Assembly: GCA_021787845.1 (NCBI GenBank)
Contig: JAJYLH010000027.1
Span: 1-64,000 of the forward strand
From: Myxococcales bacterium
GTDB lineage: Bacteria > Myxococcota > Myxococcia > Myxococcales > JAJYLH01
Length of the DNA: 64,000 nucleotides
Direction: 5' to 3'
In this document: positions 1-64,000 of the stretch, one piece after another
How the letters are laid out: each line of letters begins with the position of its first letter
Position numbering within the stretch: the first letter of the stretch is position 1
The notes under the pieces: model-generated
Told to the model about the DNA's origin: nothing
The model's input: the letters and a program-made list of their open reading frames with translations, nothing else
The model's database searches: none
Position numbers and translations under genes: made by a program

Positions 1-599
1 TCCGGGGGCCGCTCGCTTCGCATCGCCAGCTCGTCGCGCGCGCACTCTCCGCCCGCGCCCCTGCCGCGCTCCCCCTCCGGGTCGATTCTCACGAGCATCC
101 CCGGGTCACTTCTGACGAGCGGCGAAGCCCGGTGCGCCGTGAGTAGGATGGGTGGAGCGTAGCGGAGCCCATCAGCGACCTGGATTGCGGGCATCGGACG
201 GCCGCAAACGATGGCTGCGCTCCGCTTCACCCATCCTACGACTGCGACTCAGGGCTCACGTCAGAAGGGGTATCTCCTTCAGGCGTGAATGGGCACCGAC
301 GTGCTTACGACCCCGCGGGGAGACATCTTCCGCCTCCTCGCGACGACGCTTGCGTCGGACCAGATGATGCCGCAAGCGCCCGCCTCCGAGAGCCGATGGC
401 AGTGTGTTGCGATTTCTAGCCTCGTGAGGTTTCTCGACCCGGTGCCTGAACGAAGGGCATGCCGCTTCTCCTCACCCCATCGGCCGAGCACGGAACTTCG
501 GCCGGCGGCATCGGCGTCGCCCGCGCCGACCGCTGCCGCTCCTGCCCTCCACGACACCGCATTCCGAGGGCGCAGCCGATGGCCGACGCCGCTGCTGCG
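1..599. other. non-coding stretch with repeats
   Basis: I see no convincing gene here. Two imperfect direct repeats of about 20 bp (GGGTC..TTCT.ACGAGC) lie at 77-121. A hairpin repeat related to copies near 16.7 and 47.2 kb occupies 144-241. The open frames crossing the region are rich in Arg and Ser, as is usual for chance frames at this GC content, and show no motif. Confidence 0.6.
144..241. repeat. GTAGGATGGGTGG inverted repeat
   Basis: The left arm begins GTAGGATGGGTGGAGCG and the right arm ends CACCCATCCTACG, with about 65 bp between them, so the transcript can fold into a long imperfect hairpin. Related copies lie at 16699-16735 and 47163-47252. Similar repeats occur between genes in many unrelated proteobacteria. 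Confidence 0.75.
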
Positions 600-1691
600 T
601 CATTCGCAACCGCAGAGCAGGGCCGAGAAGGACGCGGAATGGCCGCTGCAGGTTTCGGTGCCCGGGGGCGTGCTGTCGCAGGCGGTGTTCTCGCTGCACT
701 CGAAGCCGGAGGAGGTCAGATAGTACGAGCAGGCGCCGCTGGGGCAGCTTCCGTTGACGTCGATGGGCGTGCAGCGAAGGCCGAGGGCCTGGCAGAGGCT
801 GTCGCAGCTCTCGCGGGTGTCGTTCGTGATCTGAAGCTGGCAGACGCCGGTCGTGGAGTTCTCGCAGATGGCGTTGTTCTGATAGTCGCACGACCCCGCG
901 TCGGCATCGCTGGAGCAGACCTGGGCGCCATGCGAAGCCGCCCAGGTGCCGCAATCGTGCCCGCAGGCGCCGCAGTTCTCGCGGGCGTTGCCGACCTGAG
1001 CGCAGACGTTGTTGCAATACTCGTAGCCGGACGGGCAGACCGGATTGCCGTCGACGCAGCTCGCGCTCGGCGGCACGGTGACGCCGCAGTGGCCGCAGTT
1101 CGCCCGGTCCGAAGAGAGGTCGACGCATTGTCCGCTGCACAGGGCCCGGCCGCCGGCGGCGACTCCGCAGCTCAAGCCCAGCTCGACGGATTGCGAGGCG
1201 CGGTGTCCTTCGAGGTTCGAGAAGGTGGCGGTGAGCCAGCGGGAGGTGCTGCCGGTCGGGGAATCGATGGGCGTGACGGCGTTGAGGGCCGACCAGGTGA
1301 CGGTGACCGCAAAACTTCCTTGCCCGCCGGTCGCGCCGAACGAGCCGAGCTGTTGCCCGGAGGCGCCGTCCACCAGCGTTCCGCCGGCGAGGTCGCTCAG
1401 TCCGTTGGTGTCGCTGACCGTGGCGGCGACGACCGCCGACCCGCCGACCGTGATGGTGGCAGGAGTCGCCGTGAGGCTGACGATCCGCGGCGCGGCGGGA
1501 TCGGCCGGACCCGCGTCGGGAGGTGGCATGCCGGCATCGGGGAGCGTCGTGCTGCCACCGCCCGCATCGGGTGCGACGGTCGCGGTGCCGTTGTCCGAAG
1601 AGCTATCGCCGCCTCGCCCACGCCCGATGGGGCCGCAGCCGAATGCCATCGGGACGCAAAAGAAGAGGAGTAGGCAAGACGAACGCAGCAT
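600..1691 (-). CDS. Cys-rich secreted lipoprotein
   Basis: The 363-residue product starts with a lipoprotein signal (MLRSSCLLLFF..AFGC, lipobox Cys near residue 18), followed by a Pro/Asp/Ala/Gly linker and an Ig-like region (about residues 65-175). The C-terminal half is Cys-rich, with CxxCG and CGACGxxC patterns common in myxobacterial surface proteins. It is probably anchored in the outer membrane or exposed on the surface; the disulfide-rich domain may bind a ligand, but its function is unknown. I chose ATG 1691 rather than longer starts because the signal peptide begins there and a GGAG sits 6 bases upstream. It is divergent from the histidine kinase gene. Confidence 0.75.
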   Translation of the reverse strand: MLRSSCLLLFFCVPMAFGCGPIGRGRGGDSSSDNGTATVAPDAGGGSTTLPDAGMPPPDAGPADPAAPRIVSLTATPATITVGGSAVVAATVSDTNGLSDLAGGTLVDGASGQQLGSFGATGGQGSFAVTVTWSALNAVTPIDSPTGSTSRWLTATFSNLEGHRASQSVELGLSCGVAAGGRALCSGQCVDLSSDRANCGHCGVTVPPSASCVDGNPVCPSGYEYCNNVCAQVGNARENCGACGHDCGTWAASHGAQVCSSDADAGSCDYQNNAICENSTTGVCQLQITNDTRESCDSLCQALGLRCTPIDVNGSCPSGACSYYLTSSGFECSENTACDSTPPGTETCSGHSASFSALLCGCE

Positions 1692-1765
1692 CGACAACTC
1701 CGACCCGATTACGCGCAGGCTTCGACCAGCTCGACCGGCGGTGGCGCCGGCGCCCACTATGTTCC

Positions 1766-1785
1766 GTTGACTGCCCCGTGTCAAC
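1766..1785. promoter_or_regulatory. GTTGAC-N8-GTCAAC dyad between divergent genes
   Basis: There is a perfect 6-bp inverted repeat with an 8-bp spacer in the 205-bp gap between the lipoprotein gene and the sensor kinase gene. It could be an operator, but no regulator is known and a 12-bp dyad may occur by chance. Confidence 0.3.
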
Positions 1786-1896
1786 CGGGCCGACAGGTCT
1801 GTCGGATTGCTTTACACTGTCCGCGGCCCGGTGCCGCTCGGGCCGCGGTTCTGCGCCTCGCGGCGGCTGGCATCGGGTTCGCACGGGGTGTGTGCC

Positions 1897-3270
1897 ATGG
1901 GCGAGACACGCTCATCTTCCGACGACCCGACGACCGAGGCGCGAGCCGCGCCGACCGCGATGACCTTCCGCGAGCTCGGCCGGCTGGTGTCGCTGATGGT
2001 CCGGGTGCGAACCGTCGCCGTGCCGGGCATGCTCCTGCTCATCGCCTTTCTCGCCGTCTTCGATCCGGTCCCGTGGAAGCTCGGCCTCGCCGCGGGAGCG
2101 GCGGTCGTCTTCGCCCGGCTGACCGTGCTCGGCCGCCGGCGGTTTCGCGGGGGCGAGGCGACCCCGCGCGATCTCCTCAACGTCCTCTTGACCGTCGTCG
2201 GCGTCCAGACGGTCCTCATCGCGACCACCGGCGGCATCGAGAGTCCCTTTGTGGTCGTCTACCTGCCGCTCGTCGCCGTGGCCACGAGCCTCGCGCTCGC
2301 GCGCACGTCGCACCGGGTGGTGCTCGCCCTGGCGCCAGTCGGACTCGTCTTGCTCTTCGCGATCGCCGAGCTGGCCGGCCTGCGCGACCTCGCCCTGCCC
2401 GGAATCTTTCGAACCTGCGTCGGCGGTCCACCCTCGCCGGCGCACACGATCGTCTTTGCCCTGGTCCTGATTGGAGCGATGGGCGCGGGCACGGCGATCG
2501 GTGCGTTCCTCCGGCGGGCTCTCGACAATTCGGTGCAGGCGACCGTCACGGCGCGCGGCGAGGCGGTGACCACGATGCGCGAACGCAATCGCGAGCTCGT
2601 CGAGCTGTCGGGCGCGCTGGCGCACGAGCTGAAGAATCCCTTGGCGTCGATTCAAGGCCTCGCGGGGCTGCTCGCGCGCAAGCTGGAGCCGGGGAGCCGC
2701 GAAGCGGAGCAGATGAGCGTCCTGCGCGGCGAGGTCCGGCGGATGGGCACCATCCTCGACGAGTTTCTGAACTTCTCCCGGCCGGCGCAGAGCCTCGCGA
2801 CCCGGCCGGTGACCGCCCGCGCGCTGCTCTGGGACCTGGTCGCGCTGCACGAGCCGATGGCGGCCGAGCGCGGCGTTCGTCTGACGATCCGCATCGACAC
2901 CGAGCAGCCGGTGGCCTGCGACTCTCGGAAGATCAAACAGGTCGTCGTCAACCTTCTGCAGAACGCCCTCGACGCGACGCCCACAGGCGGCGAAGTCGTC
3001 GTGCGGGCCGAGTCCGAGGATGGCGGGATGCGGCTGACCGTCGACGACACCGGGCCCGGGTTGTCCGATGAAGTCCGCGGGCGCCTCTTCACGCCGGGCA
3101 CGACGACGAAGGCGGCCGGGAGCGGGCTGGGGCTGACCGTCGCGCGGGCGATCACCGAGCAGCACGGCGGGAGCTTGTCGCTCATCGAGCGCCCGGGCGG
3201 CGGCTGCCGGGCCGTCGTGAAGCTGCCGGCGCAACCCAACGCCGCCGCGGAGCAGTCCTTTGCGAAATGA
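1897..3270 (+). CDS. membrane sensor histidine kinase
   Basis: 457 residues. The N-terminal half (about 25-205) holds five to six hydrophobic segments, so the sensor is membrane-embedded with no large periplasmic domain. The kinase core follows: H-box ALAHELKNPLASI with the phospho-accepting His, N-box VVVNLLQNALDA, and ATP-lid motifs DDTGPGL and GSGLGL. It should autophosphorylate and pass phosphate to the NtrC-type regulator encoded 116 bp downstream. ATG 1897 is preferred because the residues before it resemble untranslated leader. The signal is unknown; five- and six-helix sensors often read membrane or redox state, which is only a family-level hint. Confidence 0.9.
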   Translation: MGETRSSSDDPTTEARAAPTAMTFRELGRLVSLMVRVRTVAVPGMLLLIAFLAVFDPVPWKLGLAAGAAVVFARLTVLGRRRFRGGEATPRDLLNVLLTVVGVQTVLIATTGGIESPFVVVYLPLVAVATSLALARTSHRVVLALAPVGLVLLFAIAELAGLRDLALPGIFRTCVGGPPSPAHTIVFALVLIGAMGAGTAIGAFLRRALDNSVQATVTARGEAVTTMRERNRELVELSGALAHELKNPLASIQGLAGLLARKLEPGSREAEQMSVLRGEVRRMGTILDEFLNFSRPAQSLATRPVTARALLWDLVALHEPMAAERGVRLTIRIDTEQPVACDSRKIKQVVVNLLQNALDATPTGGEVVVRAESEDGGMRLTVDDTGPGLSDEVRGRLFTPGTTTKAAGSGLGLTVARAITEQHGGSLSLIERPGGGCRAVVKLPAQPNAAAEQSFAK

Positions 3271-3297
3271 GCTCCGGCATGGGGCACAACGGGCGCC

Positions 3298-3339
3298 AAG
3301 ACCGATCGGTCCGATCGGTCGGATCGGTCCGATCGGACG
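3298..3339. repeat. GATCGGTCS array, copy 1
   Basis: Four to five iterations of a 9-bp unit (GATCGGTCC / GATCGGTCG) form a palindromic block between the kinase and regulator genes. Confidence 0.9.
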
Positions 3340-3386
3340 TGTGGGTTTGGCGTGCAAGCGAGTCTTGGCAATTCGCGAGGTCATTC

Positions 3387-4721
3387 ATGGCTGATCGCAA
3401 GCCGACCGTGCTGGTCGTCGACGACGAGGAGCCGGTCCGCTACACGCTGCGGGCGATTCTCGAAGAGGAGGACCTCGACGTCGCGCTGGCGGCGGACGGG
3501 CGGGAAGGGCTCAAGCGCATCGACGCGGGCGGGGTGGACCTGGTGCTGACCGATCTGCGGATGCCCGAAATGGATGGCATGGCGCTACTCGAGGCGCTGG
3601 CCGAGCGGCCGGGGGCGCCGCCGGCGATCATGGTGACCGCGCATGGCTCGGAACGGATGGCGGTCGAGGCGATGAAACGCGGGGCGCTCGACTATTTTGC
3701 CAAGCCCTTCGACGCCGACGAGGTGGCGCGGGTGGTGCGGCGGAGCCTGCGCGCGGCGACGCTCGGGCGCGAGAACGTGCGGCTGCGGGCGGAGCTGGCT
3801 CTCGGGCGGTCGATGGTTTTCGTGTCCGACGCGATGGGCCGGGTCGCGGAGCTGGTCGAACGGATTGCCGCGCGTGACGTGACGGTCCTCGTCACCGGCG
3901 AGAGCGGAACGGGCAAGGAGCTGGTCGCGCGGGCCATCGTGCGAGCCTCGAAGCGGGCTGAGAAACCGTACGTTCGCTTCAACTGCGCGGCGCTCAGCCG
4001 GGAGCTCGCGGAGGCAGAGCTCTTCGGACATACCCGCGGCGCGTTCACCGGAGCGGTTCGCGAGCGGCCGGGGCTCTTTCGCGAGGCCAACGGCGGGACG
4101 CTCCTGCTCGACGAGGTGGGCGAGCTGGACCTCGCGACGCAGGCGGCGCTCCTGCGGGTGCTCCAGGAGCGCGAGGTCCGTCCGGTCGGCGGCGAGCGGC
4201 CGGTGCCGGTCGATGTTCGTTTGATCGCCGCGACCCATCGCGACCTCGCCGCGGAGGTGCGCGCCGGCCGGCTGCGCGAAGATCTCTACTACCGGCTGCA
4301 CGTCGTCGAAATCCATCTGCCCTCTTTGGCCGAACGGCCGGAAGACATCGTCCCGCTCGCGGAACACTTCGCCGCGCGGTTCGCAGATCGCTTTGGCACC
4401 GGCGAGGTCACGCTCTCGGCGCGCGTGCTCGAACGACTGCGCCGCGCAAGCTGGCCCGGCAACGTCCGCGAGCTGGAACACGTCGTCGAACGCCTGGTCG
4501 CGCTCGCCTCGGGCCCGGTTATCGACGAAGACCCGTTCACCGACCGCGCCGAGACCGCCGAGGCGCCGATGAGCCTCAAGGACCGCGTCGGCGCGTTCGA
4601 ACGCGGCCTCGTCGCCGAGGCGCTCCAAGCCTCCAACGGAAACCAGAGCGAAGCCGCGCGCCGGCTCGGCGTCAGCCGCGTCACCCTGCTCGACAAGATG
4701 AAGAAGTACGGACTACGGTGA
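3387..4721 (+). CDS. NtrC-family sigma-54 response regulator
   Basis: 444 residues in the order receiver, AAA+, Fis-type HTH. The receiver (about 7-120) has the acidic pair DDEE and phospho-acceptor Asp in LVLTDLRMP. The central domain has Walker A GESGTGKE, the sigma-54 contact loop GAFTGA, and Walker B LLLDEVG. The C-terminus (NQSEAARRLGVSRVTLLDKMKK) is a Fis-like helix-turn-helix. It activates sigma-54 promoters once phosphorylated, most likely by the kinase encoded upstream. ATG 3387 gives a normal receiver N-terminus; the open frame reaches back through the GATCGGTC array, which is probably untranslated. Confidence 0.93.
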   Translation: MADRKPTVLVVDDEEPVRYTLRAILEEEDLDVALAADGREGLKRIDAGGVDLVLTDLRMPEMDGMALLEALAERPGAPPAIMVTAHGSERMAVEAMKRGALDYFAKPFDADEVARVVRRSLRAATLGRENVRLRAELALGRSMVFVSDAMGRVAELVERIAARDVTVLVTGESGTGKELVARAIVRASKRAEKPYVRFNCAALSRELAEAELFGHTRGAFTGAVRERPGLFREANGGTLLLDEVGELDLATQAALLRVLQEREVRPVGGERPVPVDVRLIAATHRDLAAEVRAGRLREDLYYRLHVVEIHLPSLAERPEDIVPLAEHFAARFADRFGTGEVTLSARVLERLRRASWPGNVRELEHVVERLVALASGPVIDEDPFTDRAETAEAPMSLKDRVGAFERGLVAEALQASNGNQSEAARRLGVSRVTLLDKMKKYGLR

Positions 4722-4838
4722 ACAGGCGCCATGACGACGGCGTCGGGTCGGGCTAATCTAGGAACGCTTTCGCGACGGCAGGCCGAGGCCCCGTTCTCCT
4801 GGCGCTTTCACTCGGCATTCGTGCGATGCTCTCGGTCG

Positions 4839-6185
4839 ATGCGCGCGGGCCTCCTTCTCGCCATCGTCTTCGCGTCGCCGCTGGCGCTCGCGGCGCAGGT
4901 CTGGGTGCCGAGTGGCGCGGACTGGGCGGTGGTCGCGCCAAGAGCGGGCGCCTTCGCCCACGACGCCGGCGCGTTCCTCGACCAGGCGGCGGGCGAAGAC
5001 TCGGTCGTCTCCGCGCGCCTCGTCAACAACGACTTCGTCCGCCAGACCGGGCTCGGCCTCTTGAGCGCGAAGGAGCTCACCGCCGACGGCGTCGACCTCC
5101 ACGAGCCCTGGACGATTTTCCAACGCCGCGGCGTCACCTACCTCGACGTCTTCGTGAAGGATCCGGTCCGCCTGCGCGCGGCGCTCGACGCGTGGGGTGC
5201 CAGCCGCCAGCTCCGGTCCCGGCAGGTGAGAACGCTGCCGAAGGGCAAGGGCGTCGTCGTCACCTTCGCGCGCGCCCAAGGGTCCTGGACCGCGGCGGGC
5301 TACATCCTCGCCGGCCATCAGGCGGTGGTGCTCTTGTCGCCGGCGCGCTCGCCGCAGCTCCCGCTCGCGCTCCGGGCGATGAACGACGCGATTCCGCTGC
5401 ATGCGCCCGGGACGGGAACGCTCGTCGTCTGGGCGAAGTCGTCGCCGCTCGCGCGACAGGCGTGGCTCGTCCTGCGCGCGTCGGCCTCGGGCATCGCGCT
5501 CAAGGGGAGCGCTTACGGGCTCCAACCCGGCTGGCTCGACGCGAGCCGCGCGCGGTCGGGATGGATTCTCGGTCTCACCGGGTCAGTGCCGCGCGAGATG
5601 GGGTTGCGGCTGCGCTTCCTCGCGAGCGACCGCGGGGTGAAGACGCTCGCGCGCCGGTTCGAGTCCGCGTCCGTCGCGAAGACCGTCGCCGATGCCTTCG
5701 CGACGCTGCTGAAGGGACCGGACGAAATCGTCGTCGGGCACCTCGCGCTGCCGAAGCCGGGCACCGAAGAGAGCGACGACGCGATCGCGGACCTCATCGC
5801 GCCGGCGCTGGTGATCGACCGGCGCGGGCCGCTCGGAGCGAACGTCTCCACGGCGGCGCTCTCGGGAGGCATGAGCGGCACGGTCATCCTCGGCGTCGGA
5901 CCGGGCGCGCCGACCGAGCTGCCGCCGACCCCGTCGGGGCCCCCCTCGCTTTCCTGCCCGCGCGGGCTGCCCGTCGCTTCCCTGCGCGTCGACGCCGCGA
6001 CCCTCGCGAGCTCGCTCGACGGCATCAGCTTCTTCCAGGCGATGCGCGACCCGTTCCTGCTCGGGCTCTACGCGCTGCACAAGCAGGTCGCGCCGCTCGC
6101 CGACCGGCTGGAGCCGCTCGTCGCCGTCGCCTGCCAGCGCGGCCGCAACGCCACCCTTGTCGGGCACGTGAACCTGCGACGGTGA
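4839..6185 (+). CDS. secreted protein of unknown function
   Basis: 448 residues beginning with a Sec signal (MRAGLLLAIVFASPLALAA, cleavage near residue 19). The mature part has no motif I recognise; it is an alpha/beta-looking sequence with few Cys and two Cys in the C-terminal half (SCPRG, ACQRG). It is probably periplasmic. It lies 117 bp after the regulator gene, so it may or may not be co-transcribed with the two-component pair. ATG 4839 was chosen because the signal peptide begins there. Confidence 0.65.
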   Translation: MRAGLLLAIVFASPLALAAQVWVPSGADWAVVAPRAGAFAHDAGAFLDQAAGEDSVVSARLVNNDFVRQTGLGLLSAKELTADGVDLHEPWTIFQRRGVTYLDVFVKDPVRLRAALDAWGASRQLRSRQVRTLPKGKGVVVTFARAQGSWTAAGYILAGHQAVVLLSPARSPQLPLALRAMNDAIPLHAPGTGTLVVWAKSSPLARQAWLVLRASASGIALKGSAYGLQPGWLDASRARSGWILGLTGSVPREMGLRLRFLASDRGVKTLARRFESASVAKTVADAFATLLKGPDEIVVGHLALPKPGTEESDDAIADLIAPALVIDRRGPLGANVSTAALSGGMSGTVILGVGPGAPTELPPTPSGPPSLSCPRGLPVASLRVDAATLASSLDGISFFQAMRDPFLLGLYALHKQVAPLADRLEPLVAVACQRGRNATLVGHVNLRR

Positions 6186-6201
6186 AGAAGACGCGGCCGA
6201 T

Positions 6202-6561
6202 TCATGCCCGGGAGAGGTAGTTCTCGGGGACGAAGACGTTGCGGATCTTGAAGGGCGCGGGCGACTCGATCATCAGGAGCAAGCGCAAGGCGTAGCTCTT
6301 CGCGGGGAAGGCGAAGAACGGCTCCGGGCTCGAGGTGCGTGCCACCCAGGGCGCGGGAGCGAGGGCGACCTCGCGGCAGAGCGCGCTGACCACCGCGGCG
6401 ACGAGCCCTTCGTACCGGCCGCTCGAGTCGGGGCCGTCGGACATCATCGCGGCGCGCGCGGCCGGCGAGGATGCGCGAAACTCGTCGACGAACTCGTTGA
6501 CGTGGAGCTGGAAGTGCACCTCGTCGGCCTGGCACTCGCGAACGAGCTCACGCGCGGTCAT
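6202..6561 (-). CDS. small partner of nucleotidyltransferase (possible antitoxin)
   Basis: 119 residues from ATG 6561, overlapping the end of the upstream nucleotidyltransferase gene by 14 bp, which implies translational coupling. The C-terminus ([20 protein letters not shown]) resembles small proteins commonly encoded beside DUF6036-like nucleotidyltransferases. Many such pairs behave as toxin-antitoxin-like modules; which partner is the toxin is not known here. No catalytic motif is visible. Confidence 0.55.
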
Positions 6562-7066
6562 CGAACAGCTCCTCGAGCAGATACTGGGCACGGACCGGGA
6601 GCCGATCCTCCGGCAGGTACCGTGCAACGACCGCGAGCACCTGCTCGGCCGAAGAGAGGCGCAGCAGGTTCGCGAGAAACCGGATGTCGGCGGCATCCTC
6701 GGCCGTGCGCGCGGCGGCAACCTTCATCGCGAGCAAGGTCGATGGATCCGCGACGGTCACCGTCAGGTGGCTCCAGCTTCGGAACGCCTCGAACCGTGCG
6801 GCGGGCGGGATGAACGCTTTCGCCGCGTCGTTGAGCCAGTCCGACGGAAGACCCAGATCCTCGGCCACCTTCGTGGCGGCGTGCCGAACGACCGGCGGCG
6901 GCGCGAAGAACGCATCGACATCGTGCGTGGCCGGTCGCGTGTGATGGACGAGGCACATCACGGCGCCACCGACCAAGGCAAGCTCCGCCTTCTCGCCCTG
7001 CCTCGCGAGCAGATCGTTCAGCGCGCCCAGCGCACGTTCGATGGTCTCGGCATCCAGCAACGCCAT
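6548..7066 (-). CDS. DUF6036-like nucleotidyltransferase
   Basis: 172 residues. It shows the minimal nucleotidyltransferase pattern: [24 protein letters not shown], that is GG followed by DxD, near residues 32-54, and a later [12 protein letters not shown]-like helix ([12 protein letters not shown]) carrying a conserved Lys. The fold transfers a nucleotide to RNA or protein targets in related toxins. First gene of a two-gene minus-strand unit with the overlapping 6202-6561 gene. It may be a toxin-antitoxin-like module or a stress module; the sequence alone does not decide. Confidence 0.7.
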
Positions 7067-7164
7067 GGGTCAGGAGTGTAGTGCAGGCCGGCCCCCGCGT
7101 GCCGTCTTGTCGTTCATCCGCCCGCCCGCTTTGACGCGGGGCGGCAACGGGCTATCGTCGGGGC

Positions 7165-8790
7165 ATGGACCTGCGGCAGGCGAACTGGGAGCGGCTCGGC
7201 GAGGGGACGTTCGACGTGCTCGTCGTCGGCGGGGGCATCAACGGAGCGGTGTCGGCGGCGGCGCTCGCGACCCGGGGGGCACGCGTCGCGCTGGTCGACC
7301 GCGGCGACTTCGCCGGCGGCACCTCCCAACAGTCGTCGAACCTCGCGTGGGGCGGCATCAAATACCTGGAGTCGTACGAGCTCCCGCTGGTGCGCAAGCT
7401 CTGCCGCTCGCGCAACAAGCTCATGCGCAGCTATCCGTCGACCGTGCAGGAGATCCGCTTCTTCGTCGCCCACCAGAAGGGGTTCCGGCATCGGCTAGCG
7501 ACGCTGGTCGCCGGCTCCTGGCTGTACTGGACGATGGGGAGCTTCTTCACCCGACGCCCGCGGCGGTTGACCCGGCGGCAGATGAAGCGCGAGGAGCCGG
7601 TCGTCCGTCTCGATGGCGTCGACGGCGGCTTCGAGTATTCGGACGCCTACCTGCACGACAACGACGCGCGCTTCGTCTACGGCTTCGTGAAGAACGCGAT
7701 GCGACACGGCTGCATCGCGGCGAACTACGTCGAGGTGACCTCGCTTGGGCGCGAGGCCGGCGAGTGGCGGGTCCGGCTGCGCGACGCCATCGACGGCGCG
7801 ACCAAGGAAGTCAGCGCGAAGCTCCTCGTCAACGCCGCCGGCCCGTGGGCGGACGGCTTGAACAGGATGGCCGAGGTGAAGACGGCGCATCGCCACGTCT
7901 TCTCCAAGGGCATCCACCTGATGGTCGATCGGCTGACGCCGCACCACCGCGTGCTGACCTTCTTCGCCGACGACGGGCGGCTGTTCTTCGTCATCCCGAT
8001 GGGCCAGAAGACCTGCATCGGGACCACCGACACCTCGGTCGAGCGCCCCGAGGTCCAAGTGACCGAGGAGGATCGGCGGTTCGTCCTCGACAACGCGAAC
8101 AAGCGGCTGAACCTGGCGAAACCGCTGACCGACGCGGACATCATCGCCGAGCGCTGCGGCGTGCGGCCGTTGGTCGTCGAGGGGAGCGAGAGCGGCGGCG
8201 ACGACTGGATGCACCTGTCGCGCAAGCACGCGGTCGAGGTCCACGGCGACCGGGGGCAGCTCACGATTTTCGGCGGCAAGCTCACCGACTGCCTGAACGT
8301 GGGCGAAGAGGTGTGCCGCCACGTGCGCGGGCTCGGGGTGCTGCTGCCGTATCCGAAGGAGCGCTGGTTCGGGGAGCCCTCCGAGGAGGAGCGGCGCGAG
8401 TTCTTCCATCGCGCGCGGCTGATGAACCTCGATAGGATGACCTCCCCGGGCGCGTCGGAGCCGTTGACGCCCCGGCTCTGGCGGCGCTACGGGCTGGACG
8501 CGCTCACGATGCTGGAGGACATCCGCGCCGACCCGTCGATGGCCGATCAGATCATCGAGACCTCCGAGTACATCCGCTGCGAGCTGGCCCACGCGGCGCG
8601 GTCGGAGATGATCGTCAAGCTCGAGGACTTCATGCGCCGGCGGTCGAAGATCGAGCTGGTGGTCCGCGCCGACGCGGTCGCCCACGCGGCGGGATTGCGC
8701 GAGGCGTGCCGCATCTTCTTCGGCGACGAGGCGGAAGCGAAGCTCGCTGAGTACTTCCGCGCCCTCCCCGCCTCGCGCCGCGCCGCGTAG
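7165..8790 (+). CDS. glpD: FAD-dependent glycerol-3-phosphate dehydrogenase
   Basis: 541 residues. The N-terminal FAD-binding motif VVGGGINGA (about 21-29) and the family signature around [19 protein letters not shown] mark the aerobic GlpD family. The C-terminal all-alpha domain is present. It oxidises sn-glycerol 3-phosphate to dihydroxyacetone phosphate at the membrane and reduces quinone, so its electrons could feed the alternative complex III / caa3 chain encoded from 9.4 kb. Length is normal. Start ATG 7165. Confidence 0.93.
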
Positions 8791-8816
8791 GATCAGGGCT
8801 GCCAGGGGGAGTGGCG

Positions 8817-9098
8817 ATGGAAGACGAACACCCCAAGACCTTCGTGCCCGAGCTGACTGACGAGCTCGACCTCCACACGTTCCAGCCGCGGGAGGTCGCC
8901 GCGGTGGTCCGGGAGTACCTCGACGCCTGCGCCGGGCGGTTTCCCGTCGTGCGCATCGTTCACGGCAAGGGAAGCGGTGCCCTCCTGCGAACGGTACACG
9001 CGGTGCTGAAGAGCCATCCGCGGGTCGAGTCCTTCGCGCTCGCGCCGCCGACTCGAGGCGGCTGGGGCGCCACGTTCGTCCGCTTGAAACAAGGTTGA
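8817..9098 (+). CDS. Smr-domain protein
   Basis: 93 residues made almost entirely of an Smr domain: the [10 protein letters not shown] motif (D-L-H) and the [14 protein letters not shown] motif (HGKG) are both present. Smr domains are nucleases or nucleic-acid-binding modules; this stand-alone form lacks the MutS2 part. ATG 8817 lies 6 bases after GGGGA; a GTG at 8811 is too close to that site. 26 bp downstream of glpD, so probably co-transcribed. Confidence 0.85.
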
Positions 9099-9164
9099 CG
9101 GGCTCTCCGGTCACCCGGCACCGGGGGCATTGCCTCGCCGCGGTTGCCGCGCCCCCCGCCGTCA

Positions 9165-9206
9165 AGACCGATCGGACCGATCGGTCGGATCGGTCCGATC
9201 GGTCTT
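9165..9206. repeat. GATCGGTCS array, copy 2
   Basis: About four 9-bp units forming a palindrome bounded by AAGACCGATCGG and CCGATCGGTCTT. Confidence 0.9.
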
Positions 9207-9239
9207 ATGGAAATGCCTTTCGGCGGGCGCCGGGGAGAC

Positions 9240-9427
9240 GGCGGAGCTTTCGACGACCCGTCGGCGGGCAGTCGGCCGCCCGGGGAGCCTCCGACGACGT
9301 GTCGGCGGGCAGTCGGCCGCCCGGGGAGCCTCCGACGACGTGTCGGCGGCGAGTCGGCCGCCCGGGGAGCTTTCGACGACCCGTCGGCGGGCAGTCGGCC
9401 GCCCGGGGGGCCGTCGACGACGTGTCG
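9240..9427. repeat. 42-bp tandem repeat, about 4.5 copies
   Basis: Units start near 9240, 9280, 9322, 9364 and 9406. Each contains CGACGACSYGTCGG and GGGCAGTCGGCCGCCCGG, the second of which is itself a short dyad. Since 42 is a multiple of three, the array stays open in all frames, which creates spurious open frames. No protein-like context is present. Confidence 0.85.
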
Positions 9428-9454
9428 GAGCCTCGCCCTCGCCGGGAGCCTGGC

Positions 9455-9754
9455 TCACCGCGTCATCGGGACGCGGATGCTGAGGACCGTGCGCCCGTCG
9501 ACGTCGCCAATCATCAGCCCGGCGAAGACGACGACGAAGAGCACGGCGGTGACCAGCGTCAGGCGGCTGCCCCAGCTCTCCTCCGACAGGTGCATGAAGA
9601 ACCAGGCGACGAGCGACCCCTTCGTCAGCGCAATCGCGTAGGCGACCGCGACGCTCAACGCGCCCACGGTGACGAACGACGAGAGGAGCGAGGTCGTCGT
9701 CAGAACCAGGAGCGCGACGTAGAGGGCGACGTACTTCATCGTGTGCGACGGCAT
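9455..9754 (-). CDS. coxD: cytochrome c oxidase subunit IV (caa3 type)
   Basis: 99 residues with three predicted membrane helices and the subunit IV family pattern (ALTKGSLVAWFFMHLSEE). A small accessory subunit of the caa3 oxidase. ATG 9754 is preceded by AAGGAG at good spacing. It is the last gene of the minus-strand respiratory cluster. The gap to coxC (9755-9933) carries an inverted pair of hairpin repeats. Confidence 0.85.
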   Translation of the reverse strand: MPSHTMKYVALYVALLVLTTTSLLSSFVTVGALSVAVAYAIALTKGSLVAWFFMHLSEESWGSRLTLVTAVLFVVVFAGLMIGDVDGRTVLSIRVPMTR

Positions 9755-9807
9755 CGCGAGGGCTCCTTGAGAGGTTGCGCACCAACACCCAGCGCGCTGG
9801 ACAACGG

Positions 9808-9892
9808 ACCGCTCATCCCGAGCGCAGTCGAGGGACGAGCGTGAAGGCCCGCGCAAGCTCGCTCATCCTTCGACTGCGCTCAGGATGAGCGG
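9808..9892. repeat. REPIN-like inverted hairpin pair (coxC-coxD gap)
   Basis: Forward copy at 9808-9840 (GCTCATCCCGAGCG...GACGAGCG) and reverse copy at 9861-9892 (GCTCATCCTTCGACTG...GGATGAGC), facing each other with 20 bp between. Confidence 0.85.
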
Positions 9893-9933
9893 TACTCGCC
9901 TACACTTCGCGTTCGCATCTTCGCCGCATCCTT

Positions 9934-10557
9934 TCAGTGCATGAGGTAGAAGCTCGGCCAGAGGAAGAGCCAGACGATATCGACGAAGTGCCAGTAGATA
10001 CCGACGACCTCGACGGTCAGGTGATATTCGCCGGTGTACCGCCCGCCGCGCATGCGCACGAGGAGGCCGCCGAAGAGAATCACGCCGATGAGCACGTGCA
10101 GGGCGTGCAACCCGGTCATGACGAAGTACATCGTGAAGTACAGGAGCGCGCCGCGGCTCGGGAGCGCGGGATCGCTGAACGCCGCGCCCCACTCGATGCC
10201 TTCGCGGAAGTGCTCGGAGTATTCCACGCCCTTGATCACGAGAAACGCGAGGCCGCAGAGGATGGTCAGGACCAGGAACACGGCGAGCTGGCGGCGTTTC
10301 CCCTCGCGGATGGCGGCGACCCCCAGGGCGACGAAGAGGCTGCTCGTCAGGAGGATGTAGGTATTCGCGGTGCCGAGCCAGAGCTTCGCGTGCCGTGACG
10401 CCTCCTCGAAGTCGCGGGTGTAGTGGGCGCGAAACCCGGCGTAGAGCGCGAACAGCGCCCCGAAGAAGAGCACCTCCGACCCGATGAAGACCCAGATCCC
10501 GAAGCGCCCGCTGCGCTCCTGGTGCCCGAGGTCCGCGTACTGCTCGTGCGGGGTCAA
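9934..10557 (-). CDS. coxC: cytochrome c oxidase subunit III
   Basis: 207 residues with five membrane helices, typical of short bacterial subunit III. Motifs include WVFIGSEVLFFGALF near the start and YFTMYFVMTGLHALHVLIG with the family His pair, ending in WHFVDIVWLFLWPSFY. It stabilises the subunit I core of the haem-copper oxidase. The start appears to be TTG 10557, with weak upstream ribosome-binding sequence; no better start sits at the conserved N-terminus. A 268-bp repeat-rich gap separates it from coxA. Confidence 0.9.
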   Translation of the reverse strand: MTPHEQYADLGHQERSGRFGIWVFIGSEVLFFGALFALYAGFRAHYTRDFEEASRHAKLWLGTANTYILLTSSLFVALGVAAIREGKRRQLAVFLVLTILCGLAFLVIKGVEYSEHFREGIEWGAAFSDPALPSRGALLYFTMYFVMTGLHALHVLIGVILFGGLLVRMRGGRYTGEYHLTVEVVGIYWHFVDIVWLFLWPSFYLMH

Positions 10558-10622
10558 GAGACGGCTCTCGCGGCCCGGAGAGGCGCCGCCTCACCCCCCG
10601 CTGCCGCGCGGCTAATCGGATC

Positions 10623-10668
10623 TTCGTTCCGCTCGTCCCTCGACTGCGCTCGGGATGAGCGGAACGAA
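10623..10668. repeat. hairpin repeat, reverse copy
   Basis: Core CCCTCGACTGCGCTCGGG with outer arms TTCGTTCCGCTC and GAGCGGAACGAA, perfectly complementary. Confidence 0.9.
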
Positions 10669-10721
10669 AGAGCGATGGGCCTCAGGCAATCGACGGTCGG
10701 CAAACACGCCGCCTGACTCAA

Positions 10722-10758
10722 CCCGCTCATCCCGAGCGCAGTCGAGGGACGAGCGGGT
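10722..10758. repeat. hairpin repeat, forward copy
   Basis: Core with outer arms ACCCGCTC and GAGCGGGT; inverted with respect to the copy at 10623-10668. Confidence 0.9.
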
Positions 10759-10825
10759 CGGCCCGGAGGTGAGGGGGCGCGCGGCAGCGGGGGGTGAGGC
10801 CGTTCCCTCTCGGCGACAAACCTTT

Positions 10826-12445
10826 TCACTTCACGCGCTCCTCTCTCCAGTAGTCGTACGCCTCGTAGTCGTCGGGGAGCACGATGGGCTCGGGGCCGAA
10901 GTTGTGCACCGGCGGCGGGGAGGTCGTTTCCCATTCGAGGCCGCGCGCGTTCCAGGGGTTGTTGCCGGCGACGGGCCCTCGAACGGCCGCGTAGGTGAGG
11001 TAGAGGAGCGTGAGCACGAGGCCCCCGGCCAGCACCGAGGCGCCGGTGGTCGAGGCGACGTTGAGCATCTGGAACTGCGGCGGGTAGTAGTAGGAGCGGC
11101 GGGTCATCCCGGCGTTCCCGAGGAGGAACTGGGGGAAGAACGTCAGCAGAAAGCCCACCGACACCATCAGCGAGGCGATGATCGCCCATGTCCGGTTGTA
11201 GAGGCGGCCGGTGAACTTGGGAAACCACCAGTGCAGGCCGCCGAGGTACATGGTGAGGGTCCCCCCGACCATGATGAAGTGGAAATGCGCCACCACGAAG
11301 TAGGTATCGGTCCAGTGCACGTCCAGACCGACCGAAGCCAGCGCGACGCCCGTCATGCCGCCGAAGATGAAGAGGAACATGAACGCGACGAAGTAGATGA
11401 ACGGCGCCGTCACGGTGATGGAGCCCTTGTAGAGGGTCGCGGTCCAGGTGAACACCTTGATCGCGGAGAAGACGGAGACCAGCATGGTCAGGATGCCGAA
11501 GGCGCCGGCGTCGAAGATGGAGATGCCCGCGACGAACATGTGGTGGCCCCAGGCCAGGAACCCGACGAAGGCGATGCCGAGCGAGGAGTAGGCGATCGCC
11601 TTGTAGGAGAAGGGGTTCTTCCGCGCCGCGCCGCAGACCAGCTCGCTGACCACCCCGAACGCCGGCAGAATCATGATGTACACCGCCGGGTGCGAGTAGA
11701 ACCAGAAGAGATGTTGGTAGAGCACCGGGTCGCCGCCCAGCGCCGGGTCGAAGAGACCGAGATGGAACGCGCGGTCGAGCCCGATGAGGATGAGGGTGAT
11801 GCCCAGCACCGGCGTCGCCAGCACCTGCATGATGCTCGTCGCGTAGATGGCCCAGACGAAGAGCGGCATCTTCATCCACGTCATGCCCTTCGCCCGCATG
11901 GTGTGCGTCGTGACGATGAAGTTGATGCCCGTCGCGATGGAGGAGAACCCGATGACGGTGACGCCCGCGACGACGACGAGAACCATCGTCGGTGTCTCGA
12001 GGCTGAAGGGTGTATAGAACGTCCAGCCGGTGTCGATGCCGCCTTCGAGCAGGCCCCACAGAACCATCGCCGCGCCCGCGAGGTAGATGTAGAAGCTCGC
12101 GAGGTTCAGCCGCGGGAAGGCGACGTCGCGGGCGCCGAGCTGGATGGGGAGGAGGAAGTTCCCGAAGCCCGCCGGGATGGCGGGAATCATGAAGAGCCAC
12201 ACCATGATGATGCCGTGCGCGGTGAAGAACCGGTCGTAGCTGTGGGCGTCGACGATGGTCCCGCCGGGAGTCAAGAGCTCGATGCGGATGAGCATCGCGA
12301 ACGTGCCGCCGATCATCAGCGCCAGCGCCGTCGCGAAGAAGAACAGGATGCCGATGCGCTTGTGATCCTTCGTCGCGAGCCAGCCCCAGAGGCCGCTCGC
12401 CGCGTTGTAGAGATGCTGCCGCGGAAAGGTGGGCGAAGAAGTCAT
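10826..12445 (-). CDS. coxA: cytochrome c oxidase subunit I
   Basis: 539 residues with twelve predicted membrane helices. Haem and copper ligands are visible in MVWLFMIPAIPAGFGNF-like segments, in HPAVYIMILPAFG (CuB His) and in HFHFIMVGG (haem a/a3 His). The proton-channel segments look canonical. It is the catalytic subunit that reduces oxygen to water. ATG 12445 is used; frames extending upstream run through a GATCGGTC array and are unlikely to be translated. Order coxB-coxA-coxC-coxD downstream of the act genes is the usual ACIII/caa3 arrangement. Confidence 0.95.
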   Translation of the reverse strand: MTSSPTFPRQHLYNAASGLWGWLATKDHKRIGILFFFATALALMIGGTFAMLIRIELLTPGGTIVDAHSYDRFFTAHGIIMVWLFMIPAIPAGFGNFLLPIQLGARDVAFPRLNLASFYIYLAGAAMVLWGLLEGGIDTGWTFYTPFSLETPTMVLVVVAGVTVIGFSSIATGINFIVTTHTMRAKGMTWMKMPLFVWAIYATSIMQVLATPVLGITLILIGLDRAFHLGLFDPALGGDPVLYQHLFWFYSHPAVYIMILPAFGVVSELVCGAARKNPFSYKAIAYSSLGIAFVGFLAWGHHMFVAGISIFDAGAFGILTMLVSVFSAIKVFTWTATLYKGSITVTAPFIYFVAFMFLFIFGGMTGVALASVGLDVHWTDTYFVVAHFHFIMVGGTLTMYLGGLHWWFPKFTGRLYNRTWAIIASLMVSVGFLLTFFPQFLLGNAGMTRRSYYYPPQFQMLNVASTTGASVLAGGLVLTLLYLTYAAVRGPVAGNNPWNARGLEWETTSPPPVHNFGPEPIVLPDDYEAYDYWREERVK

Positions 12446-12494
12446 GGGGAGCCCCTCGCTCGCCGGCCCGTGACTGGGGGCCGCATCGTCAACG

Positions 12495-12544
12495 CCGATC
12501 GGACTGATCGGACCGATCCGACCGATCGGTCCGATCGGTCCGAT
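12495..12544. repeat. GATCGGTCS array, copy 3
   Basis: Five to six imperfect 9-bp units (GATCGGACT, GATCGGACC, GATCCGACC, GATCGGTCC) in the coxB-coxA gap. Confidence 0.88.
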
Positions 12545-12638
12545 TGCGTGGGACGGCGCCGGCCTGCGAAACCCGGGCGCGGCAGCCAGGGGCACGACCG
12601 ACCTCCCTGGGCTGGTCTCGGGAAGCGGCGGTCAGCCC

Positions 12639-13700
12639 TCATTCCAGCCCTCCCGGCTGCACGGGCGGCGGGTTCGGGTGCGCGACCCGCTTGGACCGGA
12701 GCGACAGGCTCTTGATGAGCTCGATGATCGCCCCCACCTCCGGCGGCGTGAGCTGTCCCCGGTAGCTGGGCATGATCGGCGTGAAGCCCTTCACGACTTT
12801 CGCCTTCGGATCCATCATCGACTGCGTGAGATACGCCGCGCCCGCGCGGACGACGCTGCCGTCCTGCATCGTCACCTCCGAGCCCCACAGGCCGGCCCAG
12901 GTCGGCGCCAGGAACTTCGTCCCGTCGAGGCTGTGACAGCGCAGGCATCCCTTGTCGGCGGCGACCCGTTCGCCCTCCTGCGCGAGGGTGCTGCGTTGGG
13001 CCTGGTCGAAGGTCGGGCGCACCCCGTTCGGCGGCGTCGGCAGCTCGGCGGCGATGGGGCCTTCCGGGTTTCGCAGCCACTCCTCGAACTTCTGCGGCGG
13101 GAGCACGACCACGTCCCCGAGCATCCGCGAATGGCCGACGCCACAGTATTCGGCGCAGCGGATGGGGAAGGTTCCGAGCTCGACCGCCTTGAACCACGCG
13201 AGCGTATAGCGCCCCGGCACCACGTCCTGCTTCACCCGGAACGCCGGGACGAAGAAGCTGTGGATGACGTCGCGGGAAGTCATGATCAGCTTGACCGGCC
13301 GGTCCTCGGGAACGAAGAGCACGCCCGCCGAGGCCTGGCCCGTCGCGTAAGCGAACTTCCACATCCATTGCTTCGCGGTGACGTAGACCTCGACGCAGTC
13401 CTTCGGCGGCGTCTCGAGCTGGATGTAGTCGTGGAACCCGACGATCCAGATACCGATGAAGAGCCCGAGGATGCTGACGATGACCCCCGCCTCGATGCGG
13501 ATGTTGCCGGTTACCCGAGGCGTCACCGACGGCCGGCGGCTGGTGTGATAGCGGATGGTGAACCCGAGGATGGCACCGAAGACCACGGTCGCGCCGACGA
13601 TCGAGATGCCGATGACGAAGTAATGCAGGTAGTCGATGCGCCGCGCCAGGCTCGACGCCTGCGGCGGGAGGTTCAGGAGCCAGCGCGCGAGGTCGTTCAT
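12639..13700 (-). CDS. coxB: cytochrome c oxidase subunit II with cytochrome c domain
   Basis: 353 residues. Two N-terminal membrane helices (about 20-95) anchor a periplasmic cupredoxin domain carrying the CuA ligands in CAEYCGVGHSRM. A C-terminal cytochrome c domain with CLRCH and a distal Met (IMPSYRGQLT) makes this the caa3 type. It takes electrons from alternative complex III and passes them to subunit I. ATG 13700 starts the conserved N-terminus; upstream in-frame sequence is hairpin repeat. Confidence 0.95.
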   Translation of the reverse strand: MNDLARWLLNLPPQASSLARRIDYLHYFVIGISIVGATVVFGAILGFTIRYHTSRRPSVTPRVTGNIRIEAGVIVSILGLFIGIWIVGFHDYIQLETPPKDCVEVYVTAKQWMWKFAYATGQASAGVLFVPEDRPVKLIMTSRDVIHSFFVPAFRVKQDVVPGRYTLAWFKAVELGTFPIRCAEYCGVGHSRMLGDVVVLPPQKFEEWLRNPEGPIAAELPTPPNGVRPTFDQAQRSTLAQEGERVAADKGCLRCHSLDGTKFLAPTWAGLWGSEVTMQDGSVVRAGAAYLTQSMMDPKAKVVKGFTPIMPSYRGQLTPPEVGAIIELIKSLSLRSKRVAHPNPPPVQPGGLE

Positions 13701-13719
13701 GCGAGCGCGCGCCTCCTCT

Positions 13720-13830
13720 CGTTTCCGCTCGTCCCTCGACTGCGCTCGGGATGAGCGGAAACGCGAGGCGACTCGGGACGAGCGGAAACGCGAGGCGACT
13801 CGGGACGAGCGGAAACGAGAGGCCACTGCC
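13720..13830. repeat. hairpin repeat plus 27-bp direct repeats
   Basis: A reverse hairpin copy at 13720-13763 has arms CGTTTCCGCTC and GAGCGGAAACG. Its right half is then repeated twice more as GACGAGCGGAAACG(C)GAG with GCGACTCGG spacers, to about 13823, apparently local duplication of one hairpin arm. Confidence 0.85.
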
Positions 13831-13877
13831 AACGACGCGAACCCGGTGCCGGACTCGACCGCTGCCTTGTGCCCAGA

Positions 13878-13949
13878 CCGCTCATCCCGAGCGCAGTCGA
13901 GGGACGAGCGGGCCGTGCCTGCACCCGGACACTCACGTGTCCGGCTCCG
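13878..13949. repeat. hairpin repeat followed by CACGTG-type repeat
   Basis: Forward hairpin copy at 13878-13912 is followed at 13915-13949 by a second family (CCCGGACACTCACGTGTCCGG), also found near 18.9, 19.05 and 63.9 kb. Confidence 0.85.
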
Positions 13950-13974
13950 TCTGCGCCAACCGAACGCCGGAGGT

Positions 13975-14343
13975 TCATCGCAGCGGCACCCCTCCCTTCT
14001 TCTCCCTCTGCACCATCAGCTCGAAGGCGCGGTCGATGGGAATCCGGACGATGCCACGCGGCTTGTCGACCCAGCGGTAGGAATCGAGATCCCTCTGCTC
14101 TCGGGCGTCGAGGTCCCGCGTTTGGTGCGTCGAGCGGATGAGGGTCCGGTAGACGCGGCTTATCGTGTCGGGCGCGTGGCCGTGGATGCTGGTCCGGACA
14201 TGGAGGCGCCCGCCGATCCAGACCGTGACGATACCCAGCGAGAGGCAGACGACGAGCAGCGCCGTCAGCAGAATCAGGAGGAGCTTCCGGTGATGGAGCC
14301 CCTCCGGCTGCGCCGTCACGACGAAGGGCCGCTCGTCGCTCAT
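13975..14343 (-). CDS. small membrane protein of the act-cox cluster
   Basis: 122 residues with one membrane helix (about 21-43) and a periplasmic C-terminal part ending in WVDKPRGIVRIPIDRAFELM. Small proteins with this C-terminal pattern are common between act and cox genes in Myxococcota. The function is not established; a role in assembly of the complex III / oxidase supercomplex is a guess from position. Its ATG overlaps the actF stop codon by 4 bp, so it is translationally coupled. Confidence 0.7.
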   Translation of the reverse strand: MSDERPFVVTAQPEGLHHRKLLLILLTALLVVCLSLGIVTVWIGGRLHVRTSIHGHAPDTISRVYRTLIRSTHQTRDLDAREQRDLDSYRWVDKPRGIVRIPIDRAFELMVQREKKGGVPLR

Positions 14344-15644
14344 GTGCCCTCGTAGCGGGTCGAGACCCCGAAGCCCGGAGCGCGGGCGGGCACCACCGGC
14401 AGCCCGCGCGCGCGGGTGAGACCGAAGGCGAACGCGAAGCCCAGGACCATCGCCAGCGCCGCCGGGTCGAGCCAGCTCGGGTGCGGGCCGTTCGGCGTCA
14501 AGGCGGGCATGATGAGCCAGTAGAGGTCGAAGTAGTGCATCGCGATGAGCCACCAGGCGATGCGGCCGAGCTTGCGCGGGTCGCGTTTCAGGTCGTGGCT
14601 CAGGAGGATGAAGAAGGGCACGAAGAAGTGCCCGACCGCGAGCCCGATGCTGAAGAGGCCCCAGCCGACCGACCGGGTGACCCACCAGCTCGCCTCGTGC
14701 GGCAGGTCGGCAATCCAGATGATGAAGTACTGATCGAACGCGATGTACGCCCAGAAGATGACGTGCGCGAAGACGAGCTTGCCGACGGAGAGGAAGTGCG
14801 CGCCGGTCACGAGGCCCGCGAGCTGCCCGCGGTCGTTTCCGGCTCCGCTCGTCCCTCGACTGCGCTCGGGATGAGCGGAGCCGGAAACGGAAGAGACACC
14901 ACTGACGCCGAAGCCTTGCGCCTGAGACCGGGCCATCAGAACGACCAAGAGCGCCAGCGCCGCGACGAACCCGCCCGCGAAGAGGTAGATGCCGTAGATG
15001 CTCGAGTACCAGGCCGGCGTGAGCGACATGAACCAGTCGAAACCCGCGAAGGTCAGGCTCAGGGCCAGGACGATGAGACCGACGCCGCTCAGGCGCTCCG
15101 CTTTCTGGCTCCAATGCAGCTCGCCGTCCGAATCCTGGCGCAGCGACCAGCGGTGCAAGAGCGCGGCGAAGCCGAGCCAGAGGGCGAAGTAGAGCGCGGT
15201 CCGGCCGAGGTAGAACGCGCGATTCCAGTAGAGGCCCTGGTGGCGCACGACCTCGGCGGCGTGGAGGCTCAAGGGAAGCCCGCCCGCCCAGGGATAGACG
15301 CGGCCGAGGTTCATCGCCAGCGGGATGAAGACCACGACGACCAGCGGCATCGCCGCGACCACCGCCTCGACCAGACGCCGGAGCGCCACCGGCCACTCCG
15401 CCCGCGCCGCGTGCATCATCATGAGAAAGACGAGCGCGCCCACCGCGAGCGTGACGAAGAAGCCAAACGCGACCAGGAGCGCGTAGAGCGCCCGTTGCGT
15501 CTCCAGCGCTGCCCCGACGACCCAGGCGACGAGCCCCGCGAAGCCAACCACCAGCGACCCGACGACGACCCGCCGGCTGGGACAGAACGTCGGGATTGAC
15601 TCGCCAGGCCTCAAGCCTCCACCGTGCCGATGCTCAGGACCCAT
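14340..15644 (-). CDS. actF: alternative complex III subunit ActF
   Basis: 434 residues with about ten membrane helices, the NrfD-like/PsrC-like quinone-interacting type that lacks metal cofactors. With ActC it forms the membrane part of alternative complex III and probably binds quinol. Helix-rich segments include LYNRAFYLGRTALYF-like and FAHVIFWAYIAFDQYFIIWIAD. Odd feature: a hairpin repeat (14834-14889) lies inside the frame and adds an Arg/Ser-rich loop (AHPERSRGTSG) without breaking it. ATG 15644. Confidence 0.88.
   Translation of the reverse strand: MGPEHRHGGGLRPGESIPTFCPSRRVVVGSLVVGFAGLVAWVVGAALETQRALYALLVAFGFFVTLAVGALVFLMMMHAARAEWPVALRRLVEAVVAAMPLVVVVFIPLAMNLGRVYPWAGGLPLSLHAAEVVRHQGLYWNRAFYLGRTALYFALWLGFAALLHRWSLRQDSDGELHWSQKAERLSGVGLIVLALSLTFAGFDWFMSLTPAWYSSIYGIYLFAGGFVAALALLVVLMARSQAQGFGVSGVSSVSGSAHPERSRGTSGAGNDRGQLAGLVTGAHFLSVGKLVFAHVIFWAYIAFDQYFIIWIADLPHEASWWVTRSVGWGLFSIGLAVGHFFVPFFILLSHDLKRDPRKLGRIAWWLIAMHYFDLYWLIMPALTPNGPHPSWLDPAALAMVLGFAFAFGLTRARGLPVVPARAPGFGVSTRYEGT
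14834..14889. repeat. hairpin repeat inside actF
   Basis: Outer arms CGTTTCCGGCTCCGCTC (14834-14850) and GAGCGGAGCCGGAAACG (14873-14889) are perfectly complementary, the longest arms of any copy in the window. Confidence 0.93.
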
Positions 15645-15664
15645 CCCGCCAACGCCTCCGACCT

Positions 15665-16030
15665 ATCGCCCTGACCACCCCGACCACCCGCCTCCACCGC
15701 CCGGATCACCCGCCTCGACCACCCGGATCACCTGCCTCGATCACCCGGACCACCTGCCTCGATCACCCGGACCACCCGCCTCGACCACCCGGATCACCTG
15801 CCTCGACCACCCGGACCACCCGCCTCCACCACCCGGACCACCCGCCTCGACCACCCGGACCACCCGCCTCGACCACCCGGATCACCTGCCTCCACCACCC
15901 GGATCACCTGCCTCGACCACCCGGATCACCTGCCTCGACCACCCGGATCACCCGCCTCCACCACCCGGATCACCTGCCTCGACCACCCGGATCACCCGCC
16001 TCCGGACCCGGATCACCTGCCTCCAGACCC
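15665..16030. repeat. 22-bp tandem repeat, about 16 copies
   Basis: Units of the form CCTCGACCACCCGGATCACCTG with scattered changes fill nearly all of the 399-bp gap between actE and actF (15645-16043). There are no unique spacers, so it is not CRISPR. No gene lies here. Confidence 0.93.
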
Positions 16031-16043
16031 GGGGCGTTCCCGC

Positions 16044-16607
16044 TCACTTCAGCTCCTTCCGCGCTTCGGCCTGCATCGGCGCCGGGAGCGCGACGATGGG
16101 TATCGCTTGGCGCAGTTGCAACGCCTTGACGTAGGCGACGACGGCCCAGCGGTCCTCGGGCGAAAGCTGTAGCCGGTAGCTCGGCATCAGGCCGTAGCCC
16201 TGGGTGGCGACTCGGTAGATTTCTCCCGGCGGGAAGTCTTTGACCGGTCCGCTCACCAGGGACGGCGGGCGGCGCAGGCGCATCGCGTCCGCCACCGGGC
16301 TGTGGCCGTCGCCCAGGAGGCCGTGACAGGCGGCGCAGGTGATGTCGAACCGGTCGCGGCCGCGTTGGAGCTCGGCGAGCGTCGGCGGCGACGGGAAGTC
16401 GGGGGGAATCGGCGCGGGCAACGGACGGCCCAGCGGTTCGACCCCGCGCGGCAGCGGGCGCATCGCCCGATGGTCCCGGAACATCCGGTTTGCGCCGTAG
16501 TCGACCGCCCGCGGCTGGACCATCATGCGCTGCAACGCCGCGTTGATGTCGTCGCCGGCATCGCAGGCGGGCAGGAGCGCCAATAGGACGAGCAGGAACC
16601 GTGACAC
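16044..16607 (-). CDS. actE: alternative complex III monohaem cytochrome ActE
   Basis: 187 residues from GTG 16607. It begins with a lipoprotein signal (VSRFLLVLLALLPAC, lipid-modified Cys near residue 15) and has one haem c site CAACH, with a likely Met ligand in GLMPSYRLQLSPEDRW. It is the lipid-anchored monohaem c subunit that hands electrons toward the oxidase. The start is the first one placing a signal peptide at the N-terminus; an ATG further upstream would translate a GATCGGTC array. Confidence 0.85.
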   Translation of the reverse strand: MSRFLLVLLALLPACDAGDDINAALQRMMVQPRAVDYGANRMFRDHRAMRPLPRGVEPLGRPLPAPIPPDFPSPPTLAELQRGRDRFDITCAACHGLLGDGHSPVADAMRLRRPPSLVSGPVKDFPPGEIYRVATQGYGLMPSYRLQLSPEDRWAVVAYVKALQLRQAIPIVALPAPMQAEARKELK

Positions 16608-16636
16608 GCGGCGGAGCCCGTCGGTTGCGGCCGCGC

Positions 16637-16681
16637 CGATGATCAGACCGATCGGTCGGATCGGACCGATCGGTCTGATCG
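16637..16681. repeat. GATCGGTCS array, copy 4
   Basis: Four 9-bp units forming a palindrome bounded by GATCAGACCGATCGG and CCGATCGGTCTGATC, in the actD-actE gap. Confidence 0.9.
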
Positions 16682-16698
16682 GCGGCCGCGGGGCAACG

Positions 16699-16735
16699 GT
16701 TGATGGGTTCCGCTTTGCTCCACCCATCCTACGCC
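16699..16735. repeat. GTAGGATGGGTGG half-repeat abutting actD stop
   Basis: On the minus strand the repeat reads GTAGGATGGGTGGAGC...GATGGG, and its TAG is the actD stop codon (16729-16731). Confidence 0.7.
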
Positions 16736-17274
16736 TGGTCCTCCCCGACCGCGACCACCTGCAAGGCGCCGAGGCTCGCCATCTCCCGGCGAATGGCGTC
16801 CACGTCGAGCGGCGCCCTACCCCGCTTCAGGCCAAGCCAGAAGCGGTCGATCGACGCCCGCCGGAAGCCCTCGACCTCGAAGACCGGATCCCACAGCCGG
16901 GGCAGGCCCGCGAAGACGAGCGCCGAAAGGAACGACGTGACCCCCGCGAAGAGGACCATCGTCTCGAAGGTGATCAGCACGAACGCCGGCGCCGAATGCG
17001 GCGGGCGCCCGCCGATGTCGATGGGGAAGTTGATGGCGTTGCAATACCACTGCACGAGGTAGCCGGTCGCCGCGCCGCACAGGCCCCCGATGAGGACGTT
17101 GCGCGGGACCTTGGACTTGGGAAGCTTCAAGAGCTCGTCGACGCCCTTCACCGGCCACGGCGTGTACGCTTCCATCTCGTCGATGCCGTGCTCCGGCCCC
17201 AGCTTGCGCAGGCGCTCGATGCCCGAGCGCAGCCCGTCGGGGGTTTCGAACTCGATGAGGAGACCAGAGCGCAT
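16729..17274 (-). CDS. actD: alternative complex III subunit ActD (DUF3341)
   Basis: 181 residues. It matches the DUF3341 pattern: a short N-terminal domain (LLIEFETPDGLRSGIERLRKLG) followed by two membrane helices (about 60-80 and 100-120) and the GGRPPHSAPAFVLITFETMVLFA segment. A small structural subunit of the membrane module. ATG 17274. The stop codon comes from a repeat, so the last residues may have been altered by its insertion. Confidence 0.9.
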   Translation of the reverse strand: MRSGLLIEFETPDGLRSGIERLRKLGPEHGIDEMEAYTPWPVKGVDELLKLPKSKVPRNVLIGGLCGAATGYLVQWYCNAINFPIDIGGRPPHSAPAFVLITFETMVLFAGVTSFLSALVFAGLPRLWDPVFEVEGFRRASIDRFWLGLKRGRAPLDVDAIRREMASLGALQVVAVGEDQA

Positions 17275-17319
17275 GTCAGGTCACCCTCGCGAGACCAACG
17301 TGCGCAGCCATGAAGCCAG

Positions 17320-17450
17320 TGGGATGGACGGTCCCGTCGAGCGCCGCCCTTGGCGCGCGACGGGCCGTCCGTCCCTGCACAGCGATCGCTCGGGAGCGTC
17401 GGACGGCCGTTCGCGCGCCTAACGGCGTGCGACCCGGACCGTCCAACCTA
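17320..17450. repeat. imperfect inverted repeats in the actC-actD gap
   Basis: The 207-bp gap carries nested dyads, for example GGGCCGTCCG (near 17362) against CGGACGGCC (near 17401), and GGACGGTCCCG near 17330. They could form a processing or termination hairpin. Confidence 0.5.
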
Positions 17451-17481
17451 CTGGCAATATTCGCAGACCGCATCACTCGCC

Positions 17482-18879
17482 TCATGCCGCCCGCGTCGGC
17501 TCGTCGTGCTCGGAGGCCATCTCGTGCCGCATCTCCTTGGTCTCGGTGATGGGCACGATGGGCACCAGCCGGAGCAAGATGAGAAAGAGCAGGCTGAAGA
17601 AGCAGAGAGACCCGAAGAGGAGGCTGAAGTCGACCCAGGTCGGGCGATACTGGTACCACATGCTCGGAATGTGCTCGCGGTAGAGCGACGTGACGATGAT
17701 GATGAACCGCTCCAGCCACATCCCGATGTTGATGAAGATGCTGGTCACGAAGAGCGCCCAGGGGCTCCGGCGCACGCGCTTGAACCAGTAGAGCTGCGGG
17801 ACCAGGACGTTGCCGAAGATCATCACCGCGAACCAGAAGGCGTAGATGCCGGCGGGACGCGAGCTGAACATCTCGGAGATCTCGAAGGTGTCGCCCGAAT
17901 ACCAGGCGAGGAACTGCTCGATGATGTAGGTATAGGTCACGACCCAGCCGGTGACGAGGAGCATCTTGGCCATCGATTCCAGGTGCCGCGGGGTGATGAC
18001 CTCCTCGAGGTGGAAGATGGCGCGACAGGGCACGAGCAAGGTCAGGACCATCGCGAAGCCAGAGAAGATGGCGCCCGCGACGAAGTACGGCGGGAAGATG
18101 GTCGAGTGCCAGCCGGGAACCCGCGCTTCGGCGAAGTCCAGACTGACCACCGAGTGCACGCTGATGACGAGCGGCGTCGCCAGGCCGGCGAGGAGGAGGA
18201 GGAGGTAGGCGATCTTGTAGTGCTTCCAGTGCCGGGCGGCGCCGCGCCACCCCAGCGAGAAGACGGCGAAGGCCTTGCGGCGAAAGCCGTTCGACGTGTC
18301 GCGGGCGGCAGCGAGGTCCGGAACCAGGCCGAGATACCAGAAGAGCACCGAGATGGTGAAGTAGGTGAAGACCGCGGCGGCGTCCCAGGTCAAGGCGCTC
18401 TTGAACTGAGGCCAGACGCCCATCGTTGCTGGGTACGGGATGATCCAGTACGCGAACCACGGCCGACCGAGGTGCAGGAGCGGGAAGAGGCCGGCCTGCA
18501 TCACCGCGAAGATCGTCATCGCTTCCGCGAAACGGTTGATGGACGTGCGCCAGCGCTGCTCCAGGAGGTAGAGAATCGCGCTGATGAACGTGCCCGCATG
18601 GCCGATTCCGATCCACCAGACGAAGTTGGTGATGGGAAACGCCCAGGCGACGGGGATCTGGTTGCCGAGCGCGCCGATGCCGACCGTGATGAGGTAGTAG
18701 ATGGCATAGGCGAACCAGAGCGTGCCCGTCGCCGCGATGCCGATCAGAATCCACCAGCCCCGCGGCGCCCGGCCGACCTGCTCCAGGAGCTTCGTCGTGA
18801 GCTGGTAGTCGCTGGACTTCGACTCCAGCACCGGGTCGATGTCCGGCCGGTGCGGCGCGAGGGGGGAGGCTTCGCTCAT
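17482..18879 (-). CDS. actC: alternative complex III subunit ActC (NrfD family)
   Basis: 465 residues with about ten membrane helices. Family segments include [29 protein letters not shown] (with its conserved His near the quinone site) and [20 protein letters not shown]. It is the large quinol-oxidising membrane subunit next to the ActB iron-sulfur protein. ATG 18879 is used; upstream in-frame codons lie in a CACGTG-type repeat. Confidence 0.94.
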
Positions 18880-18897
18880 CGCGCGCAACCCACCCGG

Positions 18898-18930
18898 TGG
18901 AGCCGGACACGTGAGTGTCCGGGTACAGGC
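18898..18930. repeat. CACGTG-type repeat
   Basis: GGAGCCGGACACGTGAGTG followed by TCCGGGTACAGGCA; same family as 13915-13949 and 63866-63896. Confidence 0.85.
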
Positions 18931-18943
18931 AGGACCCTCAAGA

Positions 18944-19018
18944 ACCGTAGGGCGGGGGCTCGTCCCCCGCCGTATGCTGACGACGCCCACGACAGCGGGG
19001 AACAAGCACCCGCCCTAC
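18944..19018. repeat. GTAGGGCGGG hairpin repeat
   Basis: Ends GTAGGGCGGG and CCCGCCCTAC are perfect inverted repeats about 55 bp apart, with inner GGGGGCTCGTCCCCC. Repeats with these ends occur in many unrelated bacteria. Confidence 0.8.
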
Positions 19019-19155
19019 AATCCTGATCCGCGGTGCCGTGCCCAACCCGGTCACTCACGTGTTCGGCTCCGAGTCTGGCAGGCGTCGCCGGCAAGGATTC
19101 TGTCGAGGAGCCACATCTCGAACCCAGGGCGGAGCTCGATCGCCTCATGCCAAGA

Positions 19156-19190
19156 CCGCTCATCCCGAGCGCAGTCGAGGGACGAGCGGC
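19156..19190. repeat. hairpin repeat, forward copy
   Basis: ACCGCTCATCCCGAGCGCAG through GACGAGCGGC; single copy upstream of actC. Confidence 0.88.
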
Positions 19191-19248
19191 CTGCGCGCGC
19201 GCCAGCGGGGCGTGAGGCGGTCGCATCGTCCTCATCCGAGCTCCGGGT

Positions 19249-21357
<2,109 letters not shown>

Positions 21358-21583
21358 CCGACCGGACAGGGTGAGCACGGCAGCAGCGGACGGCGATGGT
21401 GATTCCGCGCGCACGGGTGCGCGCCGCGACGCCACCCACGCGCCATCCTCGATGCGGTCGAAACAGAAACGGTGGGCGCTCTTCCCGGTGCGACGGCAAG
21501 CGGCCCATCGCCTTTGAAGGTCGGGACGTCCGCGCGCAGATTTCGTAGACTCGGCACCGTCGGCGTGACACCGAGGTCGCCAC

Positions 21584-22381
21584 ATGATGAACGCGCGCAC
21601 CGAACTGAGCCCGGCGTCGCGGGTCGAACTGCACGAAGAGCACGACGGACGCATCGCGCGCATCGTCCTCGCGAACGCGCCCGACAACGCCATCGACGTC
21701 ACGCTGGCGAACGAGCTGTGCGCGGCGCTCGACGCCATCGAGCGGTGGCCGAACCTCGTCTGCGTTCTCCTCGAGGGAGAGGGCACCAGCTTCTCGTCCG
21801 GGCTCTCGCTCGGCCACCGGCGGCCTCCGATCGGCGGCGAGCTGATCCGCTCCTTTCTAGCGGCAGCGCAAAAGCTATCCACGCTGGAAGCGGTGCAGAT
21901 GGCTCTCGTCCGCGGGCCGTGTTTCGGCGCTGGCCTCGACCTGGCTCTGCTCGCTCACGTCGTTCTCGCGGACTCGACGGCGAAATTCGGCACCGCCGAC
22001 CTCTCGCTCGCCGCGATCCCGCTGCTCACGCCCCTCTTGCTTCCCGAGCGCATCGGCTGGACGCGCGCCGAGGAGTGGATGCTCTCCGGCCGGGTCATCG
22101 CGGTCGAAGAAGCGCTCGCGGCAGGCCTCGTCTCCGGGTCTTCGAGCGGCTGGGAGACGCTCGACACGCTGGCGGAACGGTATCTTCGCGCGACCGTGCT
22201 CTTCCGCCCCACGACAGCGCTGCGGACCTTCGTCCACGCGTTGTCGCTCCCACGCCGAGAACGGTTGGAGCACGACCTTCCGGAAATCCAGCGGCTCTTC
22301 GAGGAGCGCATCGCAACGAGCGACAACTACGCGGAAGGGCTCTCGGCGGCTCTCCACGGGCGCCCGCCCTGCTGGAAATAA
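21584..22381 (+). CDS. enoyl-CoA hydratase/isomerase family protein
   Basis: 265 residues of crotonase fold: substrate-pocket segment ANAPDNAIDVTLANEL, the oxyanion-hole segment VRGPCFGAGLDLALLAHVVLAD (GAG..L), and SSGLSLG near residue 75. The usual catalytic Glu positions are not clearly preserved, so the reaction (hydratase, isomerase or ring-cleaving hydrolase) cannot be assigned. It is divergent from the act cluster and stands alone upstream of dnaN. ATG 21584, or the next codon (also ATG). Confidence 0.8.
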   Translation: MMNARTELSPASRVELHEEHDGRIARIVLANAPDNAIDVTLANELCAALDAIERWPNLVCVLLEGEGTSFSSGLSLGHRRPPIGGELIRSFLAAAQKLSTLEAVQMALVRGPCFGAGLDLALLAHVVLADSTAKFGTADLSLAAIPLLTPLLLPERIGWTRAEEWMLSGRVIAVEEALAAGLVSGSSSGWETLDTLAERYLRATVLFRPTTALRTFVHALSLPRRERLEHDLPEIQRLFEERIATSDNYAEGLSAALHGRPPCWK

Positions 22382-22796
22382 TTCTAGACGTTGATGATTT
22401 AGAATTAGATCTAAGACCGATCACCGACTAGACGTCTGGTCGCCTGAAAATCCTGAGAGCTGTGGAAAAACGGTGTTGGAAAGCCTGTGAGTGCGTTCTG
22501 CACACCCCTGTTCGTTCGCGGTGGGTCGCTCCAGGCGGGCAGGCGTACGCAGGTTCTGAACGGGCGAGACCCAGGCGATGTCAGTGGGAAGAAGTGCAGG
22601 AAACTCGCGAGCTTCGAGGCTCGGTCCCCAACTCCACAGGACCTATCTCGACGACGAAGCTCTTAAAAAAAAGAAATCTGGTCGAAGAGCGAGAACGCGC
22701 CCCGCTCGGAAAATCGCGGCGTTGCCCACCCCCCTTTCGCCCGACGGCCGAGTTCCGGTAAGGTGCGCTTTTCGGTCGGCTTGAAGGAGACTTGCG
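22382..22796. other. gene-free region upstream of dnaN, candidate origin
   Basis: 415 bp without a gene. It contains the most AT-rich short patch nearby (22381-22412, and TTAAAAAAAAGAAAT at 22663-22677) and one near-consensus DnaA box, TGTGGAAAA at 22461-22469 (consensus TGTGGATAA, one change). A single box is weak support for an origin; the gene neighbourhood (dnaN, recF, gyrB, parAB, parS) is the stronger argument. Confidence 0.35.
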
Positions 22797-23912
22797 ATGG
22801 AGTTCCAGATCAGCGTGGACGAGCTTTCGAAGGCGCTCTACCGCGCGCAGGGCATCGTCGAGAAGAAGAGCACGATGCCGATTTTGTCGAGCGTGCTCAT
22901 CGAGGCGAAGAAGACGCCGGAGGGCGGTCGCGTCACGGTCTCGGCGTACGACCTCGAGGTCGGGGTCACCGGCGAGCACCCGGCGGAGGTCGTGAAGGAA
23001 GGCTCGATGGCCCTCCAGGCGAAGAGCCTCTACGAAATCGTCCGCAACCTTCCCGAGAACGTGGTCGTCCTGAAGAAGGGCGCGAACAACCGCGTGGAGC
23101 TCGTCAGCGGTACCGCTGAGTTCCGGATCGTCGGGCAGACCGCCGACGATTTTCCCGCCCTCCCGAAGGTCGACGACACCCCGTTCGTCGGGCTCGAGTC
23201 GTCGACGCTGCTCGAGATGATCGAGAAGACGCAGTTCGCGATCTCGACCGACGAGACCCGCTACAACCTGAACGGCGTCTACTTCGACCCGGGTGAGGAG
23301 ACGACGAAGATGGTCGCGACCGACGGCCATCGCCTCGCGATGATCGAGAAGCCGCTCGCCGGAAAGTTCGGGCTCAAGCGCGGCGTCATCATCCCTCGCA
23401 AGGGGCTGATGGAGCTGCGGCGGTTGCTCCTGGAGGAGGCCAGCGCTCCTGGTGAGCTCGGGTTCTCGGAGAGCTCGGGCGTCTACCGGCGACAGGGCCT
23501 CGTGATGGTGATGCGGCTCATCGACGGGCAGTTTCCCGACTACATGCAGGTGATTCCGAGCGAGGGCGAGCGGCAGATCACCTTGCCCCGGACCCGGTTT
23601 CTGGAGACGCTCCGGCGCGTCGCGCTCATCAGCGCGGACCAGGCGAGCGCCATCCGCATCGAGCTCGGGCCGAACCAGTTGCGCGTCACCAGCCAGAACC
23701 CGGACCTCGGGGAAGCGAAGGAAGACCTGGTCATCGACTACGCCGGCGGCCCGCTCAAGATCGGCTTCAACGCGAAGTACCTGCAGGACGTGCTCACCGC
23801 GGTGGAGACCGAGCAGGTGTCGCTCGAGCTCGCCGACGAGCTCAGCCCCGGCGTGATGCGCCCGGCCGGCGAGCAGGGTTACCTCGCGGTGATCATGCCG
23901 ATGCGCATCTGA
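22797..23912 (+). CDS. dnaN: DNA polymerase III beta clamp
   Basis: 371 residues, the normal length for the sliding clamp made of three similar domains. The start MEFQISVDELSKALYRAQGIVEKKSTMPILSSVL-type N-terminus and the C-terminal MPMRI hydrophobic groove residues are canonical. It tethers DNA polymerase to DNA. AAGGAG sits 7 bases before ATG 22797. First gene of dnaN-recF-gyrB; dnaA is not upstream. Confidence 0.97.
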   Translation: MEFQISVDELSKALYRAQGIVEKKSTMPILSSVLIEAKKTPEGGRVTVSAYDLEVGVTGEHPAEVVKEGSMALQAKSLYEIVRNLPENVVVLKKGANNRVELVSGTAEFRIVGQTADDFPALPKVDDTPFVGLESSTLLEMIEKTQFAISTDETRYNLNGVYFDPGEETTKMVATDGHRLAMIEKPLAGKFGLKRGVIIPRKGLMELRRLLLEEASAPGELGFSESSGVYRRQGLVMVMRLIDGQFPDYMQVIPSEGERQITLPRTRFLETLRRVALISADQASAIRIELGPNQLRVTSQNPDLGEAKEDLVIDYAGGPLKIGFNAKYLQDVLTAVETEQVSLELADELSPGVMRPAGEQGYLAVIMPMRI

Positions 23913-23933
23913 AGCTTCGCCATCGGGCCGTCG

Positions 23934-23970
23934 CTCGGACCGATCGGTCGGATCGGACTGATCGGTCCGA
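23934..23970. repeat. GATCGGTCS array, copy 5
   Basis: Four 9-bp units bounded by CTCGGACCGATCGG and CTGATCGGTCCGAG, in the dnaN-recF gap. Confidence 0.9.
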
Positions 23971-24015
23971 GCGCGCCTGGGCGTCGCCACGAGTCACGCC
24001 CGAGCCACCGTGCCG

Positions 24016-25128
24016 ATGCGCCTGCTCTCCGTCGATATTCCGCGCTTTCGAAACCTCGCCGACGTGAAGCTCGTTCCCGGTCCGCGTTCGACGGTGCTGG
24101 TCGGCGAGAACGGGCAGGGCAAGACCAACACCCTCGAAGCCATCTGGTACTCGGCGACGCTCAAGCCCCTCAGGGGGACGCGGCTCGCGGAGCTGGTGCC
24201 GTTCGACCGACCTCTGGAGGGGGCCCTCGTGCGGACCGAGTGGATGCTGCCCGGCGGGCCGCGGCGCTACGCGGTGCGGGTCCTCGCCGGCGAACGGCAG
24301 CTCGAAATCGACGGCAAGCGCGCGCCCTCGCTCGACGACTACCTCGGGGCGACCAGCGTCGTCGCCTTCACGCCCGACGACCTCTCGCTCATCAAGGGCG
24401 CTCCTGATGGGCGGAGGCGCTTTCTGGACCGCGCGGTGTTCGGGCGGCACCCGGTGTTTCTCTCCGAGAGCCGCGACTACGCCCGGGCGCTGAAGGCCAG
24501 GAACCGGCTCTTGCGCGAGGGGTCCCCCGAGGGAGTGCGCGAGGCCTTCGACGCCCAGCTCGCGCGGCTCGGGGCGCGCGTCTGGCGGCGGCGGCTGGAC
24601 CTGGTCGAGGAGCTCGCGCCGCAAGCGACGCGCGCGTTCGAGGCGGTCGGTCGCCTAGCGGTAGCGCTCTCGCTCCGTTATCGCCCGGCGGCGGTGGCGC
24701 TCGACGCCAGGGCCGAGGAGACAGCGTTCGAACAGGTGCTCCTCGAGGCGCTGGAGACGCGAAAGCGGCTCGACGCGGAGCGCAAGTTCACGTCCGTCGG
24801 GCCGCACGCGGACGACCTGCAGCTCCTCCTCGGCGAGAAGAGCGCCCGCCTCTACGGCTCGCAGGGGCAACAGCGGGCGATCGTGCTCGCGCTCAAGATC
24901 GGCGAGATCGAGAACCTGCGAGCGCACCGGGGAGCTTATCCGCTCCTGCTCCTCGACGACGTCTCGAGCGAGCTCGACCCGGAGCGAAACCGGTTTCTGA
25001 TGGCCTACCTCCGCAAGCTCGACGCGCAGGTGCTCCTCACCACCACCGACTTCGGCCTCGTGCGCGAGGCTACCGGCGACGACGTGGTCGTGATGCAGGT
25101 CAGGAGCGGTGCCGTTCAGCCGGCGTAA
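24016..25128 (+). CDS. recF: DNA replication and repair ATPase RecF
   Basis: 370 residues. SMC-like ATPase with Walker A GENGQGKTN (about 34-42), ABC signature region GSQGQQRAIVLALK, and Walker B LLLLDDVSSELD. It loads RecA at gaps and helps replication restart. ATG 24016 gives MRLLSVDIPRFRNL, the standard family N-terminus; a GTG six bases upstream is also in frame. Follows dnaN across a GATCGGTC array. Confidence 0.95.
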   Translation: MRLLSVDIPRFRNLADVKLVPGPRSTVLVGENGQGKTNTLEAIWYSATLKPLRGTRLAELVPFDRPLEGALVRTEWMLPGGPRRYAVRVLAGERQLEIDGKRAPSLDDYLGATSVVAFTPDDLSLIKGAPDGRRRFLDRAVFGRHPVFLSESRDYARALKARNRLLREGSPEGVREAFDAQLARLGARVWRRRLDLVEELAPQATRAFEAVGRLAVALSLRYRPAAVALDARAEETAFEQVLLEALETRKRLDAERKFTSVGPHADDLQLLLGEKSARLYGSQGQQRAIVLALKIGEIENLRAHRGAYPLLLLDDVSSELDPERNRFLMAYLRKLDAQVLLTTTDFGLVREATGDDVVVMQVRSGAVQPA

Positions 25129-25613
25129 ACCCGCGCGGCTGCGTCAGCCAAGGCGCGGCTGGCCAGCAGCGGTTCCGTGGTCCAGGGTCGGGCGAGAGCG
25201 CTCGCGATCGGACCGATCGGTCGGATCGGACGGATCGGTCCGATCGAAGCTGCGCCGGTGAACGCCGCCAAAACAAGCGAGCATCGGCGTCGCAATGAGC
25301 ACAGCAGCGCTCATGGACAGCACGCTGACGCGAAGCGCGAAGACGGAAGTCTCCGGCGCCGGCGGAGCTTCCGGAGGGAAGTGGAGGAGATCCCGGCGCA
25401 ATGGCGGGTCGCTCGGCGTCGCCGAGAGGGACGAGAGCGCTGCGGAACCCCTCGGGTGGAGCCACCCGGTCGTAGGGCCACCGCCCACCGTCCAAGCGCC
25501 AAGCTAAGCACTCGACGCGGCGCGTCAAGGGGCCCGCCGAGCGTCCTCCGCGAGGCATTTCCAAACGCCTAGAAAACGCAGTGATTCCGCGGGGTTTGGT
25601 GCGGTGTTTCGGC
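25129..25613. other. gene-free stretch between recF and gyrB promoter
   Basis: No gene supported. It holds a GATCGGTC array (25206-25246). On the minus strand a short run (VLSMSAAVLIATPMLAC) looks like a lipoprotein signal but leads straight into the repeat and stops, so at best it is a remnant. Confidence 0.55.
25206..25246. repeat. GATCGGTCS array, copy 6
   Basis: Four to five 9-bp units (GATCGGACC, GATCGGTCG, GATCGGACG, GATCGGTCC) in the recF-gyrB gap. Confidence 0.9.
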
Positions 25614-25642
25614 TTGTCCGGGGCGGTCGCGCGTGTTATACG
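25614..25642 (+). promoter_or_regulatory. candidate sigma-70 promoter of gyrB
   Basis: TTGTCC (25614-25619), a 17-bp spacer and TATACG (25637-25642), each matching 4 of 6 consensus bases, 114 bp before the gyrB start in otherwise GC-rich DNA. Confidence 0.45.
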
Positions 25643-25737
25643 ACCGCCGCGTTTTCGCCCGCGGCTTGCTTTCATGCGGGCCGTGACTTCGAAGCGGACG
25701 AGCACGTCGTCACTCTTCCGAGACGTGACGTGGTTGA

Positions 25738-28272
<2,535 letters not shown>

Positions 28273-28523
28273 CGAGGCCCCCGCTCAGGCCGTTTGCTTG
28301 ATCGCCATGTCGCTCGCTCACCAGGGACGCCCGCAGGGCCGCAGGGGCCGTGGCGATGGACGGCGAACCGTCGCCCGCACGACCGGACGCCGCGTCTCGC
28401 GCTTGACTTGCGCGCCCGCGCGTGCTCTGTAACCGCGCTTTTCGCTGGCGCCGACGTGACGGCGCCAGTATGGCTTGGCCCCGGCCGACGGGTGCCGACT
28501 TTTTTCGAGGCGGGACGGAAGAG

Positions 28524-28673
28524 ATGAAGCGGACCTACCAGCCGAGCAGGATCAAGCGCAACCGGGACCACGGCTTTCGCAAGCGGATGTCGACCAAGCA
28601 GGGACGCGACGTGCTCAGCCGCCGCCGCGCCAAGGGCCGCAAGCGTCTGGTCTCGGTCGCGCCGAAGAAGTAG
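28524..28673 (+). CDS. rpmH: 50S ribosomal protein L34
   Basis: 49 residues, [18 protein letters not shown] through SVAPKK, the conserved L34 sequence. It starts the rpmH-rnpA-yidD-yidC block found near many bacterial origins. ATG 28524 follows GGAAGAG. A TTGACT at 28403-28408 could be a -35 element, but no good -10 follows at the right distance. The 250-bp gap after gyrB holds no gene. Confidence 0.97.
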
Positions 28674-28825
28674 GGCTCCCGCGGCCGCGCAGGTGAATTC
28701 CGGGACCGCTCCCGCTCTCTTGCGCGACCTTTCAGAAGCTCTCTCGATGCACCGGGGCCGTGCCGGCCAGCGGCTCCGCTTCCGCTGGCTCTTCGAGGTC
28801 GAAGGCCAGACGAGGTCGCCCGGAC

Positions 28826-29209
28826 GTGCTCTCCTCCCCGCTCGCCTGCGCTTTTCCGGCCGCCGCGCGCCTACGCGCGAGCGCCGAGTTTCGTCGCGTG
28901 CACGCGGAGGGCCGGTTCGTCGACCTGGGCCCGGTGGTCGTGCGCCTCGCTCCCCGGCCATCGAGCCCGACGGGACCGCTCCCGGCCCGCCTGGGCCTCT
29001 CGGTCAGCCGCCGGGTGGGCAACGCCGTCGTCCGAAACCGCGTCAAGCGGCGCCTGCGCGAGATCTTCCGGTGCCGGCGGACCGCGCTCGCCGGCCTCGA
29101 CCTGGTGGTCAGCGCCCGCCCGGCCGCGGCGAGCGTCTCCTTCGAGGTGCTCTCCCACGCCTTCGACGAACTCTCCCGCCGGCTCGGCGACCGGGAGCCG
29201 CGCCCGTGA
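28826..29209 (+). CDS. rnpA: ribonuclease P protein component
   Basis: 127 residues from GTG 28826. Family motifs: [16 protein letters not shown] at the start and the RNR signature [22 protein letters not shown]. It binds the RNase P RNA and helps cut tRNA leaders. A GTG at 28760 would add 22 residues not typical of the family. The last codon overlaps the yidD start (GTGA), so the two are coupled. Confidence 0.9.
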
Positions 29210-29487
29210 GCGCCCGGTTCCTCGCCCTCCCCCGGCTCGCCCTGGTCCTCCTCCTCTCGCTGCCGGTTAAATTCTACAGAAAGTTTATATCGCCCGTTCT
29301 CCCGCCACTCTGCCGTTTCGAACCCTCCTGCTCCCGTTACGCGCTGGAGGCGCTTCGGGTGCGGGGGCCGGTCGTCGGTCTCGCCCTTTCCCTCTGGCGG
29401 ATCGCCCGCTGCAACCCCTGGGGCGGCCACGGCACCGACCCGGTCCCGCTCCCGCGGCGCCCGCTCTCCAAGGCCAAGAGCTCATGA
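29206..29487 (+). CDS. yidD: membrane protein insertion efficiency factor YidD
   Basis: 93 residues with the YidD core [29 protein letters not shown] and [18 protein letters not shown]. It helps YidC insert membrane proteins. GTG 29206 overlaps the rnpA stop, and its TGA overlaps the yidC ATG by 4 bp, so rnpA, yidD and yidC form a tightly coupled unit. Confidence 0.95.
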
Positions 29488-31160
29488 ACCAGCAGGGTCG
29501 CTTCCTCCTCTTCATCGCGATTTCGCTCCTGATCATCATCCTCTGGAGCGCCTTCTTCGCGCCGCCCCCGCCGAAGGCGAAGCCGCCGCCGCCGAAGATC
29601 GCCACCCGCTCGACGCCGGCCCCGAAGAGGCCGGCCCCCTCCCCTGCCCCGGCTCCGGCTCCTGTGGCGCCGGCGCCGAGGGCCGCGCCGGAAGCCGCCC
29701 CGCCGGTGACCACCCAGGTGGTCGACACCCGAAACTGGACCGCGACGTTCACGAGCCGCGGCGCCGGCATCGAGCGGTTCGTCTTGAAGGGCAAGAAGGA
29801 TCGGCGGCACATCGGCAAGGTCGCGGAGGGCGTGAACCTCGCCCATCCGGCGAAGGATCAGCCGGTGCCGCTCTCGACCACCATCGGGCCCGCCGACCAG
29901 GGTTTCGGGGCGACGACGCGCTACCGGGTCGGCAAGTTCGACCCGAAGGCGGGGATCCTGACCTACGAGCGGACCCAGAACGGCCTGACGGTGACGAAGA
30001 CGTTCACCTGGAAGGACGGGAGCTACGCGCTGGGCCTGCAGGTCGCGGTGAGGAGCGTGACCGGAGCGGCCGCCACGGTACCGGTGAAGGTCGAATACTC
30101 GGCCTGGGAGGCGCACCCGAAGACCGGCGGCCTCTTCGCCTTCGCCACCCGGGCCGAGATTCACCAGGCGGCCTGCTATCTCGCCGGCTCCCGCTCGATG
30201 GACACCCGCGACTACGGGAAGGTCGAGGCGCCGAAGACGTTCACCTCGGCTCCGGCGTTCGCCGCGATCGACGAGAAGTACTTCCTCGCCGCCATCGCGC
30301 CGCAAGGGGGGCTCGCCTCCGCGCCCGGCGCGACCTGCACCCTCGCTTCGCCGAAACCGAACGAGCTCGTCGCCTCCTATTCGCGGGCGCTCGAGGTCCC
30401 CGCGGGGGGCAGCGGGAGCGCGCAATTCGACCTCTTCCTGGGACCGAAGGCGACCGGGCTCCTCCACGCCTGGGGGCACGGCTCCGACGTCAGCGTCTAC
30501 AACGGCTCCATCGCCAAGGTCGGCAAGCTCCTGATCCCGATTCTCCGGGCCTTCCACCACGTCGCGAACAACTGGGGCGTCGCGATCATCCTCCTGACCG
30601 TGCTGGTCAAGGTGATCACCCTCCCCCTCTCGCACCGGCAGATGAAGTCGATGGACCAGATGAAGGCCATCGCGCCCAAGCTCGAGGCGATCAAGAAGAA
30701 ATACGAGGGCAACACCCAGCGGATCAACGAAGAGACGATGAAGCTCTACAAGGAGCACAACATCAACCCCATCGGCTGCGCCGTTCCGATGCTGGTCCAG
30801 ATGCCCATCTGGTGGGCGCTCTACGAGACGTTGGGGGCCTCCTACGAGCTCTACAACGAGCCGTTCATCCACGGCTGGATCAACGACCTGACGGTGATGG
30901 ACCCGTACTACGTCCTGCCCATCCTGATGACGGTGACCATGTTCGGCACCCAGCTCCTCACCCCGCAGGCGACCCCGCAGCAGGGCCAGATGAAGGCGAT
31001 GACCTACGGGATGCCGATCTTCTTCGGCTTCTTGATGATGGCGCTGCCGGCGGGGCTCGTCCTCTACATCTTCACCAGCAACGTCCTGTCGATTCTCCAA
31101 TCGCTCTGGTACCGCCGCAGGTACCCCTCCCCGGCGCCCGCGCCGGCGCCGCTGAAGTAG
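29484..31160 (+). CDS. yidC: membrane protein insertase YidC
   Basis: 558 residues. An N-terminal membrane helix (about 7-25) is followed by a Pro/Ala-rich linker (30-75), the large periplasmic beta domain of Gram-negative YidC (about 75-335), and the conserved insertase helices ([41 protein letters not shown]). It inserts and folds inner-membrane proteins such as the oxidase and ATP synthase subunits. The periplasmic domain shows this is a two-membrane organism. ATG 29484. Confidence 0.96.
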
Positions 31161-31165
31161 CTTCC

Positions 31166-31714
31166 GTGCCGGACCCCTCCGCCTCCCTCGAGACGTTCAT
31201 CCGGCAGGCCCTGGGTGCGAGCCTCTGGGCGTTCGGGCTGCACGGAACCGTCGAGGTCCGATTCCGCCGCGGGCCCGGGCGGCCGGCGTTCGCAGCGACG
31301 GTCGCGCCGTCCTCCGGCGCGGGGCTCGAGCTCAAGCGGTGGCGCCAGGTCGCCGCGGGCTTGCAGGCCCTCGCCGACGCCGCGCTCGCGTTGCGAGGGG
31401 GTCCCGAGGTGGCGGTCGAGGTCGTCCTCGCGGCGCCCTCCCCCGCGCCTGCGGGCGGCGAGGTCGAAGAAGACGGCTGGGTGACCGCCGCGCGACAGGC
31501 GGCCCGGCGGGCGGTCGCCCTCGGTCGGGCGTTCGCGCTCGGGCCGATGACCTCGGTCGAGCGGCGCCTCGTCCATCAGGCTCTGAGCGATCTGCCGGAA
31601 GCATGGACCCAGAGCGAGGGCGAGGGCCTGTATCGCCGGCTCTGGGTGATTCCGCGGTCGCTGGTCGACCGGCGGCCGCCCGAGGCGGGCGACCGGGACG
31701 CCCCGCCACCCTAG
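31166..31714 (+). CDS. KhpB/Jag-like R3H RNA-binding protein
   Basis: 182 residues from GTG 31166, 5 bp after yidC. The C-terminal half (about 110-165) is an R3H domain: ARQAARRAVALGRAFALGPM..VERRLVHQALSD..SEGEG. Position after yidC is where jag/khpB normally lies. The N-terminal part is weakly KH-like and there is no Jag N-terminal domain, so it is a reduced version. It probably binds RNA and may affect translation or cell division. Gene symbol withheld because the KH domain is uncertain. Confidence 0.75.
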   Translation: MPDPSASLETFIRQALGASLWAFGLHGTVEVRFRRGPGRPAFAATVAPSSGAGLELKRWRQVAAGLQALADAALALRGGPEVAVEVVLAAPSPAPAGGEVEEDGWVTAARQAARRAVALGRAFALGPMTSVERRLVHQALSDLPEAWTQSEGEGLYRRLWVIPRSLVDRRPPEAGDRDAPPP

Positions 31715-31764
31715 CGGCGCATCCCCGCGCCTTCCGAGGTTTCGACCCGCGCGACGAGGTTCCG

Positions 31765-31989
31765 GTGGCTTCCCGAAAAGATCGCGATCCCCTCTTCGGC
31801 GCCGCGGTGCTCCGGCGGACGTTCGAGCTGCGCCGGGAGGAGCAGAGCCCCCAGTTCGACCTGATCTATCGGGGAGTCCTGCGCGACGAAGGCCTGACCG
31901 ACGACCAGGTCCAGCGCTATCTGCGTGACCACCTATCCGCGGTCGATGCGGCGATCGCCGGTCGCGGGCGGGGAGGAGGGGGGAGGTGA
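31765..31989 (+). CDS. small hypothetical protein coupled to rsmG
   Basis: 74 residues from GTG 31765 (GAGG 6 bases upstream), MASRKDRDPLFGAAVLRRTF onward, charged and helical with no known motif. Its TGA overlaps the rsmG GTG start by 4 bp, the same coupling seen elsewhere in this operon, which is the main reason to believe it. I do not recognise the family. Confidence 0.5.
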   Translation: MASRKDRDPLFGAAVLRRTFELRREEQSPQFDLIYRGVLRDEGLTDDQVQRYLRDHLSAVDAAIAGRGRGGGGR

Positions 31990-32621
31990 CCGAGCGCGCG
32001 CAGCGGGCCGAACGCTGGCGCGCCCTGGCCGGGGACCTGCCCCCGGCGGCGCCCGACCTCTTCGAGGACCTCCTCGACGAACTCGCCCGTTGGAACCGCC
32101 ACGTCCACCTGACCGCGCCCGCCGCGCCGGACGCGCTGGCGGTCCGGATCGTCGACGACAGCCTCCTCCTGCTTCCGCACCTGCGGGGCGAGACCGCGCT
32201 CGACATCGGCAGCGGCCCGGGCATCCCCGGGCTGGTGCTGGCGATCGCGCGGCCGGGGCTCGCCGTGCGCACGGTGGAGGCGACCGGGAAGAAGGTCGCG
32301 TTCACCCGCGCCTTTCTCGCCCGCCATCCGGCGCTCCCGGTCCAGGCGTTCCAGGGTCGGGCGGAAGGGAAGGCCGCGGAGCCGTGGGGCGTCGCGTCGA
32401 CGGTGGTGAGCCGCGCCTTCGCGAGGCCGGAGCAGTGGATTCCGATCGGCGCGCCCCGGGTCGCGCCGGGCGGACGGCTGGTGGTCACCCTCGGCGCCCG
32501 CGGCGGGGAGGAGGGAGACGCGAGCGCAACCCGGCACGGGTTGATGCTCGCCGGCGCTTGGACGGGCCAGCTCGCCGGCGCCCGCCGGGCGTTCCGGCTG
32601 TACGAACGACCGACCGGGTAG
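31986..32621 (+). CDS. rsmG: 16S rRNA (guanine-527-N7) methyltransferase
   Basis: 211 residues. The SAM-binding motif LDIGSGPGIPGLVLA is at about 68-82, preceded by the family N-terminus (FEDLLDELARWNRHVHLT). It methylates G527 of 16S rRNA; loss gives low-level streptomycin resistance in other bacteria. GTG 31986. In many genomes rsmG is directly followed by parAB; here a parS site and a repeat-rich gap intervene. Confidence 0.93.
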   Translation: MTERAQRAERWRALAGDLPPAAPDLFEDLLDELARWNRHVHLTAPAAPDALAVRIVDDSLLLLPHLRGETALDIGSGPGIPGLVLAIARPGLAVRTVEATGKKVAFTRAFLARHPALPVQAFQGRAEGKAAEPWGVASTVVSRAFARPEQWIPIGAPRVAPGGRLVVTLGARGGEEGDASATRHGLMLAGAWTGQLAGARRAFRLYERPTG

Positions 32622-32622
32622 C

Positions 32623-32638
32623 TGTTCCACGTGGAACG
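32623..32638. promoter_or_regulatory. parS centromere site
   Basis: TGTTCCACGTGGAACG contains the perfect 14-bp palindrome GTTCCACGTGGAAC, the conserved ParB-binding site of bacterial chromosomes. It sits directly after the rsmG stop and 618 bp before parA. Confidence 0.9.
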
Positions 32639-33255
32639 ATGCGAGCGATCGGCGGTGCCCTGAAGCCGCGCCGGTCCGGTTCGAAGGGCGACCGCCTGTC
32701 CGGTTGACCGAACCTGGACGAGAGCGCCTCCGCGCGCGTCGGTGGTGGCGGGCCGCTGGCCCGCCGAAAGGCACATCTGGTTCGGGTGTGGCGAGCCAGC
32801 GGCCCGCGACCACAAGCCGTTGCTGCGGTCAGGAGCCGCACCCGAATCAATTGGGCAAGTCGTGGAGCCCGGGGCCGCTCACCCCGGGGCGCAGTCGAAG
32901 GGCGAGCGGTCCCGGGCGCTACCGCTCATCCCTCGACTGCGCTCGGGATGAGCGGTAACACGAACTTGCTCAGTTAATTCCGTTCCGGGCTCTCAGTCGG
33001 ACCTTGCAGACGGTGGACGTTCCGCATCGCTCGGGTCGTCGTCGCCAGCCGCCCGTCGGGCGGACCGGCTCTGTTGGCTGGAATTCCCGAACCGGGGCGA
33101 AGCGGGGAGCCCTTGGGGTCCGAAGAAGCTCGCGCGGGGCGCGAGCGACGCCGTCCGCGGGAGCTCGCGTCCGGTCTTGGCGCCGTGTCCGCCCCTTGTG
33201 GTAGATGCTCTCGAGCGCCGATCGATCGCGCGAACGTGGCGTCCGGAGTTGCGGC
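32639..33255. other. gene-free stretch between parS and parA
   Basis: 617 bp with no supported gene. It holds a large imperfect hairpin at about 32738-32818 (GTGGTGGCGGGCCGCTGGCC pairing with CCAGCGGCCCGCGACCAC) and two hairpin-repeat copies (32875-32955). The remainder, to the parA start, shows no clear signal. Confidence 0.65.
32875..32957. repeat. REPIN-like pair before parA
   Basis: A diverged forward copy at 32875-32908 (CGCTCACCCCGGGGCGCAG..GGCGAGCGG) and a reverse copy at 32922-32957 with arms TACCGCTC and GAGCGGTA. Confidence 0.85.
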
Positions 33256-34044
33256 ATGGCTCGAGTGATCGCGATCGCCAACCAGAAGGGCGGGGTGGGC
33301 AAGACGACCACCGCGGTCAACCTCGCCGCGAGCCTCGCCGCCGCCGGCCGGCCGACTCTGGTGATCGACCTCGACCCCCAGGGCAACGCCGGCTCGGGGC
33401 TCGGGCGGCCGCGGGACGCCGAGGGGCCGACGGTCTACGACGCGTTGGTCGGCGGGGTGCCGCTCGCGGACTGCGTGGTCGCGACCGAGGTGCCTCACCT
33501 GTCACTGGTGCCCTCCACTCCGGACCTCACCGGCGCCGAAATCGAGCTCGTCACCGTCGAGCACCGGGAGCTCAAGCTCCAGGAGGTGCTCCAGCCGCTC
33601 GAGCCGCGCTTCGCCGTGATCCTGATCGACTGCTCCCCCTCGCTGGGGCTGTTGACCATCAACGCGCTGGCGGCGGCGCGGCGGGTGCTGGTGCCGCTGC
33701 AATGCGAGTACTACGCGCTGGAAGGGGTCAGCCACCTCATCCGGACCGTCGAGCTCGTCCGGGAGAACCTGAATCCCGAGTTGGAGCTCGAAGGGGTGGT
33801 GCTGACGATGTTCGACCCCCGCAACAACCTCTCGCATCAGGTCGCGGAGGAGATTCGCCGCCACTTCGGGAAGAAGGTGCTCGACCCGGTGATTCCCCGC
33901 AACGTCCGGCTGAGCGAAGCGCCCTCGCACGGGCGGCCGGCGCTGCGGTACGATCCGCGCTCGCCGGGCAGCCAGGCATACGTCAAGCTCGCCGAGGCGC
34001 TCTTGAAACGCTGGGGGAAGTCCGCCTTCCGGGCGACGGGGTGA
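33256..34044 (+). CDS. parA: chromosome partitioning ATPase ParA
   Basis: 262 residues. Deviant Walker A KGGVGKTT (about 11-18), DLDPQGNAGS, and ILIDCSPSLGLLTINAL identify a chromosomal ParA/Soj. It forms nucleoid-bound gradients that move ParB-parS complexes. ATG 33256 gives MARVIAIANQKGGVGKTT. parB follows after 155 bp, longer than usual. Confidence 0.96.
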   Translation: MARVIAIANQKGGVGKTTTAVNLAASLAAAGRPTLVIDLDPQGNAGSGLGRPRDAEGPTVYDALVGGVPLADCVVATEVPHLSLVPSTPDLTGAEIELVTVEHRELKLQEVLQPLEPRFAVILIDCSPSLGLLTINALAAARRVLVPLQCEYYALEGVSHLIRTVELVRENLNPELELEGVVLTMFDPRNNLSHQVAEEIRRHFGKKVLDPVIPRNVRLSEAPSHGRPALRYDPRSPGSQAYVKLAEALLKRWGKSAFRATG

Positions 34045-34199
34045 GCGGCGATGCGCCTTTCCGAGGTCGAGACGAAGCCCGAGCGCGCGCGAGACCGGTC
34101 GATGCTGGCCGGTGGCGCTATCCCTGGGCGAGATCGCACCTGCTCTCCGGGCCGGCGCCGGAGGGCGGCGCAAGGCGCCTCCGCCGGAGGAGACCATCG

Positions 34200-35099
34200 A
34201 TGAGCGCCAACCCGAACAGCGCCCCGGCGCCGGTCCCCAAGCGCGCCGCCCTCGGCCGCGGCCTGGAAGCGTTGATCCCCCCGGCCTCCGCCAGCGCCTC
34301 CCGGGGCTTTCTCACCGTCGCGCTGGACGAGGTGTCGACCGAGGAGAAACAGCCGCGGCGCACCTGGGACCCGAAAGCGCTGGAGGATCTCACCCGGTCG
34401 GTGAAGGAGAAGGGCATCCTCCAGCCGATTCTGGTTCGGCGGCTCGCGGAGGGCGGCTATCGGATCATCGCGGGGGAGCGGCGCTACCGGGCGGCGCGCG
34501 AGGCGGGGCTGACCCGGATTCCAGTCGTGATTCGGGAGGTCTCCAGCGCCGACGTCTTCGAGCTCGCGCTGATCGAGAACATCCAACGCGAGGACTTGAA
34601 CCCGATCGAGGAGGCCGAGGCGTATCACCGGTTGATCACCGAGCACGGGCTGACGCAGGAGGCGCTGGCGGCGCGGCTCGGAAAGGACCGGTCGACCCTC
34701 GCGAACGCGCTGCGGCTCTTGAAGCTGCCGGCGGAGGTGCGCGAGCGGCTGGCGGCGGGCCTTCTGACCGCGGGCCATGCGAAAGCGCTCCTGGGGCTCG
34801 ACGGGCGGGAACGCATCGCCGGGCTGGCGGACGCGATCGTCGCGCGGGGCTTGAGCGTGCGCGACGTCGAGCGGCTGGTGCAGCGGGAGCGCGAGGGGCT
34901 TTCCCGGCCCGACCGCCCTGAGCCGGCGCACCGGCTGCAGGCGCTCGCGAAGAAGCTCGAGAAACAGCTCCAAGCGCCGGTGGAGCTGAAGGTGCGTGCG
35001 AGCGGGGCCGGGGAGCTCGTGGTGCGGTTCGACAGCGAGGAGCGGGCCTACCACCTGCTCGAAACCCTCATCGCCGGTCCCTCCGCCTCGAAGGCGTGA
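34200..35099 (+). CDS. parB: chromosome partitioning protein ParB
   Basis: 299 residues. N-terminal ParA-contact region with RAALGRGLEALIP, the CTP-binding ParB core (GYRIIAGERRYRAAREAG, LALIENIQREDLNPIEEA), the HTH (LTQEALAARLGKDRSTLANALRL), and a C-terminal dimerisation domain. It loads at the parS site at 32623 and spreads. ATG 34200, preceded by GGAGGAG. Confidence 0.96.
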   Translation: MSANPNSAPAPVPKRAALGRGLEALIPPASASASRGFLTVALDEVSTEEKQPRRTWDPKALEDLTRSVKEKGILQPILVRRLAEGGYRIIAGERRYRAAREAGLTRIPVVIREVSSADVFELALIENIQREDLNPIEEAEAYHRLITEHGLTQEALAARLGKDRSTLANALRLLKLPAEVRERLAAGLLTAGHAKALLGLDGRERIAGLADAIVARGLSVRDVERLVQREREGLSRPDRPEPAHRLQALAKKLEKQLQAPVELKVRASGAGELVVRFDSEERAYHLLETLIAGPSASKA

Positions 35100-35126
35100 G
35101 GCAAGGGCGCCGGCTGGAGAGAAGCG

Positions 35127-35555
35127 ATGAGCCTGATGGCGAAGAACGTGAAGTCGGTCAGCTTGGTGGACGACCCGGAGCCGGCGGCGCCGGCGGGTGG
35201 CGTGAACGCGCTGCTCGGGCGGGGTTCGAGCTTCGAGGGGAAGCTGGTCTTCGAGGGGACGGTGCACATCAACGGCACCTTCGTGGGCGAGATCCGCTCG
35301 AGCGACGCGCTGGTCATCGGCGAGGGCGCGAAGGTGCAGGCGGACATCCAGGTCGGGACCCTGATCATCAACGGGGAGGTGAGCGGCCAGATTCGCGCCA
35401 AGCAGCTCGTCGAGATGCACGCGCCGGCCCGGGTGAAGGGCGGCGTCGCGACCCCGCTCCTGGTGATCGATCGGGGCGTCATCTTCGAGGGGACGATGGC
35501 GATGGAGAACCTCGACGCGCCGGCGCCGAAGCCAGCGCCGCCGAAAGCGGGGTAG
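35127..35555 (+). CDS. bactofilin cytoskeletal protein
   Basis: 142 residues with the bactofilin core: GRGSSFEGKLVFEGTVHING..VGEIRSSDALVIGEGAKVQADIQVGTLIINGEVSG repeats that form a beta-helix polymer, with short disordered ends. 27 bp after parB. In Myxococcus xanthus, bactofilins BacNOP scaffold the ParABS system and are encoded beside it, so a similar role is likely. ATG 35127. Confidence 0.93.
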   Translation: MSLMAKNVKSVSLVDDPEPAAPAGGVNALLGRGSSFEGKLVFEGTVHINGTFVGEIRSSDALVIGEGAKVQADIQVGTLIINGEVSGQIRAKQLVEMHAPARVKGGVATPLLVIDRGVIFEGTMAMENLDAPAPKPAPPKAG

Positions 35556-36092
35556 GGCGCGGCCGGCGGGGCCCGACGTGGGGAGTAGCAGCGCTTACGC
35601 CAATGGGGAGCGGTGTCGGGCTGCGTACACCCGCTCCGCCGGGTTGCCCCGGGGGGATGGCAGCGTCCATCGTCGCGGCGGCTGGGTCGGAATCGTATCG
35701 GCCGCGCGCCTGAGCAAGCGGAAGACCCGCTCGTCGGGATCAGGGCAAGCGCCGCGGTGTCGGCGTGCCGGCCCCTGACCGTCGCGGCGCGGAAATCTGG
35801 GCGACGGGAAGGCGGCGCCAGACCCGCCCGCGACGGTCGCGGTGCGCCGCGCCGGGTCGGCGAGGCCGAACTTGCAGCAACCCGAAAGACCGTAACGGGG
35901 TAGCCCCGCTCGCCTCCGCGTGCCGGTCGCGCGGGTCGAGGGGTTCCACTCGACGGCGGCGAAATCTCGGCCGCTGGCGGCTGGGAGGGCGAAGCGCCCG
36001 GCTTCGATCTTTTTCGCTCCATCGGATAGAGAGTTTTGGGGTTGACGTCAGCCCCCCGGCCCGACGACGGTTCGCCGCGCCTCGACGGCCCC
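35556..36092. other. gene-free stretch between bactofilin and atp operon
   Basis: No gene recognised. It contains several imperfect dyads (for instance around 35775-35845, GACCGTCGCGGCG and CGACGGTCGCGG) and open frames of Arg-rich composition only. It resembles degraded repeat DNA. Confidence 0.6.
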
Positions 36093-36121
36093 TTGACGGG
36101 GCGCAGGGCGGTTGCTAGAAG
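36093..36121 (+). promoter_or_regulatory. candidate sigma-70 promoter of atpHAGDC
   Basis: TTGACG (36093-36098), 17-bp spacer, TAGAAG (36116-36121), 67 bp before the atpH start. Five of six and four of six consensus matches. Confidence 0.5.
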
Positions 36122-36188
36122 GCCGCGCCCGCCGGGGGCCATGGGCCGGAAGGATCGAGGAAATGCCGGCGATTTCGAGGGTTTTTTC

Positions 36189-36728
36189 GTGACCTCTTCC
36201 AGTGTCGCTCGTCGCTACGCTCGTGCGCTGCTTTCGCTCGGCATCGAGGACGGACGCTTCGAGGCGTACGGCGAGGAGCTCTCCCGGCTGGAGGCGGCCT
36301 TCCAGGAGAGCGAGGCGCTGCGCGAGCTTTGGCAGAACCCGGCGCACGAGCGGGAAGAGCGGCTCCGGGCGGTGGCGGGGCTGAAGGAGCCGCTGGCGCT
36401 GTCGCCGCTGGTCGCGAACCTGCTGGGGCTCTTGGTCGAGCGCCAGCGGGCGGCGGATCTGCCGCTCGTCGCGCAGGCGTACCGGTCGATGGTCGACGAG
36501 CGGGTGGGGAAGGTGCGGGCGACCGTGACCAGTGCGAGAGCGCTCCCGCCGGCCGAGGCCGCTCGCGTCGAGCAGGCGCTCGGGCGGATTACGGGCAAAC
36601 AGGTTTCCTTGGAGACGCGAGTCGACCAGGCGCTCGTCGGCGGGGTGGTGGCGCAGGTCGGCTCGACGGTGTTCGACGGGAGCGTGAGGACGCAGCTCGA
36701 CCGCTTGCGAGCCACCCTGCGGGGCTAG
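36189..36728 (+). CDS. atpH: ATP synthase F1 delta subunit
   Basis: 179 residues from GTG 36189, with the family start SSSVARRYARALLSLG and the C-terminal GGVVAQVGSTVFDGSVRTQL motif. It connects F1 to the peripheral stalk. An ATG at 36141 would add 16 residues not typical of the family. It is the first atp gene here; the a, c and b subunit genes that usually precede it are absent. Confidence 0.93.
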   Translation: MTSSSVARRYARALLSLGIEDGRFEAYGEELSRLEAAFQESEALRELWQNPAHEREERLRAVAGLKEPLALSPLVANLLGLLVERQRAADLPLVAQAYRSMVDERVGKVRATVTSARALPPAEAARVEQALGRITGKQVSLETRVDQALVGGVVAQVGSTVFDGSVRTQLDRLRATLRG

Positions 36729-36848
36729 CGCTATGCGGCACCGGTCTTGGTGGCCGGCAGCGGCTCGGGTGGGCGTGAGGACGACCAGAAGCCAAATGGA
36801 CGGGTGACTTGGCTTTTTCGGCCAAGCGAAGAGAAGGGCGAAGAGACG

Positions 36849-38384
<1,536 letters not shown>

Positions 38385-38430
38385 GCCGACCGGATGCGCT
38401 GCCGCTTGAGAAATCCGCCCCGCTCGACCG

Positions 38431-38517
38431 AAGAACCGCTCACCCCGAGCGCAGCCGAAGGGCGAGTGGTTCTTCGCGGGGGCGCTCCTCCTTCGACTGC
38501 GCTCGGGATGAGCGGAA
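38431..38517. repeat. REPIN-like pair in the atpA-atpG gap
   Basis: Forward copy 38431-38474 with arms AAGAACCGCTC and GAGTGGTTCTT, then reverse copy 38487-38517. The gap lies inside an operon, so the transcript would carry both hairpins. Confidence 0.88.
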
Positions 38518-38576
38518 ACGGATCTTGGGGGCCAAGGACCGAGCAAGGCGGAAGCGGTTTCGAGGAGCGTTGACCG

Positions 38577-39446
38577 ATGGCGTCGCTCAGAGCGATTCGC
38601 ACGCGCATCAAGAGCGTCAAGGGGACGCAGAAGATCACCGCGGCGATGAAGATGGTGGCCGCGGCGAAGCTGCGGCGGGCGCAGGATGCGGCCTTGCGCG
38701 CCCGCCCGTACGCCGAGGCGATGGACGCCCTGCTCTCGCGTTTGAGCGTCGCCGGCGAGGACCAGGACGCGCATCCGCTCCTCCAGCGGCGGCCGGTGAA
38801 GAAGGTCGAGCTCGTGGTCCTGACGAGCGACCGCGGTCTGTGCGGCGGTTTCAACTCGAACATCGTCCGCCGGCTGCAGCGGTTCTTCGTCGACCACGGC
38901 AGCGAATACGAGCGCATCCAGATTTCCACCGTCGGCCGGCGCGGGCGCGACTACGCGAAGAAGCGCGGCTTCACCATCCGCAAGGATTGGCCGGCGAAGG
39001 TGCACTACGGGACCGCCCGGGGCATTGCCGACGACGTGTCGCAGGAGTTCGTCCGGGGCGACATCGACGCGGTGTTCCTCCTCTACAACCGGTTCCAGTC
39101 GGCGCTGGTGCAGCGGGTGACCTTGACCCAGATTCTGCCGGCCGCGCCTGGCGCGGGGGGCGGGAGCGGTTCTGGAAAGTACGCGGCCGACTTCCTCTAC
39201 GAGCCGACGGCGGACCAGGTGTTGGAGGCGCTCCTGCCCCAGCACCTGGCGGTCCAGATTTGGCAGGCGATGTTGGAGAGCGAGGCCGGGTTCTTGGGCG
39301 CGCAGATGACCGCGATGGACTCGGCCACGAAGAACGCGAAGGAGATGGTCGCCCGCCTGACCCTCCAGTACAACCGCGCCCGGCAAGCGGCGATCACCAA
39401 AGAGCTGATGGAGATCGTCTCCGGCGCCGAGGCCCTGAAGTCTTGA
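38577..39446 (+). CDS. atpG: ATP synthase F1 gamma subunit
   Basis: 289 residues. N-terminal SLRAIRTRIKSVKGTQKITAAMKMVAAAKLRRAQ and C-terminal NRARQAAITKELMEIVSGAEAL are the coiled-coil halves of the rotor; VLTSDRGLCGGFNSN is the family motif. Central rotor that couples proton flow to catalysis. ATG 38577 with GAGGAG upstream. Confidence 0.96.
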   Translation: MASLRAIRTRIKSVKGTQKITAAMKMVAAAKLRRAQDAALRARPYAEAMDALLSRLSVAGEDQDAHPLLQRRPVKKVELVVLTSDRGLCGGFNSNIVRRLQRFFVDHGSEYERIQISTVGRRGRDYAKKRGFTIRKDWPAKVHYGTARGIADDVSQEFVRGDIDAVFLLYNRFQSALVQRVTLTQILPAAPGAGGGSGSGKYAADFLYEPTADQVLEALLPQHLAVQIWQAMLESEAGFLGAQMTAMDSATKNAKEMVARLTLQYNRARQAAITKELMEIVSGAEALKS

Positions 39447-39451
39447 CGTAG

Positions 39452-40978
<1,527 letters not shown>

Positions 40979-40987
40979 GGCAGGGCG

Positions 40988-41164
40988 CCCCGCTCATCCT
41001 TCGACTGCGCTCAGGATGAGCGGGGTGGAGCCGCTCGATGTGAGGGGGCATGGTCGGTCGCAACCGGGTACGGCAGGGCAAGAGTCCAGCGGAAGCGCAG
41101 CCGCTGGAAGTTAGCGGCTCGGGAAAGCGAATCCGCTCATCCTGAGCGCAGTCGAAGGATGGGC
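40988..41164. repeat. REPIN-like pair in the atpD-atpC gap
   Basis: Reverse copy 40988-41025 with arms CCCCGCTC and GAGCGGGG, and forward copy 41132-41164, about 105 bp apart. No gene lies in this 257-bp gap. Confidence 0.88.
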
Positions 41165-41235
41165 GCGCCAGGGCTAGAGAACTGACCGGCGAGTACACCG
41201 GAAGGCTGGGCCGACCGAAGGGAGCTGAGGCCAAG

Positions 41236-41649
41236 ATGGCGGACGGGAAAATCAGCTTGGAGCTCGTGACGCCGGAGCGGCGGGTGCTGACGCAGGCGGT
41301 GGACGAGGTGCGGGCGCCGGGGTGGGAAGGCTCGTTCGGCGTGCGGCCGGGGCACATGGCGTTTCTGGCGCGGATGAAGCCGGGAGAGCTGGTGACGGTC
41401 GCGGGCGGCGCGCCGAGCCGGTTCGCGGTGGGGGAAGGGTTCGTCCAGGTTTCCAACGACCGGGTCTTGGTCCTCGCGGAGAGCGCCGAGCGGGCGGAGG
41501 ACATCGACCTCACGGCGGCGAAGGGCGAGGTCGAGGAAGAGACGAAAAAGCTCAAGACGATGAAAGAAGGCGACGGCGCCTACGAGATGCAGCGCGCCAA
41601 GGTGGAGCGAGCCGCCGCCAAGGTGATGGTCGCCAGCCGCAAGGCGTAA
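41236..41649 (+). CDS. atpC: ATP synthase F1 epsilon subunit
   Basis: 137 residues. N-terminal beta-sandwich (ISLELVTPERRVLTQAVDEVRAPGWEGSFGVRPGHMAFLA) and a C-terminal helical hairpin. It regulates ATPase activity. ATG 41236. Last atp gene; the accessory island begins after it. Confidence 0.94.
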   Translation: MADGKISLELVTPERRVLTQAVDEVRAPGWEGSFGVRPGHMAFLARMKPGELVTVAGGAPSRFAVGEGFVQVSNDRVLVLAESAERAEDIDLTAAKGEVEEETKKLKTMKEGDGAYEMQRAKVERAAAKVMVASRKA

Positions 41650-41813
41650 GCGCGCGATCGCCCGAGAACCTCGCGGCGGCGCCGAAGGGCATCGAGGCAG
41701 GCTTCTTGTCGTTGCTGACGCGACCAGGCGGAACGAGCGCGATCCCCCGGCCGTTGATACCCTCCCTGGCGTAGAAGCGCGCGCGCTTGGTAGGGTGTCT
41801 GGCCGGAGCAGAG

Positions 41814-42968
41814 ATGGATCGCGGCGTGTTCCTGAGAGCCTGGCGAACGGACGCGGGCCTTTCGATGGAAAGGGTCGCGCAACTCGCACGCCTCTCGACT
41901 GCGCACCTGGTAGGCATCGAAGAAGGGCGGCACGACGCTGGCTTTGAGGAGCTGGAGCGCCTCGCCTCGGTGTTGGGCTTGCGTCCGGAAGAAACCTTCG
42001 AGGAGGACATCACCGATTCCGCTCTCCTTGACGGCATTCGCATCCTGATGAAGAGCGCGGTCGCTTACCAACCGACCGAAGGGGTTCGCCTGCGTATCTT
42101 GGAAGCGGCCGCCGCCGCGAGAGACCTGCTCGACCTCCTCGCCGACACCGCTCCCGACAAGCCGGGCTTCCAACGGTTTTCGTTTCAGCCGGTTTCGCAC
42201 GATCTCCCGTGGAAGGACGGCGATCGGCTCGCGGCCAAGGTGCGTCGGACCCTCGGCCTCGATGGGCCGGTCGCCTCGATGCGCGATCTCGTCCGGGAGA
42301 CCCTCGGCATCCCGCTGGTCGGTGCGGACCTGACGGAGCTCGGGCCGGACGGCTTTTCGTACTACGCGCCGGGCCGTCGGGCGGTCATCGTCCTGAACCT
42401 GGCGGGAAAGAATAGCGATCCGTTGGTGCGTCGTTTCTCGCTCGCGCATGAGCTGGGTCACGTGCTGTTCGACCGGCCGGTCGCTGGCGGTTACGGGGTG
42501 GCCTGCAAGGTCGATCCGACCCGCGGGCTCGACGTGGAGTCGCGCGCGAACGCCTTCGCGATGCGGTTGCTGTTGCCCTATGCCCCCGTGCGCAAGCTGG
42601 GCGAGGCCGTGCTGGAGCCTTCGAAGTTCCGCGCGCTGATGGAGCGCTGGGGAGTCCACTACAGCGCGTTGCACCTCTATGTGGAGAAGCTGCTCAAGCT
42701 CAGCCGCGAGGACGCGGAAGCCCGTCTGCCTAACGTCGACCGCTCGGGGCCGAACCGGTGGGCGGGAGCGGAAGAGCTCCCCGAGGAACGGCGTGGTCTG
42801 CAGAGCGTTCCGTTACCGCGGCGAGGGGAGCTGGCGCGGCGGGTGCTCGAGGCCGTGCGCTCGGACCGCCTCTCTCGCGCGCGAGCCCGGGAGTTGTTGG
42901 GCGTCGGCGCTGACGTTTCCGTCGAAACGCTGGCGGCGGAGGCCGACGTGCCGTTGCACGGGGAGTGA
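41814..42968 (+). CDS. XRE regulator with ImmA/IrrE-type Zn protease
   Basis: 384 residues. An HTH of the XRE type (about 5-60: GLSMERVAQLARLSTAHLVGIEEG) is fused to a metallopeptidase with AHELGHVLF (HExxH at 212-216) and a downstream Glu in SRANAFAMRLLLP. Such proteins cleave partner repressors (ImmA on phage-type ICE elements, IrrE in Deinococcus). ATG 41814 has GGAG upstream. The gene 3 bp downstream encodes a PIN-like protein, so the two may form a toxin-antitoxin or stress-response pair. Confidence 0.82.
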   Translation: MDRGVFLRAWRTDAGLSMERVAQLARLSTAHLVGIEEGRHDAGFEELERLASVLGLRPEETFEEDITDSALLDGIRILMKSAVAYQPTEGVRLRILEAAAAARDLLDLLADTAPDKPGFQRFSFQPVSHDLPWKDGDRLAAKVRRTLGLDGPVASMRDLVRETLGIPLVGADLTELGPDGFSYYAPGRRAVIVLNLAGKNSDPLVRRFSLAHELGHVLFDRPVAGGYGVACKVDPTRGLDVESRANAFAMRLLLPYAPVRKLGEAVLEPSKFRALMERWGVHYSALHLYVEKLLKLSREDAEARLPNVDRSGPNRWAGAEELPEERRGLQSVPLPRRGELARRVLEAVRSDRLSRARARELLGVGADVSVETLAAEADVPLHGE

Positions 42969-42971
42969 GCC

Positions 42972-43625
42972 GTGCTCGACGAGCCGGCCTATCTGCTCGA
43001 CGCGGACACGGTCATCGACCTGCACTCCCTGGGCTTGATCGACGCGCTGAGCGCGGGTCTCACGACGAAAGCGGTCGTGGCGTGCTGCACGCGGTACGTC
43101 TGGGAACACGAGCTTTCGGCCCTGGAGCCGGTCCGCCGGAAGCTGGAACGGGCGGGTCTTGCCGTTCATGAGGTCGCGCCGAAGAGCCCGGCGGGCGTGA
43201 CCTTCCGCGACCTGCTCAAAGAGCGCGGGAATCCCGGTCGCAGCAGCCGCGGCGAGCTGAACCTCATCGCCTTCGCGACCCACCACGACCAGCCGCTGGC
43301 GCTCGTCGCACGCGACGAAGGCGCTCGGCGAGCCGCATCGAGGCACGGGCTCCCGGCGATCGATCTCGGCGATTTCATCTGCGACCTGGTCCTCCTGGGA
43401 TGCCTGGTGCCAGGCAGCGCACGTGAGGCCGTGGCCTGCTGGGACCTGCCGGACGCGGGAAACGGGCGGCCCAGAGGCTTCGCGGGTTCGACGCGATGCT
43501 GGCCGCGAGGAAGTCCGCGCGGGCCTCGTCGCAACGCCAGCGCGGCGGACCGTGACGGCCTTCGACGCCCCGCGCGAACATCGTCGGGACGGGCCGCCCG
43601 AACGGAGTGGCTTCACGAGCCATAA
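42972..43625 (+). CDS. PIN-like domain protein
   Basis: 217 residues from GTG 42972 with GGGGAG upstream. The N-terminal part (YLLDADTVIDLHSLG), a central Glu (SRGELNLIAFA) and LALVARDEGAR give the acidic pattern of a PIN-type RNase, residues about 8-140. After about residue 160 the sequence turns Arg/Gly/Ser-rich and looks like read-through of non-coding DNA, so the original stop may have been lost. It is coupled to the XRE-protease gene. Confidence 0.65.
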   Translation: MLDEPAYLLDADTVIDLHSLGLIDALSAGLTTKAVVACCTRYVWEHELSALEPVRRKLERAGLAVHEVAPKSPAGVTFRDLLKERGNPGRSSRGELNLIAFATHHDQPLALVARDEGARRAASRHGLPAIDLGDFICDLVLLGCLVPGSAREAVACWDLPDAGNGRPRGFAGSTRCWPRGSPRGPRRNASAADRDGLRRPARTSSGRAARTEWLHEP

Positions 43626-43679
43626 ATCTACTACGCAGACGCGCACGGCGCGACCATTTCAGGGTCAGGATCCGATCTT

Positions 43680-44840
43680 TCATCCCGACGCTGCGCCGTA
43701 TTCTGCCTCCACCCGCTCGATGCCCATGGCGCGAATCCGCTCGCCGAGCGGAAAGGCATCGGTGCCGGGGTAGACCAGGTCGAGTCGGTCGAGCTTCAGG
43801 TCTCGCATCGCGATGTGCATCGACGCGGTGACGGTCGGCTTGTCGGTGAGCTTGACCTCGAAGCCGTACTTTCGGCCTGCGCGCACGAGGAGCAGGTCGA
43901 GCTCGGCGGTGCCGTGCGTACCCCAGAAGAACGCCTCGCCCGGCCGGGCGTCGAGGGCGGCAAGTATCTGTCCGATGGCGAAGCCCTCCCACGAGGCGCC
44001 GACCTTCGGGTGAAAGAGGAGGTCGTGCCGCGTCCGGATTCCGAGCAGCGCGTGCAGCAGACCGCTGTCCGCGACGTAGACCTTCGGTGCTTTGACCTGT
44101 CGCTTGCCGATGTTTTCGTGCCACGGCGGGAGCACGCGCAACATGAAGGCCGCCGCGAGCACGTCCACGTGGTGCCGCACGGCGACGTCGCTCAGGCCCA
44201 TCGAGCGGCCGAGCTCGGAGCTGTTCAGCGTCTGGCCGCTCCAGTGGGCGAGCATGCTCCACAGGCGGAACAGCGCCGGTGCCGGAATGCGTAAGCCGAG
44301 CTGAGGTACGTCGCGCTCCAGGAACGTGCGCAGGAACTCCGTGCGCCAAGAGAAGCTCGCGTTGTCTCCACGGGCGAGGAACGAACGCGGGAACCCGCCG
44401 CGTAGCCACAGCCGGTCGCGCCGGGCGGGTCCGACCTCGGCCAGCGAGAGACCGTTCAGCTCGCGGTAGGCGATGCGCCCGGCGAGCGATTCCGACGATT
44501 GTCGCAGAAGGTCAGGAGAAGCGCTGCCGAGGATCAGAAACTTCGGCGACCGCGGCCGGTCGGCCAGCACGCGTAGGACCGGGAAGAGGTCGGGGCGCCG
44601 CTGAATCTCGTCGATGACCACGAGCCCCTTGAGCGGTGCGAGCGCGAGCATCGGCTCGCTCAACCGCACGAGGTGCAGTGGATCCTCGAGGTCGAAGAAC
44701 GTGACCGCCCCGCGTCGGCGCGCCGCGAGCTGCCGCGCGAGCGTGGTCTTCCCGACCTGGCGCGCCCCCAGGAGGGCCACGACGCGGTTCTGCCTGAGGA
44801 GCGACTCGATCCGCGAGAGCTGCTCGATGCGCTCGATCAT
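43680..44840 (-). CDS. DUF4143-type AAA+ ATPase
   Basis: 386 residues. Walker A GARQVGKTTLARQLA (about 26-40), Walker B LVVIDEIQRRPDL, sensor region ILGSASPDLLRQSSESLAGR, winged-helix part (SDVAVRHHVDVLAAAFMLRVLPPW), and a C-terminal nuclease-like fold (WEGFAIGQIL..ELDLLLVRAGRKYGFEVKLT). The family is widespread and of unclear cellular role. The ATG at 44840 is used; 44858 is a possible longer start. Divergent from the tandem AAA+ gene, sharing a 160-bp gap. Confidence 0.85.
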   Translation of the reverse strand: MIERIEQLSRIESLLRQNRVVALLGARQVGKTTLARQLAARRRGAVTFFDLEDPLHLVRLSEPMLALAPLKGLVVIDEIQRRPDLFPVLRVLADRPRSPKFLILGSASPDLLRQSSESLAGRIAYRELNGLSLAEVGPARRDRLWLRGGFPRSFLARGDNASFSWRTEFLRTFLERDVPQLGLRIPAPALFRLWSMLAHWSGQTLNSSELGRSMGLSDVAVRHHVDVLAAAFMLRVLPPWHENIGKRQVKAPKVYVADSGLLHALLGIRTRHDLLFHPKVGASWEGFAIGQILAALDARPGEAFFWGTHGTAELDLLLVRAGRKYGFEVKLTDKPTVTASMHIAMRDLKLDRLDLVYPGTDAFPLGERIRAMGIERVEAEYGAASG

Positions 44841-45000
44841 GAGAGGGGAAGATAGCATGAAAATTCGAAGCCTGACTTCGACTCTTCACGTTCACGTCCC
44901 GCACATCGTCGCCCGGCTCGACAACTGCCTACGTGAAGCCATTTCCGGCCATGTCCGAGGGGGTCGCTACACTCGCGAGCTGGGACTTTTCGGAGGAGCC

Positions 45001-47106
45001 ATGACGCGGTCAGGTTCGGCAAAGCTCGGCGAGACGGCGCGCGACCCGCTCGAGGCGCTCGTGAGGGTGTACGTCCACAACCTCCTGGTCGGCACCGACT
45101 TGCGGCGGATGAGCGTGAGCGCGCTACGGCGCGTGGTGGCCGTCGATGTGGTCGTCGACCTGCTCGCGAAGTGCGATGTTGAATCGGGTGATTGGAACAT
45201 CAGGGCGCTGGCGCGGAGCTTGCGCGCCTACTTCCGCGATGCTGGACGGAAGCCCCGCCGGCCAGCGATGGGACGTGGCATGCTCGCCGCGAACGTCAGC
45301 GTCGTCGGCGACCTGCTCGACCTCGACCCAGTGGAGCGTGAGGTCCTGTTCTTCACGCTCGTGACGGTCGTGCGTTCGGACCTGAAGGATTTGCTCGACT
45401 CGTTCGGCGACCTATCGATCGGGCAGGCTACGGACCTCACCGCCGTCGCCATCGACCGGCCGCGGGCCGCGGTTCGCAGTGCGCTCGAGCCGCAGGGGCG
45501 CCTGTTGCGCAGCGGCCTCGTGCGGTTCGACGAGAGGAACCTGTATGCCTTCTCCGCCAAGATCGAGCTGAAGCACGGGCTCCCGGACCTCGCGCTCCAG
45601 CCTGGGCTCGACCGCGATCGTCTGGTGACGGCGTACTTGCCCGAATCGCGCCCGGCGACGCTGGTCGCCGACGACTATCTCCATCTCGGCGAGTCCGTCG
45701 GCCTGACGCGCGACCTCCTGCGCGCGGCCCTGCGCGACCGGCGTCCGGGCGTCAACGTGCTCTTCTACGGCGAGACCGGCACCGGCAAGACCGAGCTCGC
45801 GCGCCTTCTCGCCGCGGAGCTGGGCATCAAGCTCTATGTCGCCGGTAAAGCGGACCGCGACGGGGAGTCCGCGTCGGCCCAGGAGCGCCTGTCGTCGCTC
45901 TTGCTCGGGCACCGGCTCTTGCCGGGAGCGCAAGCGCTACTACTCTTCGACGAGGTGGAAGACCTGTTCCTGTGGGGCTCATCGCCGTTCGAGCCCGAGC
46001 AGGCGACGGCGCGGATGTCCAAGCAGTGGTTCAACGACCTGTTGGAGACCAATCCCGCGCCGACGATCTGGATTTCCAACCGGGTCTCCGGCATCGATGG
46101 AGCGTTCCTGCGGCGCTTCAGCTACGCGATCGAATTCCGGCATCTCGGCGTCGCGCAACGGCGGCGGGTGCTCGCGAAGCACCTGCGCGATGGGGAGCTG
46201 AGCGGCAGCGAAATCGACCTCCTCGCGCAGAAGTTCGACGTGTCGCCGGCGCAGTTCGGCGCCGGGGTCTCGGCCGCGCGGATGCTCTCGGCCGAGGGTC
46301 GCGCGACCCGCGAGAGCCTCGAACGGGTCCTCGCCCCGATGCACAAGCTCGTCACCGGACTCGATGCGAACGTACGCCCCATCTTCGACGCGAGCGGGTA
46401 CCGCCTCGACGTTCTCAACACGGCCGACGACCTTCAGGCCATCGTCGATCGGCTGAGCGATTGGTGCCCGAGCTCCAAGGCAGGGGTGTCGCTCTGCTTC
46501 TACGGCCTGCCCGGCACCGGGAAATCCGAGTTCGCGAAATACCTCGCCTGGCGGATGGGCCGCCACGTCGTCGCCCGGCGCGGGTCTGATCTCTTGGGGC
46601 CATTCGTTGGCCAGACCGAGGAGCTCATCGCAGAGGCGTTCCGCGAGGCCGAGGCCGACGATGCGCTGCTCCTCTTCGATGAAGTCGACACTTTCCTGCG
46701 CGACCGGTCTCGTGCACGGGTCTCTTGGGAGGTGACGCAGGTCAACGAATTTCTCCAGCAGCTCGAGTCGTTCCGCGGCGTCGTGGTCTGCACGACCAAC
46801 CTGCGCGAGGACCTCGACGAGGCGTCGCTGCGCCGGTTCGTGTTCAAAGTGGAGTTCCGGCCGCTGCTCGCCGAGCAGGCGATGACGCTGTTTCGCGACA
46901 CCGTCCGGGGTCCCCTGGCCGAAAAGGAGGCAACGCGCGTTCTTCACGAGTTGGCCAAACTCACGAACCTGACGCCCGGCGACTTCGCGGCGGTGAGCCG
47001 GCGCGCCGCATCGCTGGAGACCACGTTCGAGCCTGGCGACCTGCTTCGCCAGTTGCAACATGAGTGCGAGCTCAAACGCGGCCCCACTCGGCGGATGGGG
47101 TTCTGA
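45001..47106 (+). CDS. tandem AAA+ ATPase
   Basis: 701 residues. An N-terminal region without known motif (1-230) is followed by two AAA+ modules: GETGTGKT (257-264) with LLLFDEVEDLF (313-323), and GLPGTGKS (502-509) with LLLFDEVDTFL (556-566). Second-module residues RRFVFKVEFRPL contain the arginine-finger-like region. It resembles cytoplasmic COG0464-type ATPases, which remodel proteins, but its substrate is unknown. ATG 45001 has GGAGGAG 3 bases upstream; an earlier ATG at 44857 lacks one. Confidence 0.82.
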   Translation: MTRSGSAKLGETARDPLEALVRVYVHNLLVGTDLRRMSVSALRRVVAVDVVVDLLAKCDVESGDWNIRALARSLRAYFRDAGRKPRRPAMGRGMLAANVSVVGDLLDLDPVEREVLFFTLVTVVRSDLKDLLDSFGDLSIGQATDLTAVAIDRPRAAVRSALEPQGRLLRSGLVRFDERNLYAFSAKIELKHGLPDLALQPGLDRDRLVTAYLPESRPATLVADDYLHLGESVGLTRDLLRAALRDRRPGVNVLFYGETGTGKTELARLLAAELGIKLYVAGKADRDGESASAQERLSSLLLGHRLLPGAQALLLFDEVEDLFLWGSSPFEPEQATARMSKQWFNDLLETNPAPTIWISNRVSGIDGAFLRRFSYAIEFRHLGVAQRRRVLAKHLRDGELSGSEIDLLAQKFDVSPAQFGAGVSAARMLSAEGRATRESLERVLAPMHKLVTGLDANVRPIFDASGYRLDVLNTADDLQAIVDRLSDWCPSSKAGVSLCFYGLPGTGKSEFAKYLAWRMGRHVVARRGSDLLGPFVGQTEELIAEAFREAEADDALLLFDEVDTFLRDRSRARVSWEVTQVNEFLQQLESFRGVVVCTTNLREDLDEASLRRFVFKVEFRPLLAEQAMTLFRDTVRGPLAEKEATRVLHELAKLTNLTPGDFAAVSRRAASLETTFEPGDLLRQLQHECELKRGPTRRMGF

Positions 47107-47432
47107 AGTACTAACCCGAAAAGTCTTCCCGGCGCCCGAAGATTCTCGCCGCGGCGCGCCAACGAGTAGGATGGGTGGAGCGCAGCGCAGCCCATCAGCG
47201 CGACGCCCGCCGATGGGCTCCGTTTCACTTCACCGATCCAACGACTACGACTTCTGAGGTGCTGGACCGAGTTTCCACGGTCGCGAGTGGGCGGTCGGCA
47301 TCCCGCCAGGCGAGGTCGTGTCGCTCCCGCCGGGGTCGCGGTCGGCGACGACGGGCGACATGGAACGATGGGGCGGGCAGCGCGCCGGCGCCGAGATGAA
47401 TCCCGACACGCGTTGTGTTAGAAGCCTCCGCG
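47107..47432. other. gene-free stretch with GTAGGATGGGTGG repeat
   Basis: 326 bp with no gene. The repeat at 47163-47252 (AGTAGGATGGGTGGAGCG...CACTTCACCGATCCAACGACT) can fold into a hairpin. The first 50 bp (ACCCGAAAAGTCTTC..GAAGATTCTCGCCG) resemble a stretch near 59130-59175. Confidence 0.7.
47163..47252. repeat. GTAGGATGGGTGG inverted repeat
   Basis: Related to the copy at 144-241, with arms slightly diverged and inner CCCATCAGCGCGACGC / GCCGATGGGC stem. Confidence 0.7.
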
Positions 47433-50114
47433 ATGTCTTCGGGTCGGCCGCCGCTGGCGCTGTCGTGGTCGCGCGCTGGGAAGATCGAGCTCGATCCGGC
47501 GCCGCCGGAGGAGTCGGTGCTCTCGCCGGCGCTCGACCAGGCGGTGCGCGGTTGGCTCGAGACCGGGCCCGCGCTCGCGGCGCTGGAGCTCGCGGCACGG
47601 CATCCCGATGAGGCCCTCCCGCCCTCGTGGGCGTTCGCCCGGGAAGCGGCGCGGCACGTCATCGCCGAAGCCGCTCGACAAGGGGACCCCCAAGGGGTCG
47701 GCGCCGCGCCAGACGCTTTCTCGAACCTCGCGGACACGCTGCCGCCGATGCGCGGAAACGAGTACGCGACGAAGGAGGCGCTCGCCGCGCTGTGGCAGGC
47801 GCTCGCGCTCGCGCTCGCCGACGCCGCGGGTTCGCAGGTCGAGCCGTGGCTCGCTGCTCGGCACGCGCAATGGCACGTCGCCGGTCGCGTCTGTTTCCAT
47901 CTCGCGGAGAACAAGCGCGACCCGGCGTTCCCTTTCGCGTTTCTCGCGACCTACGTCGACAGCGGCATCGCGACGGACAAGGCCAAGCACAAGCCCCTCG
48001 GGTCCGCTCTCGCTGAGTATGCGGGCGCGAACGCCAAGGTGGCGCTGCTCGCGCTGTTGGGGCCGGTCCACCGGGCGGCGCAGGCGAGCGGGTTCATTCG
48101 AAGCTTGCTCGACTCGCATGCGATCTTTCAGCCGCAGCGATGGACCGCGACACAGGCGCATTCCTTCTTGCGCGACGCTCCCGCGTGCGAGGCGGCGGGA
48201 GTCGTGGTTCGGGTTCCCGACTGGTGGCAGAAGCGGGCGCCGGCGCGGGTGACCGTGCAAGTGACTCTGGGCAAGGGGGCCCCCAGCGGGGTCGGCGCGG
48301 ACGCGCTCGTGGGTTTCGATGCGGCGCTGGCGCTGGACGGCGAGCCGCTCACCGAGGACGAGTGGCGCGCGCTGACCGAGGAGACGGCGAGCCTCGTGTC
48401 GCTGCGCGGCCGCTGGGTGGAGATCGACCGCGCGCGTTTGTCGGAAGCCCTGGCGCACTGGAAGAGAGCGCAACGGGCGGCGAAGGAGGGCATCCCCTTT
48501 CACGAGGCGATGCGGATGCTCGCGGGTTTCGATGGCACGCCCACCTCGCCGGCGGCGGATGATGCGGAGCGCAGTTGGACGCGGGTCGCGCCGGGCGAGT
48601 GGCTGTCGAAGACGCTGGAGACCTTGCGATCTCCCGATGCCGCCTCGTCCGCGCTTCCGAAGTCGCTGGCGGGCACGTTGCGTCCCTACCAGGAAGCGGG
48701 CGTGCGATGGCTCGAATTCGTCAACGGCTTGGGCTTGGGCGCTTGCCTCGCTGACGACATGGGTCTGGGCAAGACCATCCAGGTGCTGAGCCTGTTCCTT
48801 TGGCTCAAGGAGAAGCGGCTGGCGCGGGCGCCGCATCTGTTGGTGGTACCGGCATCGCTCATCGGCAACTGGCAATCCGAGGCGGCCCGCTTCGCGCCTT
48901 CGTTGAGATTCGTCGTCGCGCACCCGTCTGCCATGCCCGCGGGCGAGTTGGAATCACGCGGTGCGAAGCTGCGCGAGGGCGCCGACGTGGTGCTGACGAC
49001 CTATGCGATGCTCCTGCGTTCCACGTGGATGTCGGAGCATCCGTGGGACACGATGGTGCTCGACGAGGCGCAGGCGATCAAGAATCCCGGCGCGCGCCAG
49101 ACGCGGGCGGCGAAGGCGGTCGAGGCGCGGATGCGGCTCGCGCTGACCGGGACGCCGGTCGAGAATCGCGCGGGCGATCTGTGGAGCCTCTTCGACTTTC
49201 TGCAGCCGGGTCTCCTCGGAACCACGACCGAGTTCAAACGTCTGTCCAAGGCCGCGACCGAGAAGTCCGAAGGCTGGGCGCCGGTGCGCACGCTCGTGTC
49301 GCCGTACATCCTCAGACGGCTGAAGACCGATCGCAAAGTCATCAGCGATCTGCCCGACAAGACGGAGATGCTGGCGGAGTGCGGTCTCACGCGCGAGCAG
49401 GTCGGGCTCTACCAGCGCGCGATCGAGGAGCTCAAGGAGCGGCTGAGCGACAAGGAAGACGACCCGATGCGGCGGCGCGGCGCGGTGCTGGCGGCGCTCG
49501 TCCGGCTCAAGCAGATTTGCAACCATCCCGCGCAGTGGCTCGCCGACAATCGCTGGGAGCCGGAGCGCAGCGCGAAGTTCGCTCGGGTCGCGGAGATTCT
49601 GGAGCCCATCCGCGAACGGCAGGAGAAGGTGCTCGTCTTCACACAGTTTCGCGAGATGGTAGAGCCCCTGGCGGGCTATCTCGCCAAGGAAATGGGACAC
49701 GAGGGGCTCATCCTCCACGGCGGCACGACGGTCGCGAAGCGGCGCGCGTTGGTGGAGAGGTTCCAGTCTGATGACGCGGTGTGGTTCATGGTGCTGTCGA
49801 TTCGAGCGGGCGGCACTGGTCTCAACCTGACCGCGGCGTCGCACGTCATCCACTTCGACCGGTGGTGGAACCCAGCGGTGGAGGATCAGGCGACCGATCG
49901 CGCGTTTCGCATCGGGCAGAAGAAAAACGTCTTCGTCCACAAGCTCTGCGCAAGAGGCACGGTCGACGAGCGCGTGGACGAGATGATTCACAAGAAGCGG
50001 GGGCTGGCGAAGGAGCTGCTGGGCACTGGCGGCGAAGTTCCTTTGACCGAGCTGTCGAACGAGGAGCTCCTGGCGCTCGTGCAGCTCGATGCCCGGCGAG
50101 CGACGGTGGAGTGA
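47433..50114 (+). CDS. SNF2-family helicase
   Basis: 893 residues. An N-terminal region (1-400) with the SNF2-associated DUF3670-type pattern (ALDGEPLTEDEWRALTEE..LVSLRGRWVEID) precedes the helicase core: Walker A DDMGLGKT (441-448), DEAQ box (544-547), LTGTPVENRAGDLWSLFDFL, and C-terminal motifs LSIRAGGTGLNL and DRAFRIGQ. It is an ATP-driven DNA translocase, usually paired with a SWIM protein as here. ATG 47433 is used; GTG 47415 is the alternative. A near-parS sequence inside it (49018-49031) is probably chance. Confidence 0.92.
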   Translation: MSSGRPPLALSWSRAGKIELDPAPPEESVLSPALDQAVRGWLETGPALAALELAARHPDEALPPSWAFAREAARHVIAEAARQGDPQGVGAAPDAFSNLADTLPPMRGNEYATKEALAALWQALALALADAAGSQVEPWLAARHAQWHVAGRVCFHLAENKRDPAFPFAFLATYVDSGIATDKAKHKPLGSALAEYAGANAKVALLALLGPVHRAAQASGFIRSLLDSHAIFQPQRWTATQAHSFLRDAPACEAAGVVVRVPDWWQKRAPARVTVQVTLGKGAPSGVGADALVGFDAALALDGEPLTEDEWRALTEETASLVSLRGRWVEIDRARLSEALAHWKRAQRAAKEGIPFHEAMRMLAGFDGTPTSPAADDAERSWTRVAPGEWLSKTLETLRSPDAASSALPKSLAGTLRPYQEAGVRWLEFVNGLGLGACLADDMGLGKTIQVLSLFLWLKEKRLARAPHLLVVPASLIGNWQSEAARFAPSLRFVVAHPSAMPAGELESRGAKLREGADVVLTTYAMLLRSTWMSEHPWDTMVLDEAQAIKNPGARQTRAAKAVEARMRLALTGTPVENRAGDLWSLFDFLQPGLLGTTTEFKRLSKAATEKSEGWAPVRTLVSPYILRRLKTDRKVISDLPDKTEMLAECGLTREQVGLYQRAIEELKERLSDKEDDPMRRRGAVLAALVRLKQICNHPAQWLADNRWEPERSAKFARVAEILEPIRERQEKVLVFTQFREMVEPLAGYLAKEMGHEGLILHGGTTVAKRRALVERFQSDDAVWFMVLSIRAGGTGLNLTAASHVIHFDRWWNPAVEDQATDRAFRIGQKKNVFVHKLCARGTVDERVDEMIHKKRGLAKELLGTGGEVPLTELSNEELLALVQLDARRATVE

Positions 50115-50190
50115 AGATGGCTGCCGCGACAACGCAGAAGAACAGTGCCGGGCAGACCGGCGTGGAACGCGCCCATCAGGCGGCGCTGGT

Positions 50191-50238
50191 TGATCAGACC
50201 GATCGGTCGGATCCGACGGATCGGTCCGATCGGTCTTC
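50191..50238. repeat. GATCGGTCS array, copy 7
   Basis: About five 9-bp units between GATCAGACCGATCGG and CCGATCGGTCTTC, in the SNF2-SWIM gap. Confidence 0.9.
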
Positions 50239-50267
50239 GAATCCTTTGAGCTAAACGGAGGTCGCGC

Positions 50268-51254
50268 ATGGCACGGTACGGATCGAACGACTGGGGATGG
50301 CGGCCGTACGTCTCGCAGGCCGAGCGCAAGGCGCAGGCCGAGCGCGCCCGCAAGGAGCAGGCGAAGAAGGGAGTCAAGCTCAAGCCGGTGAGCATCGACG
50401 GCCGCAAGATCGCCTGGTCGTTCTGGGGCAAGTCCTGGTGCGACAACCTGGAGTCATACGCCGACTTCGCGAACCGCCTTCCGCGCGGCCGGACGTATGT
50501 TCGTAACGGCTCGGTCATCGATCTCGCCGTCGAGAGCGGCAAGGTCCGGGCGCAAGTGATGGGCTCCGAGCTCTACAAAGTCGAGATCGACGTGGACCCT
50601 CTGGCGAAGAAGCGCTGGAGCGGGCTGGTCGGCCGCTGCGCCGGTGAGGTCTCGTCGGTGGTCGAGGTGCTCCAGGGCAGGCTGCCGAAGACGCTCTTGG
50701 AGACTCTGGCCGACCGCCAATCGGGGCTCTTCCCGGCGCCCAAGGAGATGCGGTTCTCCTGCTCGTGTCCGGATTGGGCGTCGATGTGCAAGCATGTCGC
50801 GGCGGCGCTCTACGGCGTCGGCGCGCGGCTCGACCACGAGCCGGAGGTGTTCTTCCTCTTGCGCGGCGTCGAGGTGACCGACCTCGCGGCCGAGGGCGCG
50901 GGCGCGCTTGCGAAGGCCGCGGCGCCCGAAAAGGCCATCGCCCACGACGAGCTCGCGGACATCTTTGGCATCGAAATCGAGGGAGCGCCGCCCGCCGCGC
51001 CGGTCATCGCCAGACCGCGAAAGAAGAAGCCGTCGGCCCTCGAGCCAAGGCCGGCCACGCCGGAGCCGGCATCGAAAAAGCCGCGGAGCCCGAAGACGAT
51101 GTCGTGGCCCGCGCTGAACGCGCGCGGCGTGTCCGACCGGACCATCGCTTCGTGGGTCAAGCGGGGATGGCTCGGTCCGCCCGACGCCCGCAGCCGCTAC
51201 CGCCTGACCGACCGGGCCCTGGCGGAGCTTTCCAAGCGCGAGCGGCGAAAGTAG
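50268..51254 (+). CDS. SWIM zinc-finger protein
   Basis: 328 residues. The SWIM motif CSCPDWASMCKH gives CxCx6CxH (Cys165, Cys167, Cys174, His176). An N-terminal part shared by bacterial SWIM partners of SNF2 helicases (WGKSWCDNLESYADFANRLPRG) and a Pro/Lys-rich linker lead to a C-terminal HTH-like segment (SDRTIASWVKRGWL). It probably guides or anchors the helicase encoded upstream. ATG 50268, with GGAGG upstream. Confidence 0.88.
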   Translation: MARYGSNDWGWRPYVSQAERKAQAERARKEQAKKGVKLKPVSIDGRKIAWSFWGKSWCDNLESYADFANRLPRGRTYVRNGSVIDLAVESGKVRAQVMGSELYKVEIDVDPLAKKRWSGLVGRCAGEVSSVVEVLQGRLPKTLLETLADRQSGLFPAPKEMRFSCSCPDWASMCKHVAAALYGVGARLDHEPEVFFLLRGVEVTDLAAEGAGALAKAAAPEKAIAHDELADIFGIEIEGAPPAAPVIARPRKKKPSALEPRPATPEPASKKPRSPKTMSWPALNARGVSDRTIASWVKRGWLGPPDARSRYRLTDRALAELSKRERRK

Positions 51255-51331
51255 GCGGCGCGGCTCTCGTTTGCGCAAGACGTGCGCCCGCAATCCATCC
51301 GACGCGTTGTCATTGTCCACCGTGAGCGGTG

Positions 51332-51787
51332 CTACCCCCCGTCACCGCTCTCGAGCCTCTGCACGTCGACCAGGTCCTGCGGGCGGCCGGCGGCGCGCTT
51401 GTTCAGCACCAGGTGCCGCCGCGAGAGCACGCCGACCGGCACGTCGCCATAGGCCGACATCAGGCGCTCCGGCCACGCCTCGTCAAAGGCGACGCCGGCG
51501 ATTTCCGTGAGGATGTCGATGCGAATCGGCTCGACGCCGATCTGCAGCACGGTTCCCGGATGATCGAAGTCGCCCACCTCGACGCCCGCGAGCGGCGTCC
51601 CAAACGCCGCCAGCGCGCGAAACACCTTCGCGGCGTTCTCCGGCGACGGGCGCACCCAGACGTCGAGGTCCTTTGTCATCCGAGGCAGGCCGTGCGCCGC
51701 GAGCGCGTGCGCACCGACGATGAGGAAATCAACGCCTGCGGCTGACAATTCGGACAGCAGATCTCTGAAGTCTTGGTTCGGCTTCAC
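51332..51787 (-). CDS. nucleotidyltransferase of a two-gene module
   Basis: 151 residues from GTG 51787 (GGAG 8 bases upstream; a longer TTG start at 51805 also exists). Signature FLIVGAHALAAHGLPRMTKDLDVWV: GxxA followed by DxD. C-terminal LNKRAAGRPQDLVDVQRLE is the family ending. The start overlaps the small gene at 51729-51923. This looks like a second copy-type of the module at 6.2-7.1 kb, though the sequences differ; probably toxin-antitoxin-like. Confidence 0.75.
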   Translation of the reverse strand: MKPNQDFRDLLSELSAAGVDFLIVGAHALAAHGLPRMTKDLDVWVRPSPENAAKVFRALAAFGTPLAGVEVGDFDHPGTVLQIGVEPIRIDILTEIAGVAFDEAWPERLMSAYGDVPVGVLSRRHLVLNKRAAGRPQDLVDVQRLESGDGG

Positions 51788-51923
51788 CGCGGGTGCTCCA
51801 TGCAAGCGCCTGCCTCGTCAGGTACCACACGAGCGCCATCCGGTCCGCCGGCGACCGCACGGGCCGCGCCTCCGGGTCGCGCGAGGGCATCTCGAGGCGA
51901 ATGGTTTTCGCGACCCGCGTCAC
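51729..51923 (-). CDS. small partner of the nucleotidyltransferase
   Basis: 64 residues from GTG 51923, MTRVAKTIRLEMPSRDPEAR onward with MALVWYLTRQALAWS in the middle. It resembles short proteins with a WPLT.EAWAF-type core that precede nucleotidyltransferases in many genomes. It overlaps the downstream gene by 59 bp in another frame, an arrangement typical of such modules. Function unknown; antitoxin-like role is inferred. Confidence 0.55.
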   Translation of the reverse strand: MTRVAKTIRLEMPSRDPEARPVRSPADRMALVWYLTRQALAWSTRGEAEPRLQRSAVRIVSRRR

Positions 51924-52029
51924 GCCCCAATCATACACGCAAGACCGTGGCTCCGGCACGGGCCTTCCGAGGCCGACGAAGAGCAACCCCAGGGAGGACC
52001 GATCGCCGCAACGTGGTACAAAGGCCCCC

Positions 52030-52941
52030 ATGCGCCACTTCCTCTCGCTCCTGGACTTCTCGACCGACGAGCTGCTCGCCTTGGTCGCGCGCGCGCGCGA
52101 GCTCAAGTCGCTCCGGGGAACCGCCGCCCATCCGCGGCCGCTTTCCGGCCAGAGCGTCGCGGTGATTTTCGAGAAGCCATCGACCCGCACGCGGGTCTCG
52201 TTCGAGGTCGCCATCCATGAGCTCGGCGGCCAGCCGCTCATCCTCTCGAAGAACGACACCCAGCTCTCGCGCGGCGAGCCGGCCGAGGACACCGCACGCG
52301 TGCTCGGCCGCTACGTTCACCAGATCGTCGCGCGCACCTACGCCCACGAGACGCTGGAAAAGCTCGCGCGCTTCTCGGGCCGCCCGGTGACCAACGCGCT
52401 CAGCGACCGCTCGCACCCGTGCCAGATCCTCGCCGACCTGATGACGGTGCAGGAGCGCTTCGGCCCCCTGGAAGGGCTCAAGCTCGCCTGGGTGGGTGAC
52501 GGGAACAACATGGCCTACTCGTTCATCGAGGCGGCGATGCGGCTGCCCTTCGACCTCGCTCTCGCCTGCCCGGAGGGCTACCGCCCGGATGAAGCGCTCC
52601 TGGACCGCGCGAAGCGCGAGGGCGCCCGGGTGACGCTCACCACCGTTCCCGCCGAAGCGGCGAAGGGTGCCCGGGTGGTGATGACCGACGTCTTCGCCAG
52701 CATGGGGCAGGAGAGCGAAGCCGCCCGCCGCCGGGAGGCGTTCCGGGGGTTCACCGTCGACCAGGCGCTCCTCGGCGAGGCCGACCCCAGGGCCATCGTC
52801 CTCCACTGCCTGCCCGCGCACCGGGGCGAGGAGATCTCCGCCGAGGTCCTCGAAGGCCCGCAGTCCGCCGTCTTCGACCAGGCGGAAAACCGGTTGCACA
52901 CGCAGAAGGCGGTGTTGGAGCTGCTCCAGCGCGAGGCATAG
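52030..52941 (+). CDS. argF: ornithine carbamoyltransferase
   Basis: 303 residues. Carbamoyl-phosphate site EKPSTRTRVSFE (about 45-56), ornithine-site HPCQ (SDRSHPCQILAD), and HCLPAHRG near the C-terminus. It converts ornithine and carbamoyl phosphate to citrulline in arginine synthesis. ATG 52030. A DnaJ-TPR gene separates it from argB, another arginine gene. Confidence 0.95.
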   Translation: MRHFLSLLDFSTDELLALVARARELKSLRGTAAHPRPLSGQSVAVIFEKPSTRTRVSFEVAIHELGGQPLILSKNDTQLSRGEPAEDTARVLGRYVHQIVARTYAHETLEKLARFSGRPVTNALSDRSHPCQILADLMTVQERFGPLEGLKLAWVGDGNNMAYSFIEAAMRLPFDLALACPEGYRPDEALLDRAKREGARVTLTTVPAEAAKGARVVMTDVFASMGQESEAARRREAFRGFTVDQALLGEADPRAIVLHCLPAHRGEEISAEVLEGPQSAVFDQAENRLHTQKAVLELLQREA

Positions 52942-52952
52942 ACTTCCCTGCC

Positions 52953-54194
52953 GTGCCTCAGCGCGTCGACCCATCGAGAGCCCACGCCGCCGCCTCCGAC
53001 CGCGAGACGGTGCTGCGCGCCGCGCCCGCCGCGTCGCTCGAGGACCTTCGCCTGTCCAAGGAGGAAGCGTTCCTGCTCTCGCGCTTCGACCGGCCGATGC
53101 GGGTGCGCGAGATCCTTCCCCTCGCCGCGCTGCCGGAGTCGCACGCCCTCGGCGTCCTCGTCAACCTGGTGGTAAAAGGAGCGCTCCTGCTCCCCGGCGA
53201 CGCTCCCGCGCCGGTCGCCCCCCGGGTCCCCCCGCCGCCGTCGCCCTACCGGGACTTCGTCTTCAGCCCCTCCGAGCTCAACGAGGACGTCGACCTCGAT
53301 CGCGACGAGCGAAAGCGGATTCTCTACCTCTTTCATCGGCTCGACGAGGTGAGCTGCTTCCAGCTCCTCGGGGTGACGCCGACCGCGAGCGCTGCCGAGC
53401 TGCACCGGGCCTACCTCTTGCGTTCGAAGGAGCTGCACCCGGACCGCCACTTCCGCTCGCGCCTGGGCAACTTCCGCCCGCGCCTCGACGCTATCTTCCA
53501 GGCGGTGCGCAGGGCCTACGAGATTCTCAGCGACGACCAGAAGCGGCAGGCCTACGAGCGGGAGAACACCGCGCGGTTCACTGCGGAGGAGCGCGCCGCG
53601 ATCGTCGCGCGCGAAGTCGAGCGAATCGAGGACGAGAAGCGGCTGAAGAACCGGCGCGAGCGGCTCTTGCGCACGCGCGGGTTCGCCCATCTGACCAAGG
53701 CGCGCGAGCTCGTGCAGGAAGGCGACGAGGCGCTCGGGCGCGGGGATCTCGCCGAGGCGATCAACACCTACCAGCGCGCGCAGACGCTGGACCCGCGGCT
53801 CGCCGAGGCGCGGGAGAAGCTCACCGAGGCGAGGAAGGTGGCGGTGGCCCGGCACGCGCAGACGGCCATGGACGAGGCGGCCAGGATGCAGGAGGAGGGC
53901 GAGACCGGTCGGGCGCTGGAGCTGTTGACGAGCGCGGTCGAGCTGGACCCGCAGAACGCGCGGGCCCATCTGGCCTTGGCGGTAGCGCTCCTGGGCGACG
54001 GTAGGGCAGAGGCCAGGCGCGCCCGGGTCCATGCCGAGCGGGCGATCGAGCTGGGCGACAAGTCCCCGGGCACGCGGGCGGTCCTGGGCGAGGCGCTCTT
54101 CAAGTGCGGGATGAAGAAGGACGCTCGCCGGGCGCTGCGAGAGGCTGCCGAGGCCGGCGACTCCCGGGCGCAAGCGCTGCTCAAGAAGTGCTAG
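52953..54194 (+). CDS. DnaJ-domain and TPR-like protein
   Basis: 413 residues from GTG 52953. An N-terminal DUF4388-like stretch (LRLSKEEAFLLSRFDRPMRVREILPL) precedes a J-domain (about 125-195) with the HPD motif at 162-164, a coiled coil (RFTAEERAAIVAREVERIED) and three or so TPR repeats (from about 250). This layout is common in Myxococcota. Probably a co-chaperone or scaffold. It starts 11 bp after argF, hence likely co-transcribed with argF and argB. Confidence 0.85.
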   Translation: MPQRVDPSRAHAAASDRETVLRAAPAASLEDLRLSKEEAFLLSRFDRPMRVREILPLAALPESHALGVLVNLVVKGALLLPGDAPAPVAPRVPPPPSPYRDFVFSPSELNEDVDLDRDERKRILYLFHRLDEVSCFQLLGVTPTASAAELHRAYLLRSKELHPDRHFRSRLGNFRPRLDAIFQAVRRAYEILSDDQKRQAYERENTARFTAEERAAIVAREVERIEDEKRLKNRRERLLRTRGFAHLTKARELVQEGDEALGRGDLAEAINTYQRAQTLDPRLAEAREKLTEARKVAVARHAQTAMDEAARMQEEGETGRALELLTSAVELDPQNARAHLALAVALLGDGRAEARRARVHAERAIELGDKSPGTRAVLGEALFKCGMKKDARRALREAAEAGDSRAQALLKKC

Positions 54195-54267
54195 CACGCC
54201 GCACGAAGGCGGCGGCGAGGGGCAGGGCGCCTTGACCGTGGCGCGAGCCTCGTGTGAAAAGCGCGGC

Positions 54268-55155
54268 ATGATTCCTGCGGTGGCGCGACTGCCGGACCTG
54301 CTCCAAGACGCCCTGGGGAAGGCCTGCGTCCTGACGGAAGCGCTGCCGTGGATCTCGCGGTTCGCGGGGAAGACCTTCGTCATCAAGTACGGCGGCGCGG
54401 CGATGAAGGAGCCGGGGCTGCGGGAGGACTTCGCCCGCGACGTGGCGCTCCTGAGCTACGTCGGCATCCGGGTGGTGGTGGTCCACGGCGGCGGCCCGCA
54501 GATCGACGCGATGCTCGAGCGTCTCGGGCTCGTGCCGCGCAAGGTCCTGGGGATGCGGGTGACCGACCCGGCGACGATGGAAGTCGTGGAGATGGTCCTC
54601 GCTGGGCGCATCAATCAGGAGCTGTGCGAGCTCATCAACGCGCACGGCGGCCGCGCGGTCGGGCTCTCCGGGCACGACGCGGGCTTTTTGCGTTGCGAGG
54701 TGCTGCGCGCCGAGGGCGGGGAGGACCTGGGCCTCGTCGGAACGCCGCGGCTCGTCGAGCCGGCGCTCTTGCGGACGCTCGACGAGGGCGGGTTCATTCC
54801 GGTGATCGCGCCCATCGGCGTCGATGGCGACGGCCGCAGCTTGAACGTCAACGCCGACCTGGTCGCGGGAGCGGTGGCGAGCGCGCTCGGGGCGGAGAAG
54901 CTGGTGCTCCTGACCGACGTTGCCGGCGTGCTGGACAAGAGCGGTGCCCTTCTCGGGAGCCTCGACGCGGCGCAGGCGGAGGCGGCGATCTCCGGCGGCG
55001 ACATCGCCGGCGGGATGATTCCGAAGGTGCGGTGCTGCCTGGAAGCGCTTTCGAAGGGCGTCAAGAGCGCGCACATCGTCGACGGCCGCCAGCCGCACAC
55101 GATGCTCTTGGAAATCTTCACCGACCGGGGAATCGGCACTCAGCTCCGGGCGTAG
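54268..55155 (+). CDS. argB: acetylglutamate kinase
   Basis: 295 residues. Nucleotide-binding IKYGGAAMK, VVVVHGGGPQID, and the amino-acid-kinase motif NVNADLVAGAVASALGAEKLVLLTDVAGV are all present. It phosphorylates N-acetylglutamate, the second step of arginine synthesis. ATG 54268 gives the normal N-terminus; an upstream TTG is possible. Lies in a probable argF-dnaJ/TPR-argB operon. Confidence 0.95.
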   Translation: MIPAVARLPDLLQDALGKACVLTEALPWISRFAGKTFVIKYGGAAMKEPGLREDFARDVALLSYVGIRVVVVHGGGPQIDAMLERLGLVPRKVLGMRVTDPATMEVVEMVLAGRINQELCELINAHGGRAVGLSGHDAGFLRCEVLRAEGGEDLGLVGTPRLVEPALLRTLDEGGFIPVIAPIGVDGDGRSLNVNADLVAGAVASALGAEKLVLLTDVAGVLDKSGALLGSLDAAQAEAAISGGDIAGGMIPKVRCCLEALSKGVKSAHIVDGRQPHTMLLEIFTDRGIGTQLRA

Positions 55156-55196
55156 GAAGGCGGCGGCATTTCGGTCTCGTCTCCGCGGTCGCGGCC

Positions 55197-55235
55197 GACC
55201 GATCCGACCGATCCGACCGATCGGTCGGATCGGTC
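55197..55235. repeat. GATCGGTCS array, copy 8
   Basis: Four 9-bp units (GATCCGACC twice, then GATCGGTCG, GATCGGTC) between convergent argB and the radical SAM gene. Confidence 0.88.
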
Positions 55236-55275
55236 ATGCGACGAGGGCGTCGAGTGCCGGACCGCGGCTGACTCG

Positions 55276-57102
55276 CTACCGGTCGTTTCGCACGATGGCG
55301 GCGATCACCCGGGTGACCGCGGCGCGCTGGTCGTCGGTCAGCTCGCCGCCGAGGGTGCTCAGGTCGTAGTGGCGCGAGCGGGTGAAGCGCGGGGCGTCCT
55401 CGCCGGGCCGGCGCGCGCAGAGCTCCAGCTCCACGCCGTCGCCCGTCGCCGGCTCGAGTCGTACCCGCAGCCGCCCCGGCGCCTGGCGCATCTTCCCGAA
55501 CCGCCACCCGGGAGCGAATTCGCCGTCGATCGGCAGCGGCGTAACCAGCTTGCCGAACCGCTGCCGTAGCTCACCAGCGTTGTCGTCCTGCTCCTCACGC
55601 GCCGCGGCGAATCGCCGGTACAGGTCCTCAGCGTCGAGCGTCGCGGGGTCGGCGGCCGAGCGGAGCGACTCCAAGAGGAAGGCGAAGAGCGCGACCTCGT
55701 CGCGGTTCTTCGTCCGTTCGGAGAGCTCGGCCGCGAGGCGCGCGAAGCGGGCGACCTCCGGCTGCGCGAACCGCCAGGGATGCCCCGGGTAGTAGCCGTA
55801 GCGGCGCGCGCTGTCGCTGCCTTCGTCTTCCCACCCGCCGGTCAAGAGGCTGTCGCGTTCGGCGAGGTAGTAGAGCGCGGTGTCGGGATACAGCCGCACC
55901 CGGGAGAGCAGGAGGCTTCCGCGCAGCCGGTCGAACCGCGTCCGGCGGACGGCGGCGAGGTTGTGCTCCAGGTCGGCGAGCGTGGTCCAAGGCGTGAAGA
56001 GCACGAACCCGAACGCGGCGTGGGACAAGTCGAGCGCGTCCTGGTGCGCCTCCTTCCAGGCCCAGAGCCGCTCGAGGAACTCGACGGTGGCCTGCGCCGT
56101 CGTCCCTTTGTTGAAGCGGTCCAGCTCGGCTTGGGAGAAATTCTCGACCCCCACGAGGAACGGCGCGATGCGCATCCGGCTGCGCCCCGCCGCTTGGAGC
56201 GCCCGCTCGAACCGTTTCTCGCTTCGCAGGAGCCAGTCGGCGCGGGTTTCCAAGAGCACCGTGAACCCGCCGAGGCCCTCGCGCTCGCAGCTCTCCACCA
56301 CCTCCGTCAGGTAGCCGAAGGGGTTCTGGTCCTTGAGAACGAACAAGGTCCGCTCCGGCGCTCCTGCTCGGAGGGTGCGGATCTGCTCCAGGACCGAGGC
56401 CGCGGTGGCCTCGTTGCTGTCGCCCTGGTACCGGTTCCCCGTGGTGCAGAAGGCGCAGCCGCGTCCGAGCCCGGCCGGGAGCTGGACCCCGGCGTAGAGC
56501 GGGTTCGCGCGGGCGTCGGCCTGGTAGGGGCAACCCGCGTTGCCGAGGATCGAGAAGCTGCGGGTCGGCGGGAGCGCTTCCGGGTTCACCACCTGGGGGT
56601 GCAGGTTCGGCGCGAACGCGAGCGGCCGCTCGGGGACGACCGAGGCGCCTGACGGCGCGATGAACCGGTCGCCCTCGCGCCGCGATGAGCCGAGCGGAAC
56701 CGGTCCCGACCCTCGCAGGTGCGCCAAGAGCGGCGGCAGCGTCTGCCGAAAGTCGCCGCCACAGATCCAATCGGCCGGCGGATCGTCGAGCGCATGCTCG
56801 CCGCGCAGGCTGATGAAGGTCCGGTCCGGGAGCGCCAAGCGGAGCCTCGCGATGACGTCGCGGCTCCACACCCGTTCGAAGACGATGGTGTCGTAGTCGC
56901 CGAGCATCGCTGCCAGGCGCCGCTCCACCTCGGCGTCAGCGCCGCCGCCCAGCACGGTGAGGACCAGGTCGTTCGCGATGCCGAGCGCGGTCAGGTCGCC
57001 GGAGACCAAGGCGAGCTCGCGGTCGTCGAGGAACGACCGGTCGCTGTGGCTCTGGAAGCTCAAGAGGGCGACGCGCGGCGGCGCGCGCGGGCGAGCCGGC
57101 AT
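55276..57102 (-). CDS. radical SAM protein with unusual Cys spacing
   Basis: 608 residues. An N-terminal alpha/beta region (about 1-130) resembles a B12-binding or Rossmann fold without a clear DxHxxG. The radical SAM core follows: Cys191, Cys216 and Cys219 (GCPYQADARAN...GRGCAFCTTG), giving CX24CX2C instead of the usual CX3CX2C, then TLFVLKDQNPFGY and FVLFTPWTTLADLE. The C-terminus (from 470) is helical. It would cleave SAM to modify an unknown substrate. ATG 57102. It lies 34 bp downstream of one CRYDC protein gene on the same strand, with a second, paralogous one divergent beyond that. Confidence 0.78.
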   Translation of the reverse strand: MPARPRAPPRVALLSFQSHSDRSFLDDRELALVSGDLTALGIANDLVLTVLGGGADAEVERRLAAMLGDYDTIVFERVWSRDVIARLRLALPDRTFISLRGEHALDDPPADWICGGDFRQTLPPLLAHLRGSGPVPLGSSRREGDRFIAPSGASVVPERPLAFAPNLHPQVVNPEALPPTRSFSILGNAGCPYQADARANPLYAGVQLPAGLGRGCAFCTTGNRYQGDSNEATAASVLEQIRTLRAGAPERTLFVLKDQNPFGYLTEVVESCEREGLGGFTVLLETRADWLLRSEKRFERALQAAGRSRMRIAPFLVGVENFSQAELDRFNKGTTAQATVEFLERLWAWKEAHQDALDLSHAAFGFVLFTPWTTLADLEHNLAAVRRTRFDRLRGSLLLSRVRLYPDTALYYLAERDSLLTGGWEDEGSDSARRYGYYPGHPWRFAQPEVARFARLAAELSERTKNRDEVALFAFLLESLRSAADPATLDAEDLYRRFAAAREEQDDNAGELRQRFGKLVTPLPIDGEFAPGWRFGKMRQAPGRLRVRLEPATGDGVELELCARRPGEDAPRFTRSRHYDLSTLGGELTDDQRAAVTRVIAAIVRNDR

Positions 57103-57136
57103 GGCGGGAAGGAGTATAGGCGAACGGCTTCGCCGC

Positions 57137-58102
57137 CTATCCTTCCAGCGTGAAGAGCCGCTCCGTCGTCAGAACGAGGAACCGTTCGATCGCCTTCGCG
57201 ATCGCCGGCGAGCGCGCGCGCACCTGCGCGTGAAGCGCGCGAGCGTACGCGAGTGACGGCCCGCAGTCGTAGCGGCAGACGAAGTGCGAGACGAGCGACC
57301 AGCGAAAGTCGAGGTTGTTCAGGAGCGGCTCGAAGCGTCCCGGCGGCGTCGCGGCGAGCGCGAGCCTTCGCAGCGCGTCGTTCGGCTCGGTGTGGTGCGC
57401 CTGGAAGCGCTCGATGCAGCAGGCGGGGTAGCCGAGCGCCTCGCCTTGCGCCCGCACCGTTTCACGCGCGCGCTCGTCGGACGTGCCGGGCAGGAGGACG
57501 AGATCGGTCTCGGCCACCGTCTGCGCTTGCGCCGGGCTTTGCGCGACGAAGAGCAGCGTGTCGCCTTCCAGCCGCGCCTGGAACCGCTCGTCGGCGACCG
57601 GCTGCGCGAGCACCGTCAGGCCGAGGTCTCGCGCGAGCGATTGCGCGGTGGGCAGGATGGCGCGCGAGACGACCTGCCGGCAGGCGGGCCGCAAGCCAGC
57701 GAGCACGGCCAGCCATTCGAGCGGCGGCATCGCCGGGTGGTAGCGCGGTCCCGAGGTTTCGAGGAAGAAGCGGGCGTAGGTGAGCTCGGGAATCGTCCGC
57801 TCGCGAGCGCGAAGCCGGTCGACGAGGGCGTCGAGCGCCAGGCGCCCGCCGTCGGGCAGGTCGCCTTCGTGACCGACGAGGAACAGCCGCGTCGCGCGAT
57901 ACGACGGGCCGCCGGCGATGGCCGGCTCGAGCCAGACGGTGAAGCGGCGCGTGCCGTCGCCGAGGGTGATTTCGAACATGCGCGAGCACTCGACCCGCTC
58001 GACGGAATACCCGGCGGCGAGGCGGCGGTCGTGGAAGAGAAGGCGCGACAGCTCGTCGGCGACGGCGACCGCGCTTCTCGGTGAGCTCTCGGCGCCGGGC
58101 AT
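57137..58102 (-). CDS. DUF483-like Cys protein A
   Basis: 321 residues of a poorly known family: GYPACC (224-229) and VCRYDC (275-280) carry four conserved Cys that could bind a metal or Fe-S cluster; the segment resembles DUF483 proteins. The first half is alpha/beta. It precedes the radical SAM gene by 34 bp and is paralogous in its C-terminal half to the product of 58289-58981. Possibly a substrate, carrier or cofactor protein for the radical SAM enzyme. ATG 58102. Confidence 0.65.
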   Translation of the reverse strand: MPGAESSPRSAVAVADELSRLLFHDRRLAAGYSVERVECSRMFEITLGDGTRRFTVWLEPAIAGGPSYRATRLFLVGHEGDLPDGGRLALDALVDRLRARERTIPELTYARFFLETSGPRYHPAMPPLEWLAVLAGLRPACRQVVSRAILPTAQSLARDLGLTVLAQPVADERFQARLEGDTLLFVAQSPAQAQTVAETDLVLLPGTSDERARETVRAQGEALGYPACCIERFQAHHTEPNDALRRLALAATPPGRFEPLLNNLDFRWSLVSHFVCRYDCGPSLAYARALHAQVRARSPAIAKAIERFLVLTTERLFTLEG

Positions 58103-58288
58103 CGGAAGGTGCAGTATCGCTGGCGCCCGGGGCGTGTCCACTCGCGGCGGGGCGATCGCCCGGGTGGCGAGCCGATCCCTGGGCGGCCGGGAGAGCAGGG
58201 CGGGAGCCGTCACGGCGGGCGACAGCGGAGCCGGGAGGGGCCTCAAGAGGAGGCCGGCGGCGTGCGAGGACCGGACGAGGAGGGCGGG

Positions 58289-58981
58289 ATGGATTTCTCG
58301 GGCACGGAGTGGCTGGCGTTCGAGGCGGGCATCAAGCCGGCGGTGCGGGCGATGCTGCGGCCGGAGGAGGCGGACGATTTCGAAGCGCGGGTGCGGGCGC
58401 GCGGGTGGGGGCTTTCGACGACCGCGGGCACGTTCTGGTCGCAAGAGCCGCGGGTCATCGCGTATGTCGCGCGCGGCGACGCGGAGGCCGAGGCGATTCG
58501 GGAAGCCGAAGCGCCGACGCTACCCGGCATCGGTGCCGACCCCACGAGGCGCGACGATCCGGCGGCCTATGCCCTGGTCGGTGAGCTGCTGGGCTACCCC
58601 TCCTGTTGCGCGCGGTCGTATGCGGCGCGGCTCGCCGTCGGCGCCCGCACGCGGCTGAACGGTCAGAGCGCGGAGGAGGACTTCTGCATGGCCGAGAAGG
58701 CCGCGCGGGACAGCCGGCGTTTCCTCGGGCGGCTGAACGACCTCCTGGGCGCCGACGAGCCGCGGCTGATTCCGTTCTATCCGTGCCGCTACGACTGCGA
58801 GGCGGCCGCGGCGTATGCCGGCGCGGTGCTCGAGGAGATCGCCCGCCGGTCGGGCGGCGACGGCGAGCGCTGGCGCGGGGCGCTGTGCGCCAGGCGGGGC
58901 ATCGGCGTCAGCGGCGCGCGCTACCCGGGCGGCGGCCAGCCGGCCGAAGAAGTGCTGTGGATCGATTTCAAAGAACTCTGA
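58289..58981 (+). CDS. DUF483-like Cys protein B
   Basis: 230 residues from ATG 58289 with GAGGAGGG upstream. It repeats the pattern of protein A: GYPSCC (102-107) and PCRYDC (165-170), plus Cys133 and Cys200. The gene is divergent from protein A across a 186-bp gap, so the two could share a control region. Function unknown; association with the radical SAM gene is from position and shared motifs. Confidence 0.65.
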   Translation: MDFSGTEWLAFEAGIKPAVRAMLRPEEADDFEARVRARGWGLSTTAGTFWSQEPRVIAYVARGDAEAEAIREAEAPTLPGIGADPTRRDDPAAYALVGELLGYPSCCARSYAARLAVGARTRLNGQSAEEDFCMAEKAARDSRRFLGRLNDLLGADEPRLIPFYPCRYDCEAAAAYAGAVLEEIARRSGGDGERWRGALCARRGIGVSGARYPGGGQPAEEVLWIDFKEL

Positions 58982-59193
58982 AGCGGTCCAGGAGACCGGT
59001 TCCGAGCTGACCTGCCGAGCCGAGAGCGCCGCGCGCCACGTGCAGACTTTCGACGGGGCGCGGTAAGTCAGGTCCTGGAAACAAGTAACCCGAACCTGTT
59101 CGGGCGTCTTCTCGTTCCCGCTCATCCTGAACTGCTGACCCGAGGAATCTCGTCGCCAGGCGCAGATTCTCGACGTACAGCGTCGCGATAGGT

Positions 59194-59255
59194 GTGCCGG
59201 CCCTCTGGCCCGGCACGATCACGATCGTTCGCGTGCCGGGCGGGAGGGCCGGCAC
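59194..59255. repeat. 62-bp hairpin
   Basis: GTGCCGGCCCTC and CCCGGCACG on the left pair with CGTGCCGGGC and GAGGGCCGGCAC on the right, with a 14-bp loop. One unpaired base breaks the stem. Confidence 0.8.
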
Positions 59256-59294
59256 TACCGGTTCGAGCCCGATCGTTTGGGTTGCGGGCATCAG

Positions 59295-59374
59295 CCCCGC
59301 GCCAGGCGCAGTCGAAGGATGGGCGGGAGCGCCCTGGACCGCTCGTCTCTTCGACTGCGCTCAGGATGAGCGGT
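59295..59374. repeat. REPIN-like pair before cheW
   Basis: A diverged forward copy (59295-59325) and a reverse copy (59338-59374) with arms ACCGCTC and GAGCGGT. Confidence 0.8.
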
Positions 59375-59528
59375 CCAGGGCAGCACGACTTGTCAAGGCC
59401 GTTCCGGCACTGGTGCTCCGGGTCCGACGACCGGGTTGCGGGCGTCAGCCCGCGCCCTCCTCCTGCCGCAAACGCTGTTCTCGCGCCCGCCGGGGCTTCT
59501 GCGCGCTGGTTGACGCAAAACGCGGACT

Positions 59529-60035
59529 GTGCAAGAGTCGGCAACCGTGGATCCTGTTGGTTGCTCGCGTGCCTTCCTGTCCTTCCGCGTGAGGGGCGGG
59601 GCGTTCGCGATGGCGCTGCCCGAGGTCGTGGAAACGGTGCGGATGGTGGCGGTCAACCCTTTGGCGGACGCCGGTCCGTCGCTCCTCGGGGTCATCGACT
59701 ACCGGGGAACCATCGTCCCGGTTCTCGACCCGTCGCTGCGGCTGGGGGTCGCCTCCCGCCCGCCGGGTCTCGACTCGAAGATCATCATCTCTCGCGTTCG
59801 CGGCCGGCTGCTGGGAATCGTCGTCGACGACATCGACGGACTCGTCGAAGGCCAGCCGCAGCCGATCCATCCCGACGGCTCCCCGTCCGGCGGGTCGCTC
59901 TCCTGCATCAGCGGCGCCCTCCGGATGGACGACGGGCTCGTGCTGATCGTCGAGCCCGCGCTGCTGCTTTCCCCTGTCGAGAAGAACGTCGTCGAGGTGC
60001 GGTCGACGGCGCTTGCCGCGGGAGACGTCGCGTGA
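59529..60035 (+). CDS. cheW: CheW-type chemotaxis adaptor
   Basis: 168 residues with the CheW pattern: FLSFRVRGGAFAMALPEVVETVRM, GVIDYRGTIVPVLD and the second-half SRVRGRLLGIVVDDIDGLVE. It would link the receptor to a CheA kinase (not in the window). GTG 59529 is used, with another GTG at 59547; the ribosome-binding sequence is weak for both. Its TGA overlaps the cheR start (GTGA). Confidence 0.88.
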   Translation: MQESATVDPVGCSRAFLSFRVRGGAFAMALPEVVETVRMVAVNPLADAGPSLLGVIDYRGTIVPVLDPSLRLGVASRPPGLDSKIIISRVRGRLLGIVVDDIDGLVEGQPQPIHPDGSPSGGSLSCISGALRMDDGLVLIVEPALLLSPVEKNVVEVRSTALAAGDVA

Positions 60036-61498
60036 GCGGCTCGGCGAGCCAGACCTCGGCCCCGCTGCTCTCCGTCTCGTTCGAGGGCTTGGACGCCGCG
60101 AAGCCGGTGTCGGATCCCGCGCTCGATCGCATCGCCGCCTACCTGACCGACCGGTTTGGGCTCACCTTCGCCGATCATGCTCAGGTCAACTTGGCGCGGG
60201 TGGCGGCCGCGGCCGCCAAGCAGTTCGGCTTCGGGAGCCTCGCCAACCTCGCTCTCCAGATCGAGAGCCCTGAGGCCGAGCGCGCCGCCGTTCCGTGGCT
60301 CATTCGCGAGCTGACCGTCGGGGAGACCTATTTCTTTCGAGTCTCCGAGCAGTTCGCCGCCCTGCGCGAGATCGTTGCGCCCGACGTCGCCCGCAACTGC
60401 GTTTCGACCGGCCAGGCGCTCGTTCGTGCGTGGAGCGCGGGCTGCGCGAGCGGCGAGGAGGCTTACTCCATCGGCATCGCGCTCGCCGAGACGCTGCCGG
60501 GCTTCCAGATTTCCGTGCTGGGGACGGACATCAACCGGAGCTTCCTCGCCCGCGCGGAGAAGGCTGAGTACTCGACCTGGTCGCTGCGGGGCGTTTCCGA
60601 GTCGGACCGCGAGCGCTACTTCGACTGGCCGACTCCGGCGAGCGCCAGCCTCAAACCCGAGCTGCGCCGGCTCGCCCGGTTCGGCTATCTGAACCTGAAC
60701 GACGCCTGCTTCCCGGACCTGCTGACGGGCACGGCTGGGCTCGATGTGATCTTCTGTCGCAATGTCTTCATCTATCACGACACCCAGCGGGTCGCCCAGC
60801 TCGCCCAACAGCTTTCGACTTGTCTGCGCGACGGCGGCTATCTCTTCTTCGGGCCGTCCGACCCGGTTCCCGCCCAGCTCCCTGGCATGAAGCCGGTGGC
60901 TTGTGCTGCCTCGATGGTCTTCCAGCGGACCGGAGCCGAGTCGGAGCGACCGAAGCCACCGTCCAAGGCCGTGGCGAAGTCTCGTCTCATCGAGAAGCGC
61001 GCGCCGCTTCCCGCGCGCCCGCCGCGCCGTCCGGAGCCGACCTCCGTGCCGGCCGCCCCGCCGGCGTTCCGGAAGGCCGACATCGCCGAGCGCGCTCTTT
61101 CCCTTGCGAACCGCGGCGACCTTTCCGGAGCGCAGGATCTCGCGGAAGAGTGGCTTGCGAAAGACGCGACCGACGCCCCCGCCTGTCACCTGCTCGCGCT
61201 CATCCACAAGGAGAAGCGCAACCCGCGTCTCGCGATGAGATACGTGCGGCGGGCGGTCTACCTCGACCCGAATTTCGCGCTCGCCCACTACGAGATGGCC
61301 GAGCTCCTGGCGGCCGAGAACCGGCGCGCCCAGGCGCTCGGCTGCTTCGAGAACGCCCTCGCTCTTCTCGAGCGTCTGGATGCGGACGCGGTCCTCGCCG
61401 GCTCGACCGAGATCCGGGCCGGCTGGTTGACGCGGGTGATCCGCACGCGGATGAAGTCTCTCGATGAAACCTCCGAGCTCGAGGAGCTCGCCCCGTGA
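60032..61498 (+). CDS. cheR: CheR methyltransferase with TPR domain
   Basis: 488 residues from GTG 60032. The N-terminal CheR all-alpha domain (about 30-85) is followed by the SAM-binding methyltransferase (AWSAGCASGEEAYSIGIAL, DVIFCRNVFIYHD), a Pro-rich linker and a C-terminal TPR region (from about 350). It methylates receptor Glu residues. Coupled to cheW by GTGA and to the next cheW-like gene by the same overlap. Confidence 0.93.
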   Translation: MSGSASQTSAPLLSVSFEGLDAAKPVSDPALDRIAAYLTDRFGLTFADHAQVNLARVAAAAAKQFGFGSLANLALQIESPEAERAAVPWLIRELTVGETYFFRVSEQFAALREIVAPDVARNCVSTGQALVRAWSAGCASGEEAYSIGIALAETLPGFQISVLGTDINRSFLARAEKAEYSTWSLRGVSESDRERYFDWPTPASASLKPELRRLARFGYLNLNDACFPDLLTGTAGLDVIFCRNVFIYHDTQRVAQLAQQLSTCLRDGGYLFFGPSDPVPAQLPGMKPVACAASMVFQRTGAESERPKPPSKAVAKSRLIEKRAPLPARPPRRPEPTSVPAAPPAFRKADIAERALSLANRGDLSGAQDLAEEWLAKDATDAPACHLLALIHKEKRNPRLAMRYVRRAVYLDPNFALAHYEMAELLAAENRRAQALGCFENALALLERLDADAVLAGSTEIRAGWLTRVIRTRMKSLDETSELEELAP

Positions 61499-62109
61499 TC
61501 GACTGGGAATCGATCAGAGCTCGGCTCAAGAGAGCCGAGGAGGCATCCCGGCCCGCGACCGAGGCGTCGGCGGAGCGAATCAACGCGATTCTGCTCGAAC
61601 GGGCTCGCGAATTGGCCAAGGAGGCCGACTCGCGGATCGGAGAGAAGGTTCGCAACGTGCTCGTCTTCAACGTGGCGGGCGGGCAGTATGGCTTCGACGC
61701 TCATTTCGCTTCGGAGATCTTGCCCTTGGGCACGCTCACGGCGATCCCTCGTGCGCCGTCGTGCGTCGCCGGTGTGACCAGCCGTCGCGGCGAGATCGTG
61801 ATGCTCGTGAACCTGGCTCGGCTCCTGGGGCTCGCGACGCACGGCATCGCCGACCTCACCCGGGTCGTGGTCATCGGTCCAACGGGCCACGAGATTGGGA
61901 TCTTGGTCGAGTCGGTGGAAGGGATCACGGAGCTGCCGGCCGACCAGGTCGCTCCGTCTTTGCAGGAGGGCAGGTACGTGGAGGGGGTCGCCGGCGGCAG
62001 CCTCGTGCTGCTCAACGTTCCGGCGGTTCTCTCGGATCCCGCGCTTTCGGGGGGAAGACCGACGCGAGGCCATCCCAAGTCGACGCCCCTGGCCGCCGGC
62101 CAGGAATAA
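61495..62109 (+). CDS. CheW-type adaptor with N-terminal extension
   Basis: 204 residues from GTG 61495 (GTGA overlap with cheR). A helical N-terminus (about 1-50) precedes a CheW domain (NVLVFNVAGGQYGFDAHFASEILPL, GVTSRRGEIVMLVNLARLLG). A second adaptor in the operon, distinct from the first by its coil, may define a separate array position. Ends 22 bp before the TwoCW gene. Confidence 0.88.
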   Translation: MIDWESIRARLKRAEEASRPATEASAERINAILLERARELAKEADSRIGEKVRNVLVFNVAGGQYGFDAHFASEILPLGTLTAIPRAPSCVAGVTSRRGEIVMLVNLARLLGLATHGIADLTRVVVIGPTGHEIGILVESVEGITELPADQVAPSLQEGRYVEGVAGGSLVLLNVPAVLSDPALSGGRPTRGHPKSTPLAAGQE

Positions 62110-62131
62110 CCAGCAAGGCCGAGGAGGAAGC

Positions 62132-62404
62132 ATGGCAGGCAGTACCAAGAACGGCGGGAAGAAGCTCTCGGTGGCGCAAGCGAAACCGCTCAACTGCTGG
62201 GAGAGGAAGAGCTGCGGCCGCGAGGCCGGTGGCGCCAAGGTCCAGGAGTTCGGGGTTTGCCCCTCCTACCCGGATCACGGGCGGGACTGCTGGACGATCG
62301 CGGGCACCTTCTGCGGTGGCGTGGTTCAGGGGACCTTCGCGGAGAAGCTCGGCAATTGCCAGAAGTGCGAGCACTACGTGAACGTGATGAGCGGCGTGGA
62401 CTGA
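62132..62404 (+). CDS. two-CW domain protein
   Basis: 90 residues with the paired Cys-Trp motif: NCWERKSCGRE, GVCPSYPDHGRDCWTIAGTFCGG, and NCQKCEHYVNVM. TwoCW proteins accompany chemosensory genes in Deltaproteobacteria; the Cys may bind a metal or sense redox. ATG 62132 follows GAGGAGGAAG. Directly followed by the receptor gene. Confidence 0.85.
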   Translation: MAGSTKNGGKKLSVAQAKPLNCWERKSCGREAGGAKVQEFGVCPSYPDHGRDCWTIAGTFCGGVVQGTFAEKLGNCQKCEHYVNVMSGVD

Positions 62405-62428
62405 GGCGCGAAAAGCAGGAGACAAAAA

Positions 62429-63814
62429 GTGGCGACACGAGCGGCGACTCCGGGCGCGGGTGGTCCCGGGCGACAGCGCAAGAGCGAAAAGCCCAACGGC
62501 GTGGACTCCCTGCGCGCGGAGAACGAGGCGCTGAAAGAGAAGGTCCGGCGCTTGGAGACCTACGTCGAGAACGTGAACAAACAGACGGCGTTTCTCGGCA
62601 ACGAGCTGGCCCTCTCGAACTGCGTGAAGCTGGGCATCGTCGAGCCGTTCTTCACCGCCGACCACGACTGCCATTTCACGTACGCCAACGAGAGCCTCGG
62701 CCGTCTCGTCGGGAAGGAGCTGCCGAACCTCGTCAACCGTCCCTGCGCCGAGAGCCTTCGCTTCGATGAGCCGGAGGTGATGCAGGCCGTCCACGAGGGG
62801 CTGGTCGCGGGCAAGCCGGCGACGGGGCTCAAGGGAACCTTCATCGCGCCGGACGGGCGCAACGTGCGGGTTCTGATCAACGCGGGCCCGTTGCGCAAGA
62901 CGACAAAGGAGATCGTCGGCCTCTACGGCATTCTCCAGGACATCAGCGAGATCGAGGGTGCCGAGAAAGTGAAAGGCATCCTCGCCCTCGTGCGAGAGGC
63001 GATCGTCCATCTCAGCCGCGTGGTGAGCGACCTGCTCGCGACGGCCAGCCAGCAGAACGCCAGCATGAGCGAGCAATCGGCCGCGATCAGCGAGACGACC
63101 GCGACGATCAAGGAAATCAACCAGTCCGTCCAGCATTCGGCGGAGCATGCGCAGAAGGTCATCGACCTCGCCGAACGGACCTCGGTGGCTTCCGCGGACG
63201 GCGCCCGGGCGGCGGAGGAGGCGCTCGCGTCGATCAGTGCCATGCGCGAAAAGGTCGGCGGCATCGCGGAGAGCGTCGTCGAGCTTTCCGAGCAGGCGTG
63301 GCAGATAGGAGAGATCGTCACGACGGTGAACGAGCTGGCCGAGCAGACGAACATGCTCGCGCTCAACGCGTCGATCGAAGCGGCGAAGGCGGGCGACTAC
63401 GGCAAGGGGTTCGCCGTGGTCGCGGTCGAGATGCGCAAGCTCGCCGAGCACTCCAAGCGCTCGACCCAGCAGATCAGAACCATCCTCTCCGAGATCAGCA
63501 AGGTCATCCAGTCTGTCGTCCGGACGACCGAGGAGGGCAGTGCCAAGGCCGAGGAAGGGGGGCGTTCGTCGGCGCAGGCGAGCGACCAGGTGGCGAAGCT
63601 CATTTCCGCGATCGATGAATCCTCGCGGGCCGCCAAGCAGATCGCCGTCGCCGCGAGGCAGCAGTCGATCGGCTTCGAGCAGGTCACCTCCGCGATGTCG
63701 AACATCACCCAGGCGACGAGCGAATCGGCAGCCGGGATCAAGCAGCTCGACCTCGCGGTGCGAGACCTGAAAGCGCTCAGCGACCAGCTCGGCGCCATCG
63801 TCAAGGACCAGTGA
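62429..63814 (+). CDS. cytosolic PAS-MCP chemoreceptor
   Basis: 461 residues from GTG 62429 (AGGAG upstream). No membrane helix. Coiled coil (28-60), PAS domain (about 65-175: [30 protein letters not shown]), then the methyl-accepting signalling domain with the hairpin tip [42 protein letters not shown] soluble sensor, perhaps for redox or a small ligand. Last gene of the coupled chemosensory operon; CheA is not in the window. Confidence 0.92.
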
Positions 63815-63865
63815 GAAGATGGCTCTCCAAATGAATCCGTGCGGGCTGTGGCCGAGAGAGGTGGA

Positions 63866-64000
63866 GCCGGACTCGCGAGTGTCCGGGTACAGGCAGCTCG
63901 CTCATTGGGCGGAACGACGGCGTTCAGATCTCCAGATCGGACGCAACAAGACTCGAAGAGCGGCGAGATGCCTCGCAACCCGGACACTGACGTGCCGGCT
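63866..64000. repeat. two CACGTG-type repeats at the window end
   Basis: 63866-63896 reads GGAGCCGGACTCGCGAGTG then TCCGGGTACAGGCA; 63974-64000 reads CAACCCGGACACTGACGTG and is cut by the window edge. The short open frame across them is not convincing. Confidence 0.75.

Follow-up and report, generated by a model that had tools for sequence, protein, structure and literature searches.

Fused COG2856-XRE genes were recognised in 2009 in operons with PIN or RelE genes, and a toxin-antitoxin role was proposed for them by Makarova, Wolf and Koonin (PMC2701414). As presented in that paper, the fused protease would cleave a separate XRE repressor. A survey of 2019 describes XRE-COG2856 as a class still awaiting an experimental test (PMC6929052). 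Pairs of ImmA antitoxins and PIN-like toxins were charted in 2023 by Ernits et al. as NetFlax node D25, and the same report presents ImmA-domain RmrA proteins as the antitoxins of RosmerTA phage defence (PMC10440598). Two further lines of published work touch on the subject: the IrrE/PprI protease is reported to be activated by single-stranded DNA (PMC10904395), and two PIN nucleases belonging to other, unrelated systems are reported to defend against phage (PMC13092281).

How does the present locus compare? The window, by which the whole stretch of 64,000 nucleotides analysed here is meant, lies on contig C113 (69,161 bases), one of the 153 contigs of a 6.24 Mb draft genome. Downstream of atpC it carries a gene for an HTH-ImmA protein (P0001), and its stop codon is separated by 3 bp from the GTG of a second gene, whose product is PIN-like (P0002; Table 1). 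This pair fits the 2009 description of XRE-COG2856/PIN operons, and the arrangement is already described in the literature. The earlier note on this DNA had placed the two genes 3 bp apart behind atpC, with which the coordinates and the Pfam match of atpC agree. It also saw the border of an accessory island at this point, a reading that holds in part. Among 30 places returned by an atpC search in 28 of 30 genomes, an HTH-ImmA gene within roughly 1.5 kb occurs only at that of the window; the genomes searched included no other of the same family, hence an insertion cannot be dated. Between 41500 and 43900 there is neither a promoter match nor a coding-strand terminator. The 14-bp palindrome at 41775-41788, examined as a candidate operator, was discarded, as the window holds 19 such palindromes and the two close relatives (G076 and G090) lack this one.

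Table 1. The gene pair and its flanks, in window positions
Feature	Position	Strand	Evidence and remarks
atpC (F1 ATP synthase epsilon)	41236-41649	+	Pfam ATP-synt_DE_N 5.5e-22; upstream flank, outside the module
HTH (XRE)-ImmA/IrrE (M78) protein P0001, 384 aa	41814-42968	+	ATG start; putative repressor/antitoxin
PIN-like ORF P0002, 217 aa	42972-43625	+	GTG start; putative toxin
PIN-like nuclease core (predicted)	42972-43484	+	acids D10, E47, E95, D115; GC3 0.85
C-terminal tail of P0002, out of frame	43485-43625	+	codon-position GC switch, frame-specific similarity
DUF4143/AAA_14 ATPase	43680-44858	-	DUF4143 8.5e-39; PADLOC candidate PDC-S01 1.4e-78; convergent with the module
Twin-AAA ATPase, IetA-like C-terminal domain	44614-47106	+	PADLOC IetA 5.6e-29
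SNF2 helicase	47415-50114	+	SNF2-rel_dom 5.8e-60; SCO1167/SCO6262 family 4.9e-169, below the family's cut-off

The identity of the first protein as an XRE-ImmA/IrrE protein, as originally called, is borne out by an N-terminal HTH (HTH_31, 2.8e-10) and a peptidase domain (Peptidase_M78, 1.2e-9), both above the Pfam cut-offs. Its translation contains HELGH, an HExxH motif, at residues 212-216. Among the PADLOC models the best match is RmrA (2.9e-16, residues 7-286), judged by E-value alone without a family cut-off, followed by capP (1.7e-12) and capH (2.7e-6). Searched by sequence against known structures, the protein finds CapP (7t5t, 9.4e-4) and HTH structures of DdrO. HExxH is retained in 12 of 13 paired HTH-ImmA proteins examined. 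The paired ImmA protein of locus L050 (2595-3746, minus strand) has HDLCH (HDxxH) in its place, a substitution that hints at altered or unneeded protease activity in some pairs.

For the second protein, Pfam, PADLOC and NCBIfam give no family match. Is it nonetheless a PIN nuclease? Four acidic residues, D10, E47, E95 and D115, are invariant in an alignment of seven homologues (A3), and their order is the one typical of PIN domains. Profile-profile comparison with hhalign points the same way. Ten PIN-like homologues aligned to 25 members of PF01850 with an E-value of 1e-4; in this set P0002 was trimmed to 175 residues, and one row was kept (G046) whose stop-to-stop N-terminal part is probably not homologous. 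With 14 PIN-like rows the score was 33.5 (E 4.1e-5, probability 70%), against 13.1 for the best of 100 column shuffles, and the first and last acidic motifs fell in register. Across the PIN-like sets the probability of a match to classical PIN is moderate (57-70%); the HTH-ImmA alignment, compared as a control with the same family, reached 0.1%. The PF01850 reference was drawn from related genomes (88 places found, 30 as loci, 25 used). In addition, 4 of 10 paired homologous partners match the PADLOC model PDC-S70 (6.8e-12 to 0.0011), and two of these four (L048 and L055) have weak Pfam PIN_6 matches (0.16 and 0.03). PDC-S70 is reported to encode a PIN nuclease domain (PMC12988326). Single-sequence structure prediction of P0002 gave no confident model (mean pLDDT only 37.8), and a search of the PDB by sequence with profile A3 returned chance matches only (best E 0.78). 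Based on the invariant acids, the profile-profile match and the homologous partners that match PDC-S70, the view of P0002 as a PIN-like protein, also that of the earlier note, is supported; it would belong to a subfamily for which Pfam, NCBIfam and PADLOC have no model.

Are the two genes kept together? In G076 and G090 they lie side by side between flanking ORFs that differ from those of the window, the PIN-like proteins being 56% and 51% identical to P0002, respectively, and the HTH-ImmA proteins 63% identical to P0001 in both. Among 195 genomes of the phylum, P0002 alone as a query matches in six, and a four-row PIN profile finds 11 places in 10 genomes. An HTH-ImmA gene adjoins eight of these 11 places (window, G076, G090, G099, G111, G078, G011:C2 and G046); two others are at contig starts (G011:C61 and G053:C10), and the remaining one is a weak match in G064 that was left out of the inspection. 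Starting from P0001 (E up to 1e-10), 21 places were obtained, corresponding to 20 HTH-ImmA genes in 14 of the 195 genomes. By either protein the distribution is patchy. A PIN-like gene lies immediately downstream of 13 of the 20: in the window and the C104 copy of its own genome, in G076 and G005 (two each), and in G090, G099, G078, G111, G189, G009 and G157:C191. The window and six rows of profile A3 are among these 13 and match by construction, while the other six are independent. Four of the independent partners, absent from the profile, match it at 3.4e-6 to 1.2e-4; that of G009, cut by a contig end, reaches 3.1e-4 with the 14-row profile, and that of G157:C191 0.0039 with a classical-PIN profile. 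Behind the HTH-ImmA gene of G005:C408 (L040), the sequence resembles by eye the start or a remnant of a PIN gene, and the gene of G011:C75 is at a contig end. The downstream neighbour is of another or an unrecognised kind at five of the 20 genes (G157:C114, G157:C192, G088, G096 and G121), which means that the HTH-ImmA protein can do without a PIN partner. In 7 of the 13 pairs for which HExxH was examined, the second start overlaps the end of the first gene by four bases, with start codons chosen by script.

The window's own genome (G000) has seven ImmA-domain places, four of them with a PIN-like gene directly downstream; two of those four PIN-like genes are rows of the profile used. Beyond the window's own pair, the HTH-ImmA genes with a PIN-like gene directly behind them are at L049 (G000:C104), L132 (G000:C17) and L136 (G000:C23). 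No relatives of P0002 were found in the plasmid or phage collections searched, nor any relatives in two scans of genome contigs or in scans of viral contigs. The plasmid and phage collections each hold one weak relative of the HTH-ImmA protein, near which the PIN-like profile has no significant match. Separate occurrence of the partners was what the earlier note had named as speaking against a module when it proposed a search for the pair in other genomes; the partners turn out to be conserved together, and the pairing recurs with diverged PIN partners.

Which of the described systems is then closest? The locus shares with the XRE-COG2856 and PIN operons an XRE HTH and an ImmA domain with HExxH in one protein, a PIN gene (its nature resting on indirect matches) in the same predicted operon, and a pair conserved, if patchily, across genomes. 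It differs in two respects. The separate XRE repressor proposed in the 2009 account (PMC2701414) would require a third gene, and none is seen here; moreover, the PIN subfamily is the unmodelled one. With RosmerTA the locus has in common the class of HTH-ImmA antitoxin, as the RmrA models indicate, and node D25 is reported with PIN-like partners; by contrast, the tested Kita-phage toxin is described as depolarising membranes and as having no similarity to other families (PMC10440598). A comparison with RmrT itself comes down to the empty PADLOC result for P0002, and the RmrT proteins are reported as toxins that differ among themselves (PMC10440598).

VapBC modules would share the chemistry of a PIN toxin, but the partner here is a 384-aa HTH-ImmA protein instead of a small VapB-type DNA-binding antitoxin; membership was rejected, P0002 having no PF01850 match in Pfam. 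DUF4411 is a comparable case. In 97 genomes of the phylum, three of six DUF4411 places have an HTH-ImmA match in the locus (9.8e-6, 0.0064 and 0.0066), but the PIN-like set matches the DUF4411 set weakly (hhalign 9-15%). This assignment was likewise rejected, as P0002 has no match to PF14367 and there is none in the window's genome either. Finally, IrrE/PprI-DdrO and CapP-CapH also combine an ImmA/IrrE protease domain with an XRE-type HTH. In CapP-CapH, protease and repressor are separate proteins. They are also reported as separate for IrrE/PprI-DdrO (PMC10904395), whereas here the two are fused and a nuclease gene follows.

Another feature of the locus is the end of the PIN-like ORF, whose last 55 residues the earlier note had taken for read-through. 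GC content by codon position in the PIN frame is 0.75/0.50/0.85 over 42972-43484, similar to the HTH-ImmA gene (0.75/0.47/0.82), and becomes 0.74/0.83/0.65 over 43485-43622. G076 and G090 end in a short conserved C-terminus. Of the three frames after 43480, only one resembles these C-termini (local scores 37 and 42, reached by none of 500 shuffles in either case). In the annotated frame both scores are 20, values that 267 and 254 of 500 shuffles equal or exceed. Alignment of the C-termini, as had been proposed, thus recovers the homologous C-terminus of the window in another frame, with its stop at 43555. The GC switch and the frame-specific similarity place a reading-frame change near 43485, so that about 46 residues at the end are out of frame. 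The oddity is therefore real, with a frame change as its cause and about 46 residues, not 55, as its extent. It is seen in one draft assembly and may reflect either a genuine mutation or a mistake in the assembly, and the window's PIN copy may accordingly be weakened, dead or simply misread by sequencing.

Could the window hold a decaying copy, whose toxin has lost its native C-terminus? This is a real though minority possibility, and it is compatible with a toxin-antitoxin reading for the family as a whole. The frame change itself favours decay, as does the remnant-like appearance of the copy at L040. Against decay, the GC3 of the HTH-ImmA gene and of the PIN core (0.82 and 0.85) gives both the look of coding sequence that is being maintained, all four acids are intact and upstream of the frame change, and base errors are possible in an assembly of 153 contigs. 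Intact-frame PIN copies exist in G076 and G090, and these two pairs can be tested directly for toxin release by proteolysis of the fused ImmA protein.

Taken together, the locus is probably an XRE-ImmA/PIN module resembling type II toxin-antitoxin systems. Gene order, near-overlap, co-conservation and domain content are the observed basis for this. The toxin-antitoxin or anti-phage switch suggested at the outset agrees with the published predictions and with experiments on relatives within the ImmA antitoxin class. How might such a module work? By analogy with the families involved, the PIN protein would be an endoribonuclease toxin with VapC-like chemistry, its four acids binding metal, and the HTH-ImmA protein would repress the operon and neutralise the toxin. 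Phage infection, single-stranded DNA or a similar trigger could activate the ImmA protease domain, which might then cleave the HTH/antitoxin portion of its own chain or of a second copy. Cleavage would derepress the operon and free the RNase, leading to cell arrest. A bolder version is rather doubtful as a whole: the fused protein would be sensor, protease, operon repressor and antitoxin in one, a DNA-damage or phage signal would cause self-cleavage and release an RNase of the unmodelled PIN subfamily, and, across the phylum, a conserved HTH-ImmA chassis would be combined with exchangeable PIN partners.

Other explanations of the pair fare less well. It might be a regulator of stress responses that acts through a nuclease, and not an addiction module, in the manner of IrrE/PprI-DdrO or CapP-CapH, in which sensing of single-stranded DNA switches on the PIN nuclease without protein-protein neutralisation. 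The matches of P0001 to the capP and capH models, to the CapP structure and to DdrO, together with the reported activation of PprI by single-stranded DNA (PMC10904395), lean this way, but the explanation seems unlikely: HTH and protease are fused as in the RmrA antitoxins, RmrA outscores capP in PADLOC, and the closely overlapping genes with their varied partners resemble toxin-antitoxin pairs. That two unrelated genes merely ended up as neighbours behind atpC is most improbable. Solely the missing family model for the second gene speaks for it, and the recurrence of the pair next to different flanking ORFs and at 13 of 20 HTH-ImmA genes speaks against; chance adjacency was rejected on this co-conservation. 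To the class predicted in 2009, the locus and its relatives add a PIN subfamily that lacks a library model and, within a single bacterial phylum, at least 13 pairs of HTH-ImmA and PIN-like genes.

The surroundings offer some further observations. The N-terminal part of the twin-AAA ATPase (about 80 residues) overlaps the DUF4143 gene on the opposite strand, so its true start is probably further in. Further along the window the genes are ordinary ones, such as aspartate/ornithine carbamoyltransferase (51793), CheR (59192) and MCP (62429). Elsewhere, a relative with a genome of 3.8 Mb (G055) has 58 PF01850 PIN matches, far above each of the 20 other genomes searched.

Follow-up and report, generated by a model that had tools for sequence, protein, structure and literature searches.

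What do a gene for a radical SAM-like protein and two neighbouring genes for small cysteine-motif proteins do together? The window, meaning the whole 64-kb stretch of DNA analysed here from a myxobacterium-like genome, contains all three. The rsamX gene (55276–57102, minus strand; 608 aa from an ATG) is single-copy in this genome. The cysA gene (57137–58102, minus strand; 321 aa, ATG at 58102) lies upstream on the shared strand, with 34 bp from its stop to the rsamX start. The cysB gene (58289–58981, plus strand; 230 aa from an ATG), a divergent paralogue of cysA, is read away from it across a 186-bp intergenic region (58103–58288).

The two small proteins share their motifs, which are GYPACC (57416–57433, minus strand) and CRYDC, of the general form CxxxC (57263–57277, minus strand), in cysA, and GYPSCC (58592–58609, plus strand) and CRYDC (58784–58798, plus strand) in cysB. 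The first-pass annotation had described this arrangement and was exact in the 34-bp gap and in the motifs. Both genes have alternative starts: cysA could be a longer ORF from a TTG, to 58444, whose extra part is low-complexity and Arg/Pro-rich, and cysB could begin at a GTG for 290 aa, the added part being an Arg-rich extension.

The shared domain, termed cysD here, keeps GYPxCC...CxxxC with four invariant Cys across 22 aligned sequences taken from many genomes, and cysA as a query recovers cysB and two further paralogues within its own genome, so the motifs are not there by chance. Moreover, rsamX and cysD form one ORF in 14 distinct loci, counted without the duplicate pairs L034/L060, L035/L059 and L041/L069. 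In the L034 fusion one half aligns to the window rsamX (469 aa, 34%) and the other to cysA (206 aa, 33%), and cysA is the counterpart of the cysD half in such fusions. The cysD tree did not separate a single from a repeated origin of the fusion.

With a 3-row rsamX alignment as the query, cysD is present in 22 of the 42 loci fetched by the rsamX sequence alone, and several of the remainder are short contigs. Among 195 genomes of the phylum, cysD occurs in 9 of the 10 with rsamX (Fisher p 2e-11). At first pass the Cys proteins had been supposed to be possible partners of rsamX. The fusions, the neighbourhood conserved in other genomes and the co-occurrence all bear this out, so the refuting condition set at first pass, a lack of any conserved neighbourhood, did not hold. 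On these sequence comparisons, the partnership of rsamX, cysA and cysB is strongly supported.

What would the partners act on? The His-Xaa-Ser (Hxs) system (HxsA4/HxsC4/HxsD-like; NF038313, NF038332, NF038315, TIGR03976, TIGR03978) shares genomes, and often clusters, with rsamX–cysD. HxsB is present in 13 of the 14 cysD genomes versus 41 of 195 overall (p 3e-9), or in 10 of 11 by genus (p 2e-7), and the sole cysD genome that lacks it is 70% complete. Conversely, 28 of the 41 HxsB genomes are without cysD, therefore cysD is not a core Hxs part; both rsamX and cysD stand outside the Hxs NCBIfam models, and most HxsB genomes lack them. Part of the association could arise because genomes with many radical SAM genes collect both.

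Clusters joining rsamX–cysD with Hxs genes occur in other genomes, and the parts found in rsamX–cysD genomes are HxsA (HGS)n peptides, HxsB, HxsD and HxsD-like proteins. In G070 and G068 the (HGS)n HxsA genes are clustered with rsamX–cysD, HxsA stands beside rsamX in an Elusimicrobia locus (L083), and HxsD/HxsB were read from the sequence of a further cluster (L056). In G101, G113 and G053, HxsB-like genes lie 1–5 kb from cysD, as do small peptides that end in HSSHSD, HSSHGD or HASHAS. The Hxs peptides are catalogued by NCBI, and a report of their product was not found in the literature searched.

The window genome itself has an HxsA peptide, HxsB and HxsD, on contigs C104 and C58. There are two genes for HxsA, of which one was scanned and scored 142.5 bits as HxsA4 (cut-off 55), HxsD and HxsD-like genes on C104, and HxsB on C58 with 548 bits (cut-off 370). 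They are orthologous to the cluster genes of G070 at 45–65%. We take a collagen-like Pfam match of the HxsA peptide as an artefact of its Gly-Ser-His repeats. All these genes are on other contigs than rsamX, cysA and cysB, and neither the 64-kb window nor the Polyangium loci closest to the window locus have an HxS peptide. Hence, the Hxs link of the window subfamily rests on genome co-occurrence, not on adjacency.

We consider it probable that rsamX, cysA and cysB serve as an accessory module in an extended HxsA4-type peptide-maturation (RiPP-like) pathway, whose remaining genes would be dispersed elsewhere in the genome. The computed evidence comprises the partnership, the conserved motifs, the fold class and the genomic link to Hxs peptides. 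As rsamX and cysD are elsewhere fused and travel with the genes of histidine-repeat peptides, we infer that they probably help to modify those peptides. Among the targets named at first pass, a peptide is the best supported, and tRNA and a small cofactor gained no positive evidence.

The cluster contents could also be taken to make rsamX–cysD a tailoring enzyme for a small molecule or cofactor, with no peptide involved and with nitrogenase-like reductases, halogenase-like and Gfo/Idh proteins as companions. NifH- and NifDK-type genes do lie near rsamX in L040, L041, L065 and L071, Gfo/Idh is fused to radical SAM in L053 and to rsamX–radical SAM in L061, and a halogenase-like flavoprotein near a cluster was recognized by sequence reading only. 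However, nitrogenase-like genes also directly adjoin the HxsA peptide gene in L114, so they may share the peptide pathway, and the nearly constant company of HxsB with cysD would be left aside. We hold a peptide-free cluster to be unlikely.

Is rsamX an enzyme of the radical SAM type at all? This first-pass label stands as to the fold and fits only distantly as to the sequence, which scores 17.3 bits against PF04055, under the Pfam gathering cut-off of 29.5. The canonical CX3CX2C is in 0 of 39 rsamX homologues, and C-x(23–28)-C-x2-C is in all 39 with its three Cys invariant. In the window protein the putative [4Fe–4S] loop is C-x24-C-x2-C (CPYQADARANPLYAGVQLPAGLGRGCAFC; aa 191–219; 56446–56532, minus strand).

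A natural rsamX–cysD fusion was modelled with pLDDT 87 and pTM 0.81. This homologous model has the radical SAM (partial TIM barrel) fold, its best PDB fold matches being TsrM (E 3.7e-9), CysS (1.5e-7) and MiaB (6e-6), but with target TM-scores of only 0.43–0.48 for TsrM and CysS. The rsamX profile also matches OxsB at 2.9e-4. In the model a strand at 156–159 leads to the first Cys and is followed by a loop and a long helix at 205–222, a position that the cluster loop usually has in radical SAM enzymes. Unlike TsrM, CysS and OxsB, rsamX carries or recruits cysD.

The N-terminal domain is Rossmann-like and is matched by the corrinoid protein 1y80 at TMt 0.62, with a weak E of 0.036. Judged from this fold, the domain probably binds cobalamin, therefore the likeliest chemistry would be radical or methyl transfer, for example C-methylation within the (His-Gly-Ser)n tract. 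The model points to a cobalamin-type radical SAM fold family outside the existing family models, with rsamX as a likely enzyme of lengthened [4Fe–4S] loop. None of the NCBIfam models takes in rsamX or cysD.

The missing canonical motif, together with the second, canonical radical SAM domain that the Polyangium homologues have in cis, might mean that rsamX is a structural Fe–S or Zn protein and that canonical radical SAM enzymes elsewhere act in its stead. But the three Cys, GxExF, NKG and PWT are near-invariant across distant phyla, which fits an active site. The unusual spacing also has precedent: TsrM uses CX3CX2C, unlike rsamX, but exceptions to the Cys spacing are not unusual (PMC8992657), and Dph1–Dph2 functions with CX105CX129C and CX21CX234C (PMC11048331). 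A purely structural rsamX accordingly seems improbable to us, and we keep to a catalytic one.

What cysA, perhaps also cysB, would provide in trans is the four-Cys domain that homologues have in cis. Compared with the sequence families, cysD is a divergent relative of DUF483 (PF04467), for which we know of no function. DUF483 overlaps the cysD core, GYPxCC...CxxxC; the N-terminal alpha/beta part of cysD, which contains an AGLKP-like motif, is additional to it. The window proteins score 12.3 (cysA) and 21.9 (cysB), both under the cut-off of 25 bits, and this is exceeded by the C92 paralogue (29.0) and by the standalone cysD of L059 (30.0). Hence, the resemblance goes beyond the motif, to which the first reading had confined it.

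The cysD proteins are folded domains of 230–450 aa with a core pLDDT of mostly 85–98, although the N-terminal third of the cysA model is poor, mostly below 60. In Foldseek the cysA model had no match at E ≤ 0.001 in the PDB or viral libraries, and PDB matches at 0.01–0.02 (NleE; 2guk, TMt 0.64) are too weak to assign function. The cysD sequence against solved structures gave weak, unrelated matches only, and a single-protein cysA scan of the genome contigs found nothing. The domain probably binds a metal or an Fe–S cluster through its CC and CxxxC, and probably docks on rsamX, where it would present the peptide or pass electrons.

A published analogue is in Thermus phages (Cumys, phiMa), whose 'rSAM module' pairs a radical SAM enzyme with a DUF483 protein, and fusions of the two have already been noted (PMC11437467). 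With this module in print, and with NCBIfam models in place for the HxsA4/HxsC4/HxsD-like peptide system that these genes adjoin, the early statement that no described pathway has this set was partly wrong. By hhalign, cysD and the DUF483 protein of the phages are homologues (97.6%, 3.7e-12), though the annotated protein itself has no PF04467 match, and this relative has His-x3-Cys in place of CxxxC. Its radical SAM companion in the phages scores 60 bits against PF04055 and is a canonical enzyme rather than an rsamX; cysA and rsamX of the window gave no phage match by tblastn.

The phage authors propose DNA modification from the deazapurine gene context in cyanobacteria (PMC11437467), and a DNA- or tRNA-modifying role for rsamX–cysD could be seen in the lower fold match to MiaB, a tRNA-modifying enzyme. 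However, the third phage gene reads here as a His-Xaa-Asp repeat protein, not a nucleic-acid enzyme, and such repeat proteins adjoin the DUF483 protein and radical SAM enzyme in Cumys as well as in phiLo, a distant phage. The HxsA/B/D genes are repeatedly near cysD, deazapurine genes were not noticed in passing among the loci read, and the window proteins match no PADLOC model, as for anti-phage defence, and no PHROG. A nucleic-acid role is quite unlikely in our judgement, and for the phage module itself the repeat protein suggests peptide or protein modification.

Radical SAM enzymes commonly act on Cys-rich peptides, and small Cys-motif proteins do adjoin the gene here. It is nevertheless very improbable that these proteins are Cys-rich precursors modified by rsamX, as the first pass had allowed. 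They are conserved, folded and fused to the enzyme in cis, as an internal domain in 14 loci, and are also joined to canonical radical SAM domains (L056) and to an apparent Gfo/Idh-like N-terminus (C92 paralogue). Separate neighbouring genes encode short HxS-tailed peptides, which are likelier substrates.

The peptide-maturation module can be carried one step further, tentatively and with lower confidence. rsamX might be a new cobalamin-type radical SAM class with a C-x(23–28)-C-x2-C cluster loop. Together with DUF483-family partners, as many as about 14 radical SAM genes within 25 kb and, in certain lineages, reductases of nitrogenase-like type, it might produce a His-repeat peptide that is modified very heavily and may be a metal-binding peptide cofactor.

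The link of DUF483 and radical SAM is already published; neither the rsamX family nor the link to peptides appears to have been described before. Our analysis connects DUF483-like proteins with His-Xaa-Ser/Asp repeat proteins, in bacteria as well as in phages, and gives a name to a radical SAM family whose cluster motif is unusual and which lies outside all family models. Polyangium strains in culture and the fusions that occur naturally as a single chain are open to direct tests. If the reading of a heavily modified peptide is true, it would be the first functional assignment for DUF483, shared with the His-Xaa-Asp repeat proteins of the Thermus phages.

The three-gene set proposed in the first-pass annotation stands with its layout intact: rsamX (55276-57102, minus strand), encoding a 608-aa radical-SAM-like protein, cysA (57137-58102, minus strand) 34 bp upstream of it, and the divergent cysB (58289-58981, plus strand). 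Both Cys proteins belong to one DUF483-like Cys-domain family, here cysD. By sequence reading, argF- and argB-like genes flank the set on one side and chemotaxis genes on the other, and these neighbours appear unrelated to it. The curated libraries see almost nothing of the set. The rsamX protein scores 17.3 bits for Radical_SAM against a cut-off of 29.5, the DUF483 matches of cysA and cysB are both sub-threshold, no NCBIfam model reaches its cut-off, and neither PADLOC nor PHROGs gives a match.

The window's genome (6.2 Mb, 153 contigs, 98% complete) carries a single rsamX and four cysD genes, the further two on contigs C92 and C37. The C92 protein (locus L005, 9540-11366) matches DUF483 above the cut-off with 29.0 bits, its sole Pfam match; its N-terminus, to which Pfam gives no match, looks from the sequence like a Gfo/Idh domain. 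A canonical radical SAM gene adjoins the C37 gene in divergent orientation.

Searching 195 phylum genomes with a profile built from the four cysD cores finds relatives in 11, and in several of them one protein combines rsamX, as its N-terminal half, with a C-terminal GYPxCC domain. Scanning genomes, their genes called with a simple in-house caller, with the rsamX domain alone yields 42 loci. They come from Myxococcota, with cultured Polyangium among them at about 62-63% identity, and from Elusimicrobia, one Planctomycetota genome and one Oligoflexales genome. The suggestion that a Cys protein is a partner of the radical SAM enzyme is strongly supported, as cysD is fused or adjacent in 22 of these 42 loci and fusions occur at 14 distinct loci, counted after removal of records occurring in two collections. 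One fusion aligns by one half to the window's rsamX and by the other to its cysA, directly supporting a physical partnership. In L056, a single 1439-aa protein runs from rsamX through two canonical radical SAM domains to cysD.

Other domains also occur at these loci. A Gfo/Idh oxidoreductase domain is fused to radical SAM in L053 (12353-15310) and to rsamX-radical SAM in L061 (9488-13888). In Polyangium and relatives, a B12-binding-type radical SAM gene of about 875 aa (L046, 5450-8077; counterparts in L044, L045, L048-L051) adjoins both cysD and the rsamX-radical SAM fusion; its best match in the window's genome, on contig C119, has just 33% identity over 254 aa.

The pattern C-x(23-28)-C-x-F-C has its C, C, F and C invariant in 39 rsamX sequences, all lacking CX3CX2C. 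The AlphaFold2 model of a natural 885-aa rsamX-cysD fusion (pLDDT 87, pTM 0.81) is closest in fold to TsrM, CysS and MiaB, and the rsamX profile matches OxsB. We read the pattern as a putative lengthened cluster loop, because the first Cys comes after a strand and CxFC before a long helix, the usual position of the radical SAM cluster loop. Functional enzymes with unusual Cys spacings are on record (PMC8992657), among them Dph1-Dph2 (PMC11048331). The model's N-terminal domain resembles corrinoid-binding proteins at a weak E-value.

In cysD, GYPxCC and CxxxC are invariant among 22 sequences, and the cysA model is good in the core (blocks mostly 85-98 pLDDT) and poor at the N-terminus. A Thermus phage relative has His in place of the first Cys of CxxxC. 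Metal ligands tolerate such a change, so cysD may bind a metal or an Fe-S cluster. Substrate identity, chemistry, and cobalamin and metal content of the rsamX-cysD module are what we infer.

The His-Xaa-Ser (Hxs) peptide system recurs with these genes. In genomes G070 and G068, rsamX-cysD genes share clusters with many radical SAM genes, HxsD and HxsD-like genes, HxsB above the NCBIfam cut-off, and a 96-aa peptide with C-terminal (HGS)n. Within 25 kb, the G070 cluster (contig C6, about 109-135 kb; L034 with L093) has about 14 radical SAM genes as judged from Cys motifs, six of them Pfam-confirmed; some have two radical SAM domains, and one each carries a fused peroxiredoxin or methyltransferase domain. 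At an Elusimicrobia locus, rsamX is next to a 166-aa peptide with HxS repeats and to HxsB/HxsD-like genes. In genomes G101, G113 and G053, an HxsB-like gene lies 1-5 kb from cysD, as does a small peptide with the C-terminus HSSHSD, HSSHGD or HASHAS (L110 5943-6152, L111 11375-11566, L037 4177-4359). These peptides are candidate precursors of an HxS mini-type; no NCBIfam model matched the one tested (L110). Nitrogenase-like NifH- and NifDK-type genes immediately adjoin the gene of an HxsA peptide in L114 (9489-14285) and lie near rsamX genes in L040, L041, L065, L071 and L078.

Across the 195 phylum genomes, HxsB is present in 41 vs 13 of the 14 cysD genomes (p 3e-9; by genus 10/11, p 2e-7), and cysD in 9 of 10 rsamX genomes (p 2e-11), tests that were picked after the first clusters were seen and that allow for shared ancestry at the genus-level count only. 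The window's own genome has HxsD, HxsD-like, HxsB and two HxsA genes on contigs C104 and C58. The HxsA pair is tandem with very long (HGS)n tracts (C104, 65.3-66.6 kb; L103, about 11699-12900), and one scores as HxsA4 (142.5 bits). Genes of the G070 cluster have counterparts on C104 and C58 at 45-65% identity. Given these genes and the co-occurrence, the window module appears to be one part of a dispersed Hxs pathway. No HxS peptide lies in the window or at the closest Polyangium loci; the Hxs link of this subfamily is by genome content, seen for the window's own genome, and not by adjacency.

The statement that no described pathway has this set holds in part. A Thermus phage module of radical SAM, DUF483 and a third gene was published in 2024, in a paper that mentions DUF483 fusions to radical SAM domains and suggests DNA modification (PMC11437467). 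HxsA4, HxsC4 and HxsD-like are already named by NCBIfam. For the rsamX family, its motif and the link of rsamX and cysD to Hxs peptides, no record was found among the open-licence papers searched. By sequence reading, the third gene in phage Cumys (PQ109079; L091 9446-12676) encodes a repeat protein of His-Xaa-Asp/Ser type, close to genes for tail and baseplate, and the distant phage phiLo (L092 4427-12906) has two His-Xaa-Asp repeat proteins near its homologous radical SAM/DUF483 pair. Because of these repeat proteins, protein or peptide modification would fit the phage module better than DNA modification, and the latter proposal may need revision.
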